From Deltaproteobacteria bacterium (GTDB taxonomy: Bacteria; Myxococcota_A; Polyangia; JAAYKL01): DNA of 59,183 bases. Each line of letters opens with the position of its first letter. Within the stretch, counting starts at the first letter, position 1. Location of the stretch: positions 1 to 59,183 of the forward strand of contig JAUVDV010000028.1 of assembly GCA_030595125.1 (NCBI GenBank). The letters are read 5' to 3'. The notes under the pieces are model-generated. The model was not told the DNA's origin. It ran no database searches and saw nothing but the letters and a program-made list of their open reading frames with translations. The position numbers and the translations under genes are program-made. This document shows, piece after piece, positions 1 through 59,183 of this stretch.

Positions 1-48
1 CCATCCTGCACATTTTTATTGGCCCGGGAGTTGCAATTAGCCCTTCCG

Positions 49-816
49 ATGCCAAACAACACCAGACATTCTCCGCGGATATTCCTCACGAGCCTCGCTC
101 TCATCAGCGTTCTCGCAATACCCATGTCAGGCTCGGCTTTCGTCACCCGCTTGACCGAGACAGGCGAGAAAGTTTGCTGGAAAAAAACGGAGATTGAGTT
201 CGTTCTCGATGAGTCCCTGTCCGCTCTGGGGCCACTCGAAGAGGTTGAGAACACTATCATCGATGCGTTCGACACCTGGGTCGACATGGCCGATCTACCA
301 CTGAGATTCAGCTTCGTTCGAGGGATCTGCGACACCCCCGGATACCGAAAGGGAGAAGCCAACCTGAACTGCATCATGGTCCTTGACGACTACTGGGACG
401 AGGGCAGCGATCCCGGCGCCACCGCCGTGGTATCGCACGGAGCCTGGTCGGGACACATCATGGACGCCGACATTGTATTCAATCTCGATTTGGTCAGCAA
501 TATCGACGAACTCGGCGCGAAGATGGATCGTGTTCGCAACGTGGCTCTACACGAGGTGGGGCATGTCCTCGGCCTCTCCCACACCGACGTCAACCAGGCC
601 AGCATGTTCCCGCTCATGGACAATTCGATGGAGGGAACCGTGGAGCTGCATGACGACGATATAGAGGGCGCCCTCTCGCTTTACGAGGGCTCTGGTACCA
701 ATGTCGGACCAGCGGGCTGCAGCGTTGTCAATGTGGCTGCAACCGATTCTCCCGAGCTTGCCTGCTGGCTGATCATTACCGCTCTGGGTCTGCTGTGGCG
801 TGTCCGCCGCAAGTAG
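49..816 (+). CDS. Secreted matrixin-like zinc metalloprotease with C-terminal sorting tail
   Basis: A predicted secreted peptidase of the metzincin clan. The zinc-binding motif HEVGHVLGLSH (about residues 168-178) fits HExxHxxGxxH exactly, and SMFPLM just after it fits the Met-turn. Residues 1-30 look like a signal peptide ending in SGSA. The C-terminus has a Cys, a short hydrophobic segment and the basic end RVRRK, resembling MYXO-CTERM-type sorting tails of surface proteins in myxobacteria. The ATG at 49 is preferred because it leaves a normal signal peptide; an in-frame TTG at 19 would add ten residues. The substrate is unknown. The gene stands alone, with no partner visible before the window edge. 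Confidence 0.8.
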   Translation: MPNNTRHSPRIFLTSLALISVLAIPMSGSAFVTRLTETGEKVCWKKTEIEFVLDESLSALGPLEEVENTIIDAFDTWVDMADLPLRFSFVRGICDTPGYRKGEANLNCIMVLDDYWDEGSDPGATAVVSHGAWSGHIMDADIVFNLDLVSNIDELGAKMDRVRNVALHEVGHVLGLSHTDVNQASMFPLMDNSMEGTVELHDDDIEGALSLYEGSGTNVGPAGCSVVNVAATDSPELACWLIITALGLLWRVRRK

Positions 817-850
817 ACTTCCACATATCCCGCCCACTTCTCCTCCCTCA

Positions 851-874
851 CCTCTCCGATTTACTTCGGAGGGG
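851..874. other. Stem-loop downstream of the protease gene
   Basis: A 9-bp stem (851-859 with 866-874, one G-T pair) closes a 6-base loop. No T-run follows on either strand, so it is not a standard intrinsic terminator. It could be an RNA-end stabiliser or weak terminator. The rest of 817-1071 shows no gene. Confidence 0.3.
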
Positions 875-1071
875 TGCCCGTCTAATAACCCCATCCTGCG
901 CGGTGTGCGCTCCCCGCTCGGTTTTTTCGTGCGCCGACCGCCCGGGTGCGCGGTTGCCGCACAACAAAATGAAGCATCAAAGGGGCATCGTGGATTCTGA
1001 ACCTGGCACCCATGTTGCTTAGGATAGTGAGTGTGGCAATATTAGTTGTTCGAAGAATGAGAGGTTAGTTC

Positions 1072-2187
1072 ATGGTCCAGTCATTCTGTTTCGTTGGAGA
1101 TCCGGGATCCTGTAAACTCGATATGTTGCACGTCATCCGCGACGCCGGGCTCGAGCCCATACGGGTAAAAGGGTCAGGCGATGCGATCGCAGACCTTTGC
1201 GAGGAGCGTCCGATGGCCATCGCGATCGGGCCGGAGGTGGAGGATAGATCTGGGCTCATGGCCACCGTTCGGCAGCACCGGGCGTTGGACCCCGTGCCGC
1301 TCCTGGCATGCCTCGATTTGCAGACGCCCAAAGAGGTCGAAAAGGCTTTTGCCGACGGCGCCGATGACTACCTGATCGTCGAGGAGCGCGACCAGCTTTC
1401 GACGCTGGTCGAGGTTCTCCTGAAGTCAGATATATGGAACATCGTACGTGCGCCGGCAGGGATGGTCGTGCTTGCGGAGAGCCGACGCGAGGAGAGGATC
1501 CGCCTGGGACACGTTCTTCGTAGAAACGGTTTCGATATTCACTACGCCTCGAACGTGACCGAACTGGAGAAAGCCGTGACCGAACTCGAACCCCGAGCGA
1601 TAATCGCTTCTGTCGACCTTCCCGGCAACTCAATATTGGCCACCATGCACAAGGCCGCCGCTGTTCCGGACTCGGCCCCATGGATCCTGCTGGATCCGGG
1701 CCTGCAGGAGCAGCAACTGTCGGGCGCCGACCTGCTTTCCTCCACTGCAGTGCTGAGAATCGACGAGGATGCGGAGCGCCTGACCTTCCTGATGAACGAG
1801 TTGCTCACTCCGGCGCCGCCCATGGCGCGCAGAACGCCGCGACTCCTCTACGGAACACCGGTCAGCTACAAGGCAACCGTGAGCGGTAAACTGTTCAACG
1901 GGTACAGCTACAACGTGAACCACGGCGGGGTGTTCATCCGATCGCTCACGCCGTTGCCGCGCCAGACTCTCATCCAGATGCGGTTTCGCCCGCCGTTCGG
2001 TCTAGGAGAGGTCGCCGGCCTGGCTCAGGTGATGTGGGTGCGAGGATTTGCCGAATCAAACGGCGCCGCTTCACCCCCCGGCATGGGCGTCCAGTTCGTG
2101 GATTGGGACGTGGCCGACAAGGCAGGGTACGAGGCCGGGTACAAATCTCTGCTTGAACAACATGAACGTGGTCTGCCGCTCCACTAG
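1072..2187 (+). CDS. PilZ-domain protein with two degenerate receiver-like domains
   Basis: A 371-residue cytoplasmic protein. Residues about 1-120 and 125-240 each have the alternating hydrophobic beta/alpha rhythm of response-regulator receivers, but neither shows the paired acidic residues or a convincing phospho-acceptor Asp. Residues about 252-360 form a PilZ domain: RRTPR gives RxxxR, and NVNHGG takes the place of the usual DxSxxG, so c-di-GMP binding is plausible. The design resembles myxobacterial receiver-PilZ proteins tied to motility or envelope control (family knowledge). The pseudo-receivers probably act in protein contacts rather than phosphotransfer. It converges on dnaJ with about 10 bp between the stops. 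Confidence 0.75.
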   Translation: MVQSFCFVGDPGSCKLDMLHVIRDAGLEPIRVKGSGDAIADLCEERPMAIAIGPEVEDRSGLMATVRQHRALDPVPLLACLDLQTPKEVEKAFADGADDYLIVEERDQLSTLVEVLLKSDIWNIVRAPAGMVVLAESRREERIRLGHVLRRNGFDIHYASNVTELEKAVTELEPRAIIASVDLPGNSILATMHKAAAVPDSAPWILLDPGLQEQQLSGADLLSSTAVLRIDEDAERLTFLMNELLTPAPPMARRTPRLLYGTPVSYKATVSGKLFNGYSYNVNHGGVFIRSLTPLPRQTLIQMRFRPPFGLGEVAGLAQVMWVRGFAESNGAASPPGMGVQFVDWDVADKAGYEAGYKSLLEQHERGLPLH

Positions 2188-2197
2188 CGCCTTCAAG

Positions 2198-3310
2198 TTA
2201 TTCGAAGAAGTTCTTCATTTTCTCGAAAAATGATGGCTGCCTGGACTGGATCTCATCACCGAGTTCTTCACCAAGCTCCTCGATGAGCGTCCTTTGCCGA
2301 TCGGTGAGCTTTCTCGGAACGGCCACCTCCACGTGAACGTGCTGGTCGCCGCGTCTGCTGCTCCTCAACGCCGGCAATCCCTTGCCCTTGAGCCGATACA
2401 CGCGTCCGTTTTCAGTGCCGGGATTGATTTTCATGGTGACCGGCCCGTCGATGGTGGGCACCTCGATCTGCGCTCCCAGGGCCGCCTGGGGATAGCTGAC
2501 GTGAATGGCGCCGTGCAGGTCGTATCCCTGCCTGCGAAATACGGGGTGCTCGGCCACCCTGATTACCACATGGAGATCTCCGTTAGGTGCTCCCCCCCGG
2601 CCGTGCTCGCCGCCCCCATCGATAATCTTGACAGCACCATCGTCCGCTCCGGCTGGGATATGAACCTCGTACTCCTCTTCGCCTTTCATCATTCCCCGCC
2701 CATCGCATTCGGCGCACGACTCGGATATTGTCTCCCCAGTTCCTCCGCACGCCAGGCAGGTTGTGGCCATGGTGAAAATCCCCTGTCGGAGCTGAACCTG
2801 GCCCCTACCCTGGCACTGGCTACACGTCTGGGGCGTCACTCCCTTTGCCGCTCCGCTGCCGCCGCACTCGTCGCACCTGACCATCTTGGGAATGGTGATC
2901 TTGACATCGGTGCCGGTGAATATCTGCTCCAGCGAGAGGGAGAGATCATATTGCAAATCTCTCCCGGGGGTTCCCCTGCGGCGCTGTCGTCGCGGTTGTC
3001 CTCCGAACACAGACCCGAATATCGACTCAAAGAAGTCGGTCATGTTGCCCATGTTCACTGCCGCGCCCCCGAACCCGGCCATGTCCGGCGCGTTGTGTCC
3101 GAAACGGTCGTACCTTGCGCGCTGTTGTGGATCGGAGAGCACCTGGTATGCCTCGGTGAGGTCCTTGAACTTGTCGGCCGCACTATCGTCGTCGGGGTTC
3201 TGGTCCGGATGGTATTTCATGGCCAGGCGCCGGTACGATTTCTTGAGTACATCCGAACCGGCGTCCCGAGGCACGTCCAGGACCTCGTAGTAGTCTCTTT
3301 TTGACTGCAT
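2198..3310 (-). CDS. dnaJ: Chaperone protein DnaJ (Hsp40)
   Basis: Co-chaperone that delivers unfolded clients to DnaK and stimulates its ATPase. All classic parts are present in 370 residues: an N-terminal J domain with the HPD tripeptide (around residue 34), a Gly/Phe-rich stretch, four zinc-finger repeats (CDECGGSG, CSQCQGRG, CLACGGTG, CAECDGRG) and the C-terminal substrate-binding domains. It is the last gene of grpE-dnaK-dnaJ, starting 4 bp after the dnaK stop. Length and order are normal for a type I DnaJ. Confidence 0.97.
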   Translation of the reverse strand: MQSKRDYYEVLDVPRDAGSDVLKKSYRRLAMKYHPDQNPDDDSAADKFKDLTEAYQVLSDPQQRARYDRFGHNAPDMAGFGGAAVNMGNMTDFFESIFGSVFGGQPRRQRRRGTPGRDLQYDLSLSLEQIFTGTDVKITIPKMVRCDECGGSGAAKGVTPQTCSQCQGRGQVQLRQGIFTMATTCLACGGTGETISESCAECDGRGMMKGEEEYEVHIPAGADDGAVKIIDGGGEHGRGGAPNGDLHVVIRVAEHPVFRRQGYDLHGAIHVSYPQAALGAQIEVPTIDGPVTMKINPGTENGRVYRLKGKGLPALRSSRRGDQHVHVEVAVPRKLTDRQRTLIEELGEELGDEIQSRQPSFFEKMKNFFE

Positions 3311-3314
3311 CTGG

Positions 3315-5219
3315 TCAGGCTTCTATCGGGCCGCTACCGCCGTTCTCCTCGGGGTCGTCCCCATCGGAGGGGGCGGTTTCCTCAGACCCGTCACTGTCGC
3401 CCTCGACGCCGGCGTACATGGCCTCGGCGATGCGGAACGCGGATGTTTCAAGCTGGGACCTGAACTCTCGAATGAGGTCCACGTCATCCTCTTTCATGGC
3501 TCCCTTTAACGCGGCGATGTCCGCCCGGATGAGATCCAGATCCTCGACGGCAACAACGCCGCCGTACTCCTCGACCGCCCGCTCGGAAGTATAGATGAGA
3601 GACTCGGCCTCGATCCGCGCCTCCGCCAGCTCCTTGCGCAACTCGTCGTCCTGCCTCAGGGACTCCGCCTCCCCGACTATCCGCTCGATGTCCGCCTCCT
3701 TGAGTCCGGTCGCCGCCGTCACGCGAATGGTCTGTTCCTTCCCGGTGCCCAGATCCCGCGCTGACACGGACACGATGCCGTTGGCGTCAATATCGAAAGT
3801 TACCTGGATCTGAGGAATCCCCCTGGGCGCGGGCGGGATGCCCGTGAGCTCGAATTTTGCGAGGGTCTTGTTGTTGGCAGCCATCTGCCGCTCGCCCTGG
3901 AGCACGTGAATCGGCACAAAATTCTGATTGTCCATGCTGGTGGTGAAGATCTGTCGCTTTCGCGTGGGGATAGTTGTATTTCGCTCGATCAACCTGGTAA
4001 AGACCCCGCCACCGGTCTCGACTCCCAGGCTCAGGGGCGTCACGTCCAGCAGCAACACTTCATCGATATCGCCTGAAAGGATCGCGCCCTGGATCGCCGC
4101 TCCTACAGCTACTACCTCGTCCGGGTTGACCCCGCGAAGTGGTTTCTTTCCAAAGAATTCCTCAACCGTCTTTTGAACCAGCGGCATGCGCGTCATTCCG
4201 CCCACAAGCAAAATCTCGTCAATATCGTCCACACCGATCCCTGCGTCTTCGATAGCTTGTTTGCAAGGTTTGAACGAGTTCTCCACCAGATCATGGACCA
4301 GATCCTCAAACGCGTTGCGCTCGATTGTCGCCACCAGGTGCTTGGGCCCTGAAGAATCGGAGGCAATGAATGGAAGGTTGATCTCCGTTTCGATGGACGA
4401 GGACAGCTCGTGTTTGGCCCGCTCTGCGGTTTCTTTCAGGCGTTGAAGGGCCATCTTGTCTCCGCGCAGATCTATGCCGTGCTCACTCTTGAAACCGTCG
4501 GCCAGGTGCTCCACGAGGCGCTGGTCGAAATCCTCCCCGCCCAGGAACGTGTCACCGCTGGTGGACCTGACCGAGAACACCCCGTCTTCAATATCGAGAA
4601 TGGAGATATCGAACGTGCCCCCGCCGAGGTCGTACACGGCTATCCGCTTTTTCCCGGTACTCTCATTATCCAACCCATAGGCGAGAGCCGCTGCGGTGGG
4701 CTCGTTGATTATTCGTTCCACGTCGAGGCCGGCTATCTTGCCTGCGTCCGATGTGGCCTGTCTCTGGGCGTCGTTGAAATAAGCGGGGACGGTCACTACC
4801 GCCCGGCTTACGGTTTCCCCGAGGTAGGCTTCGGCCACCTGGCGCATCTCCCCGAGGATTATCGCCGAAAGCTCGGGAGGGCTGATGATCTTGCCGCGGA
4901 CCGAAACCCACGCGTCACCGTTGTCTGCCTCAACAATTTCATACGGACACGTGGAGCGCTGGCGTTCGGCTTCTGCGGAGTCGAACCTGCGACCCATCAG
5001 ACGCTTCATGGAGTAGATGGTGTTCTCCGGGTTGGTCGCCGCCTGTCTCTTTCCCACATGGCCCACGAGTCGCTCGTTGGACTCTGGAAAGCCTATGTAC
5101 GAAGGGGTGGTACGGCTCCCCTCGGAGTTGGGGATAACTACTGGGTCCTTTCCATCAATCACGGCCACGCACGAGTTGGTCGTCCCGAGATCAATGCCAA
5201 TGAGTCGATCCTCAGCCAT
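3315..5219 (-). CDS. dnaK: Molecular chaperone DnaK (Hsp70)
   Basis: ATP-dependent Hsp70 chaperone of 634 residues. The N-terminus [14 protein letters not shown] is the Hsp70 phosphate-1 motif; [11 protein letters not shown] and [12 protein letters not shown] follow in the ATPase domain, and [17 protein letters not shown] marks the linker and start of the substrate-binding domain. The C-terminal lid ends in an acidic, Gly-rich tail ([11 protein letters not shown]), unlike the EEVD of eukaryotic forms. The start overlaps the end of grpE by 8 bp, indicating translational coupling. No hrcA gene or CIRCE operator is seen, so heat control probably relies on another mechanism. Confidence 0.97.
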
Positions 5220-5811
5220 TGGACTCCTCTGTGTGGTTCTCCTCAGTTTCGCCCGATTCTTCAGTCTCGCCCGGTTCCTCGGGCTTGCCCGACGAAACTA
5301 TGACCATGGAGGCCCGCAAGAGTCGATCGCCGAGCATAAAGCCCGCCCTCATCTCTTCGATGATCTCTCCGGAATCGTGATCCTCGGAGGGAATCTGCGC
5401 CACGGCCTCGTGAAAGACCGGATCGAAGGCCTTGCCCACCGTTTCGATGGGTTTGAGCCCGAACTGCTCCATGGAAACCAGGAACTGCTTGCGAACCATG
5501 CTCACGCCGTCGAGGACCGCTTTTGCAGGTCCATCGTCGTCACTGCCGGATTTGATCGCCAGATTCAGGGCGTCGATGGTAGGCAACATTGAGTTCAACA
5601 CGTCGCTGCGTCCCCGGATAACCGCGTTTGAAACATCCCGTACGCACCGTTTGCGAACGTTTTCCAGTTCGGCGGCAGTGCGAAGAAGTCGCTGGTGCTC
5701 GTCCTCGAACTTCCGTTCGAGATCGGCGATAATCTCGTCGGGATCTTCGACAATCTCATCGTTCTCACTGTTATCGTCGTCATCGACGATTTTTGTATCT
5801 TCTTCTTCCAT
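5212..5811 (-). CDS. grpE: Nucleotide exchange factor GrpE
   Basis: Releases ADP from DnaK and so resets the chaperone cycle. The 199-residue protein has a very acidic N-terminus, a long coiled coil (about residues 30-85, with [11 protein letters not shown]) and the C-terminal beta-wing region containing [13 protein letters not shown], the conserved GrpE signature. The ATG at 5811 is chosen because the reading frame upstream, to 5874, has no family similarity. First gene of the grpE-dnaK-dnaJ operon, divergent from the sigma factor gene. Confidence 0.93.
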
Positions 5812-5883
5812 ATATTGTGTCGTCTCACGTAAGGCGCACTTTACAACGTGTACGCCAAGTAGAAAAGGGTGCAAACGATTGTT

Positions 5884-5889
5884 TATAAT
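5884..5889 (+). promoter_or_regulatory. Possible -10 element for the ECF sigma operon
   Basis: A perfect TATAAT lies 73 bp upstream of the sigma gene ATG, but no good -35 sits at the right distance. The 150-bp divergent region also holds the palindrome CCAGGCCTGG (5902-5911). Assignment is tentative. Confidence 0.3.
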
Positions 5890-5961
5890 GTTTATTTATA
5901 ACCAGGCCTGGAATAAGTCGTGCTGACGAGGGTTTTTCTTCACGAGAAAGGGAAAAAAAGA

Positions 5962-6621
5962 ATGGCCCGTTCGAAAAAGAGAGGGAAAAAAGAGCGACAG
6001 AGGTTCGAATCCGCCTGCGTGGAGCACCTCGACGCCCTCTACGCGACCGCTCTTCGCATGACCAGAAACACGGCAAACGCCGAGGAACTGGTGCAGGACA
6101 CTTACGTCAGGGTGTTCCGGTTCGCGGACAGTTTTGAGTGGGGGACCAACCTGAAGGCGTGGCTTTTCAGGATTTTAACAAACACCTTCATCAACAACTA
6201 TCGCCACAAGGTCCACGAACGCCGCTATCTGGAGCGTGTCGCAACGGAGCCCATCTACGACCAGGTACTCGATAGCGAGGCGCGGAAGTTCGCGTCGGAT
6301 CCCGAGGCCCACGTTTTCTCTTCTTTTTTCAAAAAAGAACTGGATCGGGCGCTCGACGAGCTACCCGATGATTATCGCACGGTAGTGGTGCTGTCCGACC
6401 TCCAGGGATTTTCCTACAAGGAGATCTCACAAATGATGGAGTGCCCCATGGGCACGGTAATGTCCCGGCTCCACCGGGGTCGCAGGATTCTACAACGAGA
6501 ACTGATCGATCACGCGGTGGCCGCCGGAATCGTTTCGGTCAGCAATGAGGAACAGGAAAAAAGCGGTAGCGAACCAACGGATCTGAAAGAGTTTCGCCGC
6601 AACCGGGAGAATGGATCATGA
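5962..6621 (+). CDS. ECF-type RNA polymerase sigma factor
   Basis: An alternative sigma factor of about 219 residues with only regions 2 and 4, the ECF layout. Region 2 contains [14 protein letters not shown], the motif [13 protein letters not shown] and [13 protein letters not shown]. Region 4 contains [26 protein letters not shown] and the recognition helix [13 protein letters not shown]. The ATG at 5962 is preferred over a GTG at 5920 because a purine-rich ribosome site (GAAAGGG) sits just upstream. It overlaps the next gene, a zinc-finger anti-sigma factor, by ATGA, so the two should be made together and form a sigma/anti-sigma switch. The inducing signal cannot be read from the sequence. 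Confidence 0.93.
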
Positions 6622-7382
6622 ATTGTGCGCAGGTCGTGAAATACCTCGACGCTTATGTCGACGGCGAGCTGGAGCCAGAGCGGATGATAGAGGTGGAGGC
6701 TCACCTTGATCATTGCGAGAAGTGTGGAGCGCTGACCGTGCTTCGGCGAAGGATGAAGAACGAGATAGCTGCGCTGGGCGACGGGATCGTCGCTCCGAAT
6801 CATCTGAGGCACCGCGTCGAGAGCCTGCCGGGGACCGGAACCAGACGCCTAAAAGTGGCGATCTTCGCAGCGGTACCGATAGCGGCGGCGGCGACATTGC
6901 TGCTGGTCCTCACCGTTGGACCCTGGTCGACCGGCGAGACCGGAGAGGAGCCGATGGCCGCAGTGGTTGACGACCTGGCCCAACGCCACGCGAGGGAGCT
7001 CCCCATGGAGTTCAAGGGACCGGATCCATCCCTCGCCGGGTCCTGGTTTCGGGGCAAAGTCGATTTCCCGGTGCGCGCTCCACAGTTGAAGCTCTCCAAC
7101 GCCAGCTTCCAGGGCGCCCGGCTCTCCAGCGTGCAGGCACATCAGGCTGCCCACATGGTCTACACCGTCGACGGTCACCGGGTGACCCTCATGATCTTCC
7201 CCGTCAACAAGCTTGTTGTGCGAGGAGGAGACACGGTTCGGGTGGATGGAAAGAACGTGGTGCTCGGACGCCGAAATGGTTACAACGTGGCCGTCATGAT
7301 CGACGGGGACATGGCCTACTCTCTCTCCTCGGATCTTCCTTCAAAGCGGTTGATCAGCCTGTTCACCGAGCTGAGTATTTAG
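6618..7382 (+). CDS. Membrane-bound zinc-finger anti-sigma factor
   Basis: Predicted inhibitor of the preceding ECF sigma factor. The N-terminus has the ZAS motif H-x3-C-x2-C (HLDHCEKC, about residues 32-39) after the typical [16 protein letters not shown] helix. One membrane segment follows at about residues 77-97 ([18 protein letters not shown]), leaving about 150 residues outside the membrane as a likely sensor domain of unrecognised family. The 4-bp overlap with the sigma gene supports the pairing. Confidence 0.88.
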
Positions 7383-7383
7383 T

Positions 7384-7421
7384 TAAAAAAAAGGCCGCAG
7401 GAGAAATATCTCCGACGGCCT
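7384..7421 (-). terminator. Intrinsic terminator of the tRNA-Glu/tRNA-Lys unit
   Basis: On the minus strand a stem made of GGCCG/CGGCC plus an inner GGAGA/TCTCC closes on a 4-base loop and is followed by eight T residues (the A-run at 7385-7392 on plus). It lies just after tRNA-Glu. The plus strand has no T-run after the stem, so it acts mainly leftward. Confidence 0.85.
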
Positions 7422-7426
7422 CGCAG

Positions 7427-7499
<73 letters not shown>

Positions 7500-7556
7500 A
7501 TATATCCTTTGTCCACAAAAGGCGCATGCCAAAATAGCACATACCGATGGGGACAG

Positions 7557-7630
<74 letters not shown>

Positions 7631-7720
7631 ATCCTCAAGTTGTCAAAACCGACGGTCCACAAAAGTCCGTAGACCTTCGGCGCGCCGGGGTTTACCAAGT
7701 GAACTCGTTTTCATCAAGCT

Positions 7721-7814
7721 TTAAAGCCGGCCGCCATCATCTTCCCCTTCCCCTCTCGCAGGGGAAGGCCGGGATGGGGTTTTTTAAAGCCGGCCGCCAT
7801 CGTCTTCAGGCCGG
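7721..7814 (-). repeat. Dispersed palindromic repeat, copy A (plus partial second unit)
   Basis: On the minus strand this matches the block also found at 43489-43540 and 45513-45575: CCCATCCCGGCCTTCCCCT, a short variable centre, then AGGGGAAGGGGAAGATGATG and GGCGGCCGGCTTTAA. The centre forms a hairpin (CTTCCCCT/AGGGGAAG). A second partial unit (AAAGCCGGCCGCCATCGTCTTC) follows at 7785-7806, so this copy looks like a truncated tandem pair. It lies between tRNA-Lys and the K+ channel gene. Confidence 0.75.
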
Positions 7815-7854
7815 GTTGTCAACATGTCGGATATGAAAGTAGAATGCCCGGCAA

Positions 7855-8940
7855 ATGGACGCCATGAAAAAACGGATGTTCAGGGCGCTCGGGACGGTGA
7901 TTATCGCCTGCGTCTTCGGCACGATTGGTTTCTACTTGCTGGACCACGGTCAGCACACGGTGACCGAGTGTTTTTTCATGACGGTCATTACCCTGGCCAC
8001 GGTGGGTTACAGGGAGGTGATTCCTCTCGACATGTACGGTCAACTTTTCGCGTCGATGTTGATCATCTTCGGCATGGGCACCCTGATCTACTTTGGGTCT
8101 ACCCTCATCGCATTCTGGGTGGAGCTGGATCTCAGACATGCGAGGCGAAGGAAAAAAATGAAAAAAAGAATAGACCACATGAAGGACCACATCATCGTCT
8201 GCGGCACGGGGACAACCGGGGGTCGTGTGATAGATGAAATGATCGACACCAAGACACCTTTCGTCATGGTGGACATCGACGAAGACAAGCTCCTGGCCCT
8301 GCACGAAAAAAACGAGGAAAGAGCCCACGACTTGTGCTTCGTCCACGGAGACGCCACCGAAGACAAAGTGTTGGAGGCCGCAGGCATCGACCGCGCCTCG
8401 GGGCTGGTGGCTGTTTTGCGGAACGACAAGGACAACCTGTACCTGATCCTGTCCGCCAGGCAGATCAATCCGGATCTGCGCATCGTAGCGCGCGCAACGG
8501 AGGAGGATGCCCCCGCAAAAATGCTGCGGGCCGGCGCAAACAAGGTGATCGCTCCCAATATTCTGGGTGGAATGAGGATCGCCTCGGAGATCATTCGACC
8601 GGACGTCGTCGAATTTCTGGACATCATGCTGCGCGACAAGAAGCAGAACACCCGCATCGAGCAGGTTGTGCTGCCCCCCGGCTCCCCGCTGGCCGGGAAG
8701 AAACTGTCGGACACCAAGATCCGCAAGGCCACGGATGTTCTGGTCATCGCTTTGCGGACCGACGAGGAGTTTATTTACAACCCGGGGCCGGACACAATCA
8801 TCACCGAAGGCGCTGTGCTCGTAGTGCTCGGCTCCGTGGAGTCGGTGGTGAAACTGCGCGATTCTCTTCAAGGACAAGAGGGAGCGCCGCACCTCATTGA
8901 CCGTGCTCCCGCCCCGGTCAGCGCCGATACGAACAAGTAA
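7855..8940 (+). CDS. Two-TM potassium channel with cytoplasmic RCK (TrkA-N/TrkA-C) domain
   Basis: A 361-residue membrane protein: TM1 about residues 10-29, pore loop 38-57, TM2 62-88, a basic linker, then a TrkA-N Rossmann domain starting HIIVCGTGTTGGRV (about 112) and a TrkA-C domain (about 250-335). The pore reads TLATVGYREV. Usual K+ channels have TVGYGD or TVGYGE, so an Arg takes the place of the second filter Gly, a real oddity seen directly in the DNA (GGTTACAGGGAG). Family knowledge: RCK domains gate conduction with NAD(H), Ca2+ or nucleotides. The ATG at 7864 is an alternative start. Confidence 0.88.
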   Translation: MDAMKKRMFRALGTVIIACVFGTIGFYLLDHGQHTVTECFFMTVITLATVGYREVIPLDMYGQLFASMLIIFGMGTLIYFGSTLIAFWVELDLRHARRRKKMKKRIDHMKDHIIVCGTGTTGGRVIDEMIDTKTPFVMVDIDEDKLLALHEKNEERAHDLCFVHGDATEDKVLEAAGIDRASGLVAVLRNDKDNLYLILSARQINPDLRIVARATEEDAPAKMLRAGANKVIAPNILGGMRIASEIIRPDVVEFLDIMLRDKKQNTRIEQVVLPPGSPLAGKKLSDTKIRKATDVLVIALRTDEEFIYNPGPDTIITEGAVLVVLGSVESVVKLRDSLQGQEGAPHLIDRAPAPVSADTNK

Positions 8941-9016
8941 ATTTCCTCTTGTTTCGAAATGACAAGCGGAATAATCTTCGTGCACGAAAAAGGTGTCGAC
9001 TGCAGAAGGATCACAC

Positions 9017-10129
9017 ATGACAATTCAACCTCGACGCACTCCACTCTACAATGAGCTAAAGAAACTCGGCGGCCGGATGGTCCCCTTCGCGGGATACGAA
9101 ATGGCGGTTCAGTTCGAGGGCATCAAGGCCGAGCACAACTCCGTCCGGACCAGGGCGGGGCTCTTTGACGTCAGCCATATGTGCGAGTTCTGGCTCGACG
9201 GCCGTGACGCGCTCGAGTACGCCCACTGGCTGGTCACCAACGACGTCAAGGGGCTCGAGGACGGGCAGATATGCTACACCCCCATGTGCATGCCGGACGG
9301 CGGCATCGTGGACGACCTTCTCGTCTACCGCTACGGCACGGACAGGATCCTGCTGGTGGTCAACGCAGCCTGTCACGACAAAGATCTCGAACATGTTCAA
9401 AACAATGTCCGGGGTGACGTCAAGGTAACCGACAGGAGCTACGAGACGGGCCAGATCGCGCTCCAGGGACCCGCTGCAGTGGAGATCCTGGCCTCGATAA
9501 CCGGGGGTGCCCATCGGGATCTGGGCTTCTTCCGATTCGTGGACAGTGAGATCGCTGGCAAGCCGTGTCTCATTTCCCGCACGGGATACACCGCCGAAGA
9601 TGGTTACGAAATCTACTGCGACAACGAGCACCTGGTCGATGTATTCAAGGCGTTGATGGAGGCGGGGGAACCGCACGGTCTCAAGCCCATCGGGCTCGGC
9701 GCCCGGGATACCCTGCGTCTCGAGGGCAAGCTCGCGCTCTACGGCAACGACATCGACCTGAACACCACTCCCCTGGAGGCCTCCCTGGGTTGGACGGTCA
9801 AGTGGGACGTCGGTGATTTCAATGGTCGCGACGCGCTCGTCGCGCAAAAAGAAGAGGGGCTCAGGCGTCGCCTCGTGGGCTTTCAGATGGTGGGAAAAGG
9901 CATCGCGCGACACGAATACCCTATCATTCCGGCGGGCGCTGACGCCGGCGCGGAACCTGTCGGAGTCGTCACCTCCGGGGGGCCGTCACCGACCCTGGGC
10001 GTCGGCATCGGGCTCGCGTACCTTCCCAAAAAGGGATACAAGGTGGGCGCCCCCATCGGAGTGGTTATCAGGGGCAAGGTGGTCGAGGCCAAAATAGTGA
10101 AAACCCCCTTCTACAAGAGACCGCAATAG
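9017..10129 (+). CDS. gcvT: Glycine cleavage system T protein (aminomethyltransferase)
   Basis: Transfers the methylene group from aminomethyl-lipoyl GcvH to tetrahydrofolate, releasing ammonia. The 370-residue protein starts TPLYNELKKLGGRMVPFAGYEM and carries the family blocks FDVSHMCEF, ARDTLRLEGKLALYGND and GVVTSGGPSPTLGVGIGLAY. The ATG at 9017 follows an AGAAGGA ribosome site at the right distance; an in-frame GTG lies at 8993. First of three gcv genes in a row. The 76-bp leader is too short for a glycine riboswitch. Confidence 0.95.
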   Translation: MTIQPRRTPLYNELKKLGGRMVPFAGYEMAVQFEGIKAEHNSVRTRAGLFDVSHMCEFWLDGRDALEYAHWLVTNDVKGLEDGQICYTPMCMPDGGIVDDLLVYRYGTDRILLVVNAACHDKDLEHVQNNVRGDVKVTDRSYETGQIALQGPAAVEILASITGGAHRDLGFFRFVDSEIAGKPCLISRTGYTAEDGYEIYCDNEHLVDVFKALMEAGEPHGLKPIGLGARDTLRLEGKLALYGNDIDLNTTPLEASLGWTVKWDVGDFNGRDALVAQKEEGLRRRLVGFQMVGKGIARHEYPIIPAGADAGAEPVGVVTSGGPSPTLGVGIGLAYLPKKGYKVGAPIGVVIRGKVVEAKIVKTPFYKRPQ

Positions 10130-10154
10130 GCGGCCAATCACACGCGAGGGTAAA

Positions 10155-10544
10155 ATGAATATTCCGGAAAATCTGCGGTACACAAAAGAACACGAATGGG
10201 TCAAGGTCGATGGCGACGTGGCGACAATTGGGATCTCCGAATTTGCCGTGGAACAACTCGGCGATATCACACTGGTGGAGATGCCCGGAGTCGGCGACGA
10301 GATCAAGGCCGGCGAGGCCATGGGAACAGTCGAATCGGTCAAGGCCGTATCCGACATGTTCGCGCCCATCTCCGGGACGGTCAATGCCGTCAACGAAGAG
10401 CTGGACGACGCACCCGAAAAAGTGAACGAGGATTGCTACGGAGCAGGCTGGATGCTCAGTATCAAGATCTCCGATCCCGCCGAGGTGGAGGCGCTGTTCG
10501 ACAGTGCCGGTTACAAAGATCATTTGTCCACCATCGACGACTGA
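10155..10544 (+). CDS. gcvH: Glycine cleavage system H protein (lipoyl carrier)
   Basis: The swinging-arm protein that carries the aminomethyl group between the P, T and L proteins. The 129-residue sequence is full length. The lipoylated lysine is K63 in the motif ESVKAVSD, within GTVESVKAVSDMFAP. Lies 25 bp after gcvT and 27 bp before gcvPA. Confidence 0.97.
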   Translation: MNIPENLRYTKEHEWVKVDGDVATIGISEFAVEQLGDITLVEMPGVGDEIKAGEAMGTVESVKAVSDMFAPISGTVNAVNEELDDAPEKVNEDCYGAGWMLSIKISDPAEVEALFDSAGYKDHLSTIDD

Positions 10545-10571
10545 CATGCTCTTTCAATAAAGGAGACGATC

Positions 10572-11933
10572 GTGAGATACATCCCCCATTCCGCCGCCGA
10601 CATCTCCCAGATGCTCGAAAAGATAGGCGCCAGCACAGTGGACGAACTCTTCGAGCAGATCCCCGAGCCGCTGAGGTTCAAGAGGGAGCTCGATCTTCCT
10701 CCCCCCATGTCCGAATCGGAGATCATGACCCACCTGAACAACATGGCCGGTCTCATGCCGGCGGGCGGCCTGGTCTCCTTCATGGGCGCCGGCCTTTACG
10801 CGCACCACGTTCCGGTTGCAGTCGATCAGATTCTCCTTCGCTCGGAGTTCTACACGGCCTACACGCCATACCAGCCCGAGGTGAGCCAGGGCACGCTCCA
10901 GTCGATCTTCGAGTTTCAGACCATGATATGCCGTATCTTCGGAATGGATGTCTCGAACGCATCCATGTACGACGGCGCGACCGCAGCCACAGAGGCTGCT
11001 CTCATGGCCCGGCGAGTGACCAGGCGAAATAAGATCGTCATTTCGGGAGGAATGCACCCCGAGTACCTTGAGGTTCTCGAGACATATCTCCGCGCGACCG
11101 ACGACGACGAACCCCAGATGGCAATTGTCGACATCGATCCCACAACCGGCGCCACTGATCTACAAAAACTCGGCGAGGCGCTGGACGGGGAAACTGCATG
11201 TGTGATCATCGGATACCCAAACTTCTTCGGCGTGGTGGAGCGCGTGGACGAGATCTCCGCGATGGCAAGGGACGCCGGGGCGCTCACGATCACCTCCACC
11301 ATGGACCCGTACGCACTGGGCGTTATCGCGCCTCCCGGAGACCTCGGGGTCGACATCGCGACCGGTGAGGGGCAGGCCCTGGGCGTATCTATATGCTTCG
11401 GCGGACCCGGTCTCGGACTGTTCTCGGTTCGCAAAGACAAAAAACTGTTGCGACAGATGCCCGGCAGGTTGGTCGGCCGAACTGTGGACGTGAAGGGAAA
11501 GACCGGCTACGTGCTCACCCTGGCCACCCGCGAGCAGCACATCCGCAGGGAAAAGGCCACGTCCAACATCTGCACCAATCACGGGCTGTGCGCTCTGGCC
11601 GTGGGGGTCAATATGAGCCTGCTCGGAAAGTCCGGGTTCCTCAAGGTGGCGAAAGACTGCCTCGCGCGAACGGCGTACCTCAAGAAGGGCATCTCGGGCG
11701 TGAAGGGGTTCTCCATCAAGTACAGCGGCCCCACCTTCAACGAGTTCACCGTGAAGTGCGAGGGAAGAAAAGCCGCAGACGTCCTGACCGCCCTCGAGGA
11801 AAAGTGCCTGCTCGCCGGGGTGGATCTCGGACGCTTCGACCCGACCATGGATGACTCCTTCCTCGTCGCCGTGACCGAATGCCACAACCGCGAAACTCTC
11901 GACTCCTACATCAAGTCCATCGGCGAGATCTAA
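10572..11933 (+). CDS. gcvPA: Glycine dehydrogenase (decarboxylating) subunit 1
   Basis: N-terminal half of the split P protein. It starts MRYIPHSAADISQMLEKIG and has MGAGLYAHHVP, PYQPEVSQGTLQSIFEFQTMI and the family block GGPGLGLFSVRK; 453 residues is the normal length. GTG start with an AGGAGA ribosome site. In the family GcvPA works as a heterotetramer with GcvPB, which carries the PLP lysine, and gcvPB normally follows directly. Here it does not: a tetR gene follows. The complex therefore needs a GcvPB from elsewhere in the genome. Confidence 0.95.
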   Translation: MRYIPHSAADISQMLEKIGASTVDELFEQIPEPLRFKRELDLPPPMSESEIMTHLNNMAGLMPAGGLVSFMGAGLYAHHVPVAVDQILLRSEFYTAYTPYQPEVSQGTLQSIFEFQTMICRIFGMDVSNASMYDGATAATEAALMARRVTRRNKIVISGGMHPEYLEVLETYLRATDDDEPQMAIVDIDPTTGATDLQKLGEALDGETACVIIGYPNFFGVVERVDEISAMARDAGALTITSTMDPYALGVIAPPGDLGVDIATGEGQALGVSICFGGPGLGLFSVRKDKKLLRQMPGRLVGRTVDVKGKTGYVLTLATREQHIRREKATSNICTNHGLCALAVGVNMSLLGKSGFLKVAKDCLARTAYLKKGISGVKGFSIKYSGPTFNEFTVKCEGRKAADVLTALEEKCLLAGVDLGRFDPTMDDSFLVAVTECHNRETLDSYIKSIGEI

Positions 11934-11962
11934 CCTCCACGATAAGTCCATCAGCGAAATCC
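11913..11962 (+). repeat. Imperfect direct repeat of the gcvPA 3' end
   Basis: The last codons plus first stop base (11913-11931, AAGTCCATCGGCGAGATCT) recur at 11944-11962 with 16 of 19 bases matching. It may be a scar from rearrangement where gcvPB would be expected. Confidence 0.5.
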
Positions 11963-12025
11963 AACTCTGCAATCACGAGCTGAAGCAGTCACAAATTGAC
12001 CTTGTTGGAATTTAGGGTCATATTT

Positions 12026-12106
12026 TTATAGCTATAATTTCAGTCTGTTAACCGTATTTCGCGATTTTCGCATTGAATATCTGACCCGTTATGCTATTCT
12101 GGTCAG
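12026..12106 (+). promoter_or_regulatory. Candidate promoter and operators of the TetR-led cassette
   Basis: A perfect -10 (TATAAT, 12033-12038) overlaps the exact palindrome TTATAGCTATAA (12026-12037). A second inverted repeat, CTGACC (12081-12086) and GGTCAG (12101-12106) with 14 bases between, ends just before the tetR start. Either could be the TetR binding site. No convincing -35 is seen. Confidence 0.5.
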
Positions 12107-12107
12107 T

Positions 12108-12770
12108 GTGAAGTGGACATACGAAAAACTCAAACAGCTTTTCTCCGAAACGATGGAAGAGATCTGCCCGGACGACGCCAGGGAGGCGAAGCGCCGACGA
12201 ATTGTGGACGAGGCCGCGAAACTGTTCGCGGTTCACGGATACAAGAAGACAAGCATCAACAGCATTGCCCAAAACGCCGAAGTGGCCAAGGGGACCGTGT
12301 ACTTGTACTTCGAGACCAAGGCGGACCTGATGGTTCAGGTGATCGCCGAGGAAAAAAAACAGTACTCGCTGAAAATACTGGAGCTCTACCGCGAGGAGAT
12401 GTCCCCCAGGGACAGACTCAAGGCCTGGCTGCGCCTGGCGATGGAGGTGGCGGTGTCTCTACCCCTCGTCTCCCGGCTGATGCGCGGAGATCAGGAGATG
12501 TACGCTGTTTTGGCCGAGATGAACGCAGACCTCCGCGATAAGATGGAAGAGTTTCGCATGGAGATAATCACGGAGATGGTGGACCTGGCCGCTGCTCCAC
12601 ATCGATGGACTGACAGGGAACTCAGGGAAAGGGCCCTGGTTGTCACCGGCATGATTTTTCTATCAGCGCATTTGGCCGAACCGAACCTGCGCGGCGGGTT
12701 ACCCACAGATCGCTTTTTGGACATCCTGACGGACATGCTCGTCGATGGAATAGCCGGTCAGAAAAACTAG
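12108..12770 (+). CDS. TetR/AcrR-family transcriptional regulator
   Basis: The N-terminal helix-turn-helix is typical: RRIVDEAAKLFAVHGYKKTSINSIAQNAEVAKGTVYLYFETKADL in outline (about residues 29-75), followed by a helical ligand-binding domain. Starts at GTG 12108; an ATG at 12153 (MEEICPDD) is an alternative that keeps the whole HTH. First gene of a six-gene same-strand cluster with a LolA-like protein, ABC transporter and beta-barrel, so it most likely regulates that cluster. The ligand is unknown. Confidence 0.88.
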   Translation: MKWTYEKLKQLFSETMEEICPDDAREAKRRRIVDEAAKLFAVHGYKKTSINSIAQNAEVAKGTVYLYFETKADLMVQVIAEEKKQYSLKILELYREEMSPRDRLKAWLRLAMEVAVSLPLVSRLMRGDQEMYAVLAEMNADLRDKMEEFRMEIITEMVDLAAAPHRWTDRELRERALVVTGMIFLSAHLAEPNLRGGLPTDRFLDILTDMLVDGIAGQKN

Positions 12771-12815
12771 AACGGGGTCAACATATTCGGGTTTTTTGAA
12801 ACCGGGAGGACAATT

Positions 12816-13625
12816 ATGAAACGTACGGCAAGAATTTGGCTGGCGAGCATGTGTTTATCTTTGGTTGCTATCTTGATGGTTTCATCCATGGCGCTGTCGA
12901 AGGAACAGAAAGACGCAGAAGCTCCGAAGCCGGGGAGCGACGGTTTCGCCGCGTATATTCTCAACAAGATCGACGATCTCTATCGCGGCACAAGTAGCCG
13001 CGGCGTCATGGCAATGGAAATAAAGACCAAACACTGGAACAGGAGCATGGAGGCCGAGTCCTGGTCTCTTGGCACGAAGTACTCCCTGGTCAGAATCCTC
13101 AAACCCAGCAAAGAAAAGGGCACCGCCACGCTCAAGGCCAACGATGACCTATTCATGTATCTGAACAAGACAGGCCGCACGGTAAAAATCACATCCGGCA
13201 TGATGGGCAGCTCGTGGATGGGGAGTCACTTCACCAATGACGATCTGGTCAAGGGCTCACGCATGGCCGAAGACTACGTCGTGCAGTATGAGGGGGAGAG
13301 CAAAAAGGGTGGCATCGAGACGTGCCGGCTGGTTCTGGTCCCGCGACCGGATGCCCCGGTGGTGTGGGGCAAAATTGAAATCACCGTTCGACAAACCGAT
13401 CTGCAGCCGCTCGAGCAGCGCTTCTACGACGAAGACGGACATGAGGCGCGGGTTCTGGAGTTTACAAATCATAAAGAAGTGAACGGCAGGACAATGCCCA
13501 CGAAAATGACGATGAGACCGCTGGACAAGTCAGGTGAGTTTACCAGCATTGTCTGGAAGGAAATCGATTTTAAAGTGAAGCTGAACAAGAGCTTCTTCAC
13601 GTTGCAAAGACTCAAATCCAAATAG
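12816..13625 (+). CDS. LolA-like outer membrane lipoprotein-sorting protein
   Basis: A 269-residue exported protein with a signal peptide (about residues 1-28, ending SSMALSK). The body has features of the LolA/LolB-like outer-membrane lipoprotein-sorting family: KTKHWNRSMEAESWSLGTKYSLVRILKPSKEKGTATLK and GSSWMGSHFTNDDLVKGSRM in outline, and the closing block KEIDFKVKLNKSFFTLQRL. Family members have a half-barrel thought to shield lipid in the periplasm. Sitting just before two FtsX-type permeases and a LolD-like ATPase, it is the likely periplasmic carrier of that system. Good ribosome site GGGAGG. Confidence 0.82.
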   Translation: MKRTARIWLASMCLSLVAILMVSSMALSKEQKDAEAPKPGSDGFAAYILNKIDDLYRGTSSRGVMAMEIKTKHWNRSMEAESWSLGTKYSLVRILKPSKEKGTATLKANDDLFMYLNKTGRTVKITSGMMGSSWMGSHFTNDDLVKGSRMAEDYVVQYEGESKKGGIETCRLVLVPRPDAPVVWGKIEITVRQTDLQPLEQRFYDEDGHEARVLEFTNHKEVNGRTMPTKMTMRPLDKSGEFTSIVWKEIDFKVKLNKSFFTLQRLKSK

Positions 13626-13641
13626 TCTCCGGAGGTGCCTC

Positions 13642-14856
13642 GTGAGAGTGTTCAAGATGGCGTGGAGAAACGTATGGAGAAACCGCCGAAGGACCATTGT
13701 CACCATCGCGGCAATGAGTCTGGCTCTGTTTTCCATGATTCAGTACTCGGGTCTGATGACCGGCTATCTGCACGGCATGGAGCGAAACATTCTGGATCTG
13801 GAGATGGGCGACATTCAGATCTTTGCGCCTGACTACCTGGACAAACCCTCCATCTACAACCGCATCGAAAACCCGAACGATCTGATAAAAAAACTCGAGG
13901 CGGCGGGTTATCACGCCTCGGGGCGACTGAAAGGCGGCGGCCTGGCGGCGGGAGAAAACTCGAGCGCCGGAGCAGTCTTTCGAGGTGTTGATCCCGGACA
14001 GGATGCATCAGTCAGCGACGTTTACAAGCACGTTTTACGCGGCGAATGGCTGGACGTCGGAGAACCGGCTGGAATTGTCATAGGAAGGCGGCTGGCGTTG
14101 TCGCTCGATGTGGATGTTGGAGATGAAGTCATTGTCCTGTCCCAGGCTGCGGACGGCTCCATGGCAAATGATCTTTTCAAGGTTCGGGGTGTTCTCAAGA
14201 GCATTGGCGAAGAAGTCGATCGCGGAGGCATCTACATGATTGACCAGACGTTCAGAGAACTGATGGTCGTGCCGGATGGGGTGCATCAGATAATCGTGAG
14301 AAAGCCCCCCACTGTTCTGCTGGACAAGGCCACCGATGAAGTTGCTTCCATTGCCGGTGGTGCGGACACTCGATCCTGGAGGCAGCTCACACCTACCCTG
14401 GCGTCCATGTTGGATTCCAGCCGCGGCGCCATGTATTTTATGTTCGTGATTGTGTTCCTGGCCATTGCCATTGTCATCTTGAACGCAATGCTCATGGCAG
14501 TATTCGAACGCATCAGGGAGTTTGGTGTTCTCAAGGCAATCGGAGTGGCTCCCTGGGTTGTTTTCAAAATTGTCATCACCGAGACAATGATACAAACCAG
14601 CCTGGCCATTGCGGCAGGAGGAATCCTGTCAATCCCGGCCGGCATCTATCTGAGCACTTCCGGTATCAATCTCAGTTCGATGAGCGGCGCCTCGATCATG
14701 GGTATAGCCTGGGATCCCATCTGGAGATCGTCTTTCAGCGTGCAGACTTTCGCAGGTCCCGTGGTGATGCTGGCGGCCATTGTTCTCATGGCGGTGCTTT
14801 ACCCGGCCCTCAAGGCAGCGTTCATCAGGCCGGTAGCCGCGATGCATCATCGATAG
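13642..14856 (+). CDS. ABC transporter permease, FtsX/MacB (LolC/E) type
   Basis: A 404-residue inner-membrane protein: one TM near the N-terminus (about residues 17-40), a large periplasmic domain (about 45-260), then three TMs. The last part has MLMAVFERIREFGVLKAIGVAPWVVFKIV, the FtsX signature. This topology belongs to mechanotransmission exporters such as LolCDE and MacB, which pass lipids or lipoproteins to periplasmic partners. Start GTG with a GGAGGTG ribosome site, 16 bp after the LolA-like gene. Pairs with the next permease. Confidence 0.9.
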   Translation: MRVFKMAWRNVWRNRRRTIVTIAAMSLALFSMIQYSGLMTGYLHGMERNILDLEMGDIQIFAPDYLDKPSIYNRIENPNDLIKKLEAAGYHASGRLKGGGLAAGENSSAGAVFRGVDPGQDASVSDVYKHVLRGEWLDVGEPAGIVIGRRLALSLDVDVGDEVIVLSQAADGSMANDLFKVRGVLKSIGEEVDRGGIYMIDQTFRELMVVPDGVHQIIVRKPPTVLLDKATDEVASIAGGADTRSWRQLTPTLASMLDSSRGAMYFMFVIVFLAIAIVILNAMLMAVFERIREFGVLKAIGVAPWVVFKIVITETMIQTSLAIAAGGILSIPAGIYLSTSGINLSSMSGASIMGIAWDPIWRSSFSVQTFAGPVVMLAAIVLMAVLYPALKAAFIRPVAAMHHR

Positions 14857-14866
14857 GAGCTTTGCA

Positions 14867-16117
14867 ATGAGAAGTACAGGCATAGCTACGATGGCATGGA
14901 GGAATCTCCGACGAAACCGGAGAAGAACGGCGCTGACCGTCTTCGGCATATCCTTCGGCGTGTTGCTGGCGGTCATCTTTACCGGTGTGGGCGACTCCAG
15001 CTATGCGGACATGATCGATCTGGCCGCCCGTATGGGCACGGGGCATGTTACCGTTCAACACGGCGACTATCTTGACACACCGTCGGTTTCAAAAACGGTC
15101 ACCGGCACTTCAAAAATCAGCGCGCTCGCCGCCGGAGACGAAAACGTGAAGAGCGTCTCCACCAGAATTACCGGCCAGGTGCTTCTGGCCACCTCTGCCG
15201 CGAGTTACGGCGCCGCAATGCTTGCGATCGATCCGCAAAAAGAGAACAAGGACACATTCGCGCTTTTCGAAAGCGTGGATGAAGGAGCGATGTTTGAAAA
15301 CGCCGAGGACAAGGGAATAATCCTGGGAGCCAAACTCGCCGAAAATCTCGATACAAAGATGGGTCGCAAGGTTGTCTACACTCTCACCGACAAGTCGGGA
15401 GAAATCGTATCAGGTCTGGCGCGCGTCAAAGGTATTCTACGTACCGGGTCACTGGCTGTTGACGCGGGCCTGTGCATTTTGCCGATTGACACTGTTCGCA
15501 AGACTCTCGGTTTCGACACGGACGAAGCCACCCAGGTGGCTGTATTTCTGGACGATCAACGAAACAGCGAAGCGGTCGCCCAGAGACTGGAAAAGACGAT
15601 TGGCGGGGACGCACAGGTGCTCACATGGGACAAGTCGAGCCCGGAGCTGGCCGGGTTCATCGGCATGAAGGTGTCGGGCACCATTATCTTTGAAATTCTC
15701 ATTCTCATTTTGATAGCCGCAGGAATCTTCAACACCATCTTCGTGAGCGTGATGGAGCGTATGCGCGAGTTCGGAATCATGTCGGCCATCGGTTTCAGCC
15801 CGGCCAAGATCTTCAGCCTGGTCATGTGGGAGAGCCTGTGGATCGGCATCATCGGGCTGATTTCCGCAGCAGCAATTACCGCATATCCCTACTATCTGAT
15901 GGCCACAAAAGGAATTGACGTCTCAAAGATGACCGGGGGCGAACAGAGCCTGGAGGTGGCAGGTGTTGCCATGAGTCCCATAATTTATGCGGACATCTAT
16001 CCGCAGAGCGTCCTGATGATTTGCCTGGCTGTCTTTGGCGCCACATTGTTGTCCGGCCTGTATCCGGCATGGCGCGCAGGCAGGGTGGTTCCCGTGGAAT
16101 CCATCAAACTGGTGTGA
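14867..16117 (+). CDS. ABC transporter permease, FtsX/MacB (LolC/E) type
   Basis: Second permease, 416 residues, same topology: N-terminal TM (about 18-40), periplasmic domain, and three C-terminal TMs with VMERMREFGIMSAIGFSPAKIF. It shares the opening pattern MAWRNLRRNRRRT with the preceding permease (MAWRNVWRNRRRT), so the two are diverged paralogues likely forming a heterodimer. It starts 10 bp after the first permease. Confidence 0.9.
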   Translation: MRSTGIATMAWRNLRRNRRRTALTVFGISFGVLLAVIFTGVGDSSYADMIDLAARMGTGHVTVQHGDYLDTPSVSKTVTGTSKISALAAGDENVKSVSTRITGQVLLATSAASYGAAMLAIDPQKENKDTFALFESVDEGAMFENAEDKGIILGAKLAENLDTKMGRKVVYTLTDKSGEIVSGLARVKGILRTGSLAVDAGLCILPIDTVRKTLGFDTDEATQVAVFLDDQRNSEAVAQRLEKTIGGDAQVLTWDKSSPELAGFIGMKVSGTIIFEILILILIAAGIFNTIFVSVMERMREFGIMSAIGFSPAKIFSLVMWESLWIGIIGLISAAAITAYPYYLMATKGIDVSKMTGGEQSLEVAGVAMSPIIYADIYPQSVLMICLAVFGATLLSGLYPAWRAGRVVPVESIKLV

Positions 16118-16126
16118 GGTGTTTCA

Positions 16127-16831
16127 ATGAATGCGCAGAATCCCAAACCCATAATTGTTCTCGAAAATCTGGTCAAAAAATATCGCCAGGGCAAATTGGA
16201 AGTTCCGGCCGTCAGAGGCGTGAACCTGGAGATCAAATCAGGAGAGTTCACCGCCATCAGCGGACCGTCCGGGTCGGGAAAAACAACCGTACTCAACATT
16301 ATCGGTGCGCTCGATGACCCTACGGATGGAAAGGTGTTCGTCGAGGGAATCTTGCTCTCTTCTTTGAGCCGCTCCGTCCTCAGCAGGCTTCGCCGTGATC
16401 GCATCGGCTTCGTCTTTCAGGCTTACAATCTGATACCGGTGCTCACCGCGTTTGAAAACGCCGAGATCGTGCTTGCCTTGCAGGGCGTCGCTGTAAAGGA
16501 GCGAAGAGAAAGAGTGATGGGGCTCCTGGCAGATGTAGGGCTCGAAGGAATGGAGCACCGCAGACCGGACCAGTTGTCCGGCGGCCAGCAGCAAAGAGTC
16601 GCAATTGCGCGCGCCATCGCGTCGAATCCGGCGGTGGTTCTGGCCGACGAACCGACAGCGAATGTGGACTCTTCCACCGCCGAGAAGCTTCTCTCAATCA
16701 TGGAGAAGCTCAATCGGGAGCAGCATGTAACCTTTGTTTTCTCCACCCACGATCAGAAGGTGATGGACAGGGCGCGCCGGATCATTCACCTGGTGGATGG
16801 AAAGATATCGAACGACGAAATCAGGGAATAG
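16127..16831 (+). CDS. ABC transporter ATP-binding protein, LolD/MacB type
   Basis: ATPase of the transporter, 234 residues. Walker A GPSGSGKTT (about residues 46-54), signature LSGGQQQR, Walker B VVLADEPT and switch His in FVFSTHDQKVM. It belongs to the LolD/MacB branch by length and by the early motif VPAVRGVNLEI. The stop is immediately followed by the ATG of the beta-barrel gene. Confidence 0.93.
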   Translation: MNAQNPKPIIVLENLVKKYRQGKLEVPAVRGVNLEIKSGEFTAISGPSGSGKTTVLNIIGALDDPTDGKVFVEGILLSSLSRSVLSRLRRDRIGFVFQAYNLIPVLTAFENAEIVLALQGVAVKERRERVMGLLADVGLEGMEHRRPDQLSGGQQQRVAIARAIASNPAVVLADEPTANVDSSTAEKLLSIMEKLNREQHVTFVFSTHDQKVMDRARRIIHLVDGKISNDEIRE

Positions 16832-18130
16832 ATGGGTCGTTCTCTTCGCACATTTGTTCTCGTATCGTTTCTGGCAACGGTTTCCTCAACTGCCCTTTCA
16901 CTGGGAATTGTGGAGAACGAAAATGGGGACTTTTCCCTCGAAGCGACCGGCAGCGCCAGGATTACCGGCGTGTACCTCATAAACCCGGATATTGGGGAAA
17001 TCTATTCGAGGCGAAACGACGGTCTGGGAAACGGTGTTTTGCGGTTGATGTTGGATGGGGATCTCGGACAGCACATGACATTTCACGTGAACTCATTCGC
17101 GGGTTTTTCCAGGCAACCGTTGCTGGACGGCGGTTCTTTTTCAGACGCCGGGTCATCGCAAACTCCGTACAGAACCGAATATCTCTCGTGGAACTCTGGC
17201 ACCGAAGACGACGTCCGGGGGTTCACCGGGCTCGACAGGTTCAGCCTGCATTTACTTGCCGATCCCCTGAACCTCACCGTCGGCCGGTTCGCAGTCAATC
17301 ACTCGGTTACCTATATTTTTACTCCAAATGATTTCTTTGCGCCAATGTCCGCCACAGCGATCAACCGGATTTACAAACCCGGCGTGGATGCGATCAAGGC
17401 GGGGTGGTCGCCGGGAATGCTGTCCACCATCGAACTTGTTGGAGTTATGGGGAGCAGCGTCGGGGATGAACCGTCCTGGGCGCAGAGCGCCGTTGTCTTG
17501 AGAGCGGGAACGGTTCTGTGGGACTTCGAGTGGGCGGCTCTTGGCGGGAAATTGGCCGAGCGCTGGATGGCGGGGTTTTCTTTTCAGGGCGAGATCAAGA
17601 CTGTGGGGGTAAGGGGCGAAGGGCATGTTGGTTTTCCAGACGCAAACGGAGACGGGCAGCTGGGAGATTTGCAAAATGGCGGGCAGGCTCCCAAAAACGC
17701 ATATGCGCACCTTGCCGGAGGAGTTGATCATTTATTCCCGTGGCGAAACGCTAGTCTCGGGATGGAATACCAATTCATCTCCGACGGTGGAAAGCCCGGC
17801 TCCTACCTGGCTCGTGCGACAAGATTCTATCCGGACGATGTGCTGTTCATGGGCATGCACTATGTAGGCGTCACTGGCGGGTTTGACATTCTTCCCATCT
17901 TGAGGGTGAACGCCGTGGCGCTTTTCAATGCGTACGATCTCTCGGGAATGGGCTTTCTGTCGCTGATGTACAATATGTCCGATGAAACGGATCTGATATT
18001 CGGCGCAATGATCCCCTGGGGAGAAAAGCCGACTGCGGACGCAGGGTCGCCTTTGCCCATTTCTCGAATCGAGAGCGAGTTCGGATTGGCGTCCTTTGCC
18101 GCCTTTTTGGAGATGAGATCCTATTTTTAA
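16832..18130 (+). CDS. Predicted outer-membrane beta-barrel protein of the export cassette
   Basis: A 432-residue protein of no recognised family. It has a signal peptide (about residues 1-23), many short amphipathic beta stretches, and ends FLEMRSYF with a terminal Phe, the usual signal for insertion by the BAM complex. A porin-like barrel is inferred. It begins at the base after the ATPase stop, the tightest coupling in the cluster, so it probably provides an outer-membrane component or target for the transporter. Confidence 0.65.
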   Translation: MGRSLRTFVLVSFLATVSSTALSLGIVENENGDFSLEATGSARITGVYLINPDIGEIYSRRNDGLGNGVLRLMLDGDLGQHMTFHVNSFAGFSRQPLLDGGSFSDAGSSQTPYRTEYLSWNSGTEDDVRGFTGLDRFSLHLLADPLNLTVGRFAVNHSVTYIFTPNDFFAPMSATAINRIYKPGVDAIKAGWSPGMLSTIELVGVMGSSVGDEPSWAQSAVVLRAGTVLWDFEWAALGGKLAERWMAGFSFQGEIKTVGVRGEGHVGFPDANGDGQLGDLQNGGQAPKNAYAHLAGGVDHLFPWRNASLGMEYQFISDGGKPGSYLARATRFYPDDVLFMGMHYVGVTGGFDILPILRVNAVALFNAYDLSGMGFLSLMYNMSDETDLIFGAMIPWGEKPTADAGSPLPISRIESEFGLASFAAFLEMRSYF

Positions 18131-18158
18131 CTCCCATGTTTGCTTCTGACCATAGTCA

Positions 18159-18187
18159 TTGACCATGGTTATTATAAATGGTATATT
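18159..18187 (+). promoter_or_regulatory. Promoter with inverted repeat upstream of the Phd/PIN pair
   Basis: TTGACC (18159-18164) and TATATT (18182-18187) are separated by exactly 17 bp. The inverted repeat ACCAT (18162-18166)/ATGGT (18178-18182) overlaps the promoter and could be the operator for antitoxin autoregulation, as in other toxin-antitoxin operons. Confidence 0.65.
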
Positions 18188-18217
18188 GAGAGCAACAACG
18201 GAGAGGACAAAACCATT

Positions 18218-18472
18218 ATGAAATCCGAACTGAACAGCGTTGCAATCTCAGAATTCAAGGCAACTTGTCTCAAAATGCTCGATCAGGTGAATCGAACCGG
18301 AACTCCCATTCTCGTCACCAAAAGAGGCAAACCGATTGCCATGGTGGTCCCCCCTGAACCACCCGTTCGGACAACAACCTGGCTGGGCACTCTCTCCGGT
18401 AGTGCACAAATCAAAGGCGACATCATTTCCCCGGTCGTGGACGCATCCGAATGGGAGGTCTTGAAAAAATGA
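18218..18472 (+). CDS. Phd/YefM-family antitoxin
   Basis: An 84-residue antitoxin. The N-terminal fold has VAISEFKATCLKMLDQVNRTGTPILVTKRGKPIAMVVP, the Phd/YefM DNA-binding pattern; the C-terminal part (WLGTLSGSAQI onward) should wrap the toxin. The ATG at 18218 is chosen because GGAGAGG lies about 10 bases upstream and the fold begins there. It overlaps the PIN toxin gene by ATGA. Confidence 0.88.
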   Translation: MKSELNSVAISEFKATCLKMLDQVNRTGTPILVTKRGKPIAMVVPPEPPVRTTTWLGTLSGSAQIKGDIISPVVDASEWEVLKK

Positions 18473-18873
18473 AACTCCTGCTCGACACTCACATTCTCTT
18501 GTGGAGCCTGCTTGAGCCGGAACGTCTTTCCAAACAGGTACGCGATGAACTGTCTGACATTGACAACGAACTCTGGATTTCACCCATTTCAACCTGGGAA
18601 ATCGCAATCCTGATCGAAAAGGGTCGCATCTCAATCAACTCCCAGAACCGCGAAAAATGGATCAGGGATGCGCTGTCCGAAGTTCCACACAAAGAAGCAC
18701 CAATGAATCACGAGGTGGCTCTTGCGAGCCGCTCTCTCGACATTATTCATCAAGACCCCGCCGACCGATTTATCGCCGCGACTGCATTGGTCTACGATCT
18801 CATTCTCGTGACCGCAGATAACCGTCTGCTGAAATCCAGGCAGGTTCGCACGATGAGCAACCGGGGCGGATAA
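18469..18873 (+). CDS. PIN-domain toxin (VapC-like ribonuclease)
   Basis: A 134-residue PIN nuclease predicted to cut RNA. It begins MKLLLDTHILLW; the acidic site residues are the Asp of LLDTH, the Glu of STWEIA, and the Asp residues of DPADRF and VTADN. The Phd/PIN pairing and ATGA overlap mark a type II toxin-antitoxin module. Confidence 0.9.
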   Translation: MKLLLDTHILLWSLLEPERLSKQVRDELSDIDNELWISPISTWEIAILIEKGRISINSQNREKWIRDALSEVPHKEAPMNHEVALASRSLDIIHQDPADRFIAATALVYDLILVTADNRLLKSRQVRTMSNRGG

Positions 18874-18900
18874 ACGATCTACGATCGATAACCTTCTTTC

Positions 18901-20361
18901 CTACCTCACCCGCAGTTCGCTGATGCACGCAGGGCCGTTTCCGTCGATGGAGGAGATGGTGATGGTCAGCCTTTTGGCCGATCGTCCCTTGAGGCGAACT
19001 CGCTGAAAATATCGCGTATCGGCAACGAGTTTTTTTTCTGTCTTCCATTTCTTCACGCCGTCCGAGCCGATGATCTCGATGCTGCGAATTCGCGGACCCG
19101 GCTCATCCGAGCAGGAGTTGGCGAGCCAGATTTCCTTGATCGGTCTTGCGCCGCCCATCTCGACGACCATCTGGTGTCCCACCGCTCCCATCCAGCTTGT
19201 GGCCAGGTTGCCGTCGTTGGCTCGTCGCACGTTGGGCGAGAGCGCGCGCATCTCGGGATCATGGGCGCCGAGGCGATCGTGGCCCAGGCGCTTCGCCGCC
19301 GAGGAGATCACCGATATGGCGGCGGAGACCCTCCGGATGAAACTAAGCGGATCGGCCTTTGCCGCAGCGCCGGTTCGAATGCTGGACATTGCCTCTTCGA
19401 AGGTCGCCGGCCAACGCGGACGCGGACCTGTCGCAATGACCAGACTATCGACACCAGTCCAGAAATCCTCCAGGGACTTGAGGCGACGACGCCTGACCTC
19501 GCCCTTTTCTACCAGGGGAGCTTCGTGCCGTTGTTCACGAATGAATGAGAGCACGCCCTGTGAGCTATCGACTCCCTGCTCTACCGCTGCGTGGATGATC
19601 TCGAACCATTCGTCATAGAGACCACCGGTCACAGCAAGTCTCATTCCCTTTGGATCTCTTCTCACGAGCATGCGGTGGTGGTTCGGAAACACCCGCCTCA
19701 TCGAAATCTCACCCCGAGCTGCAAGGAGCACTGAATTCCCCGGGGTATCGACGAGGGCGTCATCAAGGAGATACTCGTCACGGTGGCCGGCAAATCGACC
19801 GATGACCTGCGCCGCCATGGTCATCTCCTCGATGCCCGAACGCAGGGCATCTTTCAAAACGGAGATTCCTCGTCGATCTCCAGCCATCAGAAGTACCGCC
19901 GCAGCCCGGGTTCGAACCCGTAAAATCGGATCGTCGAGGTCGTCGAACGCGCCACGGGTAGCACCGCGATCTTTCGCCTTGATCCGGAGGGCCATGAAGT
20001 GGAGGGCGAGCGGCGAATCCAGATGAGTCTTCTCGAGATCCTTCAGAAACATTCGATCGTTATCGGTCGCACCGATTGCAATCCGATAAGCTGCAGCAAG
20101 TATCACCTGGGGCTCGCTGGACAGACGCGCACAGTCCATGGCAACGAAGCGAGGGGCGAAGGAGAGCCAGCTATCCAGCAAGGCCGGATGCACCCTTCCG
20201 TGGGCCAGAGTGTCCATATCATGTCGCAGGGCCATCCATGCGGTTACAAAAGAGTCTCCGATCTCGTCTGTGGCTTTTGGAAACCCGCGCATGCCTGGAG
20301 GGGCTGCCCACGAGGTTGTTCCAAAAAGAAAGAAAAGGAGAACAGGTACAATCCTTTTCAT
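18901..20361 (-). CDS. Exported HEAT-repeat-like protein with C-terminal glycan-binding-like domain
   Basis: A 486-residue exported protein (signal peptide MKRIVPVLLFFLFGTTSWA). The middle contains helical pairs such as DDPILRVRTRAAAVLLMAGDRRGISVL and IEEMTMAAQVIGRFAGHRDE that look like HEAT repeats. The last 110 residues (RRANDGNLATSWMG, MVVEMGGARPIKEIWLANS) resemble the discoidin/NADase-type glycan-binding fold. The ATG at 20361 gives the signal peptide; the frame runs further upstream without similarity. No enzyme motif is seen. The role is unknown, perhaps an envelope scaffold. Confidence 0.6.
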   Translation of the reverse strand: MKRIVPVLLFFLFGTTSWAAPPGMRGFPKATDEIGDSFVTAWMALRHDMDTLAHGRVHPALLDSWLSFAPRFVAMDCARLSSEPQVILAAAYRIAIGATDNDRMFLKDLEKTHLDSPLALHFMALRIKAKDRGATRGAFDDLDDPILRVRTRAAAVLLMAGDRRGISVLKDALRSGIEEMTMAAQVIGRFAGHRDEYLLDDALVDTPGNSVLLAARGEISMRRVFPNHHRMLVRRDPKGMRLAVTGGLYDEWFEIIHAAVEQGVDSSQGVLSFIREQRHEAPLVEKGEVRRRRLKSLEDFWTGVDSLVIATGPRPRWPATFEEAMSSIRTGAAAKADPLSFIRRVSAAISVISSAAKRLGHDRLGAHDPEMRALSPNVRRANDGNLATSWMGAVGHQMVVEMGGARPIKEIWLANSCSDEPGPRIRSIEIIGSDGVKKWKTEKKLVADTRYFQRVRLKGRSAKRLTITISSIDGNGPACISELRVR

Positions 20362-20374
20362 GACTAACAACAAA

Positions 20375-21121
20375 TTACTCGTCGTAGAAGATCGGTTCTC
20401 TCTGGGACAAATACGATTCGATGATGGTCTTGTCGTTTTCCGCCAACCCGTCGAACTGAATGCCCATCCCCGGTTCGGCATCCTCCGCGAGTTCGTTGTA
20501 CTCCCTCACCCAGCGTACGATCCCGGGTGTGGAGACGAGATATCCATCCGGCATGGTGAAGTTCACCTGTAGCGTCGAACCGATGGGGAGGATCTCGAAA
20601 GTGGCGATGAAGACACCTCCAGCGGAGATATCCTCTGAAAATCCCGTGAAAAAATTGGAGTCGGACTGAAAACCAATATCAGCCTCGATGCCAACTCTCT
20701 GTACATCTCGTCTCTTGTCGTGGGGAAGCTTTTCTCCCATCACGGCCGCCGGGGCGGCAGGCTGGATGGACTGTCGCTCCTGAACCTTGGAGACCGGATA
20801 AAGCAAGGCCAGGGTCTTGGCGATGGTCTGGGTCGCGCTGGTCAGCGCGTCGTCCTCACCTCGCACCTCCTGCATCAACTCGAGGGTATTCCGAAGATGG
20901 TCCATCGCCTGCAAGACGCCGGCCGTATGAGCCGACTCAAAAACTTCCGAACTCTGCACGGCGAAGAGCGCGCCGACCGCCTTGGCGATTGACGCGGTTA
21001 CTTCGTCCACGTTGAGTTCCTTGTTCTTGATATCCTGGATCAGGCCGAGGGCTTCACCGAGAGTCTCCCGAGCAAGCTGTGCCGGCCGGGCCGCTTCTAA
21101 TTTCCCCGTCTCATGCACCAT
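20375..21121 (-). CDS. PilZ-domain protein
   Basis: A 248-residue protein with an N-terminal helical region (about residues 15-110) and a C-terminal PilZ domain. The c-di-GMP motifs are both intact: RDVQR gives RxxxR and DISAGG gives DxSxGG, followed by VFIAT. The closing pattern PDGYLVSTPGIVRWVRE and GMGIQF matches the paralogous PilZ family abundant in myxobacteria. GGGAGG ribosome site. Partner and output unknown. Confidence 0.85.
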   Translation of the reverse strand: MVHETGKLEAARPAQLARETLGEALGLIQDIKNKELNVDEVTASIAKAVGALFAVQSSEVFESAHTAGVLQAMDHLRNTLELMQEVRGEDDALTSATQTIAKTLALLYPVSKVQERQSIQPAAPAAVMGEKLPHDKRRDVQRVGIEADIGFQSDSNFFTGFSEDISAGGVFIATFEILPIGSTLQVNFTMPDGYLVSTPGIVRWVREYNELAEDAEPGMGIQFDGLAENDKTIIESYLSQREPIFYDE

Positions 21122-21254
21122 GGACTTTACCTCCCACCCATTGAAGAACCAGCACTACCTGCCGTGCGGCAACAACTGGCAAACATACCGAAGATTACTC
21201 AAGTTCTAGGAGAAAGACAACGCAGCTGTCGTCAGGTTGAACAAGTCCATTCGA

Positions 21255-24200
21255 TCAGGGTTCATGGACTTCCTTGCGAAACTCGCCGGGTTCGTCCGTT
21301 GTGGGGGCGGCCGAAGAATCTGGGGGAAGATCCAGGGGGGCCGTGCCCTCAAATCCCTCGAGCGTCGCTTCGAGATTGGCCCGTGATTGCAGAAGGGCCA
21401 GACGAGCATGCTCCTCACGTCGCTGTATCAGCGTCACGTAGGTCTTCACGTTCTTGACCGCCTTGTCGAAATGCAGTGCGTTGTCGTGACAAAGGCCGAG
21501 ATAGTAGTGGATCTCGGGGTGGCCGATGACGTAGTTCTCGTGCTCCCGCACGAGCTGGCTCAACACTTCGATGGTTTCTTCGCACTGTGAGCTGTCCTCC
21601 GGATCGGCGTTGAGGAAGTGAAGATACCCCTTGAGGAACAGCATCTGGGGCCCTCCCCGCCGCCAGAGGTGATCGGGGATTCGATTGAACCGTTCGAGGG
21701 AATCGCGATTTGCCCGAAGAGAAAGCGCACGCTTCACGCCGTCCAGATGTTCGACAAGTTCGTCGATCTGTTCGTCAGTGATGCCCGGAGTGGGAGATGG
21801 ATCCTCGATTTCGACGAACGGGGAACCGGTTTCACCGGAGAGGAGAACAAGGACGCGCTTCGCGATCGCGAGCGCCTTGTGATTCGGATCGATCAACTCG
21901 GCCTTTTCGATGAAGCGGTTGGCCTCCCGCTTCCTGCCGTTGGTGAGCAGCGAAATCGCCTGGTTCGCCAGGTTCGTAACCTCATTGGGGCCGTCGCCAA
22001 GACCGACCAGGACTTCTCCGAGGTGGCCGTATCTCCATGAACTCGTGTAAATTGTCGCCAGATATCCCGCGAAAAGCCTGAACGAAATAAGATCGTGCGG
22101 CGCGGCGAACTCGATAACTGCGTTGTCGTCGGTGTTGATGGGCAGAGCATCCCACTTGTCCGGATCGGGGCCGTTTGTGTAGTCGATGACCTCACCCTTG
22201 TTCACCAGGAGAACCCGGGCGAACAAATCCGCCGGAGAAAGGATGTACGCGCGTTCCAACTCGGCATTCACCTTCTCATCCTTCATCTGGGAAGCAACGT
22301 GATCGAAATCGAAACTGAGGGGCTCGAACGAACCTATGAGGACCGTGTCGGCGGAGAGGTCCTCCGCCGCGAAGAGGGCGACGTGGGGAAAGACGCTCGC
22401 AAAAGTGCGAAAGATGATTTTGATGTTCGAAGGAGACATCTCGTAGAGTTGCACCCACTGGGCAAAAATGCCGCCCTCCTTGAGAGCCTTTGCGGAGGAC
22501 TGGAAGCTCTCCTTTGTGAACATGTTCGACACGCCGGTTATCCACGGATTGGAGGGCTCCGAGATGATGACGTCGTACTTCCCCGGCGCGGTGGCCAGAA
22601 AATTGCGACCGTCGTTGTTGAAGAGGGTCAGGCGATCGTTGATCACATAGGTGTCGGGATCGGTCCAGTCGTAGTCCGGGTTGGGCTCCCCCGTGTCGGG
22701 ATCGGTCGGGAGTCGGTAGACCAGATTGTTCACGTCGAACTCCGGGTCTCGTGGAGTGCCCTCCATGCTGCCGAAGACGGTTGAGGCCTCCACGACGGCG
22801 TTCTCGAGTTCCACACAGTCTACGTGCCTGACGGGAAACTCCAGGGCCGAGCCTACCGTAACCCCCGAACCGAAGCCGATTATGGCCACGTCGAGATCCT
22901 TGCTGCCCTCCGGGTGAAAGAGGAGCGGGTAGGCCGCGATCATTATCTGTGTGGGCATGTCGTCGCCGTTGGACGCGTCTACCTTTCCGTTGTTCTTGAG
23001 GGCGAAGTGCCGCCCCCACAGCTCGATGGAGACGGTTGTGGTGACGCCGTCGTGATAGTACTTGATGTCCGGATCGCCCCATGATTCCTCGTCCAGCGCG
23101 TTCTCCATGAGCGATATCCTGAAAACACCGATGGTCAGCGCCGCCGGATCCCAGCCCGGCGCGAAGAAGAGGAACAGCGTGGCCAAAGCCGCGGTCGCCG
23201 TAAAAGCGAGACCTCTAGCTATTTTATGTCCTCTGGATACGACAAGAAGCGCGAGGCCGATGAGGGCGTAGATCGTGATGGACAGGAAGAACGTGGTCTG
23301 CATGCCGAACCCGTCCATGTAATGAGAGAAGACGGGTACGAAGACGAAAGCCGAAAGGAAGGAGCCGCAGATCGCTCCGACGGTGTTCATGGCGTAGATG
23401 CTGCCCACGTCTCTTCCGATGTTCTTCAACCCGGTGACCGCAATGCGGATCGTCAGGGGAAATGTGGCGCCCATGCCGACGGTGATCGGAAGGACGGCGA
23501 GCGCGGCGACCGTGAACATTATGAACTGAATCAGTCCGACGTGGTTTTCGTAGGCTTCTATATGTCCGGTCACCATCCTGGCAAACATGCGCGGGAGATC
23601 ATCCATGTAGAGATAACTGCCCATGGCGAAGAGCATGACCGCTATCTCCACAGCGGCCAGCACGATGACGGGGTTGGAGATCCGCTTTGAGAGCTTGCTG
23701 AAGATCGCAGCCCCGATGGCCAGGCCCACCAGGAACGCGAGTAGCACCAGCGCAAAGGAATATACCGACGAACCGATGATCATCGCCATCGACCGGTTCC
23801 AGACCACCTGCAGATTCATCGCCGCGAGCCCCGAGAAGAAGAACGCGATCATCACTGTCCTGCGCTCGAAGATGGTGGCCACGAAATCTCTCGCCCCTTC
23901 GTGGACCATCGCGACCTCCAGGTCGTCCTCGGCCGTACGCTCCTCGCTGGATATGTCGGGATCGAGCCTGCGGCGAAATACCAGGATGACCAGGCAAAGG
24001 ACAATGTTGATGGTACCGGCAGTGATGTTGGTGGCATTGAGGCCGATGTTGGAGAGAAAGACGAAGGTGGCCAGGAAGACGCCGCCAATGGCGCCGATGG
24101 TGTTGAGGGTATACAGGGTTCCAACCCGGGAACCCACCCTTGTCATGTGTCCCTCTTGCCTGATGAAATGCCGGGAGAGCAGCGGAAGGGTTGCGCCCAT

Positions 24201-24584
24201 GCACGTGGTCGGGATGATGAGCACTACCGCCACGGCGAGGAAGCGAAAGATGGAGAAGAGCCAGAAGCTGTTTCCCAGATGCTCGGACATGTAGCTGTTC
24301 AGACCGGGATAAACGTTGTGAATGAGCGTCGGGATCAACAGGGCGCTCACGCCTATTACGCCCTCCACGACGGCGTAGGCTGCAATGGGTGAACGCAGGC
24401 GATCGGCGAACTTGCCGAAGAGCCATGACCCCAGCGCGAGACCGCCCATGAAGCAGGTGAGCACCGTGGAAATGGCCAGGGTCGTAGCGCCGAAAATGTG
24501 CTCCAGATGTCGCGTCCAGATTATCTCCAGCGTGAGACTGGAGATGCCGGACAGGATGAAAGCTATCAGGATAAGTGGATGCAA
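21255..24584 (-). CDS. MFS-like membrane protein fused to spermidine-synthase-like domain and TPR tail
   Basis: A 1,109-residue fusion. Residues about 1-460 contain roughly 12 membrane segments in two MFS-like halves (GLALGSWLFGKFADR, GLAIGAAIFSKLSKR). A spermidine-synthase-type Rossmann domain follows with VAIIGFGSGVTVGSALE (about 566) and SEPSNPWITGVSNMFTKESF. The C-terminus (about 870-1070) has TPR-like helices. Such proteins are common in environmental bacteria, but the substrate is not established and polyamine synthesis should not be assumed. It starts at TTG 24584, four bases after the stop of the acetate kinase fusion, so the two are probably translated together. Confidence 0.85.
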   Translation of the reverse strand: MHPLILIAFILSGISSLTLEIIWTRHLEHIFGATTLAISTVLTCFMGGLALGSWLFGKFADRLRSPIAAYAVVEGVIGVSALLIPTLIHNVYPGLNSYMSEHLGNSFWLFSIFRFLAVAVVLIIPTTCMGATLPLLSRHFIRQEGHMTRVGSRVGTLYTLNTIGAIGGVFLATFVFLSNIGLNATNITAGTINIVLCLVILVFRRRLDPDISSEERTAEDDLEVAMVHEGARDFVATIFERRTVMIAFFFSGLAAMNLQVVWNRSMAMIIGSSVYSFALVLLAFLVGLAIGAAIFSKLSKRISNPVIVLAAVEIAVMLFAMGSYLYMDDLPRMFARMVTGHIEAYENHVGLIQFIMFTVAALAVLPITVGMGATFPLTIRIAVTGLKNIGRDVGSIYAMNTVGAICGSFLSAFVFVPVFSHYMDGFGMQTTFFLSITIYALIGLALLVVSRGHKIARGLAFTATAALATLFLFFAPGWDPAALTIGVFRISLMENALDEESWGDPDIKYYHDGVTTTVSIELWGRHFALKNNGKVDASNGDDMPTQIMIAAYPLLFHPEGSKDLDVAIIGFGSGVTVGSALEFPVRHVDCVELENAVVEASTVFGSMEGTPRDPEFDVNNLVYRLPTDPDTGEPNPDYDWTDPDTYVINDRLTLFNNDGRNFLATAPGKYDVIISEPSNPWITGVSNMFTKESFQSSAKALKEGGIFAQWVQLYEMSPSNIKIIFRTFASVFPHVALFAAEDLSADTVLIGSFEPLSFDFDHVASQMKDEKVNAELERAYILSPADLFARVLLVNKGEVIDYTNGPDPDKWDALPINTDDNAVIEFAAPHDLISFRLFAGYLATIYTSSWRYGHLGEVLVGLGDGPNEVTNLANQAISLLTNGRKREANRFIEKAELIDPNHKALAIAKRVLVLLSGETGSPFVEIEDPSPTPGITDEQIDELVEHLDGVKRALSLRANRDSLERFNRIPDHLWRRGGPQMLFLKGYLHFLNADPEDSSQCEETIEVLSQLVREHENYVIGHPEIHYYLGLCHDNALHFDKAVKNVKTYVTLIQRREEHARLALLQSRANLEATLEGFEGTAPLDLPPDSSAAPTTDEPGEFRKEVHEP

Positions 24585-24588
24585 CGGC

Positions 24589-26889
24589 TCAGGCTCGTTT
24601 CTGGATCGATTCGATGGTGGCGGTCATGCCGGGTGAGACTTCGGCGGCGTTTGCTTCGTCGGTGTCGATGTGCATTTCCAGAAACCACCCGGGGTACACC
24701 CGAACGAGCACGTCCCCGAAGATCAACGATCTCTCCCCCTCGACGTTGGCCCTCACCACATCCTTGTCCCTGATTCCAAAGGCGAGGGCGTCCTCGGGGC
24801 TCATGTGGATGTGCCGGTACGCGCAGATGACCCCTTCCTCCAGCGTGATGGAGGTGTTCGGCCCTTCGAGGATGACGCCCGGAGAATTCTTCACGTCGCC
24901 GGATGCGCGGATAGGCGCGTCAATGCCCAGCTTGAACTCCTCGGTCCTGGAGATCTCCACCTGCGTGACCGGTCGCTCCGGACCGAGGATCCTCACCCTG
25001 TCCACCCGTCCCTTGGGGCCGACGAGGTTGACCACTTCCTCGCAGGCGAAGTAGCCCTTCTGTTTCAGTTCGTTTCGCGGGGTCAGCTTGTGTCCCGCGC
25101 CGAAGAGCGCCTCAACGTGCTCCTTGCAAAGGTGTACGTGATGGGCCGAGATGCCGATGGGCACAGGTTTGTCTCTGCGGGCGGTCAGTATATCCGAGAC
25201 CCCGCCACGGTTCAGAGTGTGACGCGTCTCCAAGGCGATGGCGCTCTCCTCGTCGGTGGGAACCACCATCACCACGACCCGTGACTCCTCGGAAGAGATA
25301 ATCTTGGCCGCAGCGCCCTGTCCCACGGGGATGGGGCTTCTGTTTTTCTCGTCGTCGATCTCGATGCCCAGACAAGACAGGCCGTGGCAGATCCTCGATC
25401 GGATCCCCGCAGAGTTCTCGCCGATACCCGCCGTGAACACCAGAACGTCCAGCCCGCTCATGGACGCCATGTAGGCCCCCACATATTTTCGAACACGGTA
25501 GCAGAACGACTGAACCGCCAGCAGCGCGCCCGTGTGCCCGGCGTCCGCCGCCTTTTCCAGTTCCCGCATGTCGCCCGACAGGCCGGACAGCCCCTTGAGA
25601 CCGCTCTCCTTGTTCAGCATCGTCTCGACTTCTTTGGTCGACTTTCCCTTTGAAAAAAGGTGGAGGATCAGGCCGGGATCCAGATCTCCCGAGCGGGTCC
25701 CCATGATCAGGCCCTCCAGTGGGGTGAGCCCCATGGAGGTGTCGACGGAGCGACCGTGATCAATGGCCGTGACGGACGCGCCATTGCCCAGATGGCAGCT
25801 GATTATCTTGAGAACGTGCGGCGCCTCGCCCAGAAACGCGGCGGCGGTCTGGGTCACGTATTTGTGGCTGGTTCCGTGAAAACCGAAACGTCGAAGCTGG
25901 TTGTCGTCCGCAAAATCCCTGGGAATGGCGTAGCGATGAACGTGCTCGGGAATTGTGGCGTGAAACGCTGTGTCGAAGACCGCCACCTGGGGCACGCCCG
26001 GCGGGAGGAGCCGCTTGCAGATTTCAATACCCAGCAAGTTCACCGGGTTGTGAAGCGGGGCCAGATCCGACACCCGAGCGATCTCTGACATCACATTGTC
26101 GTCGATCAGCACCGATTCCGAGAAGCGAACCCCTCCATGGACTACCCGGTGGCCTACCGCCGTGAGCTGCTCCAGTCTGTCGAGGGCGCCGTATTCGGGC
26201 GACGTGATAAGGCCCAGGACCTTCTTCAGAGCGGCTTCGTGGTTGTCGCCCTCGAGCGGTTGCTCCATTTTTCCGGCAGGTCCCCGGTGTCGAATGAGGG
26301 CGTCGCTCTGGCCTATTCGCTCCACCAGGCCTCCCGTCACCCGTTCCTTGCCGGAGAACACCGCATACTTGACGGAGGAACTCCCGACATTGATCACGAG
26401 CACGGCGTCCGTCGAGGAGTCGTCCCTTCGTGCGGAGGCAGCCCTGGCTCTCGCCATCGCGGTTTGCTCGTCCGGGCGGTCGTCGCGCGCCAGGAGGCGT
26501 TCCTTCAGCAGGCGCGCCAGCCCTCTCGCCGCCAGCGGGTTCGACCCCATTTCCCGCGTCAGGCTCTCGTGGGGGATGTGGATCACCCGCGACGATTCAC
26601 ACGCGATGATGTCGGCCATGGCGGGCTCACCGGTGAGGAGGCTGATTTCACCGAACAGCTGGCCCGCTTCGATGGCGCCATAGGGTGCGCTCTTTTTACC
26701 CGAGTCGATGAATACTTCGGCCCTGCCCGAGACCAGGATGCCGACGAAAGTCATCTGTTGACCGTGGGAGACCAGCACCTGTCCGGCGCTGTACTCCTCC
26801 TCGAAGGAATCGTGGATGAGCCGGTTCAGCGCCTCCTCGTCAAAACCCTTCAGCACCTCGTTCGCTTCCAGCACCTTCTTGATGTCCAT
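24589..26889 (-). CDS. Trifunctional fusion: CRP-like sensor domain, acetate kinase, PduL phosphotransacylase
   Basis: A 766-residue protein with three recognisable parts. Residues 1-130 form a cyclic-nucleotide-binding fold (GQVLVSHGQQ, FGEISLL at 79-85), though the Arg that normally binds the phosphate is absent (GEPAMADI). Residues 162-555 are acetate kinase: INVGSSSVKYAVF, GHRVVHGG, FDTAFH, GFHGTSHKYV, CHLGNGASV, FTAGIGENS. Residues 574-766 are a PduL-type phosphate acyltransferase with its zinc histidines: ISAHHVHL (583-586), RHIHM (693-695) and EMHIDTDEANA (740). Together they would convert acyl-CoA to acyl phosphate and then to acid and ATP, or run in reverse. Good ribosome site (AGAGGTGG). 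Co-operonic with the MFS/spermidine-synthase gene. Confidence 0.93.
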   Translation of the reverse strand: MDIKKVLEANEVLKGFDEEALNRLIHDSFEEEYSAGQVLVSHGQQMTFVGILVSGRAEVFIDSGKKSAPYGAIEAGQLFGEISLLTGEPAMADIIACESSRVIHIPHESLTREMGSNPLAARGLARLLKERLLARDDRPDEQTAMARARAASARRDDSSTDAVLVINVGSSSVKYAVFSGKERVTGGLVERIGQSDALIRHRGPAGKMEQPLEGDNHEAALKKVLGLITSPEYGALDRLEQLTAVGHRVVHGGVRFSESVLIDDNVMSEIARVSDLAPLHNPVNLLGIEICKRLLPPGVPQVAVFDTAFHATIPEHVHRYAIPRDFADDNQLRRFGFHGTSHKYVTQTAAAFLGEAPHVLKIISCHLGNGASVTAIDHGRSVDTSMGLTPLEGLIMGTRSGDLDPGLILHLFSKGKSTKEVETMLNKESGLKGLSGLSGDMRELEKAADAGHTGALLAVQSFCYRVRKYVGAYMASMSGLDVLVFTAGIGENSAGIRSRICHGLSCLGIEIDDEKNRSPIPVGQGAAAKIISSEESRVVVMVVPTDEESAIALETRHTLNRGGVSDILTARRDKPVPIGISAHHVHLCKEHVEALFGAGHKLTPRNELKQKGYFACEEVVNLVGPKGRVDRVRILGPERPVTQVEISRTEEFKLGIDAPIRASGDVKNSPGVILEGPNTSITLEEGVICAYRHIHMSPEDALAFGIRDKDVVRANVEGERSLIFGDVLVRVYPGWFLEMHIDTDEANAAEVSPGMTATIESIQKRA

Positions 26890-27030
26890 GAACCCACCTC
26901 TTTTTTGAAGAATGTCTATTTGAGCGAATCGTGAGGAGGAGGCAAGTCATTTTGTAGGAAGTGGTTCATCCGAATCCAGCCGTGGTCACATGAACCGTGA
27001 CTCTCTGAAACTGACGATCCGACCCACGTA
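26890..27030. other. Intergenic region left of the decayed transposon
   Basis: Region upstream of the acetate kinase fusion and before the first hairpin. It should hold that operon's promoter, but no clear -35/-10 pair is visible. No gene is seen. Confidence 0.4.
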
Positions 27031-27378
27031 CCGCGCCCTTATGAGGGCGCGGTCAGGATGACCTATGCTCCGGTGAAGCCCAGGGGCGCTACCGGTCAAG
27101 CCCGGAGGGCTTTCCGGCTTTCTCGAAGTCAAAGCTCACCACCTGGATGCGTATATTCTGGAGGCCAGCGGTTGGGGAGAGCACATTCACTTGCTCGTTC
27201 GCAATAGGCCTACGTTGGGTTGAAGGCATATATTCGCAACCAACGAAACCACTACGAAGCTCGAACCACCGTATCTGATTGGGAGCCCGATGATTGAAGC
27301 CCGCAGGGCTTGGCCGGTAGAATCAAAGATCAATCTTGAAAAACAGGCCATCCTGACCGCGCCCTCATCAGGGCGCGG
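27031..27378. mobile_element. Remnant IS200/REP-associated element bounded by inverted hairpins
   Basis: Two near-identical hairpins, CCGCGCCCTTATGAGGGCGCGG (27031-27052, split here only for position) and its partner at 27357-27378, are in inverted orientation: the left is followed by TCAGGATG and the right is preceded by CATCCTGA. Smaller hairpins (AAGCCCGGAGGGCTTT at 27098-27113 and AAGCCCGCAGGGCTT at 27297-27311) lie inside. Between them is a broken HUH transposase. The layout matches REP-associated tyrosine transposase (RAYT) loci in decay. Confidence 0.65.
27128..27297 (+). pseudogene. Degenerate Y1/HUH transposase (RAYT-like) fragment
   Basis: Two short frames preserve the family's active-site motifs. 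The first (27128-27223) reads DAYILEASGWGEHIHLLVR, including the HUH motif as HIH, and stops at TGA 27221. The second, in another frame (27226-27297), reads AYIRNQRNHYEAR, containing the catalytic tyrosine motif YIxNQ. The N-terminal half is missing, and a frameshift separates the two motifs, so it is non-functional. Confidence 0.65.
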
Positions 27379-27442
27379 TGAACAGGGCTGTCAGCACTGC
27401 CGGATCAGGGTGAGCCGTAATGGATCCCACTCACCTTGACAA

Positions 27443-28375
27443 ATGGGTTCTGTAATAAAGACTCAATGGGCAGTGACAAAAATAAGGCAAAACTTGTCCC
27501 CCGAGGAACAGGCCTCAAAGGTCCGGCGAATTACTTCCATCGGGCTTTTGACAAACCTCGTGCTATCCGCCGGAAAGCTGCTCGGTGGAGTGTTCGGCAA
27601 CAGCCTGGCCGTAACCGTGGACGGAGTTCACAGCCTTTCCGACTGCACCACAGACCTCGCAATCCTGCTGGGGGTGAAGTACTGGTCCAGGCCTCCGGAT
27701 GCCTGCCATCCGTACGGGCACAAGCGCACCGAAACACTCGTCACCATTTTCATCGGATTCGCCCTCGTCATCACCGCGGCCGCCATGAGTTGGAACGCAG
27801 TGGTTTCGTTTGGCGAGCGCGGGAATAGCGCCCCGGGCATCATCGCGCTCATTGCCGCCGCCTCATCCATCGTCATCAAGGAGGCGCTTTTCCGCGTCAC
27901 GAGACGAGCGGGCAAACACATAGGATCATCGGCGCTTCTGGCGAACGCGTGGCATCAACGGACCGACGCCCTCAGCTCGATCCCCGTCACCATCGCAGTA
28001 ATAGCCGCGAGGCTGCATCCGGATCTCATTATCCTCGACTCCATCGGCGCGCTGCTGGTTTCGATATTCATCTTTGTGGCCGCCTGGCGAATCATCGCCC
28101 CGGGGATCTCTCAACTGGCGGACCGGGCGGCCCCACAAGAAGAAACCGCCAAAATCAGCGCAGCCGCCGCCGGCGTCAGCGGGGTTCACGATGTTCACGC
28201 AGTCCGGACCAGATACTACGGAATGGGCATCCTGGTCGACCTGCACATCACGGTCGATCCGGAGATAACCGTCCGCGCCGGACATGACATCGCCACCTCC
28301 GTTCAGCAAACACTCATGTCGGCCGAACTCGGAATCGAGGACGTCGTTGTTCATATTGAGCCGGAAGTGGAATGA
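27443..28375 (+). CDS. Cation diffusion facilitator (CDF) family metal transporter
   Basis: A 310-residue membrane antiporter that exports divalent metals such as Zn2+ or Fe2+ against protons. The six-TM domain carries both HxxxD metal sites: VDGVHSLSD (about residue 59) and NAWHQRTDALSS (about 170). HPYGHKRTET is the family loop motif, and the C-terminal cytoplasmic domain has VSGVHDVHAVRTRYYG and DLHITVDPE. Metal specificity cannot be read with confidence. The gene ends convergent with a lipoprotein gene, 16 bp apart. Confidence 0.92.
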   Translation: MGSVIKTQWAVTKIRQNLSPEEQASKVRRITSIGLLTNLVLSAGKLLGGVFGNSLAVTVDGVHSLSDCTTDLAILLGVKYWSRPPDACHPYGHKRTETLVTIFIGFALVITAAAMSWNAVVSFGERGNSAPGIIALIAAASSIVIKEALFRVTRRAGKHIGSSALLANAWHQRTDALSSIPVTIAVIAARLHPDLIILDSIGALLVSIFIFVAAWRIIAPGISQLADRAAPQEETAKISAAAAGVSGVHDVHAVRTRYYGMGILVDLHITVDPEITVRAGHDIATSVQQTLMSAELGIEDVVVHIEPEVE

Positions 28376-28391
28376 AAATGAAAACGCCAGG

Positions 28392-28892
28392 TTACTTTCC
28401 GGCGAAACCGACAACCCACTTCACCGGCTCATTGCCATAGAAACCGGTCGGATTGGCAATTTCAAGTGTGGCCAGGAACTTATCTCTGCCGTTTTCACAG
28501 AACTTGTATCCTTTCAGATCGAAAACAAGGGTCGTATGTGGCGGAGCATATCCCTGTCCATAAGTAAGGCTTCGACCGTCTAATTCGGTTTGAAAAAAAA
28601 CATTGCCCATATGATCGCTCGCCTTGAAGACAAGTTTGATGTTCGAATCGTCAATCCTGTAGCCTCTGTTTCGCGACGCTTCTTTGCCGTCCTGCACAAC
28701 GATGTACGAAACCACGCAGTTGGCGCCCTTGCCGCACATCACCGTCATTGAGTATTTGCCGACTTGGGTGAGTTCGATCGGCGTACTGACCGGACCGGCC
28801 CCGGATTGAGGGTTACATCCGCAAAACAACAACAATCCAAGTCCTGCAAAGAACACTAACGATGGAATTGTCTTCTTGTCTGCATACCGCAT
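28392..28892 (-). CDS. Small lipoprotein of unknown function
   Basis: A 166-residue protein with a signal sequence and lipobox (LLLFCGC, Cys about residue 26), then a compact, mostly beta domain containing several Cys residues (VMCGKGANCVV, KFCENG). No family recognised. Transcribed alone; the 159 bp upstream, to 29051, contains no gene. Confidence 0.7.
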   Translation of the reverse strand: MRYADKKTIPSLVFFAGLGLLLFCGCNPQSGAGPVSTPIELTQVGKYSMTVMCGKGANCVVSYIVVQDGKEASRNRGYRIDDSNIKLVFKASDHMGNVFFQTELDGRSLTYGQGYAPPHTTLVFDLKGYKFCENGRDKFLATLEIANPTGFYGNEPVKWVVGFAGK

Positions 28893-29051
28893 AATGAATT
28901 GCCCTTCTTTGCTCGTTGCGGGGGTAATAACTCCGCCGGTTCCAGGTTCTGCGGTGCCCGGACGTAAAACCTACTAACAAACACCTATAGCATTCTCCAT
29001 TCTATGTCAGGACCTGGACTAAGCGTGAGTAGACGCCCCAAAAACAGCGGA

Positions 29052-29951
29052 TCACCGGCAGGCCATTGTTAGCAAAAGGGCGTTGTATTTATCCTTTGCG
29101 GGTGACGCGCGGGAGACCATTCCGATGGGGACGTTGCCGCCAACCACGCATGCCGCAACCTGGCCGTCGGCGAGGTAGATCAGCGATTTGGACAGCAAGT
29201 TGGCCGAGACGATGTCGGGCGCGACGAGTATGTCCACCTTCCCGGCAACGTTTGTGCTGACTCCCTTTATACGAGCGGTCTCTTCGTCCAGCGCGCAACC
29301 CAGATCGAGTGGACCCTCGATGATGCCGAAGGATTCGAGTTCGCCGCCCGGCAGGTTGAGATCCGCGAGACGAGCCGCGTCCAGCGAGCAGGGGATCTTG
29401 TCGTTTATTTCCTCCGAGGCTGACAGGATGGCCACCCTGGGCTCTTCGACTCCGAGCCGGCGCATGACGTCCACGGCGTTCTTGATGATCTGAATGCGCT
29501 GTTCGAAAGTGGGGTATGGCGTGAGCGCGCTGTCCGTAACCAGGATCGGTTTTTTGAACCTCGGAACCTCGATGAGCGTCACGTGGGACATGAGCCGACC
29601 GTCACGGCGCAGACCCTTGCGATAGCCCTCCTTCATCAGTATCCGGGTGAGGATCCTGCCCTTGAGCAACGCCTCCGCCTCGCCATTCCTGACCATCTCC
29701 ATGGCGATGAAAGCCGCCTCCGGGTCGTCCTTCGCGTGCTCCGTTCGAATCCCGTCCAGATCCAGGTGTTCGGCGGCGGCTACTTCACGCATCTTATTTG
29801 TGTTTCCGATGAGGATGGGAACGGCAGTATCTTCTTCGACCGCCATGCGCGCCGCCCGAAGCACCTCGGGCGCGGCCGCGCCTACCAATCCAATGACGCC
29901 CTTGCGCGCATTTTTGACCAGTCGGTGGAGGTTTTCAAAGCTCTTTTTCAT
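29052..29951 (-). CDS. Phosphate acetyl/butyryltransferase family protein (Ptb-like)
   Basis: A 299-residue member of the PTA/PTB family, which swaps CoA for phosphate on acyl groups. Typical blocks are RMAVEEDTAVPILIGN, MVRNGEAEALLKGRI, VTDSALTPYPTFEQ, VAILSASEEI, EGPLDLGCALD and LVAPDIVSANLLSKSL. Length and lack of an extra N-terminal domain favour the phosphate butyryltransferase group over classic Pta. It is the last gene of the PPIase-mtnP-pfkB-ptb run; no partner butyrate kinase lies beside it, although an acetate kinase fusion lies 2 kb away. Confidence 0.88.
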   Translation of the reverse strand: MKKSFENLHRLVKNARKGVIGLVGAAAPEVLRAARMAVEEDTAVPILIGNTNKMREVAAAEHLDLDGIRTEHAKDDPEAAFIAMEMVRNGEAEALLKGRILTRILMKEGYRKGLRRDGRLMSHVTLIEVPRFKKPILVTDSALTPYPTFEQRIQIIKNAVDVMRRLGVEEPRVAILSASEEINDKIPCSLDAARLADLNLPGGELESFGIIEGPLDLGCALDEETARIKGVSTNVAGKVDILVAPDIVSANLLSKSLIYLADGQVAACVVGGNVPIGMVSRASPAKDKYNALLLTMACR

Positions 29952-29981
29952 TATTCACGAGGGCGTATGTTCGAGGTTCAC

Positions 29982-30893
29982 TCAGTCAATGGCCGTCAGT
30001 TTTCTGAGAGCCTCGTAGCGCCGGTCGATGGCGGGTCTGTCGAGCCGTGACGTCGCTTCGACACCGAAACCCTCGCACGTGGTCGAGGCGATGGCGGTTC
30101 CGAAGATCATGCCCTTCTTGATGTCCGATGTGCTGGTGGAGCCCTGACCCGCGAGGTAGCCCATCAGGCCGCCCGCAAAGCTGTCGCCGGCGCCCGTGGG
30201 ATCGATCACGTCCGGCAAGGGATACGCCGACGCGAAGAAGGTGGTCTCCTCTGTGAAGAGATACGCCCCGTGCTCACCGCGCTTGATGATCAGGGCCCGG
30301 GGTCCCATCTTCAAAATTTGCTCGGCCGCGACAACGATCTGGGACTTGCCGGTCAGCATGAGGGATTCCTCGTCGTTGATGATCAGGAGATCGGTCCTGG
30401 AGATAACCTCCTGAAGTTTGTCCCTTGCGATGTCGATCCACAGGTTCATGGTGTCCGTAGCCGTGAAGCACTCGTCGCTTACGGAGTCGAGCACCTTGAG
30501 CTGCAGTGCGGGATCGATGTTGCCCAGGAGCAGAAAACGAGCGCCCTGGTAGTTTTTGGGGAGCCGGGGATCGAAGGACTCGAAGACGCCGAGCTGGGTG
30601 TCCAGGGTGGTGCGGGACGAAAAATCATCGGCGTAGACACCGCTCCAGCGAAACGTTCGGCCTTCGACACGCTCGAGCCCTGAGACATCGACTCCACGAG
30701 AGGTGAGTAACTCGACGTGTTCATCCGCGAAGTCGTCGCGTCCGACAACCGCCACGATGTTGACCGGGGTGAAGTGGCACGCCGAGAGGCCAATGAATGT
30801 TGCCGCGCCTCCCAGGATCTCCTCGCGCTTTCCCGCGCGGGTTTCGATACTGTCAAGGGCCACGGAGCCGACGACCAGCAGTGGATTTGTCAT
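29982..30893 (-). CDS. PfkB-family sugar/nucleoside kinase
   Basis: A 303-residue carbohydrate kinase. The C-terminal PfkB signature DPTGAGDSFAGGLMGYL (about residues 230-246) holds the catalytic Asp, and GGAATFIGLSACHF is the N-terminal substrate-loop region. The substrate is not defined by sequence; ribokinase/adenosine-kinase-like chemistry is likely. Its start overlaps the end of the MTA phosphorylase gene by 4 bp, suggesting a role in handling the sugar or purine released by that enzyme. Confidence 0.88.
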   Translation of the reverse strand: MTNPLLVVGSVALDSIETRAGKREEILGGAATFIGLSACHFTPVNIVAVVGRDDFADEHVELLTSRGVDVSGLERVEGRTFRWSGVYADDFSSRTTLDTQLGVFESFDPRLPKNYQGARFLLLGNIDPALQLKVLDSVSDECFTATDTMNLWIDIARDKLQEVISRTDLLIINDEESLMLTGKSQIVVAAEQILKMGPRALIIKRGEHGAYLFTEETTFFASAYPLPDVIDPTGAGDSFAGGLMGYLAGQGSTSTSDIKKGMIFGTAIASTTCEGFGVEATSRLDRPAIDRRYEALRKLTAID

Positions 30894-31753
30894 AATACTC
30901 TTCCGAAGATGGGGGACATGCGGTCTTTTGTCTGCGCCGGAATGACGTTTCTATCCGTTATGATCGCGTATTCCAGCGAGGTGGAGCAGCCGCAGTCGGG
31001 TTTTTTCGATATCGCGTCGCCCGCTATCTTCTCGATGACTTTGCGGGCATTGTGAACATTGCTCTTCATTATCTTCAGCACGCCCTCGACGGACACGTCT
31101 TCCTCGTCTTCGTGCCAGCAATCGTAGTCGGTCGCCAGCGCCATGGTGGCGTAGCAGAGCTCGGCTTCCCGCGCGAGCTTGGCTTCGGGCATTGCGGTCA
31201 TCCCTATGAGGTCCACGCCCAGCTGCCGATGCATCAGGGACTCGGCGCGTGTTGAGAAGGCCGGCCCTTCCATCACCATGAGCGTGCCGCCCTTGTGTGC
31301 CTTGAGGCCCAACTCCACCGCGGTGTCGAAGATGCGTCCGGACAGACCATGGCAGGTGGGCTCGGCAAACATGACGTGCCCGACGATGCCGTCTCCGAAG
31401 AAGGTATGATCGCGGCTCTTTGTGCGATCGATATACTGATCGGGGACGACGATGTCTCCGGGGTGAATATCCTCGCGCATGCTTCCCACGGCGGAGACGC
31501 TGATCACCTGTTGCGCGCCGAGGGACTTGAGGGCAAAGATGTTCGCCCGGTAGTTCACCTCCGACGGGGTCAGGCGGTGGCCCTTGCCATGACGCGCCAA
31601 AAAGAGCATTGGCGTCGCGCCCAGCATTCCGCTTAACACGGGAGACGAGGGCTCCCCGAAGGGAGTGGTCACGCGATTTTCCTCAATATCGGCCATGCCG
31701 CGGAGATCATAGAGGCCGGAGCCTCCGATAACAGCGATGGTTGGATTGTTCAA
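30890..31753 (-). CDS. mtnP: S-methyl-5'-thioadenosine phosphorylase
   Basis: Splits 5'-methylthioadenosine, a by-product of polyamine synthesis, to adenine and methylthioribose-1-phosphate. The 287-residue protein has AVIGGSGLYDL, FLARHGKGHRLTPSEVNYRAN, STRAESLMHRQLGVDLIGMTAMPEAKLAREAELCYA (in outline) and ATDYDCWH, the MTAP signature as opposed to the purine nucleoside phosphorylase form. Coupled to the pfkB gene by a 4-bp overlap. No other methionine-salvage genes are nearby. Confidence 0.93.
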   Translation of the reverse strand: MNNPTIAVIGGSGLYDLRGMADIEENRVTTPFGEPSSPVLSGMLGATPMLFLARHGKGHRLTPSEVNYRANIFALKSLGAQQVISVSAVGSMREDIHPGDIVVPDQYIDRTKSRDHTFFGDGIVGHVMFAEPTCHGLSGRIFDTAVELGLKAHKGGTLMVMEGPAFSTRAESLMHRQLGVDLIGMTAMPEAKLAREAELCYATMALATDYDCWHEDEEDVSVEGVLKIMKSNVHNARKVIEKIAGDAISKKPDCGCSTSLEYAIITDRNVIPAQTKDRMSPIFGRVL

Positions 31754-31800
31754 AACGCTCCCCTTGGTGCCGGTGGTTCCTCTTTGATATGAAAAAGGGA

Positions 31801-32823
31801 TCAGTTCTTGGTCTTGAGAGCCTTCTTGATCTTCTTGCGTTCCCTGGGGGTCAGCCCGCCCTTGGCGCCGGGCTCCGGGGGGCCGCCGGAAAGGTCGATC
31901 ACCACATCCTTGAGGTTCTCCTCGTGCAACTCGACTTCAAATTCCTTCTTGAGCGCGTCGATGCCGGCTTCCACGGAGTTCTTCCGCATCTCCCGTTTGA
32001 CCAGCAGGATCAGGCGATCCTTGGCCTCTTCGAAAGAAAGACTCATCTTCTTCCGGTGTCCCGTGCGCATGACGATGTGGTAGCCCTTGTCGGTTTCGAC
32101 CAGCTTGTCGTGGATGTCACCGTTGTTCTTGAGAGCAAAGACTGCATCGGCGAGGATCTTGGGGACTTCGGGATCTCCTTCCCTTCTATCTTCGGGCCTG
32201 CAAAAGAAGGTCAGGTCGCCACCTCGAAGTTTCGTCGACTCGTCCTCGCTGTTCTCCTGGGCCATGCGGCGAAACTCGTACTGGCTCGGTTTCTTGGCGA
32301 GAATTTTCTTGAGAAGACCGGTCGCCTTCTCCTTGTCGTCCATCAGGATATGGCGCGCGCGAACCTTTTCGGGCTTGTTGTAGCTTTCAGAATGTTCCTC
32401 ATAATACTTGAGCAGGGCATCGTCCTGCGGCTCTTCGTCTTTTATCTCATCGGCGATCTTCTTGTGCATCAGAGACGCAAGCTGGTTCTTCTGAACCGAT
32501 TGGACCTCCGCGTGGGTATCGTATCCTCTACGCTTTGCCTCCCCGGCCAGCAGATCCATGTTGATGAGCTTGTCGAGGAACTCCAGGCTCTTGGCCTTGT
32601 CAGCGAGTTCCTTGCGCATGAGGGGACTCTGCTTGCCTGCCGCCGCCTCGAAATAACCAAGCGTCAGCTCCACGCCGTCGATCTCGGCGACAACGAGGCT
32701 CTTCCTGGCCTCGTCCTCCTTTGATTCAACCTTGTCGGAGCCGCCCTTCGCCGCGATGGCCAGAACCGCAGCCAGAATGAACGCCGCAGAAATGTAGATC
32801 CTTGTCAGTTGCTTCTTACTCAC
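31801..32823 (-). CDS. Parvulin-type peptidyl-prolyl isomerase, SurA/PrsA-like
   Basis: A 340-residue exported or membrane-anchored folding factor. A hydrophobic N-terminal segment (YISAAFILAAVLAIAAK) is followed by a SurA-N-like helical region (about 30-160) and a parvulin domain with VRARHILM, GGDLTFF and LVETDKGYHIVMRTG. The end is basic (PRERKKIKKALK). The GTG at 32823 is chosen for its AAGGAGAC ribosome site; the frame upstream has no similarity. First gene of the run leading to mtnP. Confidence 0.88.
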   Translation of the reverse strand: MSKKQLTRIYISAAFILAAVLAIAAKGGSDKVESKEDEARKSLVVAEIDGVELTLGYFEAAAGKQSPLMRKELADKAKSLEFLDKLINMDLLAGEAKRRGYDTHAEVQSVQKNQLASLMHKKIADEIKDEEPQDDALLKYYEEHSESYNKPEKVRARHILMDDKEKATGLLKKILAKKPSQYEFRRMAQENSEDESTKLRGGDLTFFCRPEDRREGDPEVPKILADAVFALKNNGDIHDKLVETDKGYHIVMRTGHRKKMSLSFEEAKDRLILLVKREMRKNSVEAGIDALKKEFEVELHEENLKDVVIDLSGGPPEPGAKGGLTPRERKKIKKALKTKN

Positions 32824-32937
32824 GATGTCTCCTTCGTGACTGGTGATTCTTATACCGGCACATATTCGCACATGGTGAATCGGGCGGTCAAGGCCGGGAA
32901 ATAACGATCGAGGCCAGTTTTTAAGGAGGGGAGCGCT

Positions 32938-33399
32938 TCAGGCGATCTTGGGGACATCGAACGGCGAGTGCAATCCGCCTCCCCTCACCCGAGATGGTGA
33001 AGGTTTCGTACGCTTGGTCGAGGGGATATCCTGTGACGTCTTGGCCTGTACGAATCGAACCAGGTCCTCGAAAAGAAACGGTTTCGGGACGAAGCCGACG
33101 GCGCCGGTATTCGCGCGGGCCAGTTGCACCGGCGAGAGATGATACTCCGACATGAGGATGGTTCTGACATCAGGGCTTGTGGAACGAATGGCTCGGGCGA
33201 GCTGCAAACCGTTCATCTGTGGCATCATCAGGTCTATTAGTGCGGCAGCGAAGTGTTTTTCCTTCAACATCTGGATTGCCCCACTCGAGGAATCGGCGCC
33301 GACAGAATCGAACCCCTCCAGAGAAAATCCGATCACCAGGGCTTTGAGTTCGTTGGGATCGTTGTTGATCACGAGTATCGAAGATGAAGCGTTTTTCAT
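32938..33399 (-). CDS. Single-domain response regulator
   Basis: A 153-residue receiver protein. The phosphorylation site is the Asp of ALIDLMMPQMNG; the switch residue is Ser in ILMSE, and the conserved Lys lies in FVPKPF. Only one Asp remains in the N-terminal acidic pair (VINNDPNE), a common variation. The last 25 residues form a disordered Arg/Pro-rich tail. No output domain. Divergent from the Ser/Thr kinase gene, so cross-talk is possible but not shown. Confidence 0.82.
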   Translation of the reverse strand: MKNASSSILVINNDPNELKALVIGFSLEGFDSVGADSSSGAIQMLKEKHFAAALIDLMMPQMNGLQLARAIRSTSPDVRTILMSEYHLSPVQLARANTGAVGFVPKPFLFEDLVRFVQAKTSQDIPSTKRTKPSPSRVRGGGLHSPFDVPKIA

Positions 33400-33720
33400 T
33401 TCCACCACGAATGCATCTGATTTCAAGCACAATTGAAATCCAAGATATTACGGCTCACGAAAAGTGCAATGAATGTGCCGGTGGTTGGCTGATGTTCACA
33501 CATGGTTTAAAAGATAAAGATATCAACAGGTTATACACATTCCAGAATCGCAACCGATCCCCTCGCGCGAGCGGTGACCTTTCAATAGTGAAAGGCTGCT
33601 GGGCGATTGTGCAAGGACGGTTATTGGGACGCCGCCGAAAATTGGTGTTGAACAGAGCAGACCGCGGGTTGGCATACCCCGAACCGTGATCTAGAATGGA
33701 TGTCGGCAAAGTGAAACCAA
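33400..33720. other. Divergent intergenic region of receiver and kinase genes
   Basis: Holds no gene over 321 bp. One perfect DnaA-box sequence, TTATACACA (33531-33539), is present, but it is single and no dnaA, dnaN or AT-rich unwinding region is nearby. The region presumably carries both promoters; none is clear. Confidence 0.4.
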
Positions 33721-35052
33721 ATGATTGAACGCATCGGAAATTGCAAAGTGATCGAGGAGGTGGGCGCCGGCGGAATGGCCGTGATCTACAAGGCCATCCA
33801 GGAACCCCTCGGCCGCCTGGTCGCACTGAAAGCGCTGAAGACCTCCATCGCTGCGGAACCGCAGTTCTCCGAGCGGTTCGAGCGCGAGGCCAGGTTCATG
33901 GCCTCGTTGCAACAAGAAAACATCATCAACGTCTACGATTACATCAAGCTCGGCGGCACCATGTTTATCGTCATGGAGTATGTGGAAGGCGTTGATCTTT
34001 ACGACCTTCTCGACAAGTCCGACGGGCTTCCCGTGGAAGTATCAACAATCATAGCACTGCAGGTGGCCCGGGCGCTCAACCACGCTCATTTCCGGGGGAT
34101 CATCCATCGGGACATCAAGCCGGCCAACGTGATGATCTCCAAGCGCGGCGACGTGAAGCTGATGGACTTCGGCATCGCTCGGGACGAGTCATTGTCGGAC
34201 CTCACAGAGACCGGAACCGGACTGGGCACACCGTCCTACATGTCTCCGGAACAGATCCTCGGGGACAAGCTGGATCAGCGCACGGATCTCTGGTCTCTCG
34301 GCGTGGTGTACTACCAGATGCTGACCGGCAAGAAACCCTTCCTCGAGGACCCCCAACGCTCCGTATTGCAGAAGATCCGGCTCGACCGCCATGTTCCGGC
34401 GCGAAAGATCCGACCGAAAATACCCAGACTGATAGAGCGCGTCCTGGGTCGATGTATGGAGAAACTGCCCGCTGATCGATACCCCTCCATGCAAGCTCTG
34501 ATACACGATCTCGAGGACTTCCTCGCCTCCCGCGTGGGCATTAATTACAACGCGTACATGGTGAACTTTCTCAAGGAACAGGGTGTACTGAGCGACGACG
34601 AGGCCGGCGGGATCCTTGCCACGGGCGCCATCCGCGAAGGTCAGAAGGTGGTCAGGGAGGATCGCCGAGTCATTCGTTCCATAGGCCTGCTTCACGCAAT
34701 TGTTGTGGCGGTGATGCTCTTCGGAGGGTTGTTCATCCAGCTGGCCTCCACCGATCCGATCCACGCGCGTCCCCGGGCATCGGCATCGTTGTCGCTCGAT
34801 CCGGGCGCTGTCGGATTTCTGCGCGTTGTGGCCGATCCGTGGGCCCTCGTGCGGGTCGATGGGACAGATGTGGAAACAACACCCTTCGCGTCGCCCATCA
34901 GTCTCTCTGCGGGTGTGCATTACGTGGAGCTGGTGAACCCGTATTTCAAGGAGCTCACCCGTGAGATCGAGATAAAGGCCGGCGAAACCGTTGTGCTAAG
35001 GGAGAAGCTGGCGCTCGATTCATCCGATGTGGAAAGAAAGGAAGCGCAGTGA
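33721..35052 (+). CDS. Transmembrane Ser/Thr protein kinase with C-terminal PEGA domain
   Basis: An active-looking Hanks-type kinase of 443 residues. Gly-rich loop GAGGMAVIYKA, VALK Lys (about residue 37), HRDIKPANVM (His 129), DFGIA (Asp 149) and GTPSYMSPEQ are all present. After the kinase domain (to about 275) comes one TM (about 323-343), then an outward PEGA domain (about 362-435) with LRVVADPWALVRVDG and GVHYVELVNPYFK. It overlaps the LysM gene by 4 bp, suggesting the pair senses or modifies the cell wall. Confidence 0.92.
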   Translation: MIERIGNCKVIEEVGAGGMAVIYKAIQEPLGRLVALKALKTSIAAEPQFSERFEREARFMASLQQENIINVYDYIKLGGTMFIVMEYVEGVDLYDLLDKSDGLPVEVSTIIALQVARALNHAHFRGIIHRDIKPANVMISKRGDVKLMDFGIARDESLSDLTETGTGLGTPSYMSPEQILGDKLDQRTDLWSLGVVYYQMLTGKKPFLEDPQRSVLQKIRLDRHVPARKIRPKIPRLIERVLGRCMEKLPADRYPSMQALIHDLEDFLASRVGINYNAYMVNFLKEQGVLSDDEAGGILATGAIREGQKVVREDRRVIRSIGLLHAIVVAVMLFGGLFIQLASTDPIHARPRASASLSLDPGAVGFLRVVADPWALVRVDGTDVETTPFASPISLSAGVHYVELVNPYFKELTREIEIKAGETVVLREKLALDSSDVERKEAQ

Positions 35053-35984
35053 GGATACGGATTCCCTGCATCGGCGCCATGCTGGTCTGCGCCGCCTGTC
35101 TTTTCACCGAAGAAGCTGCGGGATGGGTGCATGTCGCCCGGGCCGGAGAAAATCTGGACGAGCTTTCGTCTCGCTACTACGGCTCGAGAGATATCTCCAT
35201 AGCAATCAGGGCGGCCAACGGGTTCATGCACCCGGATGACGGCCGTCTTCTGCAGGGCGAGCGGGTCGAGTTGCCGGAGATGATTTACCACGAGGTAAAG
35301 GACGACGAGGAGTGGGATCAGCTCGCCGATCGGTATCTGGGATCTCCCAAAAGGGGGCGTTTCCTGGCCGAACTGAACGGCCTGTCGCCCGATGAGAATC
35401 CGGCTCCCGGAAAGATTGTAAAGATTCCGTACCAGCTGCTCTACGTGCTCGCGCCGGACGAATCGCTCAAATCGATAGCTCGCATTTTTCTGCAGGGCAA
35501 ACACTCGGTGAAGTGGCTCAAGGAATACAATTTCAAGAAAAAAAAGAAATGGGGAAGGGGAGATCCACTGCTCGTCCCGTTGATGAACGTGGAGTTCACC
35601 CAAAAAGAGAAGAAGCGGATCGAGGAAATCCGGGGAGGCGGATCGCCCTCCGCCGAGGATCAGCAGGTTCAGGTGGATGCGGTCGCGCAGATGACGAAAC
35701 TGCGAGAATCATTCGCGCAGGGGAAATACGTGCTGATCGTGGCCACGGCCCACAGGCTCCTGGGAACCGGCAAGTTGACGGTTCCACAGCAGATCGGCGT
35801 CTACAAGTACCTGGCATTCGCGTACGTGGCCTTCGGTGACATGGCGCAAGCCCGGGAAACCTTTCGCCACGCCCTTGCTTTGCAACCGGGCATGGAGCTC
35901 TCTCCAATCACAACCTCACCCAAAATACTGAAGGCGTTCAGGGACGCAAAAAAGGGAATTGTCTCGCCCGGAGGCATAAAATGA
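35049..35984 (+). CDS. Exported LysM-domain protein with C-terminal TPR-like region
   Basis: A 311-residue protein with a short signal peptide (MRIRIPCIGAMLVCAACLFTEEAAG region) and three LysM-like units: VHVARAGENLDELSSRYYG (about 27), YHEVKDDEEWDQLADRYLG (about 80) and YVLAPDESLKSIARIFLQG (about 131). LysM domains bind peptidoglycan. The C-terminal part (about 215-300) has TPR-like helices. Start GTG, coupled to the kinase gene, so it is probably its periplasmic partner. Confidence 0.83.
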   Translation: MRIRIPCIGAMLVCAACLFTEEAAGWVHVARAGENLDELSSRYYGSRDISIAIRAANGFMHPDDGRLLQGERVELPEMIYHEVKDDEEWDQLADRYLGSPKRGRFLAELNGLSPDENPAPGKIVKIPYQLLYVLAPDESLKSIARIFLQGKHSVKWLKEYNFKKKKKWGRGDPLLVPLMNVEFTQKEKKRIEEIRGGGSPSAEDQQVQVDAVAQMTKLRESFAQGKYVLIVATAHRLLGTGKLTVPQQIGVYKYLAFAYVAFGDMAQARETFRHALALQPGMELSPITTSPKILKAFRDAKKGIVSPGGIK

Positions 35985-36062
35985 TTTGGACGAGAATTTC
36001 ATTCCGTGCTTGATCGTCTGTAATGTTGGGAGACAAGTATTATCTTTAAAGGAGGATTACGG

Positions 36063-36767
36063 ATGAAACGTATACTGGGAATTTGCATGGCGCTCAGCTT
36101 TATCGCCTCCGTGGCCGTCGTCGGCGGTTGTAACAGCGAGGACACCAAAAATTACGATGTTCCAATCTCGTGGACTCTCGGCGGAAACACCGACTGCTCC
36201 TGGCCCATACAAGGCGTACTAACCCCCATCGACGACATGACCGTTACGGTGTTGGAGAACGAAGATGACGCGGAGCCTATTGACCCGGCGGTCACCGTGC
36301 CTTGCGCCGATCTGGAGTACACGATTCCCCGGTTGAAGAGAGGAACCTACTTTGTCGAGGTCGTCGGCATCGCGGAATACGACGACGACGACCAGGGCTT
36401 GATAGACCTGCCCATTCTCAAGGAAACGATGGAGATACAAGTTCCGTACCAGGACACCCATAACAACGAATTCCTGCTGATTCAGGCCAAGGGCGCAATC
36501 CATGTGACCTGGAGTTTCGACAACCTTCAAATGTGCGGCCCCAACGGTGTAACGTCAATGGACATCAACCTCTATCCCGAGGAGCTGGTGGATTGCAACG
36601 ATGGTCAATACACAATCGAAGGAGTGAGCACTTTCGAAGAAACCAACACCCTTTCGATCGATGCGCTCGACGATGAAAACAACGTACTGTTCTCGGGTGA
36701 TTTCGCTGACAACCCCTTCATGGTTCTTCCCGGAGAGGTCTTTGAAGCCCCCGTAATTCTCGAGTAG
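36063..36767 (+). CDS. Lipoprotein of unknown function
   Basis: A 234-residue lipoprotein: signal sequence and lipobox VVGGC (Cys about residue 23), then a beta-rich body with three Cys residues and repeated themes (VPISWTLGGNTDCSWPI, IHVTWSFDNLQMCGPNG), suggesting two related beta domains. No family recognised. Strong AAAGGAGGA ribosome site. Confidence 0.75.
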   Translation: MKRILGICMALSFIASVAVVGGCNSEDTKNYDVPISWTLGGNTDCSWPIQGVLTPIDDMTVTVLENEDDAEPIDPAVTVPCADLEYTIPRLKRGTYFVEVVGIAEYDDDDQGLIDLPILKETMEIQVPYQDTHNNEFLLIQAKGAIHVTWSFDNLQMCGPNGVTSMDINLYPEELVDCNDGQYTIEGVSTFEETNTLSIDALDDENNVLFSGDFADNPFMVLPGEVFEAPVILE

Positions 36768-36846
36768 ATCCTGCCTCAAATACTTTTCCGACCAGGCGCG
36801 GCCAAGCCGATGGTATGATTGCCCCAATGGATAGGGGTCAATTGCG

Positions 36847-38883
36847 ATGATCGATATCAAGAATCTTCTACCGGGCCTGGTGCTGGTCGCCCTCATCGCA
36901 GGCTGCTCGGCCGGCTCATCGGACCGCTCCGACGGTGGGACGACCGACACAGATACAGATACCGACACAGATACCGACACGGATACGGATACGGATACGG
37001 ACACCGACACGGATACGGATACGGATACCAACACGGATACGGATACCGACACGGATACGGACACTGATTGCAATCTAGGGGAGTACAACGACAATTTCAT
37101 CATCATCACGCAATCGGATGTTGCAACCCTTGCGGGATACACATCGATCTCGGGATACCTTGTAATTGAGTGCCCTTTGTGTACCGACTTGAGCGAGTTG
37201 ATTTGCCTCACCTCGGTGGGTGGGGATTTATGGATCAGAAACAACGACACCCTCACCAATCTGGACGGCTTGAGCGTCCTCACCTCGGTGGGCGGGGACT
37301 TTTTGATCGAATATAATGACTCCCTCACCAACGTGAACGGTCTGAGCGCTCTCACCTCAGTAGGGTGTGATTTGGAGATCGAAGATAATGACTCCCTCAC
37401 CAACGTGAACGGTCTGAGCGCCCTCATCTCAGTGGGTGGGGATTTGACAATCCAATTGAACGCCGCCCTCACCGACGTAAACGGTTTGAGTGCTCTCACC
37501 TCAGTAGGGTGTGATTTGGAGATCGAAGATAATGACTCCCTCACCAACGTGAACGGTCTGAGCGCCCTCATCTCAGTGGGTGGGGATTTGACAATCCAAT
37601 TGAACGCCACCCTCACCGACGTAAACGGTTTGAGCGCCCTCACTTCGGTAGGTGGGAGCTTGCTCTTTTACGAAAACACCGCCCTCGCAAACTTGAACGG
37701 CATGAGCGTCCTCACCTCGGTGGGCGGAGACTTGGCCATCTACTGTAATGGTGCCCTGACCAATCTGGGCGGGCTTGGCGCCCTCACCTCGGTGGGCGAG
37801 GACTTGGTCATCTACAGTAATGGTGCCCTGGCCGACGTGAACGGTCCGAGCGTCCTCACCTCGGTGGGCGGGGACTTGATAATCCAATTGAACGCCGCAC
37901 TGACCGACGTGAACGGCTTGAGCGCCTTCACCTCAGTGGGCGGGGACTTGTTAGTCTGCGAAAACGACTCCCTGGCCAATCTGGACGGCCTGAGCACCCT
38001 CACCTCGGTGGTTGGGTACTTATCAATCCGCGAAAACCACGCCCTCACCAACCTGGACGGGCTTGGCGCCCTTACCTCGGTGGGTGGAATCTTGAGAATC
38101 GATGATAATGACGCCCTGGCCGATGTAAACGGTCTGAACGTCCTCACCACGGTGGGCGGTTACTTGTTGATCGGGGGAAACGCCATCCTCACTAATTTGG
38201 ACGGGCTTGGCGCCCTCACCTCGGTGGGCGGGGACTTGATAATCCAATTAAACTCCGCACTGACCGACGTGAATGGTCTGAGCGCCCTTACTTCGGTGGG
38301 CGAGGGCTTGGTCATCTACAGTAATGGTGCCCTGACGAACCTGGACGGACTTAGCGGGATCACCTCAGTGAACGAGGACTTGAGTATCAATTACAACGCC
38401 GCCCTCACAAACCTGGACGGACTTAGCGGGGTAACCTCGGTGTACTTGGGCTTGATGATCGGAAACAACGCCGCCCTCACAAACCTGAACGGACTGAGCG
38501 GCATCACCTCGGTGGGTTGGAACTTGTGGATTGAAAATAATGACGACCTCACCAACCTGGACGGTCTGAGCGGTATCACCGGCTCGGTGGGTGGGAACTT
38601 GAGTATCACTTACAACGCCGCCCTCACCAACCTGGACAGTCTTGGCGCCATCACCTCGGTGGGTTGGTACCTGTCCATCTCAAATAACGGTACTCTCACC
38701 AACCTGGACGGTCTGAGCGGCATCATCTCGGTGAGCGATTACTTTGAAATCCGCTGGAACACCGCCCTGCCCGATTGCGAGGCATGCGAAGTCCTGGACC
38801 AGCTCACCAGCGGACCTGCTGCGATATATGTTAGCGACAACCTCGACGACACGTGCACGCCCGTTCCGGCGAACTGCCCGTAA
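36847..38883 (+). CDS. Surface lipoprotein with Asp-Thr linker and 22 leucine-rich repeats
   Basis: A 678-residue protein. A signal peptide with lipobox LIAGC (Cys about 20) leads into a low-complexity Asp-Thr linker (about residues 34-74), then 22 repeats, nearly all of 24 residues, with the pattern LTSVGGDLxIxxNxALTNLDGLSA, resembling the receptor L-domain/leucine-rich-repeat solenoid. One unit (number 20) is 25 residues long. A Cys-containing cap (CEACEVLDQL, CTPVPANCP) closes the fold. Probably displayed outside on the linker and used for binding; the ligand is unknown. Several repeats are almost identical in DNA, pointing to recent array change. Confidence 0.85.
   Translation: MIDIKNLLPGLVLVALIAGCSAGSSDRSDGGTTDTDTDTDTDTDTDTDTDTDTDTDTDTDTNTDTDTDTDTDTDCNLGEYNDNFIIITQSDVATLAGYTSISGYLVIECPLCTDLSELICLTSVGGDLWIRNNDTLTNLDGLSVLTSVGGDFLIEYNDSLTNVNGLSALTSVGCDLEIEDNDSLTNVNGLSALISVGGDLTIQLNAALTDVNGLSALTSVGCDLEIEDNDSLTNVNGLSALISVGGDLTIQLNATLTDVNGLSALTSVGGSLLFYENTALANLNGMSVLTSVGGDLAIYCNGALTNLGGLGALTSVGEDLVIYSNGALADVNGPSVLTSVGGDLIIQLNAALTDVNGLSAFTSVGGDLLVCENDSLANLDGLSTLTSVVGYLSIRENHALTNLDGLGALTSVGGILRIDDNDALADVNGLNVLTTVGGYLLIGGNAILTNLDGLGALTSVGGDLIIQLNSALTDVNGLSALTSVGEGLVIYSNGALTNLDGLSGITSVNEDLSINYNAALTNLDGLSGVTSVYLGLMIGNNAALTNLNGLSGITSVGWNLWIENNDDLTNLDGLSGITGSVGGNLSITYNAALTNLDSLGAITSVGWYLSISNNGTLTNLDGLSGIISVSDYFEIRWNTALPDCEACEVLDQLTSGPAAIYVSDNLDDTCTPVPANCP
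36944..37068 (+). repeat. Hexanucleotide microsatellite encoding the Asp-Thr linker
   Basis: Tandem units of the form GAYACN (GATACG, GACACG, GATACC) run for about 125 bp. A single Asn codon interrupts the Asp-Thr alternation. Such tracts are prone to slippage by multiples of 6, which would change linker length without shifting frame. Confidence 0.9.
37348..37635 (+). repeat. 144-bp tandem duplication within the leucine-rich-repeat array
   Basis: Two adjacent 144-bp blocks (37348-37491 and 37492-37635) differ at only two positions, an internal one (37465 G versus 37609 A) and the final base (37491 T versus 37635 C). Each spans two 24-residue repeats, so repeats 3-4 and 5-6 are copies. The near identity implies a recent event. 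Confidence 0.93.
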
Positions 38884-38958
38884 GAAATAGCTGCCGAATC
38901 GTTACTCTTTTTCAGAGGGGTTCTCTCCGGAAAAAATGTGTCCGGCCTACTCGGCCGA

Positions 38959-38987
38959 TTGTCAGTGTGTATCAGGATGTGTATAAT
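38959..38987 (+). promoter_or_regulatory. Promoter of the VapBC operon
   Basis: TTGTCA (38959-38964) and TATAAT (38982-38987) separated by exactly 17 bp, about 20 bp upstream of the vapB start and its GGGAGG ribosome site. Confidence 0.75.
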
Positions 38988-39007
38988 CTATATTGGGAGG
39001 TCAAAAC

Positions 39008-39202
39008 ATGCGAACCAATATCGTGCTGGATGATGAGCTGGTGGAAGAGGCCCTGGAACTCACCGGGATAAAGACCAAACGAGCCCTAATAAGGGAGGCG
39101 CTTCTCACGTTGATAGCGCAACGAAAACGCAGGAGCCTGCTGGATCTGAAGGACCGCATCCACTTTCGCGAAGGTTACGACTATAAAGAACTCCGGGAGT
39201 AG
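39008..39202 (+). CDS. VapB-type antitoxin
   Basis: A 64-residue ribbon-helix-helix antitoxin: MRTNIVLDDELVEEALELTG is the DNA-binding part and HFREGYDYKELRE the toxin-binding tail. The ATG follows GGGAGG by 7 bases. Lies 4 bp before the VapC gene. Confidence 0.9.
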   Translation: MRTNIVLDDELVEEALELTGIKTKRALIREALLTLIAQRKRRSLLDLKDRIHFREGYDYKELRE

Positions 39203-39206
39203 CGCC

Positions 39207-39608
39207 TTGATAATCGTGGATACCTCCGTCCTGGTCGATCTTTTCAGAGGCAAGAAAACAAATAAGGTAAAGGCGCTGGAGGCCGCCGAGAATGACAATG
39301 AGATAATAGCCTTGCCGGCCGTATGTATACAGGAGTTGCTTCAAGGATCCCGGGACGAGAGAGAATGGCGTGAGATGTGGGAAGTCTTGAGCACTCAGGA
39401 GATCGTTGTTCCGGCCGATCCTGTGAGTACCCATGTGGAAGCGGCACGGATTTACTTCGACGCAAGAAGGAAGGGCATTACCTTGCGAGGGAGCGTGGAT
39501 TGCTTCATCGCGGCGCTCGTCCTCGAAAAGGAGGCCGTTCTCCTGGCTGACGACAAAGATTTTGAAAAGATCGGACGGGTTCGACGTCTGTCCTCCTTCG
39601 CTCGCTAA
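39207..39608 (+). CDS. VapC-type PIN-domain toxin
   Basis: A 133-residue PIN ribonuclease starting at TTG. It has MIIVDTSVLVDLFRG, IQELLQG, RGSVDCFIAALVLE and LLADDKDFEKI, covering the four acidic active-site positions. Paired with the RHH antitoxin just upstream. Confidence 0.92.
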   Translation: MIIVDTSVLVDLFRGKKTNKVKALEAAENDNEIIALPAVCIQELLQGSRDEREWREMWEVLSTQEIVVPADPVSTHVEAARIYFDARRKGITLRGSVDCFIAALVLEKEAVLLADDKDFEKIGRVRRLSSFAR

Positions 39609-39615
39609 AGCGAGC
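39600..39615. other. Perfect hairpin between vapC and purQ ends
   Basis: GCTCGCT and AGCGAGC flank two A residues, and the stem includes the vapC stop codon. No T-run follows, so it is only terminator-like. It sits between two convergent genes. Confidence 0.4.
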
Positions 39616-39638
39616 TACGGCGGATGATCATCACCAAA

Positions 39639-40451
39639 TCAGTTTTCTTTAATATACTCCACGGCATTTCGAAAGAGCGCGAGGCCGTCGCCTTCCTCGG
39701 GGAGATCTTCCCTGGTCCAGCGGGGGTGGTTGGTCCGGTGCAGAAAAGCCTCCGGGTGCGGCATCAATCCAAAAAGGCGACCGGTCGGGTCAGTGAGGCC
39801 GGCGATTCCGTGGGCCGTACCGTTAGGATTGAGGGGGTATTCCATGGTGGATTCCCCGGTCTTGGGGTCGATATAAGCCAGAGGCGCCTGGTGCGCCGTG
39901 AGAATTCGGTCGAAGGTCTCGTCGGGCGCAACGATCTTTCCTTCTCCGTGACGAATGGGAAGCATGATCTTGTCCATCCCGCGCGTGAATACACAGGGTG
40001 ATTCCGGATCGATCTTCAGGTTGACCCACCGATCTTCGAAGCGGCTCGAATCATTCCACGTGAGCGTGGCCTGGACTTCGTTTGCCTTGTTGTCCAGCGC
40101 GGGCAGGAGCCCCAACTTGATCATGAGCTGGAAGCCGTTGCAAATGCCTATCACCAGACCTCCGTTACTGACGAATCCGACGATCTGATCTGTGAGGGAA
40201 CGGCCGTTCACTTCTGTGTGGCGAAGTCGTATGGCCGAGGCCCGGGCGGAGCCCAGATCATCGCCGTCGAGGAAGCCGCCGGGAAGACAGAGCAAATCAT
40301 ATCCCTCGAGGGTGGCCTTGCCAGACGCCAGATCCCAGAGATAGGTGATGTCGGTCTGATCCACACCGCCCAACTTGCAGGCATGGGCGGTTTCCATCTC
40401 GCAGTTGATGCCGTTTCCGGCCAGCACCATGGCGCGTACACGACGAGACAT
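39639..40451 (-). CDS. purQ: Phosphoribosylformylglycinamidine synthase subunit PurQ (glutaminase)
   Basis: Class I glutamine amidotransferase feeding ammonia to PurL in purine synthesis. The 270-residue protein has the nucleophile Cys in GICNGFQL and the His/Glu of LMPHPEAF; oxyanion region LCLPGGFLDGDD. Start ATG shares one base with the purL stop (TGATG), showing tight coupling. Confidence 0.95.
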   Translation of the reverse strand: MSRRVRAMVLAGNGINCEMETAHACKLGGVDQTDITYLWDLASGKATLEGYDLLCLPGGFLDGDDLGSARASAIRLRHTEVNGRSLTDQIVGFVSNGGLVIGICNGFQLMIKLGLLPALDNKANEVQATLTWNDSSRFEDRWVNLKIDPESPCVFTRGMDKIMLPIRHGEGKIVAPDETFDRILTAHQAPLAYIDPKTGESTMEYPLNPNGTAHGIAGLTDPTGRLFGLMPHPEAFLHRTNHPRWTREDLPEEGDGLALFRNAVEYIKEN

Positions 40452-43432
40452 CAGCGCACCTCCTTGAAGCTCAGGGGAGCCTTCCAGGCCTTCTTCAGCT
40501 CGAACACGTTGGCGTCAATCACGGTTTCGCCGTTCAGGCCCGTTATGGACAACTGTTTGTCGTCGCTGACGTATCCGAGCTTCGCGATCAGGTCACCCAT
40601 CACTATTTCAAAAGCTCGCGCGCAATTTTGCGGCACCGATACGAGGATACGCCCCGGCGTTTCCGAGAACAGGAGTACGTCGTCACCGTCAATGTCGTGT
40701 TTTTTTACCGCGCGAAGATCGATCACCATCCCCAGGCCGCCCGCAAAAGCGCTCTCGGCGAGGGCGACGCCCAGACCTCCGTCGGACAGGTCGTGACAGG
40801 ACGCGACGAGCTTGCCGCGAATGGCCCGGTGGAGCCAGCGATATGAACGGATAGCGACATCGGGGCTGCGGAGCTTGGGCACGCTGCCACCCTCTATACC
40901 CAGGTGCGCAAGATATTGGGACGCGCCCATGTCCGGATGAGTGTCGCCCATGAGGTAGACAACATCACCGGCCCGTTTGACGTCCATGGTGATCGCCAGG
41001 TTGGAGTCCTCCAGCTGGCCGACCACCGTGACGAGCAAGGTCGGTGGAATCGAGATCTTGGTATTCCCGATCGAGTAGTCGTTCTTCATGCTGTCCTTGC
41101 CGGAGACCAGGGGCATGCCGTAAGAGACGCAAACGTCGTACAGCGCTCTGGAGGCTCGAACCAGCTGGGCCAGCTTGTGTCGTCCGTCCGGGTTGGTCTT
41201 TGACTGGACCGGATCGCACCAGCAGAAGTTATCGAGGGCCGCAACATTGTTGGGATCTGCTCCTGTGGCCACGATATTTCGCATCGCCTCGTCTGCGGCG
41301 CACGCAGCCATGTGATAGCTGTCGATGTCCGAGTACCGTGGGCAAATTCCGTGGCCCACCGCCACACCTCGCATGGACTCGAGGACAGGCCTGACAACAG
41401 ACGCGTCGGAGGGACCATCGGCCTGCTCTCCGCACAGTGGTTTGACCACCGAACCGCCCTGCACCTCGTGATCGTATTGCCGCACCCAGTATTCCTTGGA
41501 GCAGATGTCCAGGCAGCCCAGCATCGCAAGAAGCACGTCTCCGAGGTCATCGGAGGTGGGAATATTGGGCGCGGTCTCGTCCGGTTTCTTCCAGAAGGCC
41601 TCCAGGGTCATCTGGGGGAGGCCGTGGTGCAGAAAGTCCATGTGGAAGAGCGCCACCGGCATGTCGCCGTAATTAAGCTCGAGATAGGGGCCTTCGGTAT
41701 ATTCGCCCAGGTCGGTGGCCTCCACGCCCATTTCCGCGGCGAGGCCTACGAACCTGTCAACTTTATCGGGGTGAACTGCTGCGGTCATCCTCTCCTGAGC
41801 TTCGGAGACAAAGATCTCCCAGGGTTGCAGTCCCTGATATTTCAGGGGCGCCTTTTTCAGATCGATCTTCGCACCGCCGGGTTCCTCTGCGGTCTCTCCG
41901 ATCGAGGAGGACAGCCCGCCGGCGCCGTTGTCCGTCAGGCAGGTCATCAGGTCCTCGTCCCTCGCCCTCAGCAGGAAATCAATCATGCGCTTTTGGGTTA
42001 TGGGATCGCCTATTTGAACCGCAGTGACAGGCGAACCCTCGTGGAGTTCCTCCGAGGAGAACGTGGCCCCGTGGATCCCGTCCTTTCCTATCCTGCCACC
42101 CACCATGAGGACGCGATCCCCCGGATTGGCACCCTTTTCATGACTGGGCCTCCCGTTGATCCGCGCCGGCATGATCCCGCCGGTGCCACAAAAGACGAGC
42201 GGTTTGCCCAGGAAACGCCGGTCGAACACCAGGGATCCGTTGACCGTGGGGATACCGCTCTTGTTTCCCCCGTGCTCCACCCCTTCGCGAACCCCCTCGA
42301 GCACCCGATGCGGATGAAGGAGTCTGGGCGGTATGTCACCCTTATGAAAAGGATCTGCCAGGCAGAACACGTCGGTGTTACAGAAGAGCCTGGAGCCCTG
42401 GCCGGTGCCGTGGGGATCCCTGTTGACGCCCACGATCCCCGTGAGCGCTCCGCCGTACGGGTCCAGGGCGGACGGCGAGTTATGTGTCTCCACCTTGAAG
42501 ACCAGACTCCAATCGTCGTCGAACTTCCACACGCCCGCGTTGTCCACGAACACCGAGAGACAGAAGTCATCCTGCCCCAGTTCGGCGCGCACGACTTTCG
42601 TCGCTTCCTTGATGTAGGACCTGTAAATGGAATCGATCTCCTCTGCGCTCCCGGCCTCTTCATACTTGATGAGGGCGTTGAAGATCTTGTGCTTGCAGTG
42701 CTCGGACCATGTCTGCGCGAATACTTCGAGTTCGACGTCGGTTGGAACGGCGGGCAGGCCACACTCCTCCCGCTTCGCTCTGGTATTCTCGTCGCGGTAG
42801 TGGTCACGTACGGTCTGCATTTCGTCCAGGGATAGTGCCCATGTTCGATCCCGGCTCAGGCGCAACAGGTCCTTGTCAGGCAGCTCCAGGTCGATGGTCT
42901 CGATGGTGGGTTCGGCACCCTGAATCACGACGGGGATTTCCATCGCCACGCCATCGTTTTCGAATGTGCGGCGATCGATGACGGCGAATCGATTGATCAA
43001 CGGGTTTCCCAGGAGCCCGGTCGCAATGGTGTCGATCTCGGAGCGGACGAGCTCAGCGGAGATCAGATACTGGGTTGATGTGTAGACTGCGTCCGATGGG
43101 GGAAGTTTTTCCTGGAGGATCATTCGCGCGCATTCCGTGGCTGTTCGACCCACGTTATCGGTAACCCCCGGCCGGAACCCCACCTCCACCAGCCAGTCGA
43201 AGCCACGGGCGATTGGGCTGTCGATGGCCCATTCCTGGATGAGGGGGTCGGACAATTCTTCGGCCAACCGGGCGAGATCCTCCGGCGCGAGATCAGCGCT
43301 GATGGTGTAAACATCGACGATGGCGACTTTTCTCACTTCGAGGCCCAGATGGTCGGTGATTTCCCGGGCGATTCTTGCACCATGGGCGTCCCGCTGACCG
43401 CGGTGCAACATGACCTCGATTCTATGGGGCAT
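40451..43432 (-). CDS. purL: Phosphoribosylformylglycinamidine synthase subunit PurL with N-terminal PurS-like region
   Basis: Forms FGAM from FGAR, ATP and ammonia supplied by PurQ. At 993 residues it is longer than small PurL (about 740) and shorter than large PurL (about 1,300). The extra N-terminal part (about 1-170) reads like PurS (RIEVMLHRGQRDAHGARIAREI, then a second related stretch), so no separate purS is needed. The synthase core has KVETHNSPSALDPYGGA, HGGNKSGIPTVNGS and DNGAGGLSSS. In operon with purQ. Confidence 0.94.
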   Translation of the reverse strand: MPHRIEVMLHRGQRDAHGARIAREITDHLGLEVRKVAIVDVYTISADLAPEDLARLAEELSDPLIQEWAIDSPIARGFDWLVEVGFRPGVTDNVGRTATECARMILQEKLPPSDAVYTSTQYLISAELVRSEIDTIATGLLGNPLINRFAVIDRRTFENDGVAMEIPVVIQGAEPTIETIDLELPDKDLLRLSRDRTWALSLDEMQTVRDHYRDENTRAKREECGLPAVPTDVELEVFAQTWSEHCKHKIFNALIKYEEAGSAEEIDSIYRSYIKEATKVVRAELGQDDFCLSVFVDNAGVWKFDDDWSLVFKVETHNSPSALDPYGGALTGIVGVNRDPHGTGQGSRLFCNTDVFCLADPFHKGDIPPRLLHPHRVLEGVREGVEHGGNKSGIPTVNGSLVFDRRFLGKPLVFCGTGGIMPARINGRPSHEKGANPGDRVLMVGGRIGKDGIHGATFSSEELHEGSPVTAVQIGDPITQKRMIDFLLRARDEDLMTCLTDNGAGGLSSSIGETAEEPGGAKIDLKKAPLKYQGLQPWEIFVSEAQERMTAAVHPDKVDRFVGLAAEMGVEATDLGEYTEGPYLELNYGDMPVALFHMDFLHHGLPQMTLEAFWKKPDETAPNIPTSDDLGDVLLAMLGCLDICSKEYWVRQYDHEVQGGSVVKPLCGEQADGPSDASVVRPVLESMRGVAVGHGICPRYSDIDSYHMAACAADEAMRNIVATGADPNNVAALDNFCWCDPVQSKTNPDGRHKLAQLVRASRALYDVCVSYGMPLVSGKDSMKNDYSIGNTKISIPPTLLVTVVGQLEDSNLAITMDVKRAGDVVYLMGDTHPDMGASQYLAHLGIEGGSVPKLRSPDVAIRSYRWLHRAIRGKLVASCHDLSDGGLGVALAESAFAGGLGMVIDLRAVKKHDIDGDDVLLFSETPGRILVSVPQNCARAFEIVMGDLIAKLGYVSDDKQLSITGLNGETVIDANVFELKKAWKAPLSFKEVR

Positions 43433-43488
43433 TAGCTCCTCCTGATAAATCCATTCATGGCGAATACCACAAAAGAACCGTGCCGGGG

Positions 43489-43540
43489 AACCCTATCCCG
43501 GCCTTCCCCTGAGATAGGGGAAGGGGAAGATGATAGAGGC
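43489..43540 (+). repeat. Dispersed palindromic repeat, copy B
   Basis: CCCTATCCCGGCCTTCCCCT, variable centre GAGAT, then AGGGGAAGGGGAAGATGAT. Same family as 7721-7814 and 45513-45575. It lies in the 190-bp gap upstream of purL, which otherwise shows no gene. Confidence 0.75.
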
Positions 43541-43624
43541 CTACTTCAACCCGGACAGAGAAAAGATAGCTTTCGCTATGGAAAGCGGCTTACTAATTGG
43601 TATCGAAAGGTAATCGAGGCTCGA

Positions 43625-43864
43625 CTACTCTTCTTTTTCCATCGTCTTGAGCTCGGCCTCGATGGCCCCCACCGCCGTTTTCAGCTCGGGCATGAAATCG
43701 GTGGCGAGAGAGATGCCCTTGCGGGTGGGTTTCCACTCGCCCTGATCATCCATGTAGTAAATGCGCAGATCGATGTATCTGCGACCCTTGAATTCCTTGA
43801 TCCCCGCCCTCACCTCTTCGGTGGGGTTACGCTTGAAGCTCGAGACTACCTTATCTTCGGCCAT
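43625..43864 (-). CDS. PC4/Sub1-like transcriptional coactivator domain protein
   Basis: A 79-residue protein matching the PC4 (YdbC-type) fold: VVSSFKRNPTEEVRAGIKEFKGRRYIDLRIYY, then GEWKPTRKGISLATDFMPEL (in outline). PC4-like proteins bind single-stranded DNA as dimers; bacterial members are widespread but little studied. Single gene between purL and the patatin gene. Confidence 0.85.
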   Translation of the reverse strand: MAEDKVVSSFKRNPTEEVRAGIKEFKGRRYIDLRIYYMDDQGEWKPTRKGISLATDFMPELKTAVGAIEAELKTMEKEE

Positions 43865-43997
43865 GACATCCTCCCAGATGATTTCTCGGTTGTTGCTTTA
43901 CGTTTGCGTAGCATGAAACTTTTTTCAATTCAATTAACGAATTCGTTATTCATATAGTATTGTCTAAATTACAAGTAGATAAGAATATGATGCACTC

Positions 43998-45575
43998 ATG
44001 ACCGAAACTGGAAAAAGCAACCGCGATACGGGCGGAACAAGCATTGAAATCCTTGTGCTGGCCGCTTCCGGCGCGTTTGCCAAATGGAGTGAACAGATCC
44101 GAAAAGCGGCTTCGGGCCCCGTGGCCGACGACGATTTCTTTAAAGGAGTCCAGGTCTCCCTGGCGAGCGGAGCAACCCCGTCGGTTCGATTGTATCGTGA
44201 TCCGGGGGATTTCGTGGAGCAGTTCAGAAATGCCCCCGTGGGCGCGAGCCTCATCGATTGCCGAGAAGATGATCCCGGGAATACTTTCATGGAGACCATG
44301 GCCGGCAAGGTTCTCCCTTCACTGATGGCCGGAAGCGGTTTGGGTCGAATGCCGACCCGCCGCTCCATCATGGTGATCCTTCCAGAAGATAGCTCGACCG
44401 CACATCACGCGTACGCCGTCGGGACGTTACAACTCGGTGGGGTGTACGTGGAGCCCGAGTCATTGCTGGACGTGCTCGAGTCGGCTTACCGTATAGCCAA
44501 GCCCGATGACCCGGGCAAGATAGCAATTTGCCTGGCCGGCGGCGGGATAGAGGGGATGTTCTACGAGTTGGGTGTGCTCCGCGCGCTCAATGCCCATCTG
44601 AAGAACAAAACCATAACGGATTTCGATATCTTTTCGGGGATATCGGCCGGCGCGGTTCTTTGTGCATTTCTGGCCAATGGAGTCGAGCCTTCCGAGATTG
44701 CGGATGCCCTGCACGGGCGCGATAGCAGGATCGCTCCGGTCACCAGAAGCATTCTCTTCGATCCCAATCTCGGCGAGGTGGCGCGGCGGCTCATAGGCGC
44801 AGTGGCCGACATCATGCGAGGGAACTGGCTCACAAAACCTATCGACACTGCCATGAAGGTCACCCCGACAGCGCTCTTTTCTGGGGACAAGTTGCGCGTC
44901 TACCTCGAGCGCGAGCTCGAAAAGCGGGGGCTGGTGAACGAATTCGACAAGCTCGAAAAGAAGCTGTTCGTCGGTGTCACAGATCAGGATTCGGGGGTCC
45001 ATGTGAGCTTCGGAACTTTGGGCCTGAACGATCCGACCATATCCAGGGCTGTCCGGGCATCCACGGCAATGACGCCATACTATGCGCCGGAAAAAATCGG
45101 CGACCGCTATTTCGTGGATGGGATCTTCACGCGCACCATCGATCTGGATGTGGCGGTGGCGCACGGCGCACGGCTGGTAATCTGCATTGATCCGATGACC
45201 CCCGTACAGGTGGAAGAGGCCGGATATGTTAGCGAACGTGGTGGATTCTTCAACACCGTCCAGTCCGTCAAATCGATGATACGAACCCGCCTGTCGGAAG
45301 TTATCGATCGCGCGGAGGAGGCCTATCCTGATCTCAAGGTGCTGGTTTTTTCTCCCACTCCCCGCGATCTGGAAAAGATGTCCGGCACCCTGATGCGGTT
45401 TTTCAACCGGACAGAGACAGAGGAGATGGCATACGAGTCCACCCGTCAGCGAATCATTCGCGATTTCGATTGGCTCGCGGCCGACCTGGAGCGTTACGGG
45501 TTTGAACTTGGCAAAACCCCATCCCGGCCTTCCCCTGAAATAGGGGAAGGGGAAGATGATGGCGGCCGGCTTTAA
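43998..45575 (+). CDS. Patatin-like phospholipase
   Basis: A 525-residue lipid acyl hydrolase. The patatin core starts near residue 175: oxyanion loop AGGGIEGMFYELGVL, nucleophile Ser in GISAGAVL (GxSxG), and the catalytic Asp in VDGIF. The N-terminal 170 residues form an unassigned domain. The final 21 residues (KTPSRPSPEIGEGEDDGGRL) are encoded by a dispersed palindromic repeat that also supplies the stop codon, so the original end was probably near FELG. Translation start is an ATG without a clear ribosome site. Confidence 0.88.
   Translation: MTETGKSNRDTGGTSIEILVLAASGAFAKWSEQIRKAASGPVADDDFFKGVQVSLASGATPSVRLYRDPGDFVEQFRNAPVGASLIDCREDDPGNTFMETMAGKVLPSLMAGSGLGRMPTRRSIMVILPEDSSTAHHAYAVGTLQLGGVYVEPESLLDVLESAYRIAKPDDPGKIAICLAGGGIEGMFYELGVLRALNAHLKNKTITDFDIFSGISAGAVLCAFLANGVEPSEIADALHGRDSRIAPVTRSILFDPNLGEVARRLIGAVADIMRGNWLTKPIDTAMKVTPTALFSGDKLRVYLERELEKRGLVNEFDKLEKKLFVGVTDQDSGVHVSFGTLGLNDPTISRAVRASTAMTPYYAPEKIGDRYFVDGIFTRTIDLDVAVAHGARLVICIDPMTPVQVEEAGYVSERGGFFNTVQSVKSMIRTRLSEVIDRAEEAYPDLKVLVFSPTPRDLEKMSGTLMRFFNRTETEEMAYESTRQRIIRDFDWLAADLERYGFELGKTPSRPSPEIGEGEDDGGRL
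45513..45575 (+). repeat. Dispersed palindromic repeat, copy C, at a convergent gene junction
   Basis: AAAACCCCATCCCGGCCTTC, hairpin CTTCCCCT/AGGGGAAG around GAAAT, then GAAGATGATGGCGGCCGGC and TTTAA. The terminal TTAA provides the TAA stop of the patatin gene on plus and the TAA stop of the HTH gene on minus. Confidence 0.85.
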
Positions 45576-46129
45576 CGGGCGGGTCCGGCTCCGAGGAGGT
45601 CAATTGCCCGGCGGCGCAGCTGCTTGTCATCGATTCCCGTGATCCACGCTGCGGCTCCGGCTTCCCGAGACTTCTTTTCAATTTCGGCGTCTCCACCGTA
45701 GACCGCCACGGGAACCCTGCTCTCACTCGTTGCGATTCTCTCGACCACGTGCATCATGGCGGGATCACAGATGCCGTTCACCAGGACCAGGGACGGCGCC
45801 TGCTTGCCGATAGCCAGAAGAGCGTCCATATGATCCCGAAAAATTTCCAGATCCACGTCTTGCGAAAGTACGCGCGTTATTTCCTTTGACGAGCCTTCCA
45901 TGCTGTCGATGACAATGACGCGGGGTCGGGTTGAGCGGAAATTTACGGGGACCGGATATCCGAACTTGTTGAGGAACTCCAGGATATCTCCCCGACGAAA
46001 CCGCAGATGGCGGCCCGGCGTGCGAAAGTAATTGATCTCACCTCGGTTGACCCAGTTATGGATGGTCTTGAGATCGGTTGAACAAATTTTGGCTACTTGA
46101 GGAGCGGTGAACAGGTCGTCTGCGTACAT
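45572..46129 (-). CDS. Excisionase-type HTH protein with C-terminal receiver-like domain
   Basis: A 185-residue protein. Residues about 6-60 match the MerR/excisionase HTH: FTAPQVAKICSTDLKTIHNWVNRGEI, FRTPGRHLRFRRGDILEFL (split). Residues 68-180 have a receiver-like alternation (PRVIVIDSMEG, PSLVLVNGICDP, GAAAWITG), but the phosphorylation Asp position is Asn (VNG), so it is probably not phosphorylated. Predicted DNA-binding regulator. Its stop shares bases with the patatin stop. Confidence 0.8.
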   Translation of the reverse strand: MYADDLFTAPQVAKICSTDLKTIHNWVNRGEINYFRTPGRHLRFRRGDILEFLNKFGYPVPVNFRSTRPRVIVIDSMEGSSKEITRVLSQDVDLEIFRDHMDALLAIGKQAPSLVLVNGICDPAMMHVVERIATSESRVPVAVYGGDAEIEKKSREAGAAAWITGIDDKQLRRRAIDLLGAGPAR

Positions 46130-46268
46130 GATTTTCTCCAGGTAGAATGTGAAACAGCGTGTTGAGCTTGTAGTTCAGCTTCGTTTTGTCACCCTCACAT
46201 GTATCATGAAATGGAATTTATGGAAGTGTTTGCATTTTCACATCTGAAGGGGACGGGATGGGGTCTTG

Positions 46269-46352
46269 TACCGAGGGCCGGAATCGAACCGGCACGGATT
46301 TACATCCGAGGGATTTTAAGTCCCTTGCGTCTACCAATTCCGCCACCCCGGT
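46269..46352 (-). tRNA. tRNA-Leu (TAA)
   Basis: Class II tRNA of 84 bases. Acceptor ACCGGGG pairs with CCTCGGT (one G-T); anticodon loop CTTAAAA gives TAA. Long variable arm CGGATGTAAATCCG, T arm GCCGGTTCGATTCCGGC. No encoded CCA. Confidence 0.94.
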
Positions 46353-46363
46353 GAAGTGTTGAC

Positions 46364-48136
46364 CTAGAAGTGAAAATGAAGCTGGAGCCACATGTCGAAG
46401 TTATGAGCCCACGTGTCGGTTCCCAGGCCAACAAAATCGTACATGATCTCAAATCCGACATCGATGTTCTTGTGGATTCCGTACAGGATGCCAGGCCCTA
46501 ACCCGAGGGCCTGCATGCCCGAGGCGCGCTGCCGGTTTACCTGTTGCGTGTCGCCTTCGTCATCCTTACCGGTGAGCGACATCGAGTGGTACGTTGCGCC
46601 GTAGAAATTGAACTCGAGACGGGCGTAGAGTCGCAAACCCTGGTCCTCGGCCAGCTGGCCGTGCTCGTCCACCACCTGACCCTGGCTGAACAACTCCCCG
46701 TTGCCCCAGTAAAAGACCGAACCGGTGAGGCCCCACATGGGGCCGTATACCTTGGATTGATCTGGAATGGACGCTCCCAATCCGGCTATTCTCATTTTGT
46801 CGCTGCTGATATTTTGCATCCGCATCCACAGACCTGCGCGCAGCCAATCCAGGATGAAGTACCCGACGCCAAACCTGACGAACATCCAACTCGGCGAAAC
46901 ACCTGTCGCCAGTGAGATTCCGTTGCCGTCTGCGGCCAGACAGCTGTCGTTGCCGCACAATCCATTTTCGTCCCGGCCGCCGACAATTCCGAAGCCCATA
47001 CCCATACCGGCCCAGATCGAGATGCCGATGGCGCCGATCTCGCCGTCATCGTCTTCTTCGCCGCCCTCACCCGCCACGCAGTATCCATCCTGGCAAATCT
47101 TTGAGCCGATGCAGTCTTCCTCGGTAACACAGGGGATATCATGGCAGTGGGGATCCCATGGAGGGCACGGCGCTGCGTCGTCCGGATTACATACTTCGTG
47201 GGGAGCCATACCCGGAAGGTTGGGTTGTTGACCCACAAAAGCCGCCTGGTCGACCATCTTGATCTCGATGGGGTTGTCGACGGTGCCCTCGTTCGCAATG
47301 ATGGATCCATCTCCCCCGATGATCTGGATGTAATAATAGATGGCGCTTGGATCGAGCAAGGCGATGGCGTCACACCCGATGAGGACTCCGTACATGTCGC
47401 CGTTCTTTTGCATGTCCGCCATCTGGTAGTTTCGATCGGAGGGGAGCCGAAAGTAGAACCTCACGCCCTGCATCGCCACCATAGGGTTTGAAGCCACGTA
47501 GATACCGAAGGGGAACATTCGCTTGGCCTGTGTGACCCGCTCGTGCTTCATGACCCAGAAGCCCCCCGGACCCACAACGACTCCACCCCCCTGGCCGACC
47601 TGGGCGGGACCGGTAATTCCCATGCGCTCGCGAACCATGTCGAAGGTGGTTTGAATGGTTTCGTTGAGAAGATCCGCCTCGGGCTTCACGGTGGGATCTA
47701 CGGAGAGAGCCATCTTCATGAAATCGGTGCCCTGGGGAACCTGCTGGAGATATCCCGCAAACAGCGAACCGAGGGCCATGTACACGCGGGCCAGCAACGG
47801 CCCCGTGACCTGATACTCGTCACACTTTGCAAATGCCTGCTCGAAGTACATCTGCGCCGAGGCAAGATCCAGACCCTTGACGGAACTCTTCCCGTTGACG
47901 ACGTGATCGATGATCTCTCGTTCCTTGATTGGGTCGAGGCCGGAGGCGGCCGCTGCAGGAGCCGCAGCCGGTGTCGCAGCCGGTGCGGCGGGAGGAGGAG
48001 GCGCAGGTGCCATCGTAGGCGGCGGTGGCGCCGGTACCTGAGCCGCTCCGTTGAGAGCGCCCAGCAGCAGAGTAGCTGCCAGCGTAACCGAGAGAATTCC
48101 TCTTGTGCAGAAGGTTGATACTTGGCGAAGCTTCAT
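46364..48136 (-). CDS. Outer-membrane beta-barrel protein with N-terminal helical region
   Basis: A 590-residue exported protein. Signal peptide (about 1-32), a Pro/Ala-rich linker, a helical TPR-like stretch (about 75-165, LDLASAQMYFEQAFAKCDEY), a beta-rich middle, a Cys-containing loop (residues about 315-360), then beta strands ending LQLHFHF with a terminal Phe, the BAM insertion signal. Start ATG 48136 has a GAGGAGCC ribosome site. No enzyme family recognised. Confidence 0.72.
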   Translation of the reverse strand: MKLRQVSTFCTRGILSVTLAATLLLGALNGAAQVPAPPPPTMAPAPPPPAAPAATPAAAPAAAASGLDPIKEREIIDHVVNGKSSVKGLDLASAQMYFEQAFAKCDEYQVTGPLLARVYMALGSLFAGYLQQVPQGTDFMKMALSVDPTVKPEADLLNETIQTTFDMVRERMGITGPAQVGQGGGVVVGPGGFWVMKHERVTQAKRMFPFGIYVASNPMVAMQGVRFYFRLPSDRNYQMADMQKNGDMYGVLIGCDAIALLDPSAIYYYIQIIGGDGSIIANEGTVDNPIEIKMVDQAAFVGQQPNLPGMAPHEVCNPDDAAPCPPWDPHCHDIPCVTEEDCIGSKICQDGYCVAGEGGEEDDDGEIGAIGISIWAGMGMGFGIVGGRDENGLCGNDSCLAADGNGISLATGVSPSWMFVRFGVGYFILDWLRAGLWMRMQNISSDKMRIAGLGASIPDQSKVYGPMWGLTGSVFYWGNGELFSQGQVVDEHGQLAEDQGLRLYARLEFNFYGATYHSMSLTGKDDEGDTQQVNRQRASGMQALGLGPGILYGIHKNIDVGFEIMYDFVGLGTDTWAHNFDMWLQLHFHF

Positions 48137-48178
48137 GAACCTGGCTCCTCGATTTCTGTGGTTTCCTAAATCAAACGT

Positions 48179-48207
48179 CATTTAAGAAACTATTTTTCGA
48201 ACGTCAA
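48179..48207 (-). promoter_or_regulatory. Promoter of the beta-barrel gene
   Basis: On minus: TTGACG (48202-48207), 17-bp spacer, TAAATG (48179-48184), about 43 bp before the ATG. The rest of the 157-bp gap shows nothing else. Confidence 0.6.
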
Positions 48208-48293
48208 ATACCCATTTGAAAACTGTTCTTATATACACACCCATTGGAGTTGGAGGCAAGCCCAACGGGTTGAATCATTTCTTGTCCGTTTTT

Positions 48294-49682
48294 TCAGTCT
48301 CCGCCTCTGCCCTTACCACGATGTCGACCGATCTTGGCGTCGAGCGCCTCCGCCTGTAGCTGCAGGAAGAGCAGGGATGCCTGTACCTGGGATTCGGTCA
48401 GGGGAAGCTTGAACTCGATGCGATCGCTTTTGGCATTGATCTCGAGCTTGTCGAAGATATGACCCAGCCCGGCCATGGCCATGAACGGATCCGAACCCGC
48501 CCGGATCACCATGTGGCGCCACATTTTCTCTACAGCGGCGACCTCTTCCGGTGTTCCGTCGAATCGAATCACGCCCTGCAACCTTATGGGATCGCTGAAG
48601 AAAGCCTTCACGATCGCCCATCTGAACTTGACGGGAAGCTCGTGCCCCATGCTGAGGCCCACCGCCTTGGGATCGTTCGTCGCGATGAGCGCGGCCGGCC
48701 AGTGACCTTCGGGATCGGGACCGAGGTTGGAGCGGACGAGGGCGGTGAATTTGGGTGTGTCTGCGCCCGGCTCGACTTCATTTCCGGGCGTCATGCAGGC
48801 AACTTGCGCGGGCCAGTCGGGGAAGCTCGGCGATACCGGTTGTTTGATCGGAGAAGCATCCGGCAGGCCCGCATCTACAAAATGAGCGGGGGGTTCGTGG
48901 GTGACGGCCAGCACACGGCCCGAGCCGACCAGATGCCATCGATAGGTTCCCGGTATCGCGCCCTCGTAACCCGCCTCGGTCTTTGTCCAGGAGAAACCGC
49001 GCTCCTTGCCCCTGTTCTTTTCCAGACGCCGCCGAAGGTTTTCCTCGCCGGAATTGTATGTTGCGATCACCCGGTATGATTTCCAGTCGGCGAAGTCATC
49101 GGCGGTGACAAGAAATCCATCCACCTCCGTGTAAGGGTCCACCCCGGTCGCTCCGGCCATATCCTTGTACAGGCTGAACGAACCGAGGGTTCTGGCCAAC
49201 CCGCTTTCGAAAACGGTGTTGTTGAACGAAGACATGGACACCCATAGAACCCACGATGGATCTTTCTTTGCGAAGGGAAAGACATCGTGGAAACAGATAC
49301 CGCTTCCCGTGCCCACACCCCCGTCCCCGGCAAGGGCGGCCACTGCGGTCGGTCCCCCGTCGGATGCCGCGGCAGCCACGACACCGGCGTCCGAAGCGCG
49401 GATTTCTCCGGGCAACTCGATGGCTGTGATGCTCGTCTCATCGTCTGTTTCGGGCTTCGGAATTTCCTCGGGCTTCGGAATTTCCTCGGGCTCACCAGCC
49501 GGCATTTCCTCCGGTATGGCGGCGGGCTCCCTGGAAGTTGCTGGCTTCCCGGGCGCCATCTCGATCACCTCCAGATCAATCGCATAATCGGATACCTCCT
49601 GATAGTCCGGGCGTCCAAGCAGAAGAACCAGGATGTGGACCAGCAAGGATATCGGCAACGCCATGGCGAGCCTGCGCCACAT
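48294..49682 (-). CDS. Membrane-anchored protein with TonB-like N-terminus, unknown function
   Basis: A 462-residue protein. One TM at about residues 7-23 (ALPISLLVHILVLLLG), then a Pro/Glu-rich linker containing the repeat EEIPKPEEIPKPE, as in TonB-like periplasm-spanning proteins; but no TonB C-terminal domain is visible. The rest (about 125-455) is an unrecognised periplasmic domain. Lies after the M20 peptidase gene, 17 bp apart. Confidence 0.65.
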   Translation of the reverse strand: MWRRLAMALPISLLVHILVLLLGRPDYQEVSDYAIDLEVIEMAPGKPATSREPAAIPEEMPAGEPEEIPKPEEIPKPETDDETSITAIELPGEIRASDAGVVAAAASDGGPTAVAALAGDGGVGTGSGICFHDVFPFAKKDPSWVLWVSMSSFNNTVFESGLARTLGSFSLYKDMAGATGVDPYTEVDGFLVTADDFADWKSYRVIATYNSGEENLRRRLEKNRGKERGFSWTKTEAGYEGAIPGTYRWHLVGSGRVLAVTHEPPAHFVDAGLPDASPIKQPVSPSFPDWPAQVACMTPGNEVEPGADTPKFTALVRSNLGPDPEGHWPAALIATNDPKAVGLSMGHELPVKFRWAIVKAFFSDPIRLQGVIRFDGTPEEVAAVEKMWRHMVIRAGSDPFMAMAGLGHIFDKLEINAKSDRIEFKLPLTESQVQASLLFLQLQAEALDAKIGRHRGKGRGGD

Positions 49683-49699
49683 GAGGCTGTTTTGCCTTC

Positions 49700-50941
49700 C
49701 TACCCGGCCATGACGATGTGGGCGATCACCTTGGCGTCACCAAGGATATTATTGATGTTGGCGTTCTCATTGGGAGTGTGCATGGTCTCCTCCATCTTCG
49801 ACCATACGACGCATGGCAGGCCCTTTCTGCGGAGGTAGGCCGCGACGGTTCCCCCGCCGATCCCGACGGGTTTGGCGTCCACCCCGTAAATCTCCTTGAC
49901 GGCGTCCCGGACCAGACCGACGACCGGAGCGTCTTCCGGCGTTGTGGGCGCAGCCTCTTCCTTTTGCTCGAAGGTCATGTTCACCTTTACCCCGAACTCC
50001 TTCTCTACCTCCACGCAGACCCCGCCGATGGTGTCGATCACGTCGTCGAGCGAGTATCTGGGCAGGAGCCTGCAGTCCAGGAAGAAGACATCATCGCCGG
50101 GGATGATATTGACCGCGCCCACGTTGTTCTCCTTCTTGGTGGGCTCGAAGGTGCTTTCGGGCGGCGAGAAGACGGGATCCTTGTCCGCAAACTTCTCGTG
50201 GAGTATCGCGTCGAGGCGAACGATCAAATGTGCGCCGGCGCGCATGGCGTTGACGCCGTGCGCGGGCATGGAACCGTGGCATTGTTTGCCCTCGATCTTG
50301 AACTTGGCCCAGATGATGCCCTTCTCTGCGACCTCGATCTCACTTCCGTCGGGGGCTCCCCCATCGGGCACCACGATGATGTCCTCGGGGATGAAGGGGT
50401 TGGCATTCTCGAGCACGTACTGGATGCCGTACTCGGAGCCGCATTCCTCGTCGGCAACGAAGAGGAGCGCCAGATCGTGCGGGGGCACGGTCCCTGTCTC
50501 GAGCAAGGCACGGGCCACCAACACACCGCTCACCAGACCCTGCTGGTTGTCTTCTACTCCGCGACCGTAAATCACATCCCCGTCCACCTTCAGTTTCCAG
50601 GGATCCGAATTCCATTTGTCCATGTCTCCAGGAGGTACGACATCCGTATGAGCCATAATCCAGGTGGTTTTCTCGCTGGAGTGTCCCTTGATTCTCGCGA
50701 TGAGGTTTGGTCGCACGCCGCCGGGTACGCGCTCGTCCGGCGCATTGATCTCCTCGAGATCTGTTATCCCGTGGTCGATGAGGTATTTCTTGAGAACCTC
50801 CACTTTTCGCGCTTCGCCGGTCTGTTCCGCCGGCGCATCGTATTCGGGGCTAAGGGCCGGAATGGCGGTGATCTCAGTCTCGAGTTCGATAATATCTTCG
50901 CGATATGTGTCGATTTTTTTGACGATTTCAGAAAAGTTCAC
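49700..50941 (-). CDS. M20-family metallopeptidase (ArgE/DapE/CPG2-like)
   Basis: A 413-residue zinc-dependent amidohydrolase. The first metal site is MAHTDVVPPGD; YGRGVEDNQQG holds the bridging Asp, and VADEECGSEYG carries the catalytic Glu. DVFFLDCRLLPRY and GGGTVAAYLRRKGLPCVVW follow. Substrate may be a dipeptide or acyl amino acid. GTG 50941 is chosen for its AAAGGAGGG ribosome site. Confidence 0.9.
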   Translation of the reverse strand: MNFSEIVKKIDTYREDIIELETEITAIPALSPEYDAPAEQTGEARKVEVLKKYLIDHGITDLEEINAPDERVPGGVRPNLIARIKGHSSEKTTWIMAHTDVVPPGDMDKWNSDPWKLKVDGDVIYGRGVEDNQQGLVSGVLVARALLETGTVPPHDLALLFVADEECGSEYGIQYVLENANPFIPEDIIVVPDGGAPDGSEIEVAEKGIIWAKFKIEGKQCHGSMPAHGVNAMRAGAHLIVRLDAILHEKFADKDPVFSPPESTFEPTKKENNVGAVNIIPGDDVFFLDCRLLPRYSLDDVIDTIGGVCVEVEKEFGVKVNMTFEQKEEAAPTTPEDAPVVGLVRDAVKEIYGVDAKPVGIGGGTVAAYLRRKGLPCVVWSKMEETMHTPNENANINNILGDAKVIAHIVMAG

Positions 50942-51042
50942 GAGGTGCCCTCCTTTGGCTACCCCCCAAATACGCAACGATAATAGTGGCCCATGAAGCC
51001 CCGGTCAAACACAAGTGTTTCAGAAGAAGCATTTAAAAGCTC

Positions 51043-51071
51043 TTGACACGGCGACGATCGGATAAGATAAA
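51043..51071 (+). promoter_or_regulatory. Promoter of tRNA-Leu (GAG)
   Basis: TTGACA (51043-51048), 17-bp spacer and GATAAA (51066-51071), about 53 bp before the tRNA 5' end. Confidence 0.65.
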
Positions 51072-51124
51072 TCGCTGCGATTCCACAGGACAACAAAGGC
51101 CTGTGCGAGTTCTTTTTCAATACT

Positions 51125-51209
51125 GCGCGGATGGCGGAACTTGGTAGACGCGCTAGGTTGAGGGCCTAGTGAGGGCAACCTCATGGGGGTTCGAGTCCCC
51201 CTCCGCGCA
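51125..51209 (+). tRNA. tRNA-Leu (GAG)
   Basis: Class II tRNA of 85 bases. Acceptor GCGCGGA pairs with TCCGCGC; anticodon stem CTAGG/CCTAG encloses TTGAGGG giving GAG. Variable arm GTGAGGGCAACCTCAT, T arm GGGGGTTCGAGTCCCCC. Confidence 0.96.
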
Positions 51210-51256
51210 CAAAGTCATTTCCTTTCCTTCTTTTCTCGGCAAAACTGTTTGAAGCG

Positions 51257-52057
51257 ATGAACGACGAGCGACAACCGGCGAAAACCGCGTCCATTTTACG
51301 CTGGTTGACAGTGGGAGCTGCCAGCTACCTCGGATGGCTGATCGCGATGATCATGTTCATCATCATCTTTCCCTTCCTCGCCATTGCCGGACTTGTGGAC
51401 AGGAGCGGCAGCTACCAGGCTCTGCGCGGGGTTTTGGCGGGCTTCTTACGCTGGTTCTTCCTGGGGTATCTATCATTCATCCGACTCCATCGATTCGCCG
51501 AGATCCCGCCCCGGGAGATGATCGACGGGACGGCGCCCTGCGTTTTTGTGGCGAATCACAGATCCTGGCTGGACGCGATCCTTGCCATATCGGTCTTCCC
51601 GAACGTGCGGTTGCCGGTCAAGTCGTCGTACATGAAAGTGCCTCTGATCGGTCTGGCCATTCGCTGGATGGGCTGTATACCGATGGATAGAACTTCAAAT
51701 GAGTCCATCGTCGCGGGTATCGCGCAGTGTCGCCACGCCCTTGCGCACGGCAGCTCTCTTTTCGTTTTTCCGGAGAACACCCGCGCCAGAAGAGGAAAGA
51801 TGCTCGCATTTTCGGACGTGTTCTTCCGCGTGGCCCTCGAAGCGAACGTTCCCGTAGTCCCGGTGCTCCTGCACTCGGATATCCCGTACCTCTCACCGGA
51901 AGAGGGAAGCATGTTGACCTTCGCTCGCGCTACGTGGAGGATCCGGGTGTTTGATCCGTTGCCTCGGGATAAAAGGGACAGGGCGTCGGATCTCTCGAGG
52001 ATGGCGAAACGGATGATGACCGCAGGCCTGGCCGATCTCTCCGACGATCGACCCTGA
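51257..52057 (+). CDS. 1-acyl-sn-glycerol-3-phosphate acyltransferase (PlsC-like)
   Basis: A 266-residue membrane acyltransferase that adds the second acyl chain during phospholipid synthesis, or a related lipid. Two N-terminal hydrophobic segments (about 15-45 and 60-75), the catalytic NHRSWLD (HxxxxD, about residue 95), and FPENTRARRG (about 172) for glycerophosphate binding. Next to fabZ, consistent with a lipid function. Confidence 0.88.
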   Translation: MNDERQPAKTASILRWLTVGAASYLGWLIAMIMFIIIFPFLAIAGLVDRSGSYQALRGVLAGFLRWFFLGYLSFIRLHRFAEIPPREMIDGTAPCVFVANHRSWLDAILAISVFPNVRLPVKSSYMKVPLIGLAIRWMGCIPMDRTSNESIVAGIAQCRHALAHGSSLFVFPENTRARRGKMLAFSDVFFRVALEANVPVVPVLLHSDIPYLSPEEGSMLTFARATWRIRVFDPLPRDKRDRASDLSRMAKRMMTAGLADLSDDRP

Positions 52058-52084
52058 GGTTTCAAACGGAAAAGGAGACGAGAA

Positions 52085-52537
52085 ATGAGCAGAGTCGATG
52101 TGGGCCGCCAGGAGATCATGCAGATCCTGCCTCACCGGGATCCGTTTCTGTTTGTGGACCGGGTGCTTGAACTCCAGGTGGATGAGCAGGTGCTCGCGCA
52201 GCGCGAACTGCGCGAGGATGAACCGCATTTTTCCGGGCACTTTCCAGGTCGCGCGATAATGCCCGGAGTTCTTATAACCGAGGCCCTTGCGCAGACCAGC
52301 GGACTGTTGCTGGCGCTCTCGGCCATGGAGCGGGGGGAGCGGCCACAGGGTGATATCTTCTATCTGGCTCGCGCCGATATGAAGTGGACCGAGCCGGTCA
52401 CCCCCGGAGAAACACTGTTGCTCGAGGCGCGCCTGCAGCGAAATCTCGGCCCCCTCACCGCGTTCAGGGTCAGGGCGTACACCCGCAAGAAGGACGTCGC
52501 GTCCGGCAACCTTACCCTCGCCCGGGTCGAGGCCTGA
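52085..52537 (+). CDS. fabZ: 3-hydroxyacyl-[ACP] dehydratase FabZ
   Basis: Dehydrates 3-hydroxyacyl-ACP in fatty acid elongation. The 150-residue hot-dog protein has LPHRDPFLFVDRV, the catalytic His in HFPGRAIMPGVL, and the catalytic Glu in ITEALAQ. Ribosome site AAAAGGAGA. The NusG-like gene starts 5 bp downstream. Confidence 0.93.
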   Translation: MSRVDVGRQEIMQILPHRDPFLFVDRVLELQVDEQVLAQRELREDEPHFSGHFPGRAIMPGVLITEALAQTSGLLLALSAMERGERPQGDIFYLARADMKWTEPVTPGETLLLEARLQRNLGPLTAFRVRAYTRKKDVASGNLTLARVEA

Positions 52538-52541
52538 GGGC

Positions 52542-53054
52542 TTGGACTCTGTTGCCTGGTACGCCGTTCACGTTCGCTCCAATCAGGAGCGCGTGGCGGC
52601 CGATCACATCCGCGCCGCCGGAGTGGAGGTCTTTCTGCCCACATACCGTGCGCCGTCCCTGAGGACCGATCGAAAGGTGATCCTCGACCGTCCGCTCTTT
52701 TCCGGATACCTGTTCGTGCGCCTGGCGGAACGGCAACCCGAAAGAGTCGATGTCCTGCGGGCTCCGGGAGTTGTCCGCATAGTCGGATTCGGCGGCGCGG
52801 CGGTCCCGGTTCCGGATGAAACGATGAAGAGCCTAAAGATCCTGGTGGGAGGCGCCTCCGAGCAGGCTCGTCCCCATCCGCTCGTTCAGGCGGGGCGCAG
52901 GGTAGTTGTCATGGATGGGCCGTTCACCGGCGCGATCGGTGTGATCCACGATTCGGCCGATCGCCAGCATCGCCTGGTGGTCGAGGTGGAGTTTCTCGGA
53001 CGCGCCGTCGCCGTTCCCATCGAACCCGATCAGGTCAAACTATTGTTCGACTGA
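52542..53054 (+). CDS. NusG-family transcription antiterminator paralogue (UpxY/RfaH-like)
   Basis: A 170-residue protein: NGN domain (WYAVHVRSNQERVAADHI, FLPTYRAP, PLFSGYLFVRL) and a C-terminal KOW motif (GRRVVVMDGPFTGAIGVIHDS). It lacks the acidic insert and ribosomal-operon context of housekeeping NusG (secE-nusG-rplK), so it is probably a specialised paralogue. TTG start, coupled to fabZ. Confidence 0.87.
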   Translation: MDSVAWYAVHVRSNQERVAADHIRAAGVEVFLPTYRAPSLRTDRKVILDRPLFSGYLFVRLAERQPERVDVLRAPGVVRIVGFGGAAVPVPDETMKSLKILVGGASEQARPHPLVQAGRRVVVMDGPFTGAIGVIHDSADRQHRLVVEVEFLGRAVAVPIEPDQVKLLFD

Positions 53055-53067
53055 TCCCGTTCTGGCA

Positions 53068-53131
53068 AAGTTTTCTGTATACAAGAAACTTTGCAGCATG
53101 TTAACGTAAGGTTCATGTATACAAGAAACTT
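53068..53131 (+). promoter_or_regulatory. Paired direct repeats forming a candidate operator of the ATPase gene
   Basis: TGTATACAAGAAACTT occurs at 53076-53091 and 53116-53131, exactly 40 bp apart. The first lies in an imperfect palindrome centred on GTATAC (53068-53091); the second overlaps the ATPase start codon. Confidence 0.5.
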
Positions 53132-54356
53132 GTACATCGACAAAATCCAGCCGTTTATCGACAAACCGGTGATCAAAATCATCACCGGAATGCGACGAGT
53201 GGGAAAGAGTTGCTTCTTGAAGCTACTCGAAGAATCGCTCCTCGCCAAAAATGTTCCTGAAAACTCCATCATCCTCATCAACCTGGACAGAATCGAGTCC
53301 GAGTCATTGTTGCATTACAAATCACTGTATCGCCACATCAAAGACAAAACGCCCCAGACCGGAAAAACATACATTTTGATCGACGAGGTTCAGGAATGTG
53401 AGGGGTGGGAACGAGCCGTCGAATCACTGTTTACCGACTCGAGATATGACATCTACATTACCGGCTCGAATGCACAAATGTTGTCGTCGGAGCTCGCAAC
53501 GAAACTGTCGGGACGGTATATCGAATTTCCAATATACTCTCTTGGTTTCTCGGAGTACCTCGAGTTCATGGAGCTATCGAGAGACGACGCGCAAAGTCAT
53601 TTTCAAAGGTTTTTGAGAACCGGCGGCATGCCGGCCCTTCACCATTTCGATCAGAACGACGAAATCATCTATCAGTACATCGAAAGCCTGTTCAATACGA
53701 TTCTGCTCAAGGACGTGATCAAACGTCACAGTTTGCGAAACGTGAGCCTGCTCGAAAACATCACCCGCTACACCTTCGACAATGTCGGCAACATTTTTTC
53801 ATCCAAGAAAATCGCGGACTACGTCAAATCACAACGTATGTCCGTTGGCGTGGAAACGGTGCAGAATTATCTATCCTACATTGTCGACACATACGCTCTT
53901 CACAAGGTACGGCGCTACGATATCAAGGGAAAGCGCCTGCTGGAGATTCACGAAAAGTACTACCTCGGAGACATCGGTTTGCGCCATGCGCTTCTCGGGT
54001 ATCGCGAAGGAGACATCGGTGGCTTCCTTGAAAATGTCGTCTATCTCGAGCTCCTCAGGCGAGGCTACTCAGTGCACATAGGAAAGCATGATAGCTTCGA
54101 AATCGACTTCGTGGCCGAACGGGCAGGTCAGAAGAAATACATTCAAGTCGCCTACCTCCTCGCAGAAAAATCCACCATCGAACGAGAACTGAGACCACTG
54201 CTCGCCATCAAGGACAACTACCCCAAACTCCTTGTGACCACTGACACTTTGTTCGGCGGCGACTTGCAGGGCGTTCAGAGATTGAACATCGTGGATTTCC
54301 TGCTTCTAAAGACCGAGGAGCCCGGCGAGTTCTACCGGGTCGGTGGTCTTGGGTAA
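53115..54356 (+). CDS. AAA+ ATPase with DUF4143 domain
   Basis: A 413-residue P-loop ATPase: Walker A GMRRVGKS (about residues 25-32), Walker B YILIDEVQE, sensor region YITGSNAQML, then DUF4143 with the late nuclease-like core (GFLENVVYLELLRRGY, EIDFVAERAGQKKYIQVAY). Its function in the family is unknown. The final 15 residues ([15 protein letters not shown]) are encoded by antisense reading of a truncated receiver gene, so the protein end has been rebuilt; a natural end near VDFLLL is expected. Confidence 0.87.
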   Translation: MYTRNLYIDKIQPFIDKPVIKIITGMRRVGKSCFLKLLEESLLAKNVPENSIILINLDRIESESLLHYKSLYRHIKDKTPQTGKTYILIDEVQECEGWERAVESLFTDSRYDIYITGSNAQMLSSELATKLSGRYIEFPIYSLGFSEYLEFMELSRDDAQSHFQRFLRTGGMPALHHFDQNDEIIYQYIESLFNTILLKDVIKRHSLRNVSLLENITRYTFDNVGNIFSSKKIADYVKSQRMSVGVETVQNYLSYIVDTYALHKVRRYDIKGKRLLEIHEKYYLGDIGLRHALLGYREGDIGGFLENVVYLELLRRGYSVHIGKHDSFEIDFVAERAGQKKYIQVAYLLAEKSTIERELRPLLAIKDNYPKLLVTTDTLFGGDLQGVQRLNIVDFLLLKTEEPGEFYRVGGLG

Positions 54357-54418
54357 AACGTGATCGATGGTCTCGGGGGGGTCGAGATTTTTCACGTTGG
54401 TTCCAGTGAGGATGATGA
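54306..54418 (-). pseudogene. Truncated 3' copy of a receiver (response regulator) gene
   Basis: Encodes the last 37 residues of a receiver ([18 protein letters not shown]... to the stop), identical in protein to the intact gene at 55258-55620. Over 114 bp the two DNAs differ at three positions, all synonymous third bases (ACT/ACC, TTA/TTG, GTA/GTG). No 5' part remains. Confidence 0.88.
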
Positions 54419-54427
54419 GATCCAGGA

Positions 54428-55147
54428 TCAACTGGAGGGTTCCGTCCCCTTGTCTTTCTCTTTTGCGATCAGGGGATATACGATCCCCGCCAGAGCGGCG
54501 CCGACCAGGGGCGCCACCCAGAACATCCAGAGCTGCTCAAAGGCCCACCCCTGAACAAAAACAGCCGGCCCCGTGGACCTGGCGGGGTTTACCGAGAGGT
54601 TGGTCAACGGAATTCCAATCAGGTGGATCAGGGTGAGGGAAAGACCGATGGCCAGCGGCGCAAAACCCTTGGGAGCACGCTCATCCGTGGCGCCCAAGAT
54701 CACGAACAGGAAGATGAAGGTCAACACGATCTCCCCCACCAGGCAGGCAACCAGGGTGTACCCACCGGGTGAATGCGCCTCATAACCATTGGCCGCAAAC
54801 CCGTCAGCCAGGCTGAACCCGGCCTTGCCGCTGGCAATGAGATACAGCGTGGCTGAGGCCGCGACCGCGCCCGCCAGTTGCGCAACGACGTACGGAAGGA
54901 TGTCCTTCGCCGGAACGCGCCTGCCCACAAAGAGTCCAAAAGTCACCGCAGGGTTGAAGTGCCCCCCGGAGATATGACCCACCGCGTAGGCCATGGTCAC
55001 TACCGTGAGGCCAAAGGCCAACGAGACCCCGACGAAGCCGATACCCATGTCCGGAAAACCCGCCGCCAGGACCGCGCTTCCGCAGCCGCCGAACACCAAC
55101 CAGAATGTTCCGAAAAATTCCGCAGCCCCTCTTTTCGCAATGTGCAT
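54428..55147 (-). CDS. Aquaporin / glycerol facilitator family channel (AqpZ-like)
   Basis: A 239-residue channel with six TM segments and both NPA loops: [13 protein letters not shown] (first) and [12 protein letters not shown] (second). The pore Arg is in NPARS. The His in GGHFNPA and residues near the second NPA favour a water channel over GlpF. Start ATG 55147, with a GAGGGAAC ribosome site; the open frame continues to 55567 but overlaps the receiver gene. Embedded between repeats. Confidence 0.9.
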
Positions 55148-55257
55148 TTGGTTCCCTCTTTTTTTCCATTTAACAGTGACCAGGAGGATATACGAAAAAT
55201 GTGTCTGACGGAAAAATAGTGACTGATGGGACTCTTGTAGAACGTGAACGGGGACGT

Positions 55258-55620
55258 CTAAAGACCGAGGAGCCCGGCGAGTTCCACCGGGTCGGTGGTC
55301 TTGGGCAAAACGTGATCGATGGTCTCGGGGGGGTCGAGATTTTTCACGTTGGTTCCGGTGAGGATGATGACGCTCCTGATGGAAGGGAAAGCGTCTTTCC
55401 ATTTCTTTGCGATATCCATGCCCTTGGGTTGCCCCGGACCCAGGAAATGGTCGCATATCACGTGGGTAACCGATCTCGAATGTAGGATTGTCTCCGCGTC
55501 CGTTGGGGTCTGTGCAGTGATGATCTCGTCCGCCCTGTCCCCCATGAGCCGCCTCAACGCGCGGCAAACGGAACTCTCGTCATCGACTACCAGTAAAACG
55601 GATCTGGCTTTTTCGGCCAC
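55258..55620 (-). CDS. Single-domain response regulator
   Basis: A 120-residue receiver: VVDDES at the acidic pocket, phosphorylation Asp 57 in VICDHFLG, Thr in IILTGT, and Lys 107 in VLPKTT. No output domain. Its last 37 codons are duplicated at 54306-54418. Confidence 0.88.
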
Positions 55621-55667
55621 GGGGGACTCCTTCCTAAACTCCGAACGATAGTACTACAATAACAAGC

Positions 55668-57623
55668 CTACGTCTTGCGGATTAAGGCCCTGCCTCCGGC
55701 GTTGGCGAGTTTTTTACCCGAGCGATCCAGTACGATGTTCTGGGTGAACTCGCCCTTCCCGCGCTCTTTGCGCTCGAACTCCACCTCAACCGTAACCGCG
55801 TCGCCTGCCTGCACCGAAACAAACGGAATGAAGAGGAACCTCATCTGAAAGAAGGTTGCGCGTAATTCATCCGCATCCGAAAACTCAGGCCAGATTGAGC
55901 GCAAGAGGCCCGAGTGATCGCGCACGTACCGGTCCGCCGACCTTGTCAGGAAACGGATGCATGCCTCGGACGAGATCTCGCCCGCCTCGGAGATATCGCC
56001 TTCATCAATGACAAAATCGTACGCTTCCTTTGAAAACCCGGTGTGTTTCATGTTGGCCTCACCCGCCTGGGCGACCTCTGGTCGCGAGGTCGTTTTCTTC
56101 TCGGTGTGGATGTTCATCTCCACACCCTCCATTCCCTCCCGCGCAAGGATATTCCTGCACGCCACCCTGCCGTTGACCACTGCCCCCATATAACCGCCGC
56201 CGCCACCGCGACACCAGGCCCCCGTGAAGTAGAGCCCCTTGAAAATCGAGGTGACGGAGAAACGGTAATTGTCCGCCTGATCCGGCGTCTGGGCCCACCC
56301 GTAGACAGAACCCCACGGATTTCGCGTGGCCAGCTTCATGGTCCGAGGCGTTCCCATCTCCAGGACACGAATACGGCCTTCCAGCCCCGGATAGCGCAAA
56401 AACACCTTTTTCAGGATAGTGTCGGTCACCTGCTTCTTCTTCTCGAGATAGGCGTCCCGTGGAATCTCGGTCCACGCCTTTCCATCCGCAACCTCCAGCA
56501 CCTGTAAGATGCCGTGGCCCGGCGGGTGGTTGGCGCCGCTCGTATCGGTGTAGTCGCTGATGACATAGTCGGTCCTGTCGTACGCTTCCGACATGGCCAG
56601 TTGATACGCCAGCTGGTTATCGTATCCCCCGTTGACAAAGGTGGTCCGCTTGTCAACTCCAGCCTCCGCAGCTGGACAATCGAGTCCAATGTACAGGGTC
56701 AACAACGAGCACGAGGGCTTCATGTTGTTGAGCTTGTAAATGTACGGCGCGGCCAGGTGCTCCTTGCCGATGAGGGAAAAGTAGGTCTGCACCGGGCCGG
56801 CGTTGGAGACCACGATGGGCGCAAGGTAGCGCTCGCCGCTTTCGAGCTCCACGCCGTAGGCCTTCCTGTCCTCGGTGAGGATTTTCGTTACGAGAGAAGC
56901 CGTCTTGACCACCGACCCGGCCTCTCTCAGGGTGCGGGCCATCGCCAGTGACAGCTCCTGCCCGCCGCCGCGAATATAGTAGTTGCCGGACAGGATGTGC
57001 GAACCGAAAACCTCCGCCGCCCAGTTTGCCGAGCAAAGCGCGTTGGGCAGCCCGGTCGATTGCCACAGTTGCCCCAGCAACCCGTGGAGTTTCTCGTCCG
57101 AGAAGCACTCGGAGAGGAGATCCTGGTATGTCTTCTTGAAGTATCGAGCAGGAAAGAAATTATCGAGATCCGCCTCGCCGGTCCAGATGAGGTCGGTGTT
57201 GTCTCCGACCACCCGCTTCATGATATCGATAAACCGATCGATCCCCTGTCTATCGCGCGGGAACATGGACTTCAGATATTCGCCTGCGGGACCCTCTCCA
57301 CCGGGAAGGTCGTACTCCCGGTCGGGGAAGACCGAGGTGAACATGGGCGCGTGCTCCACGATGTTGAGTTTGTCCAACACCCCGAGATATTCGAGAAGCC
57401 TGTAGAGCCCACCACCCTCGTTCATGGCCGAAAGGACATGGAGCGACACGTCGAAGTGGTAATCACCCCTGACGTAATTCTGGCAGTAGCCGCCCACCTT
57501 TGGTTGCTTTTCCAGGACCAGGACGTGGAAGCCTGATTTTGCAAAATGCAGCGCGCAGCTGAGGCCTCCGAGACCCGAACCGATCACGATGACATCGTAT
57601 CTTCTGTCCGTTGAAGTACCCAT
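55668..57623 (-). CDS. FAD-dependent retinol-saturase/phytoene-desaturase-like oxidoreductase with C-terminal extension
   Basis: A 651-residue flavoprotein. The N-terminus has the dinucleotide motif VIVIGSGLGGLSCAL and the second block EKQPKVGGYCQNY. The middle matches all-trans-retinol 13,14-reductase/CrtI-like enzymes (TGLPNALCSANWAAE, GGGQELSLAMARTLR), and the flavin end is YFTGAWCRGGGGYMGAVVNG. After about residue 510 comes a stretch of about 140 residues with no clear family. ATG 57623 overlaps the stop of the preceding gene by one base, so the two are co-translated. Confidence 0.85.
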   Translation of the reverse strand: MGTSTDRRYDVIVIGSGLGGLSCALHFAKSGFHVLVLEKQPKVGGYCQNYVRGDYHFDVSLHVLSAMNEGGGLYRLLEYLGVLDKLNIVEHAPMFTSVFPDREYDLPGGEGPAGEYLKSMFPRDRQGIDRFIDIMKRVVGDNTDLIWTGEADLDNFFPARYFKKTYQDLLSECFSDEKLHGLLGQLWQSTGLPNALCSANWAAEVFGSHILSGNYYIRGGGQELSLAMARTLREAGSVVKTASLVTKILTEDRKAYGVELESGERYLAPIVVSNAGPVQTYFSLIGKEHLAAPYIYKLNNMKPSCSLLTLYIGLDCPAAEAGVDKRTTFVNGGYDNQLAYQLAMSEAYDRTDYVISDYTDTSGANHPPGHGILQVLEVADGKAWTEIPRDAYLEKKKQVTDTILKKVFLRYPGLEGRIRVLEMGTPRTMKLATRNPWGSVYGWAQTPDQADNYRFSVTSIFKGLYFTGAWCRGGGGGYMGAVVNGRVACRNILAREGMEGVEMNIHTEKKTTSRPEVAQAGEANMKHTGFSKEAYDFVIDEGDISEAGEISSEACIRFLTRSADRYVRDHSGLLRSIWPEFSDADELRATFFQMRFLFIPFVSVQAGDAVTVEVEFERKERGKGEFTQNIVLDRSGKKLANAGGRALIRKT

Positions 57624-58966
57624 CAGGCCACCAGAAACTGGTCCTTTCCAACCGAACAAACCGGACAGATCTCCGGCGGATAATCACCCTCGTGGCTGTA
57701 CCCGCACATCCGACAAACCCAGCCGGAGCTCCTGTAATCATCATCACCCGGGGGTACCGAAACACTTTCGACGATTCCGTCAATATCCCGAGCCTCGACC
57801 AGATCCTTTTGGACCGGAAGTGCCCGCCTGATGGTCTTCTCGATTTCATAGAAGCCGTCGGTTTCGAAAAGGAATATGGCTGACTTCATCCTGTAGCGAT
57901 CGTCGAATCGCAAGGCCCGGTAGGCCCGTCCGGAACGATCGTCGATAACAATGTCCCCGCGCTCTTCGAAAGTCGGACTACCGCAAACGAATAACGGCAT
58001 CTCGGGCATCTTGAGGTGGATCACCAGCGGTTCCGATGTCGCCTCGCGCCTGTTCTCGAATGCGTTTGCCCCGGCGATCTCTCCCTGGGCCCTGGCCGGA
58101 TTCCACAGGAAGTTTCGCTCCCCATCGAGCTGCGCGCAGTTTCCGCAAGCCGAGATTCCAGCAACGTCGGTGTTCATGTGCGAGTCCACAATTATCCCGT
58201 CGCCACATTTGATCCCGGCGGATCTTGCAAGTCGCGTATCGGGCGAGGCTCCCGCCATCAGAAGAACCATGTCCACATCGAGCCCGGCGCCGTCGCGATG
58301 GATGACCCGCAAGGCCGCTCCCCGTGTCTCCAGTCGTTCGACCAAAGTCGAAAGTCTCGTATCGATCCCTTTCTCGCGCAAAAATTCCCCGAACATCCCG
58401 GAAGAAATGCGGTCCAGATGGAGGGGCAATACGGAGTCCCCGGCCTCGAAGATGGTGACCTTTTTACCGGCATTCGCAAGCTCGACTGCGGTCTCGACGC
58501 CCAGAACCCCGCCGCCGATTATCGCGACGGTTTGGGCATCAACAAGAGCGTCGCGAACACCGATGGCATCTGCGAGAGACCAGAGCGTAAACACTCCCCT
58601 GTTATCAATTCCCTCGATGGCCGGCACCGTCGGGACGGCTCCTGTGGCAAGGATCAACCTGTCGTAACCCCAGCGCCTGCCATCCTTCGAAATCACCGAA
58701 CCTGACCCCGGGTCGATCGACTCGACATCCTCGCCCCATCGCGCGTCTATTCCATCCCCGCGCAACCGATCGGCGCAATGAAAATGGAGATGATCCTGCT
58801 GCTTCTTTCCCGTGATGAACGCGCACAGGGCGATCCTGTTGTAGAAGGGATACGGTTCGCAGGCAAAGAGGGTTATCCCCGCATCGGGGTACTCGTTTCG
58901 GGCAGACATAGCTGCGCTCACGCCCGCTATCCCACCACCGACAACTATGATCTTTCCAGTCGACAT
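57623..58966 (-). CDS. NAD(P)/FAD oxidoreductase with C-terminal rubredoxin domain
   Basis: A 447-residue fusion. It starts KIIVVGGGIAGVSAAM (FAD site), with the NAD site VAIIGGGVLGVETAVELA and a closing SHMNTDVAGISACGNCAQ. At the C-terminus lies a rubredoxin: WVCRMCGYSHEGD and ICPVCSVG, with Cys 418, 421, 434 and 437 as iron ligands. The enzyme would reduce its own rubredoxin with NAD(P)H and pass electrons on, plausibly to the co-translated FAD protein. ATG 58966 (MSTGK) is preferred; in-frame GTG 59002 is an alternative. Confidence 0.9.
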   Translation of the reverse strand: MSTGKIIVVGGGIAGVSAAMSARNEYPDAGITLFACEPYPFYNRIALCAFITGKKQQDHLHFHCADRLRGDGIDARWGEDVESIDPGSGSVISKDGRRWGYDRLILATGAVPTVPAIEGIDNRGVFTLWSLADAIGVRDALVDAQTVAIIGGGVLGVETAVELANAGKKVTIFEAGDSVLPLHLDRISSGMFGEFLREKGIDTRLSTLVERLETRGAALRVIHRDGAGLDVDMVLLMAGASPDTRLARSAGIKCGDGIIVDSHMNTDVAGISACGNCAQLDGERNFLWNPARAQGEIAGANAFENRREATSEPLVIHLKMPEMPLFVCGSPTFEERGDIVIDDRSGRAYRALRFDDRYRMKSAIFLFETDGFYEIEKTIRRALPVQKDLVEARDIDGIVESVSVPPGDDDYRSSGWVCRMCGYSHEGDYPPEICPVCSVGKDQFLVA

Positions 58967-59002
58967 CGCACGTTCAGCAATATCGCACATCGAGGCTGCC
59001 AC

Positions 59003-59183
59003 AAAGGAGATTCTGGAAGATCAGGGCGACGATGACGAGATCAGGGCGGGCACAGGGACTACCGCTGTCAACTTAAGCGTTGTTTTCTTTGGTAACCCTC
59101 CAAAATTTTGACTTTTCAACGAGCGGGTTCGAGTCTCTTCTTGGCGTTGAGATCTGGCATGGAGAAAAGACATGCCATCTACG
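59003..59183. other. Right edge of the window
   Basis: No gene or clear promoter is seen in the last 180 bp. A short direct repeat GATCAGGGCG occurs at 59020 and again at 59039. Confidence 0.4.

Follow-up and report, generated by a model that had tools for sequence, protein, structure and literature searches.

A cyclic nucleotide-binding domain without its ligand arginine precedes an acetate kinase-PduL fusion in a deltaproteobacterial genome

The locus and its three-domain gene

The window, which is the whole stretch of 59,183 nucleotides that we analysed, carries on its minus strand a gene (24589 to 26889) for a protein of 766 amino acids that consists of a cyclic nucleotide-binding domain (CNBD), an acetate kinase (Ack), and a PduL phosphotransacylase, in that order. 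The assignment is based on the open reading frame, on Pfam and NCBIfam domains, on orthologues, and on dN/dS ratios. The gene is a single open frame of 766 codons with an ATG at 26889, a TGA at 24591 to 24589, and no internal stop, and a ribosome-binding-like GAGGTGG is present upstream of the ATG (26890 to 26901, minus strand). Pfam recognizes cNMP_binding at residues 31 to 114 (5.2e-16), Acetate_kinase at residues 163 to 552 (2e-139), and PTAC/PduL at residues 577 to 751 (1.8e-73). We place the CNBD at residues 5 to 135 (26485 to 26877), the acetate kinase domain at residues 162 to 555 (25225 to 26406), and the PduL domain at residues 574 to 765 (24595 to 25170), all on the minus strand. The linker between the CNBD and the kinase (residues 136 to 160, 26410 to 26484, minus strand) is helical at residues 141 to 153 and has a low model confidence (pLDDT about 45 to 51). 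The AlphaFold model of the full-length protein has a mean pLDDT of 86 and a pTM of 0.60, and because of this pTM the relative placing of the domains in the model is unreliable.

The initial annotation stated that all three domains are carried by one polypeptide, and this is borne out by the uninterrupted frame and by 28 distinct proteins with the same domain order. Two congeners have the same three-domain protein, at 93% and 92% identity, so that neither chance nor a join made in assembly accounts for the frame. There is practically no chance that an assembly error or a frameshift joined separate genes, as nothing at this locus points in that direction and the 28 proteins come from separately assembled genomes. 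The only observation on the other side is that one homologue from a metagenome-assembled genome (MAG), L038, is broken by a frameshift. The independent copies thus rule out an artefact.

Directly downstream, at 21255 to 24584 of the minus strand, lies a gene for a fused MFS/spermidine synthase-like protein of 1109 amino acids, with a TTG start 4 bases after the stop codon of the fusion gene. This protein also shows a weak TPR-type match, below the cut-off. The same gene order is found in congener L109, but not in congener L108 nor elsewhere among the loci examined. In the loci whose neighbours were read, no conserved operon partner was found beyond the genus, and as the neighbouring genes differ in other genera, they do not suggest a partner. 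The minus strand of the window also carries a gene of the PTA/PTB family (29052 to 29951), for which the best score is Ptb-like. It has no adjoining butyrate kinase gene and lies in a run with genes for a pfkB-type kinase and an MTA phosphorylase.

Two catalytic halves and their metabolic setting

Both enzymatic domains score far above the cut-offs of their families. For the kinase, the PF00871 profile gives 465 bits (cut-off, 22) and TIGR00016 gives 461.9 bits (cut-off, 293.4), and the predicted fold matches that of 1g99 with a Z score of 54.1 and an rmsd of 1.4 over 393 amino acids that are 47% identical. Sequence alignments to solved acetate kinases (2iir, 1tuu, and 1g99) map the active-site residues of the M. 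thermophila enzyme to N167, S170, S172, K174, R248, H280, D306, F337, H338, H366, N369, R399, and E547, all of which are present. Our residue table, which lists the catalytic residues N167, R248, H280, D306, H338, H366, R399, and E547, is likewise filled, and the tested catalytic set N7, R91, H123, D148, H180, R241, and E384 (M. thermophila numbering) is complete. The catalytic roles are those generally ascribed to these residues in the family. Residues V250, F337, and P390 form an acyl pocket of the acetate kinase type and not of the propionate kinase type. The kinase domain has the same fold and catalytic residues as AckA (1G99, 2IIR) and differs from it by the extra domains at both ends.

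For the PduL domain, PF06130 gives 246.5 bits (cut-off, 25) and NF011652 gives 249.8 bits (cut-off, 209), and the fold match to 5cuo has a Z score of 29.1 and an rmsd of 1.1 over 188 amino acids. In R. palustris PduL, one zinc ion is bound by His48, His50, and Glu109 and the second by His157, His159, and His204, and phosphate is contacted by Arg103 and Ser127 (Erbilgin et al., PMC4784909). An ungapped alignment to 5cuo shows that all equivalents are present in the fusion (H584, H586, and E645 for Zn1; H693, H695, and H740 for Zn2; R639 and S663 for phosphate). The zinc ligands are invariant in 67 of the 67 fusions examined, and the Arg103 position is changed only once, to Lys. The claim that the recognizable catalytic residues of both halves are intact thus holds when tested against solved structures. 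Residue 613 (25051 to 25053 in the window), which corresponds to Gln77 of R. palustris PduL, is Tyr in only the three sampled genomes of the genus and Gln in most other fusions. A Tyr or Phe at this position occurs in PduLs that are thought to use lactyl-CoA (PMC4784909), so the fusion may also accept substrates besides acetyl-CoA.

PduL usually occurs in microcompartment operons (PduL phosphate propanoyltransferase, 5CUO), and with this enzyme the PduL domain shares its fold and all zinc and phosphate ligands. It differs in that it is fused, no encapsulation peptide was seen on it, and its genome has no shell genes. Matches to the shell family PF00936 numbered zero in the genome of the window (95% complete) and in all ten further genomes of family f1 that were scanned. 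The initial annotation reported no shell genes nearby, and this can be extended to the whole genome. A microcompartment enzyme is therefore rejected for this genome. Several members of the class that do have shells (for example, G017, G026, G034, and G036) carry extra, separate PduL or Ack copies.

The fusion is the sole PduL and the sole acetate kinase found in the genome, besides one acetate kinase family match at 60.8 bits. This match is weak and adjoins Ptb and a POR subunit gene, and for these reasons we read it as butyrate kinase-like. The three genes lie together at positions 23960 to 26033 of another contig of the same genome (G000:C195) and probably form an operon that converts 2-oxo acids to acids plus ATP. 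The genome also has ADP-forming acyl-CoA synthetase-type genes, so acetate could be made by a route other than the fusion. Six POR family matches suggest a ferredoxin-linked oxidation of 2-oxo acids, which would yield acetyl-CoA and other acyl-CoAs.

The direction of the pathway deserves comment. It is conceivable, but in our opinion unlikely, that the protein works as an acyl-activating enzyme, converting an acid, perhaps one other than acetate, and ATP into acyl-CoA. Both reactions are reversible (PMC4784909), and the Tyr613 of this genus, located at the position linked with lactyl-CoA, would fit such a role. However, the six POR family matches favour the fermentative direction, and the Val at position 250 indicates an acetate-type kinase pocket. 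We consider acetyl-CoA as probably the substrate and acetate as probably the product.

Relatives of the fusion

A search for the three-domain order in other genomes, which the initial annotation had proposed, was productive, as the order recurs in at least 28 genomes. Frequencies were counted within the class and phylum of the window, and copies in other phyla are named genomes only. Within the class, 23 of 318 genomes have the three-domain form (families f1, f5, f8, f11, f15, and f17) and about 72 have a two-domain Ack-PduL form, counts that are based on the listed matches sorted by match extent. In a sample of 379 genomes of the phylum, the two-domain form is widespread and one further CNBD-bearing copy was found in another class (G346), its PduL end being lost at a contig end. 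Among named genomes, the three-domain form is present in Deltaproteobacteria bacterium CSMAG_220, Syntrophaceae, Candidatus Magnetominusculus, and Azonexaceae, and the two-domain form in Bacteroidota, Rhodobacteraceae, Granulosicoccaceae, and a Myxococcales MAG.

In a quick, unrooted tree made without the CNBD columns, a branch supported at 99% (SH-aLRT) has all three-domain proteins (27/27) on the same side. Such a pattern is consistent with a CNBD that was joined once and was then inherited and transferred between phyla. As the tree is quick and unrooted, gain and loss of the CNBD are indistinguishable in it. No separate CNBD gene was seen beside two-domain fusions in the flanks examined, and Pfam detected no other N-terminal sensor domains in the long reading frames of the relatives.

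The joining of the two halves is less rare than was implied at first. Multidomain proteins that contain PduL, lack encapsulation peptides, and mostly carry an Ack annotation were reported in 2016, together with a proposal of channelling (Erbilgin et al. 2016, PMC4784909); as the counts above indicate, such fusions are common in this class. Like these proteins, the one in the window has PduL behind the acetate kinase on a single chain, with no encapsulation peptide seen; it and its three-domain relatives differ by the N-terminal CNBD and form their own branch. The Ack-PduL fusion is thus already known, whereas the form with a CNBD looks undescribed. What is new is the N-terminal CNBD joined to Ack-PduL, with its Arg missing in all relatives. 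In the literature searched, which included few subscription journals, we found no paper in which a cyclic nucleotide-binding domain and acetate kinase are both mentioned, and this is not proof of absence.

In the three-domain relative from an Azonexaceae MAG (L028:6001-8292), the phosphate-binding residues of the kinase are degraded (S10I, S12Q, K14H, N211I, and E384D) and the zinc ligands of PduL are intact, so that this protein is possibly a pseudokinase. In several two-domain fusions (L146, L148-L153, L156-L158, L160, and others), the three-domain profile finds only a weak match, or none, in about the first 80 residues of the kinase, although the frame is long enough. The kinase N terminus of these proteins appears to have diverged or to contain an insertion.

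The CNBD and the predicted control of the enzyme

The initial annotation called the N-terminal domain CRP-like. This is correct for the sensor fold, as the domain scores 58.8 bits with PF00027 (cut-off, 27.5) and its model matches the CRP/FNR-type protein 2gau with a Z score of 17.3 and an rmsd of 2.2 over 130 amino acids, but there is no DNA-binding part. Pfam found no helix-turn-helix family in the protein, and where CRP/FNR transcription factors have their C-terminal helix-turn-helix, the acetate kinase follows the CNBD. Other proteins also combine a CNBD with an enzyme or another function. In mycobacterial Pat, an N-terminal CNBD controls a fused enzyme of acetyl metabolism and is reported to bind and be activated by cAMP (PMC5861322). 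Like Pat, the protein in the window joins a CNBD without a DNA-binding domain to an enzyme; unlike Pat, the three-domain family lacks the phosphate-binding Arg. The family 2B encapsulin, identified by an NCBIfam match, is another case, in which a CNBD that has no DNA-binding domain accompanies a protein of another function.

The phosphate-binding cassette of the CNBD, FGEISLLTGEPAMADIIA, is without the ligand Arg. Its motif is GEISLLTGEPAMADIIA, with Ala at the position of the ligand Arg, and alignment to 7pza gives GEMALLDGQPRSADATA. That this Arg is missing had been noticed from the sequence at the start, and we can now state that it is missing throughout the family. It is absent in all 27 distinct three-domain proteins, the one in the window included, where Ala, Thr, Pro, Val, or Leu is found instead, mostly Ala or Thr. 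A further copy that is interrupted by a contig end also lacks it (28/28). The Glu of the FGE motif, Glu81 in the protein of the window, is retained in 26 of the 27, and the FGEMSLLTG core of the cassette is nearly invariant. An absent Arg is not exceptional as such, since among the other CNBDs of the genome only 7 of the 11 that aligned keep it in our reading of the alignment. Its uniform absence from the three-domain family points to a change that was fixed in the founder of the family. No literature on Arg-less CNBD cassettes was found.

The absence of the Arg may be tolerated in certain CNBDs. A CNBD that still binds cAMP or cGMP through a substitute residue and acts as an ordinary cyclic nucleotide switch would be compatible with this, with the conserved Glu of the cassette, and with the class III cyclase gene in the genome. 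The Arg has disappeared from every relative, where one of five other residues replaces it, but is kept in 7 of the 11 other CNBDs of this genome that aligned, and this makes such a switch very unlikely in our judgement.

The CNBD is the fastest-evolving domain, yet it is maintained. Between species of the genus, dN/dS is 0.25 to 0.38 for the CNBD, 0.13 to 0.16 for the kinase, and 0.03 to 0.15 for PduL, all well below 1, which indicates purifying selection. The mean pairwise identities are 37% for the CNBD, 56% for Ack, and 68% for PduL. Residues 85 to 90 of the cassette have a low confidence in the AlphaFold model. Because of its rate of evolution and this low-confidence cassette, the CNBD could have lost ligand binding altogether. 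It would then be a structural module that dimerizes, localizes, or stabilizes an unregulated Ack-PduL, a possibility to which we give some weight although we find it doubtful. The missing Arg and the many close two-domain fusions without a CNBD are consistent with it. The nearly invariant FGE Glu and FGEMSLLTG core, however, go beyond what a mere scaffold needs, and the purifying selection on the CNBD also argues against it.

Taken together, we favour, with a probability of about two in three, a stand-alone bifunctional enzyme that converts acyl-CoA, phosphate, and ADP to acid, CoA, and ATP and is under allosteric control by a CNBD that lacks canonical cAMP binding. Sequence and predicted fold show which domains are present, that the active sites are intact, that the architecture is conserved, and that the Arg is lost. 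Catalysis by the fusion is well supported by its residues and folds, from which we infer the activities themselves. The PduL half, with its two zinc ions, would convert acyl-CoA (probably acetyl-CoA) and phosphate into acyl phosphate and CoA, and the kinase half would transfer the phosphate from acyl phosphate to ADP. The fusion may keep the labile acyl phosphate local and so allow channelling, or it would at least fix a 1:1 ratio of the halves. The CNBD is not expected to recognize cAMP or cGMP as canonical CNBDs do. Most likely it would respond to a different ligand, or make contact via its C-terminal helix, and so relay to the kinase dimer a signal that may set the flux or the direction of the pathway. 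Against such regulation counts the fact that about 72 genomes of the class have the fusion without a CNBD. A more specific form of this reading, which we put forward tentatively, is that the CNBD has exchanged its ligand (for example, for a pathway metabolite such as CoA, an acyl-CoA, a nucleotide, or a cyclic dinucleotide) and gates a channelled Ack-PduL pair, which would make these proteins an undescribed class of acetate-forming enzymes under direct allosteric switching that has spread to at least four phyla.

Together, acetate kinase and a phosphotransacylase give anaerobes one of their basic means of conserving energy. With both steps and a sensor on one chain, such a protein would be a small system in which to test whether acyl phosphate is channelled and whether acetate overflow is controlled directly at the level of a ligand. 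A CNBD family with a fixed loss of the Arg is also useful for asking what such domains sense, and the interest would rise if the ligand of the CNBD were found.

Several other CNBD loci of the same genome (L162, L168, and L173) encode tandem CNBD proteins, and in L162 and L168 one copy has the cassette Arg and the other does not. In three relatives with the CNBD, which belong to different phyla, the adjoining upstream gene encodes a rubrerythrin (L125:314-928) or a flavin reductase-type protein (L026:3530-4222 and L027:5483-5995, one of them with rubredoxin). Three relatives are too few to build on, and these neighbours give a hint of a redox or oxygen stress context.
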